A DNA stretch of 35,511 nucleotides from IMG/VR virus record IMGVR_UViG_3300044729_000688, positions 1-35,511 of that record; one strand, written 5' to 3'. The notes under the pieces are model-generated. The model was not told the DNA's origin, searched no databases, and saw only the letters and a program-made list of their open reading frames with translations. Source of the DNA: a virus. This document shows positions 1-35,511 of the stretch, piece after piece (the first letter of the stretch is position 1; every line of letters starts with the position of its first letter). A program made the position numbers and the translations under genes.

Positions 1-357
1 TTTTATATAAGCGATTTGTTCATCAGATAAGATCCGGAGAGCCTCTTTGGCTTTGCTGTTAGAGTACCCAAAATACTCTTTCACACAAGCAAGATTCTTA
101 TCTTCCTCAGACTTCTGCCACGGTTGAAACTTCCGTTTCATCTGTCTGATACTATTTAGAAGATAGTGGTACTGTAGTTTTTTATCGACAAAATGAACCT
201 GATTTATCTGATTCGCATACGGAACACAGTCTAAGTGATAGGACAGTGCCCGATTGACGATATATGGATTATAGTCTTTTTCGTCATGTTCTTCTACCAA
301 AACATTCTGTTTGGTCTGAAGAATCGACGGTACGATATCTTTGAACAGATCAGGCAT
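1..357 (-). CDS. 62: Clamp-loader small subunit gp62, C-terminus cut by window edge
   Basis: Reading the minus strand from the ATG at 357 gives about 119 codons, open to the left edge, so the gene is partial. The start overlaps the stop of the clamp-loader ATPase gene as TAATG, a sign of translational coupling. The product begins MPDLFKDIVPSILQTK and contains PYIVNRALSYHLD, a poly-basic RQMKRKFQPW stretch and EYFGYSNSKAKEALRILS. These resemble gp62 of T4-like cyanophages as I recall them. In T4, gp62 is the single small subunit that joins four gp44 ATPases to load the gp45 clamp on primer-template DNA. Gene order 45-44-62 is the T4 order and supports the call. No RNA signal is seen in this stretch. 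Confidence 0.87.
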   Translation of the reverse strand, partial: MPDLFKDIVPSILQTKQNVLVEEHDEKDYNPYIVNRALSYHLDCVPYANQINQVHFVDKKLQYHYLLNSIRQMKRKFQPWQKSEEDKNLACVKEYFGYSNSKAKEALRILSDEQIAYIK

Positions 358-1292
358 TATACAAACTCACAATCTGCCATCAGTTCAATCAGACAGGCAA
401 CAAGATTGATTTCTTGGTCTGAAACAAAAGCAGACTGATACTGATATTTCGCCAGAATCAAGACAGTTTGAGGAATAGAACTAGGCTTCAAATAGTCATA
501 CATGCTATCATAAAGCTTACGATAGATTAGTGCTGGATCGTTGTCTAGGTTATTTGTAACCCATTTACGAGCAGAACCAAAGTCTTTCTCTTTGAGAGCA
601 GTTACAAGTTCTTTAGTTTGAATATCGGAAACAGAAGAAAGAATTCCTTTGTCGATAGTTCCTGATGCTGCATATCTTTGTAGTTCATTTAGAATACGGC
701 GATTATCTGGGAAATGTTTCGTGATAACTGCTGCAACAACTTCTTTATCATAAGTAATTTTTTCTTCGTTTAGAATCCATTCAACTCGCTTCATAAATTG
801 AATAGCAAGTTTTGCTTTGCTACCATTTGTTTTGAAGTCGATTACTGCACAGCGAGAATGAATAGGATCGATAATTCGATTTTTAAAATTACATGTGAAA
901 ATGAATGAGCAGTTTGATGCAAATTCTTCAATCGCTCCACGTAAGGCTGGCTGAGTCGAGTTTGGGTTTAGATAATCTGCCTCATCAATAATGATAACCT
1001 TACGACCACCAGTAAGACTTACTGATGAGGCGTAGTTTTTGATTTTATTTCTAAGAACGTCAATACCTGACTCATCAGAACCATTAATGATGATGTAGTC
1101 GCAACCAATTTCATCACACAAGGCTCTTGCAATTGTAGTCTTACCTACGCCTGCTGAGCCAGACAGCAGAAGATTTGGGATCTCCTTTCTATCAACATAA
1201 TCTTGAAAAGTTTTCTTCAGACTTTCATGAAGAATACAATCTTCTACTTTATGAGGTCGATATTTCTCCACCCAAAGCATTTGGTCGTTCAT
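357..1292 (-). CDS. 44: Clamp-loader ATPase large subunit gp44
   Basis: A 311-residue AAA+ ATPase of the replication factor C/DnaX type. The Walker A motif GSAGVGKTT lies at residues 45-53, Walker B IIDEAD at about 101-106, and the arginine-finger motif SRC at 146-148, which acts in trans on the neighbouring subunit. The N-terminus LWVEKYRP is the usual clamp-loader opening. In T4, gp44 and gp62 use ATP to open the gp45 ring and close it on DNA. The ATG at 1292 is preceded by a GGAG ribosome site. A second in-frame ATG four codons later is less well placed. The gene lies between a small FlbD-like gene and gp62, and its length is close to T4 gp44 (319 residues). Confidence 0.96.
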   Translation of the reverse strand: MNDQMLWVEKYRPHKVEDCILHESLKKTFQDYVDRKEIPNLLLSGSAGVGKTTIARALCDEIGCDYIIINGSDESGIDVLRNKIKNYASSVSLTGGRKVIIIDEADYLNPNSTQPALRGAIEEFASNCSFIFTCNFKNRIIDPIHSRCAVIDFKTNGSKAKLAIQFMKRVEWILNEEKITYDKEVVAAVITKHFPDNRRILNELQRYAASGTIDKGILSSVSDIQTKELVTALKEKDFGSARKWVTNNLDNDPALIYRKLYDSMYDYLKPSSIPQTVLILAKYQYQSAFVSDQEINLVACLIELMADCEFV

Positions 1293-1324
1293 TCACAATC
1301 TCCATAATAAAATTATAAAACATA

Positions 1325-1594
1325 TTACACGTTAGCAGTAAAAATTCTGCTCTGCTTATCATAAAATGATATCATGTTGTTCAATTCACCATTCAGTCTA
1401 CCTACAACCTCATCATATGGTTCCAAAACGATAACATTGCTACCATCTAAAACAATAATAGTTTTTCCTACATATTGTTCTTCTACACTCTCATTTTGTT
1501 TTAGAGTAAAAACAGAAATAACCTTATTTGGATTAATAGCTATTGGTTCTCCCGACAAGATTTCTGTAAAAGTTAAGAGCATTTTGTTGTTCAT
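1325..1594 (-). CDS. Small FlbD-like protein between clamp and clamp loader
   Basis: An 89-residue protein, unassigned in T4. Its pattern is a short N-terminal strand ending GEPIAINPNKVISV, a strand TIIVLDGSNVIVLEP, then the helix YDEVVGRLNGEL. This is the layout of small FlbD-family proteins (a loop asking for a value, a beta hairpin, then a VxExVxExV-like helix). The resemblance is by eye only. The ribosome site AAAGGATAA overlaps the stop codon of the sliding clamp, so the two are probably translated together. The position between gp45 and gp44 suggests a role near the replisome, but that is inference. No catalytic residues, signal peptide or membrane segment are seen. Confidence 0.6.
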   Translation of the reverse strand: MNNKMLLTFTEILSGEPIAINPNKVISVFTLKQNESVEEQYVGKTIIVLDGSNVIVLEPYDEVVGRLNGELNNMISFYDKQSRIFTANV

Positions 1595-1596
1595 AA

Positions 1597-2277
1597 TTAT
1601 CCTTTAGTCCAAGTTGATGAATCTTTCTCTGTTGCTATCCAATATTGTATGGAATCTTTTTTGTTTTTGAAATGTGCAATACCTTTAGAAGAAATCATTA
1701 CATCATAACTTCCAGGAATCATTTTCAAATTCTCGGTCTTAAATACGGACATGAATTCTTTTTCTGTTTCACCGATATCAACAGAGTTCATGTTTGCAGC
1801 ATCATTTTTTGCATCAAATGCAGTAATTTTTAATTTACCATTCTTACCTTCAATAGCAACGTTTGGTGACTGAAGTACATTTGCAGTTCTTGTAATCCAA
1901 TCATAATCAGATTCATTTAGTGTAAAAGAAATATCTTCAGATGGCATAACGACTGGTTTATCAGGTGGTGTTACGATCATGCTTTTGTCTGAAAATCTAT
2001 ACTTGATTGTGCTTCTACCACCAAGTGATTTAATTATAACATGTTTATCATCAAATTCAATTTCTGGATTCTCTTTACCTAAGGAAAGAACTGAAAGGAA
2101 ATTATTTAGATCATAAACAGCAAACTCTTGTGGTAAATCTTCTTGCAGAGTAGCTTGTGCTAAAACTGTTTTTGATGAAGATACCGTAGAAAGTGTTTTT
2201 CCTTTCTTGAATAGAATTCCAGCATTGATGCCAGAAAAGTTCTTCAAGATTGTCATTGTTTCATTTGAAAGTTTCAT
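1597..2277 (-). CDS. 45: Sliding clamp gp45
   Basis: A 226-residue protein matching T4 gp45 (228 residues). The opening MKLSNETMTILKNFSGINAG parallels T4 MKLSKDTTALLKNFATINSG, and the segment FAVYDLNNFLSVLSLG parallels VAIYDLNGFLGILSLV. gp45 forms a trimeric ring that tethers the DNA polymerase and, late in infection, is the mobile activator of transcription by gp55-bearing RNA polymerase. The ATG overlaps the stop of the upstream diphosphohydrolase-like gene as ATGA. The downstream genes encode its loader. In T4 the C-terminal half carries the residues that contact partners; nothing odd is seen here. Confidence 0.95.
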   Translation of the reverse strand: MKLSNETMTILKNFSGINAGILFKKGKTLSTVSSSKTVLAQATLQEDLPQEFAVYDLNNFLSVLSLGKENPEIEFDDKHVIIKSLGGRSTIKYRFSDKSMIVTPPDKPVVMPSEDISFTLNESDYDWITRTANVLQSPNVAIEGKNGKLKITAFDAKNDAANMNSVDIGETEKEFMSVFKTENLKMIPGSYDVMISSKGIAHFKNKKDSIQYWIATEKDSSTWTKG

Positions 2278-2588
2278 TTTGTTTCCTCATTATCTAGTTC
2301 AAGTGAATATAGTATATCATGTTCATATAGAAACATCAAGCAGCACATAGCATGTGCCAAGTGATGTATGCCGGACTCAGGATCAAATTGTTCACCTTTT
2401 TTCCATGCCCAGATATGGCGTTCCATTGCATCAAAGTACCTACGTTTAGAATCAGGTACTTTTTTCCAATTATCTCGTTCGTATTTTTGAGCACCAAAAG
2501 TAAGAACCTTGACAGTTTCTTCTAATGCTAATGGTGGAAGTAAACCATACTCCAGTTTACCTCCATCAAACTTACGACCTTCTCCCAT
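2274..2588 (-). CDS. dATP/dGTP diphosphohydrolase N-terminal-like protein (MazG-like)
   Basis: A 104-residue protein with the signature RKFDGGKLEYGLLPPLALEE followed by KVLTFGAQKYERDNWKKV and HHLAHAMCCLMFL. This is the pattern of the domain called dATP/dGTP diphosphohydrolase N-terminal (DUF5664), an all-alpha MazG-like nucleotide pyrophosphohydrolase. Phage relatives trim dNTP pools, and one (MazZ of phage S-2L) serves a modified-base pathway. Here the conserved acids E63 to D70 and the two His of HHLAH are plausible metal or substrate contacts (inference). The start overlaps the stop of the glycosyltransferase-like gene as TAATG, and the end overlaps gp45. A role in dNTP supply beside the replisome is likely; which nucleotide it uses cannot be told. 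Confidence 0.72.
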   Translation of the reverse strand: MGEGRKFDGGKLEYGLLPPLALEETVKVLTFGAQKYERDNWKKVPDSKRRYFDAMERHIWAWKKGEQFDPESGIHHLAHAMCCLMFLYEHDILYSLELDNEETK

Positions 2589-3484
2589 TACATTTCTCCA
2601 ACAAAGTTAGCAATAGCAGGCATGTCTCCAGTAAAGTGATAGGTACCAATGTGAGATGTTTTCATCCATGGACACAGATAAATTTTTCCACCGATGTTTC
2701 TCCACCATTGACAGAACATATAATCTTCAGACAGATAACGATGTGATGCTTCTTTCTCTTTATCGAGAAGTTTCTTTGCTTCAGATTCTACATCTTCACC
2801 TTTTGCTGCTCTTTGTAGAAGTTGATGTGCATCTTCGAAAGTATAACCTTTGTCAATGACTGTATCAAAGTATGCATGAATGTATCGTGTACCGTCAAAG
2901 TGTGCTTGACCTACATGATCTGGTTTGTAATTGAGATGAGGATATGCTTCTGCAAATTTTGCAAACACTTCACGTTTCACCATCATGAAACCAGTACCAA
3001 TCTCCATAACTTCAAGTGGCTCTGTAACACTAAACTGTGCTGTTCCTTTGACTGGATTAAAAACAAAATCGCCAGCAAGTTTTTCTAACTGCTGCGGTTC
3101 CATATTTGGGTTTTTTTGCATCCCAGTCTTGATATTTTTCCATTTGATAGCTTTTTTTGGATATGGGCCGCCAATGACATCTTTATCTAAAGCAAGTAGT
3201 GCAATAACATCTCTAGGATCAAAGTTAATATCTGAATCTAGAAATAGTAAATGGGTGCAGTCTGAACGGCTTAGAAATTCATCAACAAGATAATTTCTTG
3301 CTCTTGTGATTAGAGATTCGTTGAATAGGAATGAAAACTTAGTAGCAACACCATATTGCATACACATGCCTTGTAAATCTAGACATGCTTTCATATACAT
3401 TCCATGATTCATACCACCATACATAGGTGTGGCTATGAATATACTTTTTTTTCTTAGTTCTTCTGTTTTAATTGAAATTTCCAT
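2588..3484 (-). CDS. Glycosyltransferase-like protein, GT-A fold
   Basis: A 298-residue soluble protein. After a strand KSIFIATPMYGG the motif FLDSDINFDP at residues 81-90 holds a DxD metal/nucleotide-sugar site (D83, D85). A later YLSEDYMFCQWW (about 250-261) looks like the acceptor-side acidic motif, and H278 lies in SHIGTYHFTG. This is the layout of GT-A glycosyltransferases of the kind often carried by T4-like marine phages. The acceptor is unknown: DNA bases, host envelope glycans or a virion protein are all possible. The start has GAGGAT eight bases upstream. It sits only 17 bases after an intrinsic terminator, so the gene probably depends on read-through. Confidence 0.72.
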   Translation of the reverse strand: MEISIKTEELRKKSIFIATPMYGGMNHGMYMKACLDLQGMCMQYGVATKFSFLFNESLITRARNYLVDEFLSRSDCTHLLFLDSDINFDPRDVIALLALDKDVIGGPYPKKAIKWKNIKTGMQKNPNMEPQQLEKLAGDFVFNPVKGTAQFSVTEPLEVMEIGTGFMMVKREVFAKFAEAYPHLNYKPDHVGQAHFDGTRYIHAYFDTVIDKGYTFEDAHQLLQRAAKGEDVESEAKKLLDKEKEASHRYLSEDYMFCQWWRNIGGKIYLCPWMKTSHIGTYHFTGDMPAIANFVGEM

Positions 3485-3501
3485 TTTATCCTCATGGGTG
3501 T

Positions 3502-3533
3502 AAAAAAAGGAGACCTACCTTTTGGTAGTCTCC
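3502..3533 (-). terminator. Intrinsic terminator or attenuator after the winged-helix gene
   Basis: On the minus strand a 10-bp stem (GGAGACTACC with GGTAGGTCTCC, one bulged G) closes an AAAA loop and is followed by seven T. It lies after the stop at 3552. Because the next start codon is at 3484, it can also act as an attenuator for the replication genes downstream. Confidence 0.85.
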
Positions 3534-3551
3534 TTCTTTCTTTATTGGGGA

Positions 3552-3824
3552 TTAGTTAGCAAAGCTAAATCCACCTTTGAGTGCTGCTTGAACGAGTTTG
3601 CGAGTAGGTGTACCCATTTTGTAGTACTTCACTTTGCTGCCATCGTCAAGTGTTTTTGTGTTGGTGTAGATGCAATAACCTTCCTTGCGTAGTTCCTCGA
3701 TACGCTGAGAAACATTTTGTACACCAAAACGGCGTTGTGCTTGTGCTACGGTGAAAGTATTGTAGCCTTCGGTTTGCTTGAGAGCGTTCAACATGCGTTG
3801 TTTTGCAGATAGCTTAGTTGCCAT
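3552..3824 (-). CDS. Small basic winged-helix DNA-binding protein
   Basis: A 90-residue protein starting MATKLSAKQRMLNALKQ. A longer reading from 3851 adds nine residues, but the ATG at 3824 has AGGAG nine bases upstream and is preferred. Helices AKQRMLNALKQ, TVAQAQRRFG and NVSQRIEELRKEG, followed by a hairpin ending KVKYYKMG, give the order of a winged helix-turn-helix, with NVSQRIEELR as likely recognition helix. The C-terminus TRKLVQAALKGGF is an additional basic helix. The gene stands alone: a strong sigma70-like promoter, a hairpin at the predicted 5' end and a terminator enclose it. A transcription or nucleoid factor made early is the simplest reading. The target is unknown. Confidence 0.75.
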   Translation of the reverse strand: MATKLSAKQRMLNALKQTEGYNTFTVAQAQRRFGVQNVSQRIEELRKEGYCIYTNTKTLDDGSKVKYYKMGTPTRKLVQAALKGGFSFAN

Positions 3825-3862
3825 AATAAATCTCCTAATAAAAAATAACAAATTAAAATTGC

Positions 3863-3878
3863 CTTGCTTATCAGCAAG
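3863..3878 (-). other. Stem-loop at the predicted 5' end of the winged-helix mRNA
   Basis: CTTGCT and AGCAAG pair perfectly around a GATA loop. The predicted transcription start (about 3879) falls at the foot of the stem, so the mRNA would begin with a hairpin. That usually slows 5'-end decay (established for E. coli ompA-like leaders). It could also serve as a weak end signal for the gene to the right. Confidence 0.5.
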
Positions 3879-3885
3879 TTTTCAA

Positions 3886-3914
3886 ATCATATCATTATGT
3901 AGTGTGTGTGTCAA
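3886..3914 (-). promoter_or_regulatory. Sigma70-like early promoter for the winged-helix gene
   Basis: The minus strand shows TTGACA at 3914-3909, exactly 17 bases, then TATGAT at 3891-3886. The 11 bases AAAGCTTGACA around the -35 box recur at the promoter before uvsY. The predicted start is near 3879, about 55 bases before the ATG at 3824. Confidence 0.85.
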
Positions 3915-3931
3915 GCTTTTTAGTGGTAAAC

Positions 3932-5503
3932 TTATGGTTTATAGAAAACAAATACCGGTTCATATTTCAACCACATACCATTAACTTTGCAGAAGTTCTT
4001 TGCTTTTGGTAAACCAGTCTCAGAATCCACACGATTACCACCAGGCATCTGAGCCAAAGACATTTTTAATTTGCCTTTGTATTGCATACCAAGTTCTTCT
4101 AGAATTTTTCTGCTATCTTCTTCAAGTGGTAACATATCACCTCCAAACACAGCGTCGGCAATATTCCAGAGCAGATAACGATCATGCTGTAGCCATTCAA
4201 CAGCAGTCTCAAGTGTGGGCCGTAAGAAACCTTCTCTCCATTCTTCGTACTGCCCAAACTTTTTATATGATTGTGTTGGATCTTCTGAATATGCTTCTTT
4301 AGCAAAGTAAGGTGGTGATGTAAAGACAAGATCAAGTTTGCCTTTGTGTTTTTGGAAGTTTGCATCATCTCTTATTACTTCAGAACCTAGTTGATATATT
4401 TCCGTTTGTGTGTGGGCATGTTCATCTTCCCACAGTCCACCTTTTCTCACATTCTGTCTGTAGAAGTCTGCGACCTCATGATATTTTGTACGACCTGGGC
4501 TAGTATTATGATCGGTATTAGGATCAGTCCCAATATATAAAATATTCCTGTTGTCACAAACAGACATAGCACCCAGCAGGCGCCCAGACCAACCAGAAGA
4601 AGGATCATAAATGCGGATAAGAGGTTGTCCAATAAGGTGTTCTGTGAATTTTTCATACAAATACTTTGCAGTTAGTGGTGGAAAATTTACAGCATATTGA
4701 CAGAATGAAACACGAAAAGCTTTGAGTCCGACAGGAAATAATTTTTGTTTGAACTCATATGGTCTGATAGCATAATGTTCAGATTTTTCATAATCAACAT
4801 TTGTTTTACATCTGTCTGGTATATCTAATTTCTCTATATCATCTTTATGTATAATCAGATATTTCTGATTCTTTAATTCTTCATTGTAACCAGTATATTC
4901 TTTGTCTATGTCTTTTGGTTGGAGCCAGTAGTCCCATTTCTCTTGCTTCCTAAACTCTTTCTCGAACTCAGTAATCCACCCAATAGCATCATCGGATACA
5001 GGAAGATATCCATAACGCTCAATCTCGTTCGATTTAGCAACAAAAGAATAATGGTAAAAAGAATCCCGTTTAAAATGACGGGTAGCATATGTGATAAATG
5101 TGTCAAGTAATTCATCCTTTGCAAAATAATCATAGATGGATTTACCATCATCTTTTTTTGTATAGTTAATGCGTGTTTTCATCATGGTAGGAAACCATTG
5201 ATTGACAGCATTGCCTACAACACTTGTATTTCTAATTACATCTTTTTCGCCTGTCAACTCATCAACTACTTCAAACTTATGTACAGGGAAAGAGTGCATT
5301 TGATTGAATTGTTCTATGATTTCGTGTTCATCATAGCCAACTCTTGGTGGAAGATTATGATTATCCCATAAATCTACAACAGTCTTGCGAAGATCAATTA
5401 CCCATTGACGAAACTCATCTTTGGACATCCAGAGAACTTCTTCAAAGTATTTATTGACAGGAGAATCTATAAGTTCTCTGTTTTTTTCATAAAACCATTT
5501 CAT
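3932..5503 (-). CDS. DNA methyltransferase-like protein (amino-methyltransferase fold)
   Basis: A 523-residue protein. The C-terminal half has IYDPSSGWSGRLLGA at residues 298-312, an AdoMet-binding motif I, and TSPPYF at 395-400, the catalytic motif IV of N4-cytosine/N6-adenine methyltransferases. Motif I precedes motif IV by about 90 residues. The N-terminal 290 residues (Trp/Tyr-rich, with NQWFPTMMKTR) have no family I recognise and may recognise the target or a partner. Such enzymes protect phage DNA from host nucleases. No restriction endonuclease gene is present, so it is an orphan. The start overlaps the stop of the hydroxylase-like gene as ATGA, so the two are made together. The recognition sequence cannot be read from the gene. 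Confidence 0.82.
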   Translation of the reverse strand: MKWFYEKNRELIDSPVNKYFEEVLWMSKDEFRQWVIDLRKTVVDLWDNHNLPPRVGYDEHEIIEQFNQMHSFPVHKFEVVDELTGEKDVIRNTSVVGNAVNQWFPTMMKTRINYTKKDDGKSIYDYFAKDELLDTFITYATRHFKRDSFYHYSFVAKSNEIERYGYLPVSDDAIGWITEFEKEFRKQEKWDYWLQPKDIDKEYTGYNEELKNQKYLIIHKDDIEKLDIPDRCKTNVDYEKSEHYAIRPYEFKQKLFPVGLKAFRVSFCQYAVNFPPLTAKYLYEKFTEHLIGQPLIRIYDPSSGWSGRLLGAMSVCDNRNILYIGTDPNTDHNTSPGRTKYHEVADFYRQNVRKGGLWEDEHAHTQTEIYQLGSEVIRDDANFQKHKGKLDLVFTSPPYFAKEAYSEDPTQSYKKFGQYEEWREGFLRPTLETAVEWLQHDRYLLWNIADAVFGGDMLPLEEDSRKILEELGMQYKGKLKMSLAQMPGGNRVDSETGLPKAKNFCKVNGMWLKYEPVFVFYKP

Positions 5504-6603
5504 TGTAGTATTAACTCTTTAAGATTTTTGTTTGTCTTTACATCAACAACTAGATGTATTCTATCTTCATCACCTTCATTAATGACAGTGTGAGGTTTTC
5601 TTGTATCAAGTACCCAACATTCACCAACTTTCATATTGACTTCTTTTTTATTCCCCGTCGGTTCCCAAACACCGAACCTAACTTTTTGATTAGTCCGAAT
5701 AGGAAAATGTAACCTAGATAAACAATCGATGTTAAGACCAGAATCTGGATCCACTTGGTCTGTATGACGGGTAAGCTCACCGCCGCCAGGAACAAGACGC
5801 ATGAACCTAATACGATGTAATTCCGCATCGCCAAGAAACTCAAGTAGTCTATCAATCTCTGGAAACTCAGCACGAAGGTAAGTATTTTGAAGATAAAATT
5901 CTTCATCTTTATGTTCCTCTTTCCATTTCTTACTCATTTCTACGGGTTTTTCAATACGCATAATATCTGGTGTATAACCACGCAGAGATATAGCCGACCA
6001 AGATTTTTTCTTGTTGTAGTTGCTGTAATGATTCTGGAATTTAATATTTAGGTTTTCTAGTTTAGCTGCGATTTGTTCTATGATATCAGAATCGACAGGA
6101 ATATTCAACTGTTTTATGGCAATCTTTTCGACAGGATCCACCTTTGGAAAAGACCTTGGTATTACACCTTCTTTAAAATAGACACTGTAGATTTCACCAA
6201 ATGTAGTGATTTTGGCGCCAATATATTCAAAATGCTGTTGTGCAATATATCTGGTAGTTTTATCTTCTGCCCAAACATATAGCCACGTATTACCTTCTGC
6301 TTTCTCACAAACATCTTCAATATAATCATCAGTACCACGAAGTTTGGTAATCACATGATCACCAGGTACTTTAGTTCCAATATTAATACCTTGATACATT
6401 GTAATAGGTGATGATTTGCTTACCTTAGACAAGACATGAGAACCAGAATCACTTAATCGCAGAAGGCCTTTGTGTAAATCTTCTGCAATATTGTTTTTCT
6501 TGTATTCAGCAAAAGGTGAATCTGCAAACTTATTATGGTCTGCATAGAGTGATTCAACCGACTTGAGGTAATCCAGTTCGTACCCGTGCTGCCAATCTTT
6601 CAT
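5500..6603 (-). CDS. Aspartyl/asparaginyl beta-hydroxylase-like 2OG/Fe(II) oxygenase with N-terminal extension
   Basis: A 367-residue protein of two parts. The C-terminal part (about 260-355) is a double-stranded beta helix: RHTDQ gives the HxD metal pair H280/D282, GECWVLDTRKPHTV gives the distal H338, and DRIHLVVDV gives R348 for 2-oxoglutarate. This is the pattern of the Asp/Asn beta-hydroxylase family, which modifies proteins. The N-terminal part (about 60-145), with WLYVWAEDKTTRYIAQQHF and FGEIYSVYFKEG, faintly resembles the end of a GNAT acetyltransferase; I would not assign it. The ATG at 6603 has AGGAAAG upstream and overlaps the end of the deformylase gene by 50 bases. The methyltransferase gene follows with a 4-base overlap. 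The substrate is unknown. Confidence 0.75.
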   Translation of the reverse strand: MKDWQHGYELDYLKSVESLYADHNKFADSPFAEYKKNNIAEDLHKGLLRLSDSGSHVLSKVSKSSPITMYQGINIGTKVPGDHVITKLRGTDDYIEDVCEKAEGNTWLYVWAEDKTTRYIAQQHFEYIGAKITTFGEIYSVYFKEGVIPRSFPKVDPVEKIAIKQLNIPVDSDIIEQIAAKLENLNIKFQNHYSNYNKKKSWSAISLRGYTPDIMRIEKPVEMSKKWKEEHKDEEFYLQNTYLRAEFPEIDRLLEFLGDAELHRIRFMRLVPGGGELTRHTDQVDPDSGLNIDCLSRLHFPIRTNQKVRFGVWEPTGNKKEVNMKVGECWVLDTRKPHTVINEGDEDRIHLVVDVKTNKNLKELILQ

Positions 6604-7168
6604 TTGCTTTCCTATAGCGGTGAATTAGTTTGTCTTTTTTCTTTTTAGCTGTTTGTAGTGCTAGTGGTTTTGCTTTGCTAGTATAACGAATACCATTCAT
6701 GTGATCAAGTTCATGCTGAAAACAACGAGCAGTGATACCAGAATAAATTGCTTTCTTTGTTTCGCCATTAAAGTCTTGATATTCTACTGTGATGCTTTCT
6801 GGTCTAGTGATATGAATGAATAGCAAAGGATAAGACAAGCACCCTTCTTCCATATGTGCTTTTTCTTCAGACATACTGACAATTTTTGGATTGAAATGTG
6901 CAACATAATCATTACCTGCACCCATTACGAATACTCTATATCTCAATCCACATTGATTAGCAGATAGTCCAAGTCCTTTATGGTATATACATGTCTCTAC
7001 CAACTGAGATGCAAGAAACACTGGATCAGTAGGTGGGTTACTGAAATCAAATACTGGCATTATTGCATCTAGTATTGGATCTGTTTCTGGTACAAGCGGC
7101 AATACTTTTACTTGTTGTAGTTTTGTACCAGATGAATCATCTGTGCTAATTCTAATAATATCACTCAT
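6554..7168 (-). CDS. def: Peptide deformylase
   Basis: A 204-residue enzyme with all three deformylase motifs: GLGLSANQCG (motif 1), EEGCLSYP (motif 2, with the metal-binding Cys) and FQHELDHMNG (motif 3, HExxH). It removes formyl groups from new N-termini using a metal ion. Phage deformylases are common in T4-like cyanophages, where short forms are known. This one is longer, with about 40 residues after motif 3 that are Lys/Arg-rich (TAKKKKDKLIHRYRKANE) and might hold it at the ribosome. A leading segment of about 25 residues precedes the core. It follows gp46 with a 4-base overlap, and its last 50 bases overlap the hydroxylase-like gene. Confidence 0.93.
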   Translation of the reverse strand: MSDIIRISTDDSSGTKLQQVKVLPLVPETDPILDAIMPVFDFSNPPTDPVFLASQLVETCIYHKGLGLSANQCGLRYRVFVMGAGNDYVAHFNPKIVSMSEEKAHMEEGCLSYPLLFIHITRPESITVEYQDFNGETKKAIYSGITARCFQHELDHMNGIRYTSKAKPLALQTAKKKKDKLIHRYRKANERLAARVRTGLPQVG

Positions 7169-8880
7169 TTTGCTATCCTTGAGAAATTGTTTTTCTTTTC
7201 AAACCGAATCACGGATCTAAACTTATCAAACAACTGGTCACCTTTGTGTGAAATGACAAACACATTCGTATCTTGTCCAACATCATACATCAATTTTAAA
7301 AACTCATCAGTACCTACAGTATCTAGGCTAGAATCAAAAACTTCATCCAATATTAGAAGATTGGTGTTAACACTGTTTTTCAATTTAGCTATTTGTCTCC
7401 ATGTGAACAATATAGCCAAATCGATTCGCATTTTTTCACCTTCAGAGAAATTATGATAACTGAAGTCATCACGATGTCTCGATTTGATAGTTTCTTCAAA
7501 ATTTTCATTCAGATTAAAGTTAATAAACGAATCCATTGCTGTCAGATATTTGTTTATCAACTTGTTCATTATTGGAAGATATTGTTTGATAATCTTTGTT
7601 TTGATACCAGTATCTCTCAATAATGTTCCAGCAAATTCATAATACTGCTTTTCATCTGCTAGTTCTTTTTGCTTTTTAATAAGGCTGGCAAGTTCTTCTC
7701 GTAACTCTTTAAGCTTTGTGTTCTCATCCTCAAGGTTGTCTTTTTTGGTTGAGAGTTCCGTAATTTCTGCATTAAGTTTAGCCACGTATTTGTTGATTGC
7801 GGTAATTGATGCATTATGTTTTATCACCTCCGAATTATGCTCATTAATATGTTTGGTAATCTTTACAATCTGATTAACTTTTTCATTTGTTTCTGCAATC
7901 TTCTTTTCAATATCATCTAGTGCTAAAGATATGTCGCCTTTTTTAACTTGTTTTTCTAATATCTGTTTTTCTTTCCAGTCTTGTGTAATTGTTTGTTTGC
8001 ATGTAGGACAGTCATGATTATCCACATAAAAATTAATTTCTTTTCCTAGCTTCTTTAAATTATTGTTCAACTGACTTTCTAAAGTGGAAAGTTTAGTTCT
8101 CTTTGCTTCTATCGCATCTTTATTTAGGATTTTTGAAGTTAGTACATCGATGTGGTTTTGAATCAATCCGATATCTCTATTTAGGAGAAAAATTTGCATC
8201 TCTGATTTTGTAATTTCTTCTTTTTTCTTTTCTATCTCAGCATCGTTATGCTTTTTGTTTTCTTCGATGTTTTGTTTCTGTAATTCTATTTTCTCTGCTG
8301 TCAAATCCAAATCATATTTTAGTTGAATGCTTTTATCTTTGATCTCACCCATCTTTTCTTTTACCAAAGAATTCATGGAAGAAAAGATTTGAATATCAAG
8401 CAAATCTTCAATAATGCCTCTACGGTCTGCTGCTGACAGTTGCATGAAAGGAGTAAAGGATGCAGAGCCAAGAATAACAATTTGTGTAAAAGACTTGAAG
8501 TTTAATTTGAGGATGTTCTTTTCTAACACTTCTTGGTAGTCTTTAGCTGCTGCATCCTGATTCAATAGTTTACCATCAATGTAGATTTCAAATACATTCG
8601 GCTTGATACCACGAATAATCTTATATGCTTTTTTGCCTATAGTAAACTCTATTTCTACTAGGCATTCTTTTTCATTGATAGAGTTTGGTAATTGAGGTTT
8701 GTTGATTTTACGAAAAGGTTTACCAAACAAACCAAAAGTCAATGCATCGAGAATAGTTGACTTTCCTGATCCATTTGAACCAATAATTAGTGTGTTTGGT
8801 GAACGCTTTAGGTCAATTTCAGTAAACCAGTTCCCAGTAGATAGAAAATTTTTCCATCTAACCTTTTCAAATATAATCAT
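7165..8880 (-). CDS. 46: Recombination nuclease ATPase subunit gp46 (SbcC/Rad50-like)
   Basis: A 571-residue SMC-type ATPase. Walker A GSNGSGKST is at residues 34-42. A long coiled coil runs from about 175 to 410, interrupted by a zinc-hook CPTC at 291-294. The ABC signature FSEGEKMR is at 478-485 and Walker B LLILDEVFD at about 508-516. With gp47 it forms the Mre11/Rad50-type complex that resects DNA ends for recombination-dependent replication. The ATG at 8880 overlaps the gp47 stop as ATGA. The size is close to T4 gp46 (560). A perfect sigma70-like promoter inside gp47, about 130 bases upstream, could express gp46 separately. Confidence 0.96.
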   Translation of the reverse strand: MIIFEKVRWKNFLSTGNWFTEIDLKRSPNTLIIGSNGSGKSTILDALTFGLFGKPFRKINKPQLPNSINEKECLVEIEFTIGKKAYKIIRGIKPNVFEIYIDGKLLNQDAAAKDYQEVLEKNILKLNFKSFTQIVILGSASFTPFMQLSAADRRGIIEDLLDIQIFSSMNSLVKEKMGEIKDKSIQLKYDLDLTAEKIELQKQNIEENKKHNDAEIEKKKEEITKSEMQIFLLNRDIGLIQNHIDVLTSKILNKDAIEAKRTKLSTLESQLNNNLKKLGKEINFYVDNHDCPTCKQTITQDWKEKQILEKQVKKGDISLALDDIEKKIAETNEKVNQIVKITKHINEHNSEVIKHNASITAINKYVAKLNAEITELSTKKDNLEDENTKLKELREELASLIKKQKELADEKQYYEFAGTLLRDTGIKTKIIKQYLPIMNKLINKYLTAMDSFINFNLNENFEETIKSRHRDDFSYHNFSEGEKMRIDLAILFTWRQIAKLKNSVNTNLLILDEVFDSSLDTVGTDEFLKLMYDVGQDTNVFVISHKGDQLFDKFRSVIRFEKKNNFSRIAK

Positions 8881-9950
8881 ACTTTTTCTGTGTTTATGGC
8901 TTCTAGGTAGAGTTCTTTAAGAATAGATTTCAATTTGCTGTTATCCAAATTATCTTCTTGGATAGCATCCACATAATTATTTAGGATGGTAAGAGTATCT
9001 TCAGCCTGATCGATTATATCATCACTTACACCTTCTGTCAAGTCTGTAAAATCTTCAACGATGGTAATATCGGCAGGATTTGCTTGGTAAAGATTATTGA
9101 TGAATACGTCAAACAGATATGGATTGGTTTTATTCAAGACAACAACCTTAACATACTTGCTTGTGTAGGGTGTCATATCATGATTGGATATTTCTTTGAT
9201 CTCTTTATTTTTGTCATCGTAGACAACTTTATGAAACATTACGTTAGGGTTCTGAATAAAATTAAGCTGTCTAGTATCAAGATCAAAAATGTGAAAACCA
9301 CGAGGGTCGTTGTAATCTTGCCAGGTAAGCTCATATGGGTTACCAAGATAGTAAATCCCATCAGCAGAAGATTTATGGTGATAATGCCCACTGAAAGTAA
9401 ATTCGAATTTTCTGAAAATATTTCTATCAAGACCTTCATCTGATGGCATTCCTTTGTACATTGCGAATCCTGCAATCTCAAAGTGACCCATGCAGATATC
9501 CGTTTTTGTTTCTTTGATGAAGTTTATACATTCATCATAGTTGTCTGCACAGATCCATGGTATCATACAGATTTGATGTGGACCAACGTAAATGTGTTCA
9601 GGTGAATCAATTACATGTATATTGCCATATTCTTGCAGCAATAAATCTACAGAGTTTACTTCATTCGTATTCTTGAAATAAGTATCATGATTACCTGCCA
9701 ACATGTATACTTCAAACCCTTCATCTTGAAGAATATCAAAGAACATCTCTTTGGTTCTTTTGAGAGTGTAGAAGTTGACATATTTTCTTCTATCAAAAGT
9801 ATCACCAAGAATTAATACTTGCCTAATACCTTTTTTTCTTAGAGTTGGAAAGAATGTTTCTTTGTAAAATTTCTCATAGAAATCCAAAAAAACAAGAGCG
9901 TCATTTCTAGCACCAAAATGCTGGTCAGTAATAATTGCTACCTTTGACAT
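8877..9950 (-). CDS. 47: Recombination nuclease subunit gp47 (SbcD/Mre11-like)
   Basis: A 357-residue metallophosphoesterase. The metal motifs appear in order: TDQHFG (D9, H11), GDTFDRR (from residue 49), GNHD (86-89), GHFE (155-158) and GHYHH (188-192). It is the nuclease half of the gp46/47 complex and, with UvsX/UvsY, drives recombination-dependent replication in T4. The length is near T4 gp47 (339). The ATG at 9950 is preceded by AGGATACG. Its own promoter lies across the end of gp55, and another lies inside its last third. The C-terminal 100 residues form the usual capping and Rad50-binding part. Confidence 0.95.
   Translation of the reverse strand: MSKVAIITDQHFGARNDALVFLDFYEKFYKETFFPTLRKKGIRQVLILGDTFDRRKYVNFYTLKRTKEMFFDILQDEGFEVYMLAGNHDTYFKNTNEVNSVDLLLQEYGNIHVIDSPEHIYVGPHQICMIPWICADNYDECINFIKETKTDICMGHFEIAGFAMYKGMPSDEGLDRNIFRKFEFTFSGHYHHKSSADGIYYLGNPYELTWQDYNDPRGFHIFDLDTRQLNFIQNPNVMFHKVVYDDKNKEIKEISNHDMTPYTSKYVKVVVLNKTNPYLFDVFINNLYQANPADITIVEDFTDLTEGVSDDIIDQAEDTLTILNNYVDAIQEDNLDNSKLKSILKELYLEAINTEKV
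9013..9041 (-). promoter_or_regulatory. Perfect sigma70-like promoter inside gp47, facing gp46
   Basis: The minus strand has TTGACA at 9041-9036, exactly 17 bases, and TATAAT at 9018-9013, with TGA just before the -10 box (extended -10, TGnTATAAT). The start would be near 9006, about 126 bases before the gp46 ATG. It overlaps codons for LTEGVSDDIID of gp47. Confidence 0.8.
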
Positions 9951-9979
9951 TTATCGTATCCTGTAATAATCCAACTTCG

Positions 9980-10008
9980 ATTATATCACTCTCCTAAAAA
10001 GTTTTCAA
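9980..10008 (-). promoter_or_regulatory. Sigma70-like promoter for gp47
   Basis: TTGAAA at 10008-10003, 17 bases, then TATAAT at 9985-9980, with an extended -10 TGA. The box lies across the end of gp55, whose stop is at 9988-9986. The start would be near 9973, some 23 bases before the gp47 ATG. Confidence 0.8.
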
Positions 10009-10516
10009 TACCTTTAGGCTTGTTTGCCTCTTTTTTCTTTCGTTTGCCTTCTTCGAAATTTTCAATGAATTCGGAAATGTTATCGTAGAGTTCAAACTGT
10101 CTGGTAGTGCCATCTTCAAACTCCAACATCTCATATTCGTCTAAAATGCCAACTTGCTGTGTGGCTTTGTATTTAACGTACAACTGCTTCTTTTCTTTCT
10201 GAATACGACGAAGGAAAGCATAATAAATGATCTGTGTAAAGTAAGCAAATGGATTTTTAGACTTTTCCGGATTGAAGTTTTCAAAATACATCAGACAGTT
10301 TTCAATACCATCACCAATCATCTCGTCACGATGTGGATAATTGATAAAGTTTGGTTTGTGAGATAACCCTTCGGCAATCTTCATAAAGCATTCACCAATA
10401 TATTCGGGTATATTTGGTTTTGGCTCTTTGAGTTTAATTGCTTGTTTACAGTCTTTTTTGTACTGTACCAGTGCTTTGAGAAAATCTTCGTTGTTTACGT
10501 AATGCTTTTGTTTCAT
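9986..10516 (-). CDS. 55: Late-transcription sigma factor gp55
   Basis: A 176-residue protein from the ATG at 10516. A nine-residue longer reading needs a TTG start and lacks support. The core MIGDGIENCLMYFENFNPEK and PFAYFTQIIYYAFLRRI matches sigma region 2 in T4 gp55, where the same phrase reads EMIADGIEASIKGLHNFDE. gp55 replaces host sigma and directs RNA polymerase to TATAAATA late promoters, which are present in this window. The C-terminus IENFLGE parallels T4 LDFLYE, the hydrophobic motif that holds the gp45 clamp. No clear ribosome site is seen, although GG of ATGGTAAAC lies nine bases upstream. Order uvsW-Sm-55-47-46 is that of exo-T-even phages. Confidence 0.92.
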   Translation of the reverse strand: MKQKHYVNNEDFLKALVQYKKDCKQAIKLKEPKPNIPEYIGECFMKIAEGLSHKPNFINYPHRDEMIGDGIENCLMYFENFNPEKSKNPFAYFTQIIYYAFLRRIQKEKKQLYVKYKATQQVGILDEYEMLEFEDGTTRQFELYDNISEFIENFEEGKRKKKEANKPKGIENFLGE

Positions 10517-10536
10517 AAGTTTACCATAAAAAAGTG

Positions 10537-10565
10537 TTGACAAGCTCTTGACAACTCGTTATACT
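10537..10565 (+). promoter_or_regulatory. Possible antisense sigma70-like promoter between gp55 and the Sm-like gene
   Basis: On the plus strand TTGACA at 10537-10542 and TATACT at 10560-10565 are 17 bases apart. A second TTGACA sits inside the spacer at 10548-10553. Transcription would run rightwards, antisense to the Sm-like gene and uvsW. It is the only good plus-strand promoter noticed, and no plus-strand gene follows it. Confidence 0.45.
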
Positions 10566-10600
10566 GAGTATGTCCAGAATGATGCTAATAAAAGGATTAA

Positions 10601-10978
10601 TTACTGTAAGGTATGATATTCTTTCTCTTCCATAGCTTCAATCAAATTAGTTATTTCATCATCATCAAGTTCATCTGCTTCTTTCTTTGCTTTAGCCAAA
10701 GCAGAGATAGTTTTCAAAGTACCAAGATAATGTTCTACAAAAGTATCTGTAGGATCAAACTTGGTTAAAATGTCATTGTCTCCAATAACACATTCATTGG
10801 TCTTTATGATTGAAGAAGGAGCCCAATTAGCGAGGGTTAAGACTTGTTTTTGATTACGTAGATCGTCGTGTATTTCTATGATCATGCCATCTTTGATGTA
10901 TGTTGAGTAATTTTGCTCAATGATAGTACCTATAATATCAACTCCAGTTTTAAGACGGACTATTTTAATTTGTTCCAT
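10601..10978 (-). CDS. Small Sm-like beta-barrel protein
   Basis: A 125-residue acidic protein. Residues 3-60 read KIVRLKTGVDIIGTIIE, then YIKDGMIIEIHDD and QVLTLANWAP, the strand pattern of an Sm/Lsm barrel (a G at the turn of strand 1-2, then IxDGMxIEI). A C-terminal region with FVEHYLGTLKTI and a polar acidic helix (ADELDDDEITNLIEAMEE) follows. Proteins of this kind are common next to uvsW in T4-like marine phages as I recall. RNA or nucleic-acid binding is an inference from the fold. The ATG overlaps the end of uvsW by 14 bases, so it should be made together with the helicase. No RNA-binding motif such as Hfq YKH is visible. Confidence 0.6.
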   Translation of the reverse strand: MEQIKIVRLKTGVDIIGTIIEQNYSTYIKDGMIIEIHDDLRNQKQVLTLANWAPSSIIKTNECVIGDNDILTKFDPTDTFVEHYLGTLKTISALAKAKKEADELDDDEITNLIEAMEEKEYHTLQ

Positions 10979-12494
10979 TCTTGAGTCCTATTTTGTAGAG
11001 TTTATAAGGAAACCCCTCATCATTATATATCTTTGTTCTTTCCACGAAATGCCTCAAAGTAAAGTTCATGTGTTTGCCGACTCGAAGGTCATCGGCAATA
11101 TCAAAGAGGACTGCTTTTTCTTTTCCTGCTCCTTTTCTGAGTCCTCTGCCGATCGACTGTAAATTTCTAATTCTAGATTTGGAGGGAGACGCAAAGATAA
11201 TGTTATGTAAATTGCGTATATTAATACCGGTACTAAAAGTACCAAAAGAAGCCACAATAATTGCATCTTTTTCTTCCTCCATAATTCGTCTAACTTGTTC
11301 TCGTTCTTCTGCATCAACGCCGCCATGAATAAAGAACACTTTTCTATTGCCTATATTCTTGGCATTGGCAATCCAATCATATAACAATTGGCCATGCTTG
11401 TCAACATATTGATACAAAATTAATGTATTATTACCAAGTGATAATGCTAGATTCTTGATGAACTTATTTCTAGCTTCACATCCAATTAAATATTCTATTT
11501 CGTCTTTATATTCTTTTTTCTTTAATTCTTTTGCCGTTTCTTCGGAATGCTTCAGTATCAGACACTTGATATTGAACTCTGCTAATTGTTCATTTTCAAT
11601 TAGCTTCTTTGTTGTGGTAACTTTCTCTACAGGTCCAAATAGACCTTCTAGCACTAGTTTGTGTGTTTTTGTACCGTCTAATGTACCAGTCAGACCTATA
11701 CGATATTTTGTGTTAGTGCAAGAAGTCATTATGGTAGTCAAAGACTGAGCTTTGAATAAATGAGCTTCATCACCAATTATATAATCAAATTGTTCGAAAT
11801 ATTCTTTCGGTAGTTTGTATAAAGATTGCCATGTAGAAATAATCAGTTTCTTCTCTGACACTTTATCTTTGCCTTGATAAACTCTATGTACGTTAGCTTC
11901 TACGTCAAATCCATTCTCTGTAGAGTAATCTATAAAGTCAGTATATAATTGCTCCACTAGTGATGTAGTCGGGACTATAATTAACCCTTTGTAGCCTTTA
12001 TACTCAAGGAATTGACGTATAAAAAGATATATGATAAGAGACTTGCCTGATGCTGTAGGAGATAATAATAAAGCTCTCCTATGACGCATACCGTGAATAA
12101 AAGCTTCTAGTTGATAGTCACGAACTTGTATTGATCTTCTTTGAGAATGTAAATTCAGTTCTTCTACGAATTTATTAGCAAGATACACTGAGAAATCGTC
12201 TGTTAAGTCTGGTCTTGGATCACCATACTCAATATCATATTGTCTTTCACTAGCAAATTGTTCTATATATGGTAAAAGACCTAGATAGATGTTATTGTTT
12301 CTCTGGTCAAATAATCTTATCTTCCCATCCCAAATTCTATTTCGAAATGCTGGTGTGAATTGATAACCAGGTACAAAGAATGTGAAATATTCAGATAGCT
12401 CTTTGGCTAAATGTTTCTCACATTCAATGTGTGCATATACTTCATTCTTTTTTGTGATAACTAAGTTATCTTGCTCCTTGGATAAATCGCTCAT
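10965..12494 (-). CDS. uvsW: DNA/RNA helicase UvsW
   Basis: A 509-residue superfamily-2 helicase. Motif I SPTASGKS is at residues 145-152, motif II DEAH at 242-245, motif III TGT at 269-271 and motif VI QSIGRGLRKG at 446-455. The N-terminal 100 residues match the DNA-binding region of UvsW (RNRIWDGKIRLFD). The T4 enzyme unwinds R-loops and branched DNA and shifts replication from origin-based to recombination-based. It overlaps uvsY upstream by 29 bases and the Sm-like gene by 14 bases. A TTGACA-17-TATGAT promoter lies inside it near residues 365-375. The length (T4 503) is normal. Confidence 0.95.
   Translation of the reverse strand: MSDLSKEQDNLVITKKNEVYAHIECEKHLAKELSEYFTFFVPGYQFTPAFRNRIWDGKIRLFDQRNNNIYLGLLPYIEQFASERQYDIEYGDPRPDLTDDFSVYLANKFVEELNLHSQRRSIQVRDYQLEAFIHGMRHRRALLLSPTASGKSLIIYLFIRQFLEYKGYKGLIIVPTTSLVEQLYTDFIDYSTENGFDVEANVHRVYQGKDKVSEKKLIISTWQSLYKLPKEYFEQFDYIIGDEAHLFKAQSLTTIMTSCTNTKYRIGLTGTLDGTKTHKLVLEGLFGPVEKVTTTKKLIENEQLAEFNIKCLILKHSEETAKELKKKEYKDEIEYLIGCEARNKFIKNLALSLGNNTLILYQYVDKHGQLLYDWIANAKNIGNRKVFFIHGGVDAEEREQVRRIMEEEKDAIIVASFGTFSTGINIRNLHNIIFASPSKSRIRNLQSIGRGLRKGAGKEKAVLFDIADDLRVGKHMNFTLRHFVERTKIYNDEGFPYKLYKIGLKNGTN
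11376..11404 (-). promoter_or_regulatory. Sigma70-like promoter inside uvsW, facing the Sm-like gene and gp55
   Basis: TTGACA at 11404-11399, 17 bases, then TATGAT at 11381-11376, the same two boxes as before the winged-helix gene. A start near 11369 would lie about 390 bases before the Sm-like gene. It falls on codons for the residues VDKHGQLLYDW of UvsW. Confidence 0.6.
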
Positions 12495-12903
12495 GTGTCA
12501 TATGTTCACGAAGCTGCCATGTTCTGTTTGCTAGTTCTTTAAGAATAGCAGTACAGACCTCAACGACTTCTTCATGATATACCTTTTTCTCTAGAAGTTT
12601 GATTAAATCACCGTCACTCTCTAAGTATGTAGACACATCGGATTTGAGGGTAAAACGAAACGGCTCCCAGCCATATTGTGCAAGTTCGTCTTGATCCATT
12701 TTACCCGTATAGTATTCCCACTTCACTTTCTTCATTCGATGGTAATCAAATGTAGCTTTCTTGACAGCAATCTTATGCTTAGTCATAATATTAAGATATT
12801 TGCTATGAAGATTTGGAATACGAATGATCTCTCTAGATGGCTCTGTTTCATCCACTACAGAATCAGTTTCCCAATATTTTAATACTTGTTCCAAGTTTTC
12901 CAT
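12466..12903 (-). CDS. uvsY: Recombination mediator UvsY
   Basis: A 145-residue, highly charged, mostly helical protein. The middle (SKYLNIMTKHKIAVKKATFD and MKKVKWEYYTGKMDQDEL) matches T4 UvsY, with WLNKHSSIKKE and LDYYSGRGDGDEF in the same places. The C-terminus NRTWQLREHMTHERFIQGA matches the UvsY hexamer-forming tail. It loads UvsX recombinase on gp32-covered single-stranded DNA. It precedes uvsW with a 29-base overlap, as in T4-like phages. A sigma70-like promoter with an extended -10 box lies at 12935-12964. No strong ribosome site is seen before the ATG at 12903. T4 UvsY has 137 residues. Confidence 0.9.
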   Translation of the reverse strand: MENLEQVLKYWETDSVVDETEPSREIIRIPNLHSKYLNIMTKHKIAVKKATFDYHRMKKVKWEYYTGKMDQDELAQYGWEPFRFTLKSDVSTYLESDGDLIKLLEKKVYHEEVVEVCTAILKELANRTWQLREHMTHERFIQGAR

Positions 12904-12934
12904 AATAAAAAACTATAAAAGTTAACCAATTTTG

Positions 12935-12964
12935 ATTATAGCATAACCAATTAATTGTTGTCAA
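12935..12964 (-). promoter_or_regulatory. Sigma70-like promoter for uvsY-uvsW
   Basis: TTGACA at 12964-12959, 18 bases, then TATAAT at 12940-12935, with an extended -10 TGC. The -35 box covers the stop codon of the gp3-like gene. AAAGCTTGACA is shared with the winged-helix promoter. The leader from about 12928 is 25 bases. Confidence 0.85.
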
Positions 12965-13491
12965 GCTTTACTTATATCGTACCAAGAATATCTGAAGCTT
13001 GCTGTGGCAGTAATAGTCGGAGTGTCAGTGTCGGTAGAATTAAATTGAATTGCAGATAGTGATATTGGAAATATATCAGTGAATTGTACCGTGATTTTTC
13101 TGTTGTTTAATCCACTTAGTATATTCAACATACCATCTGAGTATTGTGGCTTTGGTGCGTAATATGCTACGGGTGATAGATTCTTTAGATTCTGGTATTC
13201 TTCAAAGTTAGTAGGAAAAGTCATACCTCTTAACCAATTGTGAATATCTAACCAAGCTTGTAATTCTTCATCAACAATAAAGGTTACATTCAATGGTTCA
13301 TATACTAGTTTATCACCAGGTCTGTATAGATCAACAAATGGAGTTACTTGTGGAATTTCAGCCGTAGAAACACCAGGTAAATTTACTTCTTGACAGAAAT
13401 ACTGCGTATTGCTTATTCTAGGAAAAGTCAATACAAACTTTGTAGACTGTAAGAAATTCGTATTCTGTGGTTGAGGAACTAGTTGAGCCAT
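12961..13491 (-). CDS. Tail-tube terminator/tube-fold protein, gp3-like
   Basis: A 176-residue protein, the length of T4 gp3. It has FVLTFPRISNTQYFCQEVNL near the N-terminus and VTFIVDEELQAWLDIHNWL in the middle, a pattern shared by tail-tube-fold proteins (gp19/gp3 group). In exo-T-even phages the gene between gp23 and uvsY is usually gp3, the tail completion protein that caps the tube (context plus memory). It could instead be a gp19 paralogue. It has its own late promoter TATAAATA at 13509-13516 with AGGAG eight bases before the ATG. It is transcribed just after the terminator of gp23, so its level is set apart from the capsid protein. Confidence 0.65.
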   Translation of the reverse strand: MAQLVPQPQNTNFLQSTKFVLTFPRISNTQYFCQEVNLPGVSTAEIPQVTPFVDLYRPGDKLVYEPLNVTFIVDEELQAWLDIHNWLRGMTFPTNFEEYQNLKNLSPVAYYAPKPQYSDGMLNILSGLNNRKITVQFTDIFPISLSAIQFNSTDTDTPTITATASFRYSWYDISKA

Positions 13492-13508
13492 TTTATCTCC
13501 TTATGGAG

Positions 13509-13516
13509 TATTTATA
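13509..13516 (-). promoter_or_regulatory. T4-type late promoter TATAAATA for the gp3-like gene
   Basis: An exact TATAAATA on the minus strand, the sequence recognised by gp55 polymerase. It begins one base after the T-tract of the gp23 terminator. The leader to the ATG at 13491 is only about 10-13 bases and holds AGGAG. Confidence 0.9.
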
Positions 13517-13517
13517 T

Positions 13518-13547
13518 AAAAAAAGAGAGTTCCGAAGAACTCTCTTT
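13518..13547 (-). terminator. Intrinsic terminator after the capsid gene
   Basis: An 11-bp perfect stem (AAAGAGAGTTC with GAACTCTCTTT) on the minus strand closes a TTCG tetraloop, a very stable loop type. It is followed by more T (seven in all, three in the stem). It follows the gp23 stop at 13598 and abuts the next late promoter. Confidence 0.95.
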
Positions 13548-13577
13548 AAATACCACTCTTAATGGTGATTTAATTAA

Positions 13578-13599
13578 AAGTCTTTTAAAACAAAGACTT
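13578..13599 (-). other. AT-rich hairpin at the end of gp23
   Basis: AAGTCTTT and AAAGACTT pair perfectly around a six-base loop, and the stem includes the gp23 stop codon. A T-rich but broken tail follows. It may be an mRNA 3'-end stabiliser before the strong terminator. Confidence 0.35.
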
Positions 13600-14920
13600 A
13601 CATTAAATTTTTGACCCCGAAAATTCTATAGTACACGTTGCTACGAGCAGCAAGAGCACCATTGCCTTGTGTTAGACCTTGTGCAAATGGGTTAGATACC
13701 ATACCGTAACGAGTCTTGAATCCAATTTTTGGTTGGAATGTGAACTGGTCAACAGCACGAACCATTTGTAGAGGAACATATGGGCAGTAGAACAGACCAG
13801 CGTCATAAGGTGAAGAACCCTTATATCCGACTGTTACTAGTTCTTGGTTGCTTGTGTAACCACCGAAATATGGATCGATGTATACCTTGATACGACCGTG
13901 TAGTAGACCAGCGAATGTATTGCCTGTGTCATCTACTTGTAGGTCAGCTTGTAGAGCAGGTGTGTATTGTAGAACACCAGCCATAGCCATAGCTGAAGCA
14001 ACGTCTGAAGAAACGATCAGAACGTTACCTTTTCCTCTACGAGTCTGCTTTGCAATTACGTTTGCATCACGCTCGATTTGGAAAATCAGACCTTTGAAAC
14101 GCTCAACTGACCAACGGCCATTTGAATCTGTGTCTAGGTCGAAATAACCAGCAGTTGTTGTACCATACTGAGCACCAGCAACAGCAGTGGTGTAGATTGT
14201 ACGAATAACTTCACGGTTGATTTCAGCTAGAATTTCTGTTGACAGAATGTTGCTTAGTTCTGTCTCAGCATCTAGACCATGGATTGCTTTCAGGTCTTGT
14301 GCTAGTTCTAGTGAGTATTCAGCTTTCAATGCACGAGATTGAGCAGTTACGGAAACTTTCTCAATGCTAAATGCCATTTGCTGGAATACAGCGTTAGAAT
14401 CTGAACCCAAGAATTCAGCAGTCGCAGTTGGTAGACCAATACCAGTTGTGTAAGCATTAGCTGCTAGGCTGGCGATTGGATTTGTAGCAACGTCGGTCGC
14501 TGGAGTACCTGCAAATCCATATGGATTGTTTTGTGAGCTAGTACCAGAGAAGATAGTGTTAGCTTCGTTATAGAAAGCTTCGCTACCATTTTGGTTAGCA
14601 TATCTTGCTCTCATTGCAAAGATCAGTCCTGTAGGACCTGTCATTGGCTGAACGCCAGCAACATCATAAGCAATCAGGTTAGGTAATGCACGGCGAACTA
14701 ACGAGATCAGGATTGGGTCAAAGTTCTGAACACCACCTGTGATGTTAGTAGGACCAGGAACAGCTTCGTTTAGAAGTGCTCCATCTTGTTGCATAGCTAG
14801 TTGCTGGTTCTCAAGAACCATTGCTGTGACCGCTTTCTTATAAGGGTCTTTAATGGACTCTAGCTCTGGATGCTCCAGAACTGGCTGCCATTTCTTTTGT
14901 AGTTGTTCGGAAAGATACAT
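13598..14920 (-). CDS. 23: Major capsid protein gp23
   Basis: A 440-residue protein with the exo-T-even gp23 pattern: a charged N-terminal helix, then FDPILISLVRRALPNLIAYD and VAGVQPMTGPTGLIFAMRA, and near the end KIGFKTRYGMVSNPFAQ. It assembles into hexamers of the head. The N-terminal propeptide should be cut by gp21 at LNE|A (after E52), which fits the protease rule LxE/IxE followed by a small residue. The gene has AAGGAGA before the ATG at 14920. A late-like AATAAATA lies at 14950-14957, and a hairpin and a strong terminator follow it. The length is shorter than T4 gp23 (521), as in cyanophage-like relatives. Confidence 0.96.
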   Translation of the reverse strand: MYLSEQLQKKWQPVLEHPELESIKDPYKKAVTAMVLENQQLAMQQDGALLNEAVPGPTNITGGVQNFDPILISLVRRALPNLIAYDVAGVQPMTGPTGLIFAMRARYANQNGSEAFYNEANTIFSGTSSQNNPYGFAGTPATDVATNPIASLAANAYTTGIGLPTATAEFLGSDSNAVFQQMAFSIEKVSVTAQSRALKAEYSLELAQDLKAIHGLDAETELSNILSTEILAEINREVIRTIYTTAVAGAQYGTTTAGYFDLDTDSNGRWSVERFKGLIFQIERDANVIAKQTRRGKGNVLIVSSDVASAMAMAGVLQYTPALQADLQVDDTGNTFAGLLHGRIKVYIDPYFGGYTSNQELVTVGYKGSSPYDAGLFYCPYVPLQMVRAVDQFTFQPKIGFKTRYGMVSNPFAQGLTQGNGALAARSNVYYRIFGVKNLM

Positions 14921-14949
14921 CTAAATCTCCTTTTTTATTATTGGTTTTT

Positions 14950-14957
14950 TATTTATT
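14950..14957 (-). promoter_or_regulatory. Late-like promoter AATAAATA before gp23
   Basis: One mismatch from TATAAATA, lying across the stop codon of gp22, with the gp23 start 30 bases downstream. The motif is AT-rich, so some chance match is possible, but position and the gene's need for high expression support it. Confidence 0.55.
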
Positions 14958-16101
14958 TTGCCAAAGTTTTAGTGATTGCCTGAGCGTAAGCATTCATCAT
15001 TGGATCTGAAGATTTAACATCTTTTTTATCTTCATCTTCAATTTGAATTTCTTCGTTCAGATCAGACGATTCGGCAGCTTTTACTTGACTTGGAAAATAT
15101 GATTCCTTAATTGTCTCTAGCTTCTCTCCGAAATCTTCTTCAGTAGTAAATTCTAGACCCTCTGCGAGTGCTTTGACTTTTTCTACTTGAGTCTGAGTAA
15201 GGCCTTCACATGCTGCGTGGATAGCCTCGATTTTTCTGTGTTCGTTAATCGCTTTTGTGAACTCGACGTTCTTTTGAATTTCTTCGTTTAGAGCATCTTC
15301 TAGTTCTTCAACACGACCAACTAATTCTTCTACTGCATCAACTTTTTCTTCTGGAATATCGATATATGATTCTACGAATAGATTACGTAGCTTACCAATG
15401 AATTCTTCAACGATTTCAGCACGTAGGCCTCTTTCGACTGCTAGTTCATTTTGCTGCATCCATTCTTCAACCATGTATGTCAGATAATCATCCAGTTTTT
15501 CAGCTAAGTCTTCCTTAACTTGCTCGATAGCAACTTGGAATTCTTCTGTTAGTCTGGTTTCAAGAGCTTCAGTGATTGTTTCTACTCTTGCCATAACAGC
15601 AGCTTCAAAAATAGTTGTTGCTTTATTTCTGAATTCTTCAGATAGGTTTTCACCTTCTAGTAGTGCTGCAACATCATCAGACATGTCAATATCTTCATGA
15701 TATGACTGGAATGTAGCACCAGGATTCATAGGCATTGTTTGTGGAGCCAGTTTACCAGCGATACGGTCACGAATAGCAGCCATATCTGTAGCATCTGATT
15801 GTTGCACTGTTTTCAGATCACCACGGCCCATTGTTTCTTGTGGCTGAGGTGCTAGTTTTTTCATTGGCTCAGAACCTACAGGAGGTGTTGCTCCTGGAGG
15901 AGTTGCTGTTGGTGTACCTTTTGTATAATCAGGAAGTTCGTCATCGGTCTTTGTTGGATCTTCACCGATTGAACCTACATCTTTAGTGTCATAAGCCACG
16001 TTTGATGATAGTCTTGATGGTGCATCTTGACCACTTCTTTTAGATGCAACAGATGCGTCTAAAATTTCTTTAGCGGCTTCAGAAAGATTGAATTTAGGCA
16101 T
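14953..16101 (-). CDS. 22: Prohead scaffold/core protein gp22
   Basis: A 382-residue acidic, helical protein. The N-terminal 130 residues are Pro/Thr/Gly-rich, then about 140-300 is a coiled-coil-like stretch with repeated Glu, Leu and Val (RVEELEDALNEEIQKNVEFT). It forms the inner core on which the gp23 shell is built and is then digested by gp21; FNLSE|A near the N-terminus fits the cleavage rule. The position between gp21 and gp23 is the T4 order. The T4 protein has 269 residues, so the low-complexity N-terminal part is extra. It has its own late promoter TATAAATA at 16133-16140 and AAGGAG before the ATG. Confidence 0.88.
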   Translation of the reverse strand: MPKFNLSEAAKEILDASVASKRSGQDAPSRLSSNVAYDTKDVGSIGEDPTKTDDELPDYTKGTPTATPPGATPPVGSEPMKKLAPQPQETMGRGDLKTVQQSDATDMAAIRDRIAGKLAPQTMPMNPGATFQSYHEDIDMSDDVAALLEGENLSEEFRNKATTIFEAAVMARVETITEALETRLTEEFQVAIEQVKEDLAEKLDDYLTYMVEEWMQQNELAVERGLRAEIVEEFIGKLRNLFVESYIDIPEEKVDAVEELVGRVEELEDALNEEIQKNVEFTKAINEHRKIEAIHAACEGLTQTQVEKVKALAEGLEFTTEEDFGEKLETIKESYFPSQVKAAESSDLNEEIQIEDEDKKDVKSSDPMMNAYAQAITKTLAK

Positions 16102-16132
16102 TTTAGAAATCTCCTTGTTTTTCTATATTGGA

Positions 16133-16140
16133 TATTTATA
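16133..16140 (-). promoter_or_regulatory. T4-type late promoter TATAAATA before gp22
   Basis: An exact TATAAATA about 32 bases before the gp22 ATG, just after the gp21 stop at 16142. AAGGAG lies between them. Confidence 0.88.
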
Positions 16141-16141
16141 A

Positions 16142-16786
16142 TTAAAGTTTTTTTATGAAGTTTTCAAATATGCGTAGACTAACTTGTTCAATCTCTTTTC
16201 TACTCGCCTGTTTAATTTGACGAATAGCTTGAGTTTGATCTTTGTCTGTCCAAACGCCATCTACTAACATCCACTCTTTACCTTCCATGATACCCTCAAC
16301 AAAAGCTCCGGGTGCGGAAGGATCTGCTACAATATCAGCCGCTGTGGCAAGATAAAAGTCTGGTTGAACAACATTAACACCGTTCACATTTTTAAGCGAA
16401 CCTAATCCTCTAGATGATACCCCTACTTGGCCACCACCTTCAATGATTTTTTTAGCAATGTTGCCCATAGGTGTATCTAACACCTTTGCTTTACCAATCC
16501 ACTGAGTACCATCTTCACGCAGTCCTGTAATTAGAATGGCAACACGGTCCAAGTTGATTGTAGGAGTGTCTGGATGTCCTAGTTCTCCAAAAGCACGATT
16601 TTTGTTAATGTAATCTTCTGTATAACGATGAACTTCTTTTTTCATCGTATTATATTCGTAAAGACGACCATTCCTGTTTTTCTTCTCTGCTACAAGAAAT
16701 GGTCCTTCAATGTATAATTGTTTTTGTCCGTCTTTATCTTCTGTGAGATAATTAACTGTGTCAAAAACTTCTTTGATAAGTTTCAT
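16142..16786 (-). CDS. 21: Prohead core protease gp21
   Basis: A 214-residue serine protease of the S80 family. GELGHP at 67-72 holds the catalytic His71, and GVSSRGLGS at 122-130 holds the nucleophile Ser (S124 or S125) in the conserved S-R-G context. It digests the core proteins and trims gp23 during head maturation, cutting after Glu in LxE/IxE sites. T4 gp21 has 212 residues, so the gene is full length. The ATG at 16786 has AGGAAAG upstream. It follows a 182-residue unknown gene by 12 bases, with no promoter between them. Confidence 0.93.
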   Translation of the reverse strand: MKLIKEVFDTVNYLTEDKDGQKQLYIEGPFLVAEKKNRNGRLYEYNTMKKEVHRYTEDYINKNRAFGELGHPDTPTINLDRVAILITGLREDGTQWIGKAKVLDTPMGNIAKKIIEGGGQVGVSSRGLGSLKNVNGVNVVQPDFYLATAADIVADPSAPGAFVEGIMEGKEWMLVDGVWTDKDQTQAIRQIKQASRKEIEQVSLRIFENFIKKL

Positions 16787-16798
16787 ATTTCTTTCCTA

Positions 16799-17347
16799 TT
16801 ATGGAGTTAAGCCATATGGTGGGTAGTTGAATGCTGCTGGATCATTAAACTGACCACGCTGATAGTATGCATTATCTTTACGCAGTTCTAGAATAATAGT
16901 GTAGCTTGCGTTAGCGACTTGACCTCTAGTATGAATACTAATGTCACCATTTGTGTTCGCTGTTACTGTAGGATTCCTAATTGTAATCCAGTTACCTGCA
17001 CCATCGTATTCTCCGTTACCTTGCATGAATAGAATTGGTACACCAGAATCTGGTTCTGCTTGCGGACTATTATTTGCTCTCCAGTATAATTCTACTGATC
17101 CTGATCCAGTGTCAGTATCATACCAGCAACGATTTATTGTTAGCCCATAATATGGCTTAGCCGTATTGCTCACACTCAAAGCACTTCTTAGTGGAACATT
17201 ATTGGCATCTAAAGCACCATACAATGTATTTGCTTGAATTCTAGCAATATTTTCTTCTTGTCCTGAACCATCAAACAATCCAGTTAACTTAATAACTGCT
17301 GATTGTGTATCATCTTTTAGTACTTGATATGAAAATGAGTTAGCCAT
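16799..17347 (-). CDS. Unknown beta-rich protein between core protein and protease
   Basis: A 182-residue protein that I do not recognise as a T4 gene. It is polar and rich in Asn, Ala, Gly and Tyr, with short strand-like runs (SAVIKLTGLFDGSG, GSVELYWRANN, ISIHTRGQV, YTIILELRKD) and no Cys pair, signal peptide or coiled coil. That composition is usual for virion surface or decoration proteins. In T4 no gene lies between 68 and 21, so it is an insert in the head block. It is co-transcribed with the core genes, three bases after the gp68-like gene. A head decoration role would fit, but nothing in the sequence proves it. Confidence 0.65.
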   Translation of the reverse strand: MANSFSYQVLKDDTQSAVIKLTGLFDGSGQEENIARIQANTLYGALDANNVPLRSALSVSNTAKPYYGLTINRCWYDTDTGSGSVELYWRANNSPQAEPDSGVPILFMQGNGEYDGAGNWITIRNPTVTANTNGDISIHTRGQVANASYTIILELRKDNAYYQRGQFNDPAAFNYPPYGLTP

Positions 17348-17350
17348 TTC

Positions 17351-17857
17351 TTAATCCTTAGCTTTATAAGTTACATGTTTCCAAGCAAAGTCTGCTACTT
17401 TCTTAAAATGAGTTTTGCTTTTATGAGCCATATCTGAAATCTTTTTCTTGTTTTCATCATTAACAGCACCATGGACTTTTAATATTGCATTTGCTGTCTG
17501 TGCATCAACTTTCATTGAAGAACCATCTTTAAATTTAACTGATTTAGCAGAATGATTACTTACAATATTCTGTAAATGATGCATAACATTTTCTTCTAAT
17601 GGTTCTGCCTCATATACTGATGGCTCTGTTTCTTCTGCTGCCCAATTTTTTTCCATATAAGGAATGGTAATATATTTGTTCAGCTTATCAATCTGGTATA
17701 ATGCAACTCTTTGTCCATTTGGAAACTGACGAATAGATTTTTTACGCATAATTAAAATCTGTGGAGGCTCTGATGGTTTTGATGAGAACACTCCTGGCAT
17801 GCCGTCGATATCTTCTTCTACGGTTTCTTTAGCAGAAAAATCTTTAAACGATTTCAT
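17351..17857 (-). CDS. Gp68-position prohead core protein
   Basis: A 168-residue protein in the place of T4 gp68 (141 residues), just after gp67. It starts MKSFKDFSAKETVEED, which resembles the N-terminal targeting peptides of T4 internal head proteins. The middle has a KYITIPYMEKNW segment, and the C-terminal 60 residues are Lys/His-rich (MAHKSKTHFKKVADFAWKHV). A DNA-contacting core or packaged protein would fit that end. Sequence identity with T4 gp68 is not visible by eye, so the assignment rests on position. The ATG overlaps the gp67 stop as TAATG. Confidence 0.6.
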   Translation of the reverse strand: MKSFKDFSAKETVEEDIDGMPGVFSSKPSEPPQILIMRKKSIRQFPNGQRVALYQIDKLNKYITIPYMEKNWAAEETEPSVYEAEPLEENVMHHLQNIVSNHSAKSVKFKDGSSMKVDAQTANAILKVHGAVNDENKKKISDMAHKSKTHFKKVADFAWKHVTYKAKD

Positions 17858-18054
17858 TATTCTTGTGGTTCTTCCACAGATTCGTCATCAGAGATATCTT
17901 CTGAATCTTCTTGTGCAATAAGATTGCCTGCTATTTCTTGTTTCTTCATTTCTAGATGAGCATGAACTCTATCTTGAATTTCAGAATAAAGAGCATCACG
18001 CATCGCTGCGGCATCATCTTGAATTGCATAATCTATAATTGCTCTGGTATTCAT
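17857..18054 (-). CDS. 67: Prohead core protein gp67
   Basis: A 65-residue protein with a helical N-terminal half (DAAAMRDALYSEIQDRVH and MKKQEIAGNLIAQED) and an acidic tail ending SEDISDDESVEEPQE. T4 gp67 (80 residues) has the same design: a helix then a Glu/Asp-rich end, and it lies just after gp20. It is part of the head core and is cut by gp21. The AAGGAAAATAG ribosome site precedes the ATG at 18054. A late promoter TATAAATA lies 33 bases upstream, across the end of the portal gene. The call rests on position, size and charge. Confidence 0.82.
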   Translation of the reverse strand: MNTRAIIDYAIQDDAAAMRDALYSEIQDRVHAHLEMKKQEIAGNLIAQEDSEDISDDESVEEPQE

Positions 18055-18087
18055 CTATTTTCCTTATTTAAAAATTTGAACAAATGA

Positions 18088-18095
18088 TATTTATA
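18088..18095 (-). promoter_or_regulatory. T4-type late promoter TATAAATA before gp67
   Basis: An exact TATAAATA overlapping the last bases of the portal gene (stop at 18091). The gp67 ATG is at 18054, so the core genes and protease can be made independently of the portal. Confidence 0.85.
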
Positions 18096-19818
18096 ATACT
18101 CTAGCCAATCTTCTTACTATTGATGTTTCTGACAGACTTAAATCTGCTGAACTGGAAGATGAGCTTTTCGCTTTTGGTTTTTGTTGTGACTGTTGTTGTG
18201 GTTGCTCTTGTGCAGCATCTTGTGGTTGCTGTGCTTGCATATCCTGTTGCTGCATTTGTTGTTGCTGTGCATCCATTTGTATATCAGTCATCATCTTTTG
18301 TTGTGTTACGGCATTTTGAACTTCAGTTGGAACTTCAAAACCAGCCTTCTTCTCATCGTCAATTTCTTGATCGATGAGTTTGATTTCATCATCATCCATA
18401 CGTAAAACATTTCTACGAATCCAACCCATTGAATAATATGTGCCAGTATATGGATCAACTTGCTGTAACAGAGACAATCTATTTGCCATTAATTCTGCTT
18501 CTTTTAATTCTGCAAAGTTATTGTCTTTGATGAAGTCATAGTACATATGCTCTTTGAATTCTGTAAATTCTGCATCTGTACAAATACCTTTAAGAACACA
18601 TTGTATTCTTAGTGCTTGATCAAACAACTCAGCAAACTTATTACGTAGTCTGTCAATGAACTTTGCAAACTTTAGTTCATCTCTGGTAATTTCTGATGAA
18701 CGACCAATAGTGAAACCTGAAGATGATTCTAGTCTTGAGATTGGTACATTGAGTGACTTGTATAATTTCTTTTCGAAATATTTTACATCTTCTAGTTCAC
18801 CTAAGTTTTGTCCACCTGGTAGTGTAGTAATTTCAGTTCCTTTACCACCTTCTCTACGAGGTAACCAGAAGTCTTCCATCATTGATAGAAACTTACGATC
18901 ATCACGAACTTCGCCTGTGTTGGCATCATAGACAAGTTTGTTCTTATACTTGATCATGATATCACGCAGGTATTGTTCTGCTTTGAGCTTTGGTAAGTTA
19001 CCCACATCGATGTAGAAAATTCTACGTTCTGGTGCTCTTGAAATACGATAGATAACTGTTGCATCTTCAATCATACGTAATTGATTGAGAGGCTTAATTG
19101 CTTTGTGTAGATAAGATAGCACAACAGCACGACGAGAATCCATCAAACCAGAATTGATGTTGATGATGGAATCTTTAGTAATTCTTGTACCTACTGGACC
19201 ATAGTTTGACTGTGTACCAGTAATTGCTTTATCGTTATAGATGTAATACTCATTGATTACAGCCATAATTTCTACGCCAGTTCTTTCATCTTTCTTTTTT
19301 CTCAGTTCACGAACCTTACGTATTTTTCTAGGATCAATGTAACGCAACTCTTTGATGCCGGCAGTAGGATTTTCTCTATCGATAATAATGTGATAGAATA
19401 ATCTACCATCAATATAATATCGTCTGAATATATCTGCTGCCATATTGTTATAGTTTAATACACGCAGCACAGTTTGAAATTCATCTGCAATCGCTTTTTT
19501 GATTTTATCTGGTTGCTTCAAATTATCCATGATGAGTTTAACATTTCTACCATCGTCATCTTGCACGATAGCTTCATTGATAATATCATCAATAGCAGAT
19601 TCAATTTCTGGCTGCATAGCCATTTCTCTATAGCGAGAAATTAGTTCTACCTCATTTTTTGCTGTACCATCTAAGTCAACGTATGTACCATAATAGGCCG
19701 CAGAAGTAATCGTCAATGCACCATCATCGCTACTTGGTGGAGCGAATGATTGCTGAACTAACGAATCTTCTTCAGCCTTTTGTCTTGATATGGTAAAACC
19801 GAACAGATTTAGCGCCAA
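18091..19818 (-). CDS. 20: Portal vertex protein gp20
   Basis: A 575-residue portal. Core segments such as SRYREMAMQPEIESAIDDII, IDPRKIRKVRE, SYLHKAIKPLNQLRMIEDA and LPGGQNLGELEDVKYFEKKL are those of T4-type gp20. It forms the 12-mer through which DNA enters and on which the prohead starts. The reading starts at TTG (19818-19816), with AAGGAG eight bases upstream and no better ATG nearby; MALNLFGF is a usual portal opening. The C-terminal 70 residues are Gln-rich then a Ser run, and end SETSIVRRLARVL. T4 gp20 has 524 residues, so this tail is the extra part. A hairpin in the 70 bases upstream may lower its level. Confidence 0.95.
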   Translation of the reverse strand: MALNLFGFTISRQKAEEDSLVQQSFAPPSSDDGALTITSAAYYGTYVDLDGTAKNEVELISRYREMAMQPEIESAIDDIINEAIVQDDDGRNVKLIMDNLKQPDKIKKAIADEFQTVLRVLNYNNMAADIFRRYYIDGRLFYHIIIDRENPTAGIKELRYIDPRKIRKVRELRKKKDERTGVEIMAVINEYYIYNDKAITGTQSNYGPVGTRITKDSIININSGLMDSRRAVVLSYLHKAIKPLNQLRMIEDATVIYRISRAPERRIFYIDVGNLPKLKAEQYLRDIMIKYKNKLVYDANTGEVRDDRKFLSMMEDFWLPRREGGKGTEITTLPGGQNLGELEDVKYFEKKLYKSLNVPISRLESSSGFTIGRSSEITRDELKFAKFIDRLRNKFAELFDQALRIQCVLKGICTDAEFTEFKEHMYYDFIKDNNFAELKEAELMANRLSLLQQVDPYTGTYYSMGWIRRNVLRMDDDEIKLIDQEIDDEKKAGFEVPTEVQNAVTQQKMMTDIQMDAQQQQMQQQDMQAQQPQDAAQEQPQQQSQQKPKAKSSSSSSADLSLSETSIVRRLARVL

Positions 19819-19856
19819 AATTTTTCTCCTTGCATTATAAAATCAAAATAACATAA

Positions 19857-19875
19857 GGAGAGCCAGAGGCTCTCC
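19857..19875 (-). terminator. Hairpin between gp19 and gp20, likely partial terminator
   Basis: GGAGAGCC and GGCTCTCC pair perfectly (8 bp) around TCT. The tail is TTATGTTATTTT, T-rich but broken, so termination would be partial. The effect would be less portal than tube mRNA. Confidence 0.6.
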
Positions 19876-19888
19876 AGTATAAATCAAA

Positions 19889-20431
19889 TTAAGTTGTTGT
19901 ATCTGCTTGCCACCACTGATATGCAAAAGTAGCAGTGTATTCTTCAATCGTATCATTTGAACCCCAATCCAGATCGATCGGAGATACATCTATTGGGAAC
20001 ATTCCAACAAATGTATACTTCTTGAGAATATTGCCAGTTTTTCCATATTGTGTAACTTCAGCATCAACAGTATAACCTGCTGGATTTGACGCTTGTGCAT
20101 TACGAACGTTTCCTGCATGACTGTTGATTGCATTCATCCATGATTCTAGAGAATTTCTAATTGAGAAATCTTCATCATTGATGATAGTTAATGTCCAATC
20201 TGGGAATGTTCTGTTTCCTGCAAACTTCAGTTCACGACCAAAGTAGAATACAGGAACAGTTCCCACAGTAGAACCAGGCAGTTGTGCAGACTTAGCCATA
20301 AATGTTGCTCTTGATCCTGCTGCGGCACCATTTGCTGCTATTGTTGGAAAGATTAATGTCACAGAAAATAGATTAGGACGGGCACCGTCTCCAATCATAT
20401 TTGCTCTGAACTCTGATACATTAAAAGCCAT
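19889..20431 (-). CDS. 19: Tail tube protein gp19
   Basis: A 180-residue protein with the tube pattern: MAFNVSEFRANMIGDGARPN, then FMAKSAQLPGSTVGTVPVFY, FPDWTLTIINDEDFSIRNSL and YTFVGMFPIDVSPIDLDWGS. T4 gp19 (163 residues) has the same order of segments. Hexamers of it stack into the inner tail tube. It lies between the sheath (gp18) and portal genes, as in T4. The ATG at 20431 has AAGGAGAAA upstream, and a late-like AATAAATA lies at 20451-20458. A second tube-like protein (the gp3-like gene) lies after gp23. Confidence 0.93.
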   Translation of the reverse strand: MAFNVSEFRANMIGDGARPNLFSVTLIFPTIAANGAAAGSRATFMAKSAQLPGSTVGTVPVFYFGRELKFAGNRTFPDWTLTIINDEDFSIRNSLESWMNAINSHAGNVRNAQASNPAGYTVDAEVTQYGKTGNILKKYTFVGMFPIDVSPIDLDWGSNDTIEEYTATFAYQWWQADTTT

Positions 20432-20450
20432 TCTTTTCTCCTTGTTCTTT

Positions 20451-20458
20451 TATTTATT
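20451..20458 (-). promoter_or_regulatory. Late-like promoter AATAAATA before gp19
   Basis: One mismatch from TATAAATA, across the gp18 stop at 20457, with the gp19 ATG 20 bases downstream. Confidence 0.5.
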
Positions 20459-22208
20459 AGATAGCACCAGTAACTTCTGAGAACTGAACTCCTGTTCCAA
20501 CTGCGATAAAGTTAAGTCTGATAAAGTTGATAGAACGAGCAGGCTTGATGTAAATATCTCCAACAAATTGATTGCTATCAATAACTTGTTGTGTGTTGTT
20601 TGTTGTATCGCAGACAACACGGAAGTCAAAGATACCACGGCGACCTTGTACATCACGCAGGAATGGAGCAACAAGTGCTACAAATTGGGCTCTTGTAAAG
20701 TCATCGTTAAATTCAAACAATGAGAACTTAGCTGCTCTAGAAATCGATTTTTCAAGAACAATGAACAAACGACGAACATTGATTCTATCAAATGCTGAAG
20801 GCTTAGATTGTAGAGTCTTGTCGCCATATAGAACAGTTCCTTGTCCAGGGAAGGTAACCACTGGGTTAACTCCTAAAGGATATAGAATGTCTCTTTGTGT
20901 TTGATTTGGATTCCAAGATAGCTTAACAGCATTCTTGATTGCACCACGATTGAAACCAGCTGGTGAGAACCATGGATCACGAACTTGATCGGTGAATGCA
21001 CATAATCCTGCAATGTCACCATTCAGAGGAACGTAACGATATACACCATTGTACTTGTCGTACATGTATTTCCATCCAGAATCAGCAACAACATAAGAAC
21101 TTGAACGAGCTAAGGTGTCTAGCCAATTTCTAATATTAGTTGTTTCGCTGCCTGCCTGATTGACAACATCAGTATATCTTGGAGAAATAAATGCTACTGA
21201 ATCTCCAGAACGACCTGTTGTGCTTCCTGCTGGTGTAACAACATTATCGATGACGTACTGTTGAACAGTAACACTAGCATTTCCTGTTAGAACTAATGAA
21301 ACATCGACAACATCTGGATTTGTGAACAAGTCATATCCGCTATTGATATTACCGTCTGTTGCTGCTACTGTTGTACCACCAACTAGATTTAGTGGAGTAT
21401 TTGCGGTAGCTGTTCTTGCAAATGTTGTATTTGCTGCTGCATCACCCCATGTTGCATTTGTGTTAGCGTAATCAACAGCATCCATACCATAGATGAAGTT
21501 GGAATTTGTATAGATTACATTTTTCCAATATGTTGTTTGATTGTTTCCATCTACAGCATCAACTGCTTTTGAAACATATGGGAATACTTCTAGAACACTA
21601 CCTTTTGTTCCAGTAATAACTCCAGAACTGTCTGTAACAACAACGTGGAATTCATCATTAGCTCCACCAGCAGTGCTTACATAAGTTGAAGTGCCTGGTG
21701 CGCCATTAACAACACTTGACCATGCTCTTGAAACACCACCTGAAGTGATGTAGGTATTTGCAAATGTAGCTGCTGATGCATTGTCATAGACATCTACTTG
21801 AATAGCGTTTCCTGATGCACCAGCATATCTTGCAGCAAAGGCACCGTATGCATTAGCATTACTTCCTTGTAGATAATTTGTCTCATATACATCTTCGTTT
21901 GCAATTTGAACCGAAGCTGAAGAATTTGCTGTAGCAGTTTTTGTGTTAGCATTAATTGCACGAACTACACGCAGATCATTTGAATATGCTAAGAAGCTTG
22001 CTGCGGTAAAGAATGAGTTATATGTGTTTGAATTTGGGGTACCGAAAACACTAGCCAAAGTGTTCTCACTATCTACTGTAACTCTGACATTTGCTGGACC
22101 CCATTCGAAATTTCCAACAAATGCACCAGTTGATGTGGATACCGAAGGAACGACAGTTGTTAAATCAACTTCGGTAACGCTTACTCCTGGAGATAACTGA
22201 ATTGCCAT
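20457..22208 (-). CDS. 18: Contractile tail sheath protein gp18
   Basis: A 583-residue protein. The N-terminus (LSPGVSVTEVDLTTVVPSVS) and the C-terminal part (KLSWNPNQTQRDILYPLGVN, LFIVLEKSISRAAKFSLFEF, NDDFTRAQFVALVAPFLRDV and GDIYIKPARSINFIRLNFIA) match the T4-type sheath fold. The middle, from about 110 to 330, is Asn/Ala/Thr-rich and is the usual variable outer domain. It contracts around the tube and drives it into the cell. The length is shorter than T4 gp18 (659). The ATG at 22208 has AAGGAG upstream, with TCTAAATA further up. The gene lies between terminase and tube as in T4. Confidence 0.95.
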   Translation of the reverse strand: MAIQLSPGVSVTEVDLTTVVPSVSTSTGAFVGNFEWGPANVRVTVDSENTLASVFGTPNSNTYNSFFTAASFLAYSNDLRVVRAINANTKTATANSSASVQIANEDVYETNYLQGSNANAYGAFAARYAGASGNAIQVDVYDNASAATFANTYITSGGVSRAWSSVVNGAPGTSTYVSTAGGANDEFHVVVTDSSGVITGTKGSVLEVFPYVSKAVDAVDGNNQTTYWKNVIYTNSNFIYGMDAVDYANTNATWGDAAANTTFARTATANTPLNLVGGTTVAATDGNINSGYDLFTNPDVVDVSLVLTGNASVTVQQYVIDNVVTPAGSTTGRSGDSVAFISPRYTDVVNQAGSETTNIRNWLDTLARSSSYVVADSGWKYMYDKYNGVYRYVPLNGDIAGLCAFTDQVRDPWFSPAGFNRGAIKNAVKLSWNPNQTQRDILYPLGVNPVVTFPGQGTVLYGDKTLQSKPSAFDRINVRRLFIVLEKSISRAAKFSLFEFNDDFTRAQFVALVAPFLRDVQGRRGIFDFRVVCDTTNNTQQVIDSNQFVGDIYIKPARSINFIRLNFIAVGTGVQFSEVTGAI

Positions 22209-22260
22209 CTTTTTCTCCTTATTATATATGAATTTGGCAGGTATATAAAACTATACTCTT

Positions 22261-22268
22261 TATTTAGA
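22261..22268 (-). promoter_or_regulatory. Late-like promoter TCTAAATA before gp18
   Basis: One mismatch from TATAAATA, just after the gp17 stop at 22274. The leader to the gp18 ATG is about 50 bases. Confidence 0.45.
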
Positions 22269-22273
22269 ATATA

Positions 22274-23965
22274 TCAGTTTCTCATTATTTCTCTGAAATA
22301 TTCAGCATAAACTTCGCCTTGATTTCCCGTAACCCATACATCTCCACCTTCTACCAAGAACGGAACATCTAACCCGTTGTCTATGATAGGACCTGGAATG
22401 GTTTCTTCATCCATCTGACTAAGTTTTTCTAGCTGAAGCTGTTTTCTCAAGTCGTGGTTGACAACATCTTTAAAGTATTTCTGAGTGGTCATCCAAGCAA
22501 ACATTACCAAAGTCATTACTACATCGTCTGTTTTTCCTTCTTCTGCTTTCCACGTTGTTCCGTCTGAAATAAACGATGTAAGCTCTGAAATAGTCTCAAA
22601 GTCTTTTATTATGAGTTTGTCTGTTTCTATAAGTGTCTTTAGGTTTGTACAACCGATTCGTTTGACTTGGCTACTCATCTTCAGTCCTAACTGAACACCT
22701 CTACCAAATCCTGCTGAAATCTGTTGAGCTTTTTTGTTACCAGTTTGTACTTTAAGCACATTCTCATACTCCATTTCACCATGAAGAATTTCGGCAATCT
22801 GTGGAGTGTTATTCACCTCTATCAGCACATAGGCATTATTATAGTATTTGGCTACATTGTAGATAATAGTAGGAAAGAGAACAGGTGATATAAATGCGCT
22901 AGAATACCTTGCAACCTGTCTGTAGGGGGTTTCCGATATGTCTATGACTGACAGAGCAGACATGTCCATATTTTTACCCTCAGCAACGTCTACGCAGATA
23001 GCATACACATGATCTTTGGTAATTTCACCATCACCAACGACAGGTTGCTCATAAACATCCAAAATTTCTTCTTTGGCTATTCGTTTCTTTTCTACAGGTT
23101 CAACATATGCTAACTGCTGTAACTTTGATCCAGAGATTAGAGTATTGGTAGAACCTAAGAACTCAGTTTCAAATTCTTGTTGGAACTGTCGTTCGGATGT
23201 GTTACGAATAGTTTCTTCACGCCATGCATTGTCTCTACCTGGCACCATTGACCAGTGAATTTCAAATGTCTTATAATTGTTTCTCTTTTCTTTTGCATCC
23301 ATCCATAACTTGTAAAACAAGTTCATGCCATTTGGAGTAGATACAATAATAATCTTTGTTGACTTACCAGATGAGATAACAGGATAAACTGAGTTAAAGA
23401 ATTCGTGAGCAATGTTAGAAGGAACGAATGCAAATTCATCTAAGAATACTACATTGAAAGAACCTCCACGAACTGCTGACGATGAAGTAGCAGCAGCGAT
23501 AACTTTAGAACCATTTTCAAGTTCTACTGAACCTTTATTCCATGTGATGACACCTTGCTGCAACCACATAGGAAGATTCTCATAAGCTAGTTGATACTTT
23601 GCAAGAATATCTCTAGCTAACTGTCCTTTGTTGGCAAGAACAGCAATGTTTTGTGTATCTTGAAAAATAGACAGCCAAAGTATGTAAGCAACTGTAGTAG
23701 TAGTTTTACCAACCTGACGAGGACACTTTGTGATAGAGAAACGATTCTCATGATATGTTTTGATCATCTCACGTTGAAAGTCCCACATTCTAAATGGCAT
23801 CAGACCTTCATCAACGTTGACAATCTGAATGTACTTTTCAGCAAAGTATATAGGATCTTTAGAGCATTTGATATATTCTTCTATCTGCTCTTGTGTGTAC
23901 TCCATTTTTACCCCGGCTCGTTTGAGCAGAGGATTATCACGATACGAATCTTTATTGATAGACAT
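22274..23965 (-). CDS. 17: Terminase large subunit gp17
   Basis: A 563-residue packaging motor. The ATPase has a Walker A-like CPRQVGKTT (81-89), Walker B VVFLDEFAF (171-179) and the coupling motif VSTPNG (208-212). The C-terminal RNase-H-like nuclease has D325 in CVDVAEGKNMD, E382 in YVLIEVNN and D479/D480 in KTDDVVM. It cuts concatemers and drives DNA into proheads through the portal. The T4 form has 610 residues. The gene overlaps the end of the upstream His-rich gene as TAATG-type coupling, while its partner gp16 is two genes upstream. Confidence 0.97.
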   Translation of the reverse strand: MSINKDSYRDNPLLKRAGVKMEYTQEQIEEYIKCSKDPIYFAEKYIQIVNVDEGLMPFRMWDFQREMIKTYHENRFSITKCPRQVGKTTTTVAYILWLSIFQDTQNIAVLANKGQLARDILAKYQLAYENLPMWLQQGVITWNKGSVELENGSKVIAAATSSSAVRGGSFNVVFLDEFAFVPSNIAHEFFNSVYPVISSGKSTKIIIVSTPNGMNLFYKLWMDAKEKRNNYKTFEIHWSMVPGRDNAWREETIRNTSERQFQQEFETEFLGSTNTLISGSKLQQLAYVEPVEKKRIAKEEILDVYEQPVVGDGEITKDHVYAICVDVAEGKNMDMSALSVIDISETPYRQVARYSSAFISPVLFPTIIYNVAKYYNNAYVLIEVNNTPQIAEILHGEMEYENVLKVQTGNKKAQQISAGFGRGVQLGLKMSSQVKRIGCTNLKTLIETDKLIIKDFETISELTSFISDGTTWKAEEGKTDDVVMTLVMFAWMTTQKYFKDVVNHDLRKQLQLEKLSQMDEETIPGPIIDNGLDVPFLVEGGDVWVTGNQGEVYAEYFREIMRN

Positions 23966-24363
23966 TATTTGTTGTATCTTGCTTTAATTTCATCAGAAGG
24001 TGTGTGCCATGGCACAGTCAGTTTCTTTTCCATATCAGTCTTTACATGCTGATACGGTTTTGCACTTTGTGAATACAAAGCGAAGGATGCATGATGTGTA
24101 AATCCATCTTTATCTTTTTTTGCTGATGCTACTTGAACATCTTGAATTTTATGTTTTTTATCATATGTTTTCGTTTTGATTCTATATTTCAAATGTCCAG
24201 AACCCCCATGTGCAAGATCATGATTCATTAATATACCGTGTTCTTTGCTTTTATGAATTTGTTTATGTGCAGTCTTTGGTATATGTTTTGCCAAATCAGA
24301 ACTTGACATCCACTCTGATGTATGTTCTTCAGTAGATTCTTTAATAAATTCTTTGAATTTCAT
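23965..24363 (-). CDS. Unknown basic, His-rich protein; possible packaged head protein
   Basis: A 132-residue protein I do not recognise by family. Its N-terminus MKFKEFIKES closely matches the targeting peptide of T4 internal proteins (MKTYQEFIAE, from memory). Cleavage after IKE, before Ser, would fit the gp21 rule. The rest is rich in Lys and His (about 13 His) with a beta-like core LKYRIKTKTYDKKHKIQDVQ and THHASFALYS. If the peptide works, the protein would enter the head with DNA and be injected. It lies between an HAD-type gene and gp17, with which it overlaps. The function after injection is unknown. Confidence 0.6.
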   Translation of the reverse strand: MKFKEFIKESTEEHTSEWMSSSDLAKHIPKTAHKQIHKSKEHGILMNHDLAHGGSGHLKYRIKTKTYDKKHKIQDVQVASAKKDKDGFTHHASFALYSQSAKPYQHVKTDMEKKLTVPWHTPSDEIKARYNK

Positions 24364-24364
24364 T

Positions 24365-25006
24365 TTATGCTTTTGTAGTAGTTATTTTCACCTGTCCTGT
24401 TTCTGGATCATGTGCAACGTGATGAGCATGAAACTCGACATCTGGATGCTTGTCTTTCAGTTTCTTAAAATGATTCAAGTTGGCATGTGAATCATCATAT
24501 AAATGTACTTTTTTGTAGCCATGCTTTTTAACTAGATCACCAATGACTTTATGCTTTGCTTCTGCTGGTGATGCTGCACCAACGTTACCTGCTCTACGAA
24601 CATGAATATGTCGGGCATCGATACCGTGATGCTTGAGTGTTTTCATAAAGCCATGTTTGTTATCCATATCTGAACGAGCAGTTACAATCTCAACATTCTT
24701 ATTATTCTTGTGGATTGCTCTCAGCTTATTGATCATCTTGTGGATAGGATGAGCAGACTTCTTGAATACTTTGTGTGATCTGAACTCACTATAATCGTAG
24801 CTATGACCAGGTTTCAACTTGTGGTCATTATACTCCGTGTTTGTTAGAGAGTGTACTCTTTTACCGTTCTCATCTTTAACATGCACTTTTAGTTTTGAAT
24901 GATCGTGATGAAACAACACTTCATCCATATCAAATGCATGAAGTGTCTTAGATTTTAGATCTCGTCTTTCTTGAATTTCTTCTCTTAAATGTTTAAAGTG
25001 GATCAT
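24365..25006 (-). CDS. HAD-superfamily phosphatase-like protein, very His-rich
   Basis: A 213-residue protein. The HAD motifs are in order: FDMDEVLF (D26, D28), VTARSD (Thr109 in motif 2 position), a Lys after it, and LYDDSHANL (D171, D172). This set is typical of phosphatases, including the phosphatase half of polynucleotide kinases, and no kinase domain is present. About 13% of residues are His, far above its neighbours. The N-terminus MIHFKHLREE faintly resembles a head-targeting peptide. It overlaps the gp16 stop as ATGA. The substrate could be a DNA 3'-phosphate or a nucleotide; this cannot be decided here. Confidence 0.7.
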   Translation of the reverse strand: MIHFKHLREEIQERRDLKSKTLHAFDMDEVLFHHDHSKLKVHVKDENGKRVHSLTNTEYNDHKLKPGHSYDYSEFRSHKVFKKSAHPIHKMINKLRAIHKNNKNVEIVTARSDMDNKHGFMKTLKHHGIDARHIHVRRAGNVGAASPAEAKHKVIGDLVKKHGYKKVHLYDDSHANLNHFKKLKDKHPDVEFHAHHVAHDPETGQVKITTTKA

Positions 25007-25428
25007 TCTTTTCCTTTTAACATTTTGTTTAAATCTGCTGTACTACCAACAAAGATTGCTTTATCTATTTTGGTGCTTTGTGTTTCTTTTCCTGCTGCCT
25101 TATTCATTTCACGCATTTGTTTCTGAAGTAATATAAGTTTCTCGTTGGCATCAGCAACATTTTTAATCATAGTAGCTGCAACTTCAAATGCTCTTGGATG
25201 CTCAGACTCTCTGGCAATCTCAAGAATAGAATCAATAGCATCAACACCTTTTTCTATAATTTCTTCGTAGTTCTGACGAACCTTTTTGTAGTCTTTTTCC
25301 AAATCATTGTCTAGTTTAGACTCAACTTCAACAACAGGTCTTTCTTCTTTAACTACGATATCTGTACTAGCAATTTGTTTTGGCTCTACTTCAAAAATTT
25401 CACTCATGTTTTTTTCAAATTTAGTCAC
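25003..25428 (-). CDS. 16: Terminase small subunit gp16
   Basis: A 141-residue protein from a GTG start at 25428, chosen because GGAG lies seven bases upstream. The ATG at 25407 has no ribosome site. The core DLEKDYKKVRQNYEEIIEKG, REHPRAFEVA-type helix (SEHPRAFEVAATMIKNV), LLQKQMREM and AIFVGSTADLNKML match T4 gp16 (DLEDDYGVVRRNM, DSPRHMEVFATLM, ATVFVGSPTELM). gp16 forms rings that recognise DNA and stimulate gp17 ATPase. It overlaps gp15 by 8 bases. T4 gp16 has 164 residues. Confidence 0.87.
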   Translation of the reverse strand: MTKFEKNMSEIFEVEPKQIASTDIVVKEERPVVEVESKLDNDLEKDYKKVRQNYEEIIEKGVDAIDSILEIARESEHPRAFEVAATMIKNVADANEKLILLQKQMREMNKAAGKETQSTKIDKAIFVGSTADLNKMLKGKE

Positions 25429-26422
25429 TGTTGTACTCCGTCACTGTTGTCACAATAGTATATGCTGAGTTAATTGTAGCATTTGCTGGGTTCACATAAG
25501 AATTAATTGTTACCATCTTATTGTTTGCATTTGCACCTTCAACTGATAATAGAGTATATTCTGCAAAAGAATCTAATCCTATGATTTCTGTATTTGTTTT
25601 AAAGCCACCATTTATATCTGTAATTACCATTTGATCTGTGGTATTACTGTAGTACAATACTGTACCAGTAGCACTAGCGGTATCTAATGAATATCCTTGA
25701 TAAACTGTTTCACCTTCTTTATAAATTCCAAAGCCTGCAGGACTCATATTAAAAGTTACTTTTCCATCATTGACAGATGAATCTAAATCCAATATGTTGA
25801 TATAAGAATCTTTAATAATTTTGCTTTGAGATATTGCACCATATACAAAAGCTTTTGCCGTAAAATTTAAAGTCCAAATAATCACTCTAGCGTCAGAGTC
25901 TTGTAATCCTTCATACTCAATATCATAATTTACTGAGTTCAAATTAATTGGTACTTCTTTTGTCGCTCCCATTGTAGGAACAAGATTCAGCTTTATAGTG
26001 TATTCTGGAGTAAAAAATGGTAAAATGTGTTCAATTATTTGAGTACCATCTTCTATGTTTCTGACATAGATGTATAACGAAAATTCGAAGTTATATGGTA
26101 CGGGAGTATACTGTGCAAGTTTTACATTAGGGTTTCCTGATGCTGCTGTAGTCTTTAAATTGGTTATTTGCTTTCTTGATGCATCATATTCCATGCTGAT
26201 CAAATCAAAAGACATTCTAGGTAATGTAATTTGAACTTTTTTGTTTAAGTCTGGATCACCTACTAGACGAGCAACATACTTCTCTTTTGGAGAATAGATG
26301 ATTGGTACCTTTATTTTTCTATCTTCTGTTCCGTCTGCCTTGTATCTGGTTAAAGTTATATTATCAAATAAACTTCCAAATCCAACTACAAGCTTACGAA
26401 TAATTCTGTGATATGTTGACAT
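25421..26422 (-). CDS. 15: Tail sheath stabiliser/terminator gp15
   Basis: A 333-residue protein. The N-terminal two thirds match gp15 of T4-like phages: VVGFGSLFDNITLTRYKADG, KVPIIYSPKEKYVARLVGDP, and TLPRMSFDLISMEYDASRK. It caps the sheath and tube at the neck, where it joins the head through gp13 and gp14. Residues about 231-283 (YKEGETVYQG, ATGTVLYY, MVITDINGGFKTNTEIIG) form a small beta module not present in T4 gp15 (272 residues). A similar unit occurs in gp14. The ATG overlaps the gp14 stop as TAATG. Confidence 0.9.
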   Translation of the reverse strand: MSTYHRIIRKLVVGFGSLFDNITLTRYKADGTEDRKIKVPIIYSPKEKYVARLVGDPDLNKKVQITLPRMSFDLISMEYDASRKQITNLKTTAASGNPNVKLAQYTPVPYNFEFSLYIYVRNIEDGTQIIEHILPFFTPEYTIKLNLVPTMGATKEVPINLNSVNYDIEYEGLQDSDARVIIWTLNFTAKAFVYGAISQSKIIKDSYINILDLDSSVNDGKVTFNMSPAGFGIYKEGETVYQGYSLDTASATGTVLYYSNTTDQMVITDINGGFKTNTEIIGLDSFAEYTLLSVEGANANNKMVTINSYVNPANATINSAYTIVTTVTEYNSD

Positions 26423-27309
26423 TATATGTTACCAAATGGATTACTTTCTGAGAAATCAATTATAGAATTAGCTTCTGCATTAATTTGTTTATTGTCATAG
26501 TCTGCATAATATTCTGCATGTTCATATATGTTTGTTGTAGAAAGAGTAGCAGTAGCATTTGAAGTTGCACCTCTTGCTATATCTCCTATCGAGAATGTTC
26601 CTACAATTGTGTTGATATCCAAGTTTGCAGTCACAGAGTCATAAGCTGCAATGATACCTGTTGATTCTGCATTTGCTAAAGTAATATCTGGACTGACAAA
26701 AATAGTTTCACCAATTGCAAAAGTTCCATTGACTGATGTTAAATGGAATCTTTGTGCATATGCATCTTGTTGCTGAACAATATCAATATCAGGAATACCA
26801 GTATCAATTGTTTCATGTGAATACTTGAACTTCTCTAGTTCTAATTCGTAGAAATATGGAACTCTACGACCAAGCATAGCCATGTCCATATCTTGGTTAA
26901 CAAACTTGATTTCATACAATTCACCCACACCATTAAGTGGTGGAATATAAATCAAGTCACCATCTCTTGGTCTGTCATATCTTGGGTCAACAGGTACTCT
27001 TTGAAGAAAACTTCTCTTTGAAACAACAACGGTCATATGGTTTTTAATCTCAAGACCAAACTTACTAAAGAAGTCTTTATCACCTTTATAATCCATGACA
27101 TTGCTAGGATACAATTCAATAGGATAAGCTGCGGTAAATTTCTTTAACGGATCTTCACCAAATAGTAAATCTCTTGCAGCATCATTAGAATTAGGAATAT
27201 AAAAGCAACTCACACCCATTATTTTAATAGATTCGACAATCAAATCTTCCACCAAACGTTGTTCGGTGTACTTAGCATTGTAGTTATTAAAATAGTGACT
27301 GACAGGCAT
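26422..27309 (-). CDS. 14: Neck protein gp14
   Basis: A 295-residue neck protein. HYFNNYNAKYTEQRLVEDLI, VMDYKGDKDFFSKFGLEI and LIYIPPLNGVGELYEIKFVN are gp14 phrases of T4-like phages. With gp13 it completes the head and allows tails to attach. Residues about 191-257 (VNGTFAIGETI, STGIIAAYDSV, IVGTFSIGDI) carry a repeat-like beta module absent from T4 gp14 (256 residues) and similar to one in gp15. The C-terminus IIDFSESNPFGNI is the usual end. It lies one base after gp13. Confidence 0.9.
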   Translation of the reverse strand: MPVSHYFNNYNAKYTEQRLVEDLIVESIKIMGVSCFYIPNSNDAARDLLFGEDPLKKFTAAYPIELYPSNVMDYKGDKDFFSKFGLEIKNHMTVVVSKRSFLQRVPVDPRYDRPRDGDLIYIPPLNGVGELYEIKFVNQDMDMAMLGRRVPYFYELELEKFKYSHETIDTGIPDIDIVQQQDAYAQRFHLTSVNGTFAIGETIFVSPDITLANAESTGIIAAYDSVTANLDINTIVGTFSIGDIARGATSNATATLSTTNIYEHAEYYADYDNKQINAEANSIIDFSESNPFGNI

Positions 27310-27310
27310 T

Positions 27311-28090
27311 TTAGTTCAGGAAAAATTCTAATGGAGCACCGTAATTGGTTTCCATTTCTTTTTCTAATTGGTCTATCTCATTCATAGCATCCTCATAAAT
27401 CTTGTCTCCATTTAACGTGACACCACCCAACAACTGAACACCTTGAAACTTTTTAAGATTGTCTCCCCAATTACGTTTGATGAGTGCTGTAGCATATCGT
27501 TTGAGCCAACGATCATCCCAGACAGCATTATAAACATCTGGATTAATCAAAGCATAACATTCTGCGACAACAATGGTACCAACAGGTGCTTCTGAGAATC
27601 CCCATGCCCAATCGATAAACAACTTATGCATGTGTCTTTGAAAACGAATAGGTACTTCACCAGTAAACATTATCTCTAGGGAACGAAGATGTTGTTGTGT
27701 TAATGTATAGTTAATATACGATGCTGAGGTGAAGTCATAGAGTTCATTTAAACGTAATTGGTATCTTAGGTCAAACATATTAATAGTTGCCTGAGAATCT
27801 TGCAGAGGAAAGATACGAGTAACACCAACAATATTTAAAGAATTATTTGCTTGGTCTTTAGTGACAGATGGCCTCATGTCGATATAGCGATTATCAACGT
27901 CTTGCTGAGTTACTGCTTTGATGTAATATACCTTTTGAAGGCCGTCGAAATGATAGTCTTGCCAGTATTGCAAGGCATCGTCAATTCTGTCCTCTACCTG
28001 TTCATCGTCAATATTGATGTCAATTACAGGAAACCCCAAACGACGAAGGCAGTAGTCTTTGAATTCTTGTCTGTTAGTTATTTGTGCCAT
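27311..28090 (-). CDS. 13: Neck protein gp13
   Basis: A 259-residue protein. Opening QITNRQEFKDYCLRRLGFPV and following INIDDEQVEDRIDDALQYWQ, then EIMFTGEVPIRFQRHMHKLF and YATALIKRNWGDNLKKFQGV, match gp13 of T4-like phages. It forms a dodecamer on the portal as the head-completion adaptor. T4 gp13 has 309 residues. It starts the neck block after the oxygenase cluster, and a late-like CATAAATA lies at 28119-28126. No clear ribosome site is seen. Confidence 0.92.
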   Translation of the reverse strand: MAQITNRQEFKDYCLRRLGFPVIDINIDDEQVEDRIDDALQYWQDYHFDGLQKVYYIKAVTQQDVDNRYIDMRPSVTKDQANNSLNIVGVTRIFPLQDSQATINMFDLRYQLRLNELYDFTSASYINYTLTQQHLRSLEIMFTGEVPIRFQRHMHKLFIDWAWGFSEAPVGTIVVAECYALINPDVYNAVWDDRWLKRYATALIKRNWGDNLKKFQGVQLLGGVTLNGDKIYEDAMNEIDQLEKEMETNYGAPLEFFLN

Positions 28091-28118
28091 TTTTGACGTT
28101 TAAGTGTGTTGATTTTAC

Positions 28119-28126
28119 TATTTATG
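28119..28126 (-). promoter_or_regulatory. Late-like promoter CATAAATA before gp13
   Basis: One mismatch from TATAAATA in the 55-base gap between an oxygenase gene and gp13; the ATG lies 29 bases downstream. Confidence 0.5.
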
Positions 28127-28145
28127 TTTACAAATTCCAAATAGT

Positions 28146-28628
28146 TCAATATCCTTTAGGTTTTGCTGACCATGGGTTAACCGCAACAGATACTCTTTCG
28201 CCTGTATAATGTTCAACTCCATGATATATTCCAGGTGAAAATATGATAAGTCTGTTTGTTTTTGGTTTAATTCTTTCAGATTCCGTCATGAACCATCCTC
28301 CTTCGAGATCCTGAATCTCAGCGTAATATACAAGACTGCATATTGGAGTTGAAAGTTTTCCTGTCTGTTCCATCAAAACTTCATCTTTATCGATATGCCA
28401 TTCTGGTTTGGTGCCATTATGTGACCAATATTCACATCCTACCATAGAAGATAGATTGAAAAACTTAGATGCTTCTTTTAGTAGTAAATATATAGGAGAT
28501 ATGTCATATTCAAGTTCTTTATATAACTTATCGAGCCATTGCTGTTCTTTAGATGAAATTGATTTAAAATAACTAGCAACTGCTTTTTGCTTTATATCTT
28601 CAAGCACATTATCAATAACAATTATCAT
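28146..28628 (-). CDS. 2OG/Fe(II) oxygenase-like protein A
   Basis: A 160-residue protein from the ATG at 28628; a TTG nine bases upstream is less likely. WHIDKDE gives the metal pair H78/D80. YHGVEHYTGERVSVAVN gives H136 and R145. Between them ICSLVYYAEIQDLEGGWFM is the central beta core. This is the pattern of the prolyl-hydroxylase-like superfamily that uses 2-oxoglutarate and iron to oxidise proteins, nucleic acids or small molecules. It overlaps the next oxygenase gene by 17 bases. It is the most complete of the four by motif. The substrate is not known. Confidence 0.78.
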   Translation of the reverse strand: MIIVIDNVLEDIKQKAVASYFKSISSKEQQWLDKLYKELEYDISPIYLLLKEASKFFNLSSMVGCEYWSHNGTKPEWHIDKDEVLMEQTGKLSTPICSLVYYAEIQDLEGGWFMTESERIKPKTNRLIIFSPGIYHGVEHYTGERVSVAVNPWSAKPKGY

Positions 28629-29166
28629 TTTTTTCAAGTACCAAAGCTAAAGTAAAACGATACTGTGCTGCAATATGAGATTGTGGTCTAATTGTATGTG
28701 GAATACAGGCATCAAAGACTAATAGCCTACCTGGTGTGTATGCAGAAGCAAAAACAACGTCTTTTATATCTTCACTATAAAATAATGTTTCTCCATGCCA
28801 ACCATCTCTCCATTCTAAATTAACATAGTATAATAATATTTTCTTTTCTGGGTGTGCGTGAACATAATTTGTATCTGCCGCAGTAGATAGATTTAACACT
28901 GCGGTTACATTATCATATCCTTCAAGTTCTTTTCCTGCTTCTGAATTTATAATTTTTTGTATAATACCAAGATTATTTAAATCTTCGAGTGAGTATATGG
29001 AGTGAAGAAATCGATTCCCTTGATTTTCTATGATCGCACCATCTGCCCAACCAATTGTAAAATAAGAATTTTGTGCAAATGTGTAAATATCTTGTCTATA
29101 TTTTAAATCAAATAAATTATCATAAATGCATATGCGTTTACTACGTTCAACTTGATATTCTTTCAT
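28612..29166 (-). CDS. 2OG/Fe(II) oxygenase-like protein B
   Basis: A 184-residue protein. YVHAHPEKKILLYYVNLEW gives a metal site of His and Glu (H105/E107, HxE instead of HxD; H103 is an alternative). GWHGETLFYSED is the GGETxFY-like turn, and PGRLLVFDACIPHTIRP with H157 and QYRFTLAL with R170 complete the site. This is the phage form of the prolyl 4-hydroxylase-like family. The start ATG at 29166 has GGAGAAA before it. A late-like CATAAATA lies at 29223-29230. It overlaps oxygenase A, so both should be made together. Confidence 0.78.
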   Translation of the reverse strand: MKEYQVERSKRICIYDNLFDLKYRQDIYTFAQNSYFTIGWADGAIIENQGNRFLHSIYSLEDLNNLGIIQKIINSEAGKELEGYDNVTAVLNLSTAADTNYVHAHPEKKILLYYVNLEWRDGWHGETLFYSEDIKDVVFASAYTPGRLLVFDACIPHTIRPQSHIAAQYRFTLALVLEKNDNCY

Positions 29167-29222
29167 ATTTTCTCCATAATATAAATTCTAATTAACTTTA
29201 AAAACATTTAGCAATATTACGA

Positions 29223-29230
29223 TATTTATG
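29223..29230 (-). promoter_or_regulatory. Late-like promoter CATAAATA before oxygenase B
   Basis: One mismatch from TATAAATA in the 67-base gap after oxygenase C (stop at 29234). The leader to the ATG at 29166 is about 55 bases. It has the same spelling as the gp13 site. Confidence 0.45.
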
Positions 29231-29233
29231 TAC

Positions 29234-29764
29234 TCAAATCGCTGTCATTAAAATGCGTTCAACTTCATCGTATTTCATTTTTGAGAAAGAAAATGACAAA
29301 ATAATTCTACGTTTTCCTGGAGTCAACATGGCAGAGTGTGGAATACTGGTATTCAACAACCACCAATCTCCAGTTTTTGCTTGAAATTTTCCTATGTCTT
29401 TTAATGTTTTGTTTTCGTTATTCCATTCATAAAAATGTGTAGTTTCATCATTTGTCTGAAGATATACATTTAAAGCACAAAATCTTTTGTAATCGATATG
29501 AGCCATCATCGCAGGATTAATAATCTCATTCGCTGTAAGAGATAGTATAATAACTTCAGGAATCTCTATTTCAGTAAGACTTTTTGGTAATAATGTTAGT
29601 GCATAATCACGAACTTCAGAACTTACTGTGAAAAAGTCAATAGGAACCTTATTAACATTTTTCATTGCCAACCCATATTTTTGAGGTTTGGAAAAAGAAG
29701 TTTTAAAAGTCATTGACGATATAGCGTCAATATTAAAATTTTGATTTTTTAAAAAGAAGTACAT
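29234..29764 (-). CDS. 2OG/Fe(II) oxygenase-like protein C, Asp-hydroxylase type
   Basis: A 176-residue protein. MMAHIDYKRFCALNVYL gives H89/D91, GDWWLLNTSIPHSAML gives H143, and KRRIILSFSF gives R152 or R153. The phrase G-D-x-W-x-L-N-T-x-x-P-H is shared with protein D and with the oxygenase at 5500-6603, so these three form a subgroup. The N-terminal 80 residues are unlike known domains. The gene overlaps D by 16 bases. Its substrate is unknown; fibre or other virion proteins made from the same region are candidates. Confidence 0.7.
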   Translation of the reverse strand: MYFFLKNQNFNIDAISSMTFKTSFSKPQKYGLAMKNVNKVPIDFFTVSSEVRDYALTLLPKSLTEIEIPEVIILSLTANEIINPAMMAHIDYKRFCALNVYLQTNDETTHFYEWNNENKTLKDIGKFQAKTGDWWLLNTSIPHSAMLTPGKRRIILSFSFSKMKYDEVERILMTAI

Positions 29765-30312
29765 GTAAATTCTCGCATCACTTCTTCTAAAGGAATATTA
29801 AAGTAAACTTGCACTACGTGTCTACAATAATTTTCTTCAGCGTTAATACTATACACAGCGTGAGGAATCGTAGTGTCTAATACCCAAACATCTCCAGATT
29901 CAGCAATAAATGATTGTGCAGGAATTAAAGTTTCAGTATCAACAAAAAAATAACCATTATTTACACTATTAGTTTCACGTTTTAATTTTTTAATATCCTC
30001 TTTATAAAATACTGTTTTTTCACCAGAAACAGAAATATAAAAATTTATAACACATTTGTCTTGAGTATGTACATGTGGAGAAGCTTTTGAGATATAAGTT
30101 TTACATACACCAATACATTTATTTCTAATGCTTTTGGGTATTGCGTGTAAAACACTTGCAGTTTCTTTTCTATTTAATTTTTTTCTCAATACTTCAACAT
30201 TAAAGCTTTTATTATCTTTTGTATATTCTTCTATGTGTTCTCCTAAAATTTCAGAAGATGAAGAAAAATCTATATCAAGTTTAGCTTCTATTGGCAATTT
30301 AAAAGCAAACAT
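29749..30312 (-). CDS. 2OG/Fe(II) oxygenase-like protein D, Asp-hydroxylase type
   Basis: A 187-residue protein. SPHVHTQDKCVINFYISV holds H80, H82 and D85 as possible metal ligands, an HxH...D version of the usual HxD. GDVWVLDTTIPHAVYS gives H151 and CRHVVQVYFNI gives R164. The same G-D-x-W-x-L-D-T-x-x-P-H phrase occurs in C. The unusual first motif means activity should not be taken for granted. The ATG overlaps the previous stop as TAATG, and the end overlaps C. Confidence 0.68.
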   Translation of the reverse strand: MFAFKLPIEAKLDIDFSSSSEILGEHIEEYTKDNKSFNVEVLRKKLNRKETASVLHAIPKSIRNKCIGVCKTYISKASPHVHTQDKCVINFYISVSGEKTVFYKEDIKKLKRETNSVNNGYFFVDTETLIPAQSFIAESGDVWVLDTTIPHAVYSINAEENYCRHVVQVYFNIPLEEVMREFTCTSF

Positions 30313-30818
30313 TATGTCACGAAAAAACCATAAGAATCTACATTGGCCTGAACTGTTTTGATTTCAGAAGAAAAGTGAATTTGTGCTGGTGCATTAATTG
30401 TTTTTTCATTAATTTTTATTGAACCAACTCCTAAAAATAATTTTGAATCTTTTGGTATTTCCAAACTCTGATTTGATAGTAAAACAAAAGGAGAAACTTT
30501 ATTATGTAGAGGTTTTTTAGATTCGTTCATGAATGGACTGAGACATAAAATTTCCAAATCTTCTACAAAATTTATTTTCCATTCTCCTCTAGGATAAGGC
30601 TTAGTTGAGGTGCAATCATTTTTTTCTCTCTCAATAACCTCACCTGTTGTTGTTTCGGTAGCTACTGCACGTCCTTTTGTATGTAACCAAATATACTCAA
30701 AAGAAGTTCCAACTTGAAAAATATTATCAATAATAGGATCAATTGTATTCACGGACCCCGCCGGAAAAAAAATTTTAGTAACTACTAAATCAAATGCTTT
30801 ATGAACAGTAGCTTCCAT
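30312..30818 (-). CDS. Unknown beta-rich protein, possibly cupin-like
   Basis: A 168-residue protein I do not recognise. It is strand-rich, with FEYIWLHTKGRAVATETTTG, KPYPRGEWKINFVEDLEILC and SKLFLGVGSIKINEKTI. A strand, a short turn with Gly and a following strand is the order of a cupin or jelly roll, but the metal-binding His set of active cupins is not visible. It sits between a 111-residue unknown and the oxygenases, coupled to both. It might be a virion or fibre-associated protein. Confidence refers to the gene, not to a function. Confidence 0.6.
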   Translation of the reverse strand: MEATVHKAFDLVVTKIFFPAGSVNTIDPIIDNIFQVGTSFEYIWLHTKGRAVATETTTGEVIEREKNDCTSTKPYPRGEWKINFVEDLEILCLSPFMNESKKPLHNKVSPFVLLSNQSLEIPKDSKLFLGVGSIKINEKTINAPAQIHFSSEIKTVQANVDSYGFFVT

Positions 30819-30819
30819 A

Positions 30820-31155
30820 TTAAACCTCTATAATATCCGAAGATGTTGGTGCTAAATTTTCTACAGAATATGAAGATACTTGTCCAATCATGTTCCTATA
30901 TTTTTCTATGTTTTCTTGATTATCAATAAATTTTTCTTCACGTTCTTGCTGTTCAGCGTGATACATTCCAGAAACTGCAATTCGTTTTTTTATTTCTTCC
31001 GGATCATCTACGTCTGGCCACATACGCAATGGTTGAAATGCATATCTAGTATACATATCGGGATCTTGATATCTAGTTGTGTCTGAGGCAAATGAAACAA
31101 TCAAAGATTTAGATTCTTCTTCGTATTCGTGTATTTTCATGTAAACGGTCTGCAT
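30820..31155 (-). CDS. Unknown small protein after the adhesin gene
   Basis: A 111-residue protein. It begins VYMKIHEYEEESKSLIVSFA, a short beta sheet, then YTRYAFQPLRMWPDVDDPEE, which seems a domain with a conserved Phe-Gln-Pro, and ends with a helical charged segment (HAEQQEREEKFIDNQENIEK). I have seen similar genes beside fibres in marine T4-like phages but cannot name a function. A fibre-assembly or fibre-cap role is possible. It lies 15 bases after the Gly-rich gene and one base before the cupin-like gene. Confidence 0.6.
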   Translation of the reverse strand: MQTVYMKIHEYEEESKSLIVSFASDTTRYQDPDMYTRYAFQPLRMWPDVDDPEEIKKRIAVSGMYHAEQQEREEKFIDNQENIEKYRNMIGQVSSYSVENLAPTSSDIIEV

Positions 31156-31170
31156 AATTCTTCCTTTAGT

Positions 31171-32208
31171 TTAAGCTACACCACCTAATCTTGTACCAGT
31201 AGCTGGCCAAGTAACAAATGGATTTCCAACAATGTAATTTCCCGGAGCTCCTCCTGTTCCTCCAGAAGCTACTACTGTTCTTGTCATTGTTCCGGATCCA
31301 GCAGTTCCAGGTGATCCTGAGGCCCCTACACTTCCACCTGCACCTCCTGCTCCTCCAGTTAATGGTGCTACTGGTCTGGCTGGGCCACCTGCACCACCGG
31401 CAGATGGTGATCCATTTGATCCTGCAAACCCAGGTGCTGTTGCTGTGTTGGTTAAAGGGGTAGGCATCGTTGCAGTACCTCCCGAAACACCACCACCAAT
31501 TGCAAAGCCAAGGCCAGCTCCTCCACCACCTCCACCACCTCCTACATTTCTCCTAACTGGAGAGGCTTTAACCGGTGAAGATGCGTTTGCACCCGATCTT
31601 CCTGCACCACCACCGCCTCCTCCTCCACCACCTGCTATTGTTCCATTGTTGGTTATCGTGACTGGACGGTTTACATTTACAGCATTAGCACCTTTTACTC
31701 CTGGAGTACCAGAAACTGCTAGTGGTGACGTAGGAGATGTAGGAAATCCTGGATATACTACTGAGCTTGCTGGACCCCCAACACCACCATCACCTCCCGC
31801 ACCTGCTATTATTCCATTGTTTACTATTGTAACGGTGTCTGTAGGACTGAATTGATTTGGCACAATCATAGCATAACCTACTGCTACAGAACCGGTAACT
31901 ACACCGGTAGGACCAACAGTCACAGTAATATCTGAAATTCCAGGAACGTAGGTAGGACCTCTATTATTGTAGACATTATAGTGTATAACGGAACCAGTAA
32001 TAGGTAAAGGAATTGCAATTCTGTTACTTGCACCATAGAAATTAGAAAGTGCAATTTGTCCGGAAGTTGGAATAGCAGCATTGACCGGAGCGTTAGCGAC
32101 CAATGGACCACCACGATAATATTCACTTATCGCATGTGGAGCAGATCCTCCAAACTCAGTAACGATTGAATTGATTGATATTGCTTGACCTGGTCCTGGT
32201 ATCGCCAT
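31171..32208 (-). CDS. Gly-rich distal fibre/adhesin-like protein
   Basis: A 345-residue protein. The first 65 residues (QAISINSIVTEFGG, AIPTSGQIALSNFYGASN) are a short conserved head of marine phage fibre proteins. Residues 130-345 are Gly-rich, with runs of Gly around 192-200 and 220-228, and repeats such as VTIVNNGIIAGAGG and VTITNNGTIAGGGG. The Gly-rich type recalls gp38 adhesins of T-even phages, in which polyglycine-II helices hold receptor-binding loops (known for phage S16). Here the loops between Gly runs (PVKASPVRRN, PLTNTATAPG) may contact the host. It follows two S74 fibre genes by two bases. A receptor-binding role is an inference. Confidence 0.7.
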   Translation of the reverse strand: MAIPGPGQAISINSIVTEFGGSAPHAISEYYRGGPLVANAPVNAAIPTSGQIALSNFYGASNRIAIPLPITGSVIHYNVYNNRGPTYVPGISDITVTVGPTGVVTGSVAVGYAMIVPNQFSPTDTVTIVNNGIIAGAGGDGGVGGPASSVVYPGFPTSPTSPLAVSGTPGVKGANAVNVNRPVTITNNGTIAGGGGGGGGGAGRSGANASSPVKASPVRRNVGGGGGGGGAGLGFAIGGGVSGGTATMPTPLTNTATAPGFAGSNGSPSAGGAGGPARPVAPLTGGAGGAGGSVGASGSPGTAGSGTMTRTVVASGGTGGAPGNYIVGNPFVTWPATGTRLGGVA

Positions 32209-32210
32209 AG

Positions 32211-33461
32211 TTAAATCTCTTTCTTCAACCTTTCAATTTCTTGAGAAAGTTCTTTTTGATTCTCAAGTAATATATCTATATTTTTTTGTTGTTCTTTAAT
32301 CGCCTCAATTAAAAGTGGTATAATTTTTTCATGACGAACAGTTAGGTAATATTTACCACTTCGACTATATTTATTTTCGTCAGCATCATACTCTGTATCA
32401 AATGGTGCTAAATCAATAGCATCTGGTAATACCTTTTGTATTTCTTGCGCTATTACTCCAACTTGCGTATGTTTTTTTGTATACCCATATTCATTTGCAA
32501 CGTCATTGTTTTTGAAGAAAACACCAGATATCTGCATAACTTTATTAATAGGATCAGGTATTGTTCCTAATATATCTTTTAATCGCTCATCAGAGAAAAA
32601 GGCAACAACATCACCAGTTGCACGAATTTCTCCATTAGTTCCTGAAGCTGAGGTACCAATACCCAATGAGTTAGCAGATAATGAACCTGATGATGGATTA
32701 TAATTTAAATTGCCATGAGTGTGGATAGTTTCAGCAGCATTAGTGGAATTGTTAGCATCAACGAATGTTAGAAAATAACTTGCTGATGCTTGCAATCCTC
32801 TTGTGTTGATGCTTGTTGGTGTTGCAGCAGCGTTTGCCTGTGCGTATGCTGAAGTTGCTAAAGTTACTCCAGCATTAGCAGAATTAAATGCTGCTTGAGC
32901 AAATGTGTTAACTGGAATAGTATTGGCTGCTGTCGCTTGAGTAGTAGCATCACCAAAAACGATTGATGCTATCGTCAATGCTCCGGTGGAAGGATTAAAA
33001 GTAAATCCTGTACTGTCAGTGTTAACTATGTTTAAACCACCACCTGTGCTTTGTACAAATAGAGGAAATCTTGTAGCATTGGTTGTCGTATCATCAATGA
33101 TTGTTGGCAATCCAATTTGTAGCGGTGTACCAGCATAAGTAATAACCTCAAATGCCACATTATCTCCTGCGGTAGCTGGAGAGGTTAATGTTATACTTGA
33201 TGATGTGGTTTCGGTAAAATCAACTATATTATTTTGTCTAACCCCATTGATAAACACACGAATCTGATTTTGTCCTTGTACATAATCAGGAACAGTAAAT
33301 GATGTTTGTCCACCTGTTGCTGTTACTTGTGTAACACTATTATTTGCCACTGTACCAATAACATCATAAGCTTTCCATCCGTTCGTGCCATAAATCCAAG
33401 ACTTGGTGTTAGTAGAAAATATCTGATTTAGCGTTGGGTTTGAAGGAAAATTAATTGGCAT
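32211..33461 (-). CDS. Tail fibre protein with S74 chaperone tail
   Basis: A 416-residue fibre. An Ala/Thr/Ser-rich body of about 280 residues has repeats of AFNSANAGVTLATSAYAQAN type. It ends in a peptidase S74 intramolecular chaperone domain: FSDERLKDIL holds the Ser-Asp...Lys pair that cuts the domain off after folding, then GVIAQEIQKVLPDA and a coiled coil PLLIEAIKEQQKNIDILLEN that trimerises the fibre. The first 50 residues (NPTLNQIFSTNTKSWIYGTN) are a common N-terminal fibre domain. It overlaps the first fibre gene by 11 bases. The two fibre genes share a paralogous body segment, DDTTT..TRxPLF. Confidence 0.85.
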   Translation of the reverse strand: MPINFPSNPTLNQIFSTNTKSWIYGTNGWKAYDVIGTVANNSVTQVTATGGQTSFTVPDYVQGQNQIRVFINGVRQNNIVDFTETTSSSITLTSPATAGDNVAFEVITYAGTPLQIGLPTIIDDTTTNATRFPLFVQSTGGGLNIVNTDSTGFTFNPSTGALTIASIVFGDATTQATAANTIPVNTFAQAAFNSANAGVTLATSAYAQANAAATPTSINTRGLQASASYFLTFVDANNSTNAAETIHTHGNLNYNPSSGSLSANSLGIGTSASGTNGEIRATGDVVAFFSDERLKDILGTIPDPINKVMQISGVFFKNNDVANEYGYTKKHTQVGVIAQEIQKVLPDAIDLAPFDTEYDADENKYSRSGKYYLTVRHEKIIPLLIEAIKEQQKNIDILLENQKELSQEIERLKKEI

Positions 33462-35511
33462 CTAATTTACCTCTCAACTCATCAATTTGTTTTTGTTGTT
33501 CTTTGATTGCTTCAATTAATAATCCTATCATGTTTTGATACATAACTGTTTTTCCATTTTCGTTTTCCGATACAAGATAAGGCAGAACCTTTTCAACTTC
33601 TTGGGCAATAACACCCATGCTCTTGTTACCATTATCTTTCCAGTTGTATTCTACACCTCTTAGTTTCTTAATGGTATCTATAGGATCAGAAATCGTGACG
33701 ATATTTTCTTTTAGTTTCTCATCTGATGTTGATGTAACAACAGTAGATGACAATGTACCAGTAGATGGAACATAAGTCAGTTTTGTACTTGAAACATTTA
33801 CTGTGGTTAATGTACCAGATGTTGCATCTTCAAATAAAGGATATCTTGTTGATGCTGTTGTTGTATCATCAACTATAGTTGCACCAATTGTTCCTGTAAT
33901 CTGAGTATTGGCAATACTTAATGAACTCTGCGCTGTCCAAATAGGAACGCCACCAATACCGGCTGTTAATAATTGACCTTGAGAACCTATAGAAGTAAAT
34001 GTTGTGTTTCCTACTGCCGCTTGATACAGGATAGCATTTGCAGAACCACCACCAATAGAAGCAGAAGTTGCAGATGTACTGAAGTCTACCCATTGAGATG
34101 AATCTCCATCGTTTACATAGGTATATAATGTGCCATCATTACTATCTACCCAACGATCTCCTGCGGTGTTTCCTGATGCTGGTGGAGTAGTATCATATGT
34201 AAACGTTCCGCTACCTCCACCTCCTCCACCACTTGCTGTAGAATTAATTGTAATAGTTTTTGTTGTGGTACATGCAGAAATGGAGATATTATTACCAGCA
34301 GAAATCGTTAGAGTATCTGCATTACTTGTTGGTGTAATTGAAACTGCATTTGCAGATATTGTAGTGAATCCTGTTTGTACTGCACCGTTTGCTTTTTCAT
34401 ATGCTGCTTGGGCAAAAGTATTAACATTAGTAATATTGGTATTCTGTGTATTATTAATTTCACCTTCAGCATTAGCTTTGCCATAAGCAGCAGTTGCTAA
34501 TGTCACTCCAGCATTTGCAGAATTCCAAGCATTGGTCATTGTGTTGTTTACATCAAGACCATTTACTGTAATGTAAGTTGAAACTACATTTGACTTTACT
34601 ACATTAGCATATAGATTAGCATAACCAAAGCTAGGATCAGAAAGATTGATTAAGTTATTAGACTGAATTTCAGGAGTATAACCTTGAAATATTATCCATT
34701 CTTTTAGATTTGGATCTCTGAATATACCAGTATGTTCTAATCCTGATCCTGGATTGTAATGACCAACAATACCTATATCTAGAGCATCTGTTGAAATATT
34801 TCCATTAGCTAAAAATATTAACGAATCTTCAACGACTAAACTTGATGTTCCAATCGTAACAGAATTACCTAGTACACTCAAATCACCTTCAACAACAAGA
34901 TTTTGTTGTATTGTGGTGTTTCCTGTTATTGTACCACCAGAAGTATTAAACTTTAAGTTTGCTGTATTATATGCTGCTTGGGCAAAAGTATTAACATTAG
35001 TAATATTGGTATTCTGTGTATTATTAATTTCACCTTCAGCATTCGCTTTACCATAGGCAGCAGTGGCTAAAGTGTCTGTTGCAGCAATATTGGTATTCTG
35101 ACTGTTGTTTATTGACTGTAGATATATTGTATTAGATGCTGCTGTATTGGCTGCATCAAATGCTGCCTGAGTAAATGTATTAACACTAGTGATATTAGTA
35201 TTTGTGGTAGTCATTTGTGACTGTAAAGCCACGGTGTTGCCTGATGCGTTGTTTGCTTGAGCATAAGCAGCGAATGCTACAGTATCATCACCTCCACCTC
35301 CACCACCAGACATTATATTGGTAGAAGCACCACCTCCGCCTGTAGAAATGTCTAAGTAAAATCCTCGGGCAGAGCCACCCTGTTCAAAAAATCTTAGTCT
35401 ATTTTGATAAACATCAATCGTTACACCAGTACCATTTAATGTAGTATTGGATACTGCTTTACCTAGTAGAATTTCTCCACCTTCATCACCACCAACTGTC
35501 AAGACATTTAG
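33451..35511 (-). CDS. Tail fibre protein with S74 chaperone tail, 5' end cut by window edge
   Basis: At least 686 residues, open to the right edge. The reading begins LNVLTVGGDEGG, with no stop before the edge, so the TTG at 35502 is not the real start. The body has Asn/Thr/Ala-rich repeats (NTFAQAAYNTANLKF, NTQNTNITNVNTFAQAAY), a Gly run, and SNDGTLYTYVNDGDSSQWVD, a collagen-like fibre-shaft module. The C-terminal S74 domain (SDEKLKENIVTISDP, then GVIAQEVEKVLPYL and a coiled coil LLIEAIKEQQKQIDELRG) cleaves itself off. A fibre of the baseplate or long tail is likely. Two 102-base DNA repeats lie inside. Confidence 0.85.
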   Translation of the reverse strand, partial: LNVLTVGGDEGGEILLGKAVSNTTLNGTGVTIDVYQNRLRFFEQGGSARGFYLDISTGGGGASTNIMSGGGGGGDDTVAFAAYAQANNASGNTVALQSQMTTTNTNITSVNTFTQAAFDAANTAASNTIYLQSINNSQNTNIAATDTLATAAYGKANAEGEINNTQNTNITNVNTFAQAAYNTANLKFNTSGGTITGNTTIQQNLVVEGDLSVLGNSVTIGTSSLVVEDSLIFLANGNISTDALDIGIVGHYNPGSGLEHTGIFRDPNLKEWIIFQGYTPEIQSNNLINLSDPSFGYANLYANVVKSNVVSTYITVNGLDVNNTMTNAWNSANAGVTLATAAYGKANAEGEINNTQNTNITNVNTFAQAAYEKANGAVQTGFTTISANAVSITPTSNADTLTISAGNNISISACTTTKTITINSTASGGGGGGSGTFTYDTTPPASGNTAGDRWVDSNDGTLYTYVNDGDSSQWVDFSTSATSASIGGGSANAILYQAAVGNTTFTSIGSQGQLLTAGIGGVPIWTAQSSLSIANTQITGTIGATIVDDTTTASTRYPLFEDATSGTLTTVNVSSTKLTYVPSTGTLSSTVVTSTSDEKLKENIVTISDPIDTIKKLRGVEYNWKDNGNKSMGVIAQEVEKVLPYLVSENENGKTVMYQNMIGLLIEAIKEQQKQIDELRGKLDAN
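34399..34500 (-). repeat. Direct repeat in the fibre gene, copy 1
   Basis: The first 75 bases are identical to 34969-35043, and the whole 102 bases differ at four positions. It encodes the AYGKANAEGEINNTQ, then NITNVNTFAQAAY unit. It lies 570 bases (190 codons) from copy 2, so frame is kept. Confidence 0.85.
34969..35070 (-). repeat. Direct repeat in the fibre gene, copy 2
   Basis: The second copy of the unit at 34399-34500. Recombination between the copies would remove exactly 190 codons and leave an in-frame shorter fibre. Confidence 0.85.

Follow-up and report, generated by a model that had tools for sequence, protein, structure and literature searches.

Putative 2OG-Fe(II) oxygenases encoded in a mobile cassette with a Gp38-type tail-fibre adhesin in uncultivated aquatic phages

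Why a phage should encode four oxygenase-like proteins side by side in the vicinity of its tail-fibre genes is the question raised by the DNA stretch analysed here (IMG/VR record IMGVR_UViG_3300044729_000688, 35.5 kb; all of its 35,511 nucleotides are referred to as the window). The window stems from a T4-like phage, as seen from genes for a clamp loader, gp46/47-like proteins, a helicase, gp23, portal, tube, sheath, terminase and neck proteins. The nearest named relatives of its gp23 are found in the Methylophilales phages Melnitz (66.7% identity). The four open reading frames described in the initial annotation (A to D, Table 1) are real and are located on the minus strand in the order X-D-C-B-A-gp13; read from the fibre end, a glycine-rich fibre protein and Y precede X. 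The close spacing of the genes was confirmed, with 26 nt shared by A and B, 16 nt shared by C and D, and D adjoining X. The assumed location between fibre and neck genes holds on the gp13 side but not as direct adjacency to the fibre, because Y and X lie between D and the fibre gene. Late-type expression, which had also been assumed, was not supported by a scan for T4-late promoters, in which matches to TATAAATA occurred at chance level and none was located near the cluster.

Table 1. Features of the window treated in this study
Feature	Assignment	Coordinates	Strand	Basis
Adhesin	Glycine-rich tail-fibre adhesin, Gp38-type, cassette gene 1	31171..32208	-	Family PF05268 matches, phrog_11439
Y	111-aa protein between adhesin and X, cassette gene 2	30820..31155	-	Position, conserved alignment
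X	168-aa protein, varies between cassettes, cassette gene 3	30312..30818	-	Family of 36 aligned
D	D-type oxygenase-fold protein, H80-x-H82-x-x-D85...H151...R164	29749..30312	-	Model
C	C-type oxygenase-like protein, H89-x-D91...H144	29234..29764	-	Homology to D
B	Prolyl-hydroxylase-fold protein, H103-x-H105...H157...R170	28612..29166	-	Model, PF13640 in family
A	2OG-Fe(II) oxygenase, canonical HxD	28146..28637	-	PF13640 match
gp13	Neighbour of gene A	27311-28090		
E	PF05118 Asp/Asn hydroxylase-like protein, outside cassette	5500..6603	-	PF05118 match

Profile search, fold prediction and, for C, homology to D gave oxygenase-fold signatures for all four gene products, in agreement with their original assignment. 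A is a member of the 2OG-Fe(II) superfamily both by curated profile (PF13640, 5.6e-7, above the cut-off; at E 0.001 or better it is also found in 25 of 27 sequences of the family) and by the HxD...H...R motif, which is kept across the family with small variants in some members (e.g. WHKDTDE). The true start of A is probably the internal ATG at 28628, the position at which the remaining family members start. Homologues of A are encoded in the cultured cyanophages S-SCSM2R (L007 6986-10876) and Sf-FS3 (L261 4968-9667), in both cases next to a second 2OG gene and to a cluster of sugar-epimerase and glycosyltransferase genes. A and B are under purifying selection (dN/dS about 0.10).

The model of B (pLDDT 89.0) matched PHD2/EGLN1 (E 8e-8, TM 0.6-0.7), PolD and a bacterial P4H. 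B alone scores below the PF13640 cut-off, and 14 of 37 family members match this profile. With the HIF prolyl hydroxylase PHD2 and bacterial P4H, B has the DSBH fold, the second histidine and the arginine in common, whereas the identity amounts to about 15-18% and H-x-D is replaced by H-x-H. Among 65 distinct sequences, 64 retain H103-x-H105 and one divergent member has HxD, whereas E107 varies; HxE, given for B in the initial annotation, is therefore not its metal site. H157 and R170 are kept in all 63 ungapped sequences. Thus, judged by fold and family profile, B is a homologue within the 2OG-Fe(II) superfamily, but a non-canonical one that departs from the HxD/E...H facial triad. Human P4H loses its activity when the aspartate is replaced by histidine (3-His variant; PMC2767507), so that B may not hydroxylate. 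A single-protein scan of viral contigs with B returned few relatives, and a search of cellular genomes for a host gave nothing. Both A and B match phrog_274, cyanophage proteins of which are named 'DNA endonuclease V' (e.g. L005 9010-9618) and are homologues of B with HxD. This name was rejected for A and B, as both have matches to PF13640 in their families and B folds like PHD2, and it appears to be an annotation error passed on between records.

Homology between C and D was evident from BLASTP (E 1e-8). C (GDWWLLNTSIPH), D (GDVWVLDTTIPH) and E (GECWVLDTRKPH) all contain the phrase G-[ED]-x-W-x-L-[DN]-T-x-x-P-H noted earlier. This is the C-terminal phrase of PF05118, a profile which E matches and to which C and D score below the Pfam cut-off: C has a weak match (E 0.15), D has no Pfam match, and none of 38 C/D family members matches PF05118 at E 0.01. 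C carries the HxD...H triad, and its profile support is indirect. The model of D (pLDDT 90.3) has an oxygenase/cupin fold resembling YcfD, NO66 and FIH among PDB folds, but also cupins such as HppE and oxalate decarboxylase; in a viral library it matched uncharacterised proteins of uncultured phages and cyanophage 2OG-type proteins. D thus has the DSBH fold and deviates from the HxD/E...H facial triad. A PDB sequence search gave weak matches only, and a single-protein scan of viral contigs with D found no relative. The C/D tree, computed with the motif columns left in, has two fully supported sides (100/100). C-type proteins have HxD in 47 of 47 cases, with K or R three residues later, and all 29 D-type proteins have H-x-H-x-x-[DE]...H in place of HxD, together with the second histidine and the 2OG-type arginine. 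Where both types occur in one genome (window, L096, L098, L100, L101), the D-type gene precedes the C-type gene. On these alignments, C and D are old paralogues in sister clades, so that A to D make up three families (A, B and C+D) instead of four. The differing first motifs had been interpreted as a sign of different substrates, a view not upheld for these paralogues, as the triad differences mark whole clades. Four tandem C-type genes are located at the start of one contig (L104 199-2646), with no adhesin or Y in the stretch examined; a fragmentary C/D match with stop codons, perhaps a decayed copy, lies between X and B in another (L121, G011:C1:5056-5130). Roseobacter phage CRP-3 was rejected as a cultured carrier of the cassette: its one C-type gene (HxD) is next to that for thymidylate synthase, and the part of the genome that was read encodes neither the adhesin nor X or Y.

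E had been counted as a fifth member of the cluster. It belongs to PF05118 (6.1e-14, 52.6 bits, cut-off 22.6), and homologues with 80-87% identity are located at the same place in three T4-like relatives, beside the same methyltransferase-like gene; a deformylase-type neighbour was detected in two of these three. No cassette is found at gp13 of the three relatives and no full C/D match anywhere in them. E was rejected as a cluster member because of these homologues in relatives lacking the cassette, and its conserved position identifies it as a gene of the phage group that is independent of the cluster. The 523-aa protein encoded next to it (window 3932-5503) has a weak C-terminal DNA-methyltransferase match, is 89-93% identical in the three relatives and always adjoins E.

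The glycine-rich fibre protein is probably an adhesin of the Gp38 type. It shares 45-62% identity with 38 relatives and matches the tail fibre family phrog_11439 (6.3e-8). Taken singly, the window copy has no match to PF05268 (GP38), whereas 22 sequences of its 39-member family do (best 3.5e-12). In the alignment, glycine runs are broken up by variable stretches, as in the distal adhesins of T2/S16/PP01-type phages (gp38 of PP01 and S16; PMC12892980). Unlike these, the cassette adhesin, which is likened to Gp38 by sequence, is found in non-T4 phages too, has an extra conserved N-terminal part and is followed by Y, X and oxygenases. Of 131 adhesin hits on the plus strand, 122 are followed immediately by Y. 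A Y-family member had no match in 50,697 named phage records, and a search of cellular genomes with Y for a host returned a single contig, which had been binned with a Bacteroidetes MAG but is probably stray phage DNA. X matches neither Pfam nor PHROG profiles.

Scans of viral contigs with alignment queries for gp13, C/D, B and Y yielded about 240 loci, from which family HMMs were built. Comparison of the neighbouring genes across these relatives revealed a fibre-gene link stronger than the one initially claimed, namely a conserved, mobile cassette with the fixed order Gp38-type adhesin, Y, X, D-type, C-type, F, B, A, H, G and up to six oxygenases per cassette. G matches PF13640 (1e-15) and H matches PF13759 (7e-9); F, for which Pfam gave no match, was counted as an oxygenase solely on account of its HxD...H pattern. 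Among 47 distinct Y-selected cassettes of uncultivated viruses, taken from the best-scoring 80 of 149 Y loci and scored with families first seen in cassettes, one or more oxygenases are encoded by 46 and three or more by 43. The cluster of four, which had been considered unusual, is therefore not so for this cassette, in which three to five oxygenases are normal. Within 5 kb of Y, 478 oxygenase-family hits were located downstream and 2 upstream, counts which are redundant and partly circular. Desaturase-like membrane proteins are encoded in or beside a few cassettes (L108 3311-4108, L168 7634-8365, L159, L163, L107, L225), with a match to FA_desaturase below the cut-off (5e-5).

The cassette is found in T4-like phages and in unrelated, non-T4, HTVC023P-like phages. 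Three non-T4 cassette contigs, typed from few proteins, encode a phrog_3287 virion protein (3/3) and a phrog_38 terminase (2/3); one of the contigs with this terminase also has a phrog_1216 portal and a PolA-type polymerase, and the terminase of one non-T4 cassette contig is 55% identical to that of Pelagibacter phage HTVC027P. Among closer relatives, one genome (L008) has a gp13 99% identical to that of the window, other fibre genes and no cassette. In L014-L018 (not L017) and L024, adhesin, Y and X adjoin gp13 and no oxygenases are located beside them, so that the oxygenases are not essential to the adhesin. L003/L021 have B, A and gp13 in common with the window (89% nt) as well as the adhesin end and most of Y (87%), with one D-type gene and a divergent X in place of C, D and X. 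The dS values between the window and L003/L021 are lower for B (0.18) and A (0.13) than for gp13 (0.74), consistent with later sharing of B and A. The cassette is thus exchanged in blocks, between unrelated phages too, and we regard both the cassette itself and the linkage of the oxygenases to the adhesin as secure. As a separate observation, a T4-like relative with adhesin, Y and X and without adjacent oxygenases (G001) encodes three other PF13640 proteins elsewhere in its genome (13052-14596 and 99143-99403 noted).

The linkage of the oxygenases to the adhesin is fixed in phages that are not related to each other, and it would be accounted for most simply if the enzymes modified proteins encoded by the cassette itself. 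A to D might form the oxygenase half of a mobile host-recognition cassette and modify the adhesin and/or X post-translationally, a tentative reading that we consider quite possible. In this reading, side chains of these proteins would be hydroxylated while virions are assembled, with A and B (F and G in other cassettes) acting mainly on the adhesin and C and D mainly on X; hydroxylation would tune the stability of the fibre tip or its receptor contacts. That the enzymes are active, use 2OG and have the adhesin or X as substrate is inferred. Protein hydroxylases (PHD2, YcfD, NO66 and FIH) are among the structures most similar to B and D. Pairwise distances of the adhesin, Y and X correlated with those of the oxygenases, for X most strongly with the C-type (0.87) and D-type (0.73) proteins and for the adhesin with F (0.81) and G (0.78), but not significantly with the D-type (0.12), which hints at X as the partner of C/D and the adhesin as that of the other oxygenases, although neighbouring genes co-segregate and physical linkage alone could give such correlations. 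When X sequences were grouped by the presence or absence of C/D, and adhesins by that of the oxygenases, no residue was found that is conserved solely where the enzymes occur. In its most specific form, the proposal is that, in a mobile receptor-binding module of uncultivated aquatic phages, three to six oxygenases in fixed order would be dedicated to the post-translational hydroxylation of the adhesin (and X), and that two of these enzymes would use rebuilt metal sites (HxH...H and HxHxx[DE]...H); this version is rather doubtful.

The enzymes could instead act on the receptor side, modifying lipid A, LPS sugars or an outer-membrane protein of the host during infection, so that superinfection or the loss of progeny to debris is blocked. 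In that case the oxygenases would stay together with the adhesin since they have to suit the receptor that it binds; co-transfer fits equally well. The desaturase-like gene in some cassettes and the sugar-epimerase and glycosyltransferase genes beside the A homologues of S-SCSM2R and Sf-FS3 point in this direction, and PF05118 also includes the lipid A hydroxylase LpxO. On the other hand, B and D resemble protein hydroxylases most closely in fold, and the distance correlation between X and C/D suggests a partner within the cassette. Modification on the receptor side is a serious alternative, albeit an unlikely one.

Less probable still is that B and the D-type proteins are cupin-fold proteins put to another use, be it as non-catalytic chaperones, as virion parts or as three-His dioxygenases not using 2OG, with only A and C being canonical. 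HxH replaces HxD in both, the corresponding variant of P4H is inactive, and the model of D also matches HppE and oxalate decarboxylase. Conversely, the second histidine and the 2OG-type arginine are kept throughout both families, and the acid at +5 in 29 of 29 D-type proteins, where C-type proteins have K or R, suggests that the metal site was rebuilt and not lost. Moreover, AspH is active with only two histidines and a water (PMC13168262). A role in general auxiliary metabolism or DNA repair (2OG/NtcA modulation, AlkB-like repair), with the site beside the adhesin as a hot spot for cargo, is improbable, even though such roles were proposed for cyanophage 2OG oxygenases (PMC3037559, PMC2984593) and E and further 2OG genes sit elsewhere in such genomes, because neither a cassette order and content fixed across unrelated phages nor the distance correlations with adhesin and X are expected of random cargo.

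Multiple 2OG oxygenases have been described in cyanophages and pelagiphages, with metabolic or repair roles proposed (PMC3037559, PMC2984593, PMC9599517), and EGLN-like folds in marine phages were noted before (PMC12774648). The published cyanophage and pelagiphage 2OG-Fe(II) oxygenases (PMC3037559, PMC9599517; phrog_274, phrog_61) belong to the same superfamily and likewise occur several per genome. They are, however, scattered or located beside ferrochelatase, and none was reported in an ordered adhesin cassette such as that of the window. The T8SS/curli module of marine myo- and podoviruses (PMC9599517) is also a multi-gene cassette moving between phage families, but comprises other genes with another function, whereas the oxygenase cassette is tied to an adhesin. 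No paper tying 2OG oxygenases to a Gp38-type adhesin cassette was found in the open-access literature. To our knowledge, neither HxH...H nor HxHxx[DE]...H sites are present in characterised 2OG enzymes. Neither the enzyme superfamily nor the adhesin type is new, but their conserved association appears to be undescribed so far, and two of the metal motifs are unusual.

As an engineered three-His P4H is inactive (PMC2767507), the clade-wide HxH motifs are natural tests of the 2-His-1-carboxylate rule. The linkage to a Gp38-type adhesin provides a testable alternative to metabolic and repair roles, in which hydroxylation of the fibre tip or of the receptor would serve host recognition. It suggests that the phages with this cassette may chemically modify their own docking proteins, or what these bind.
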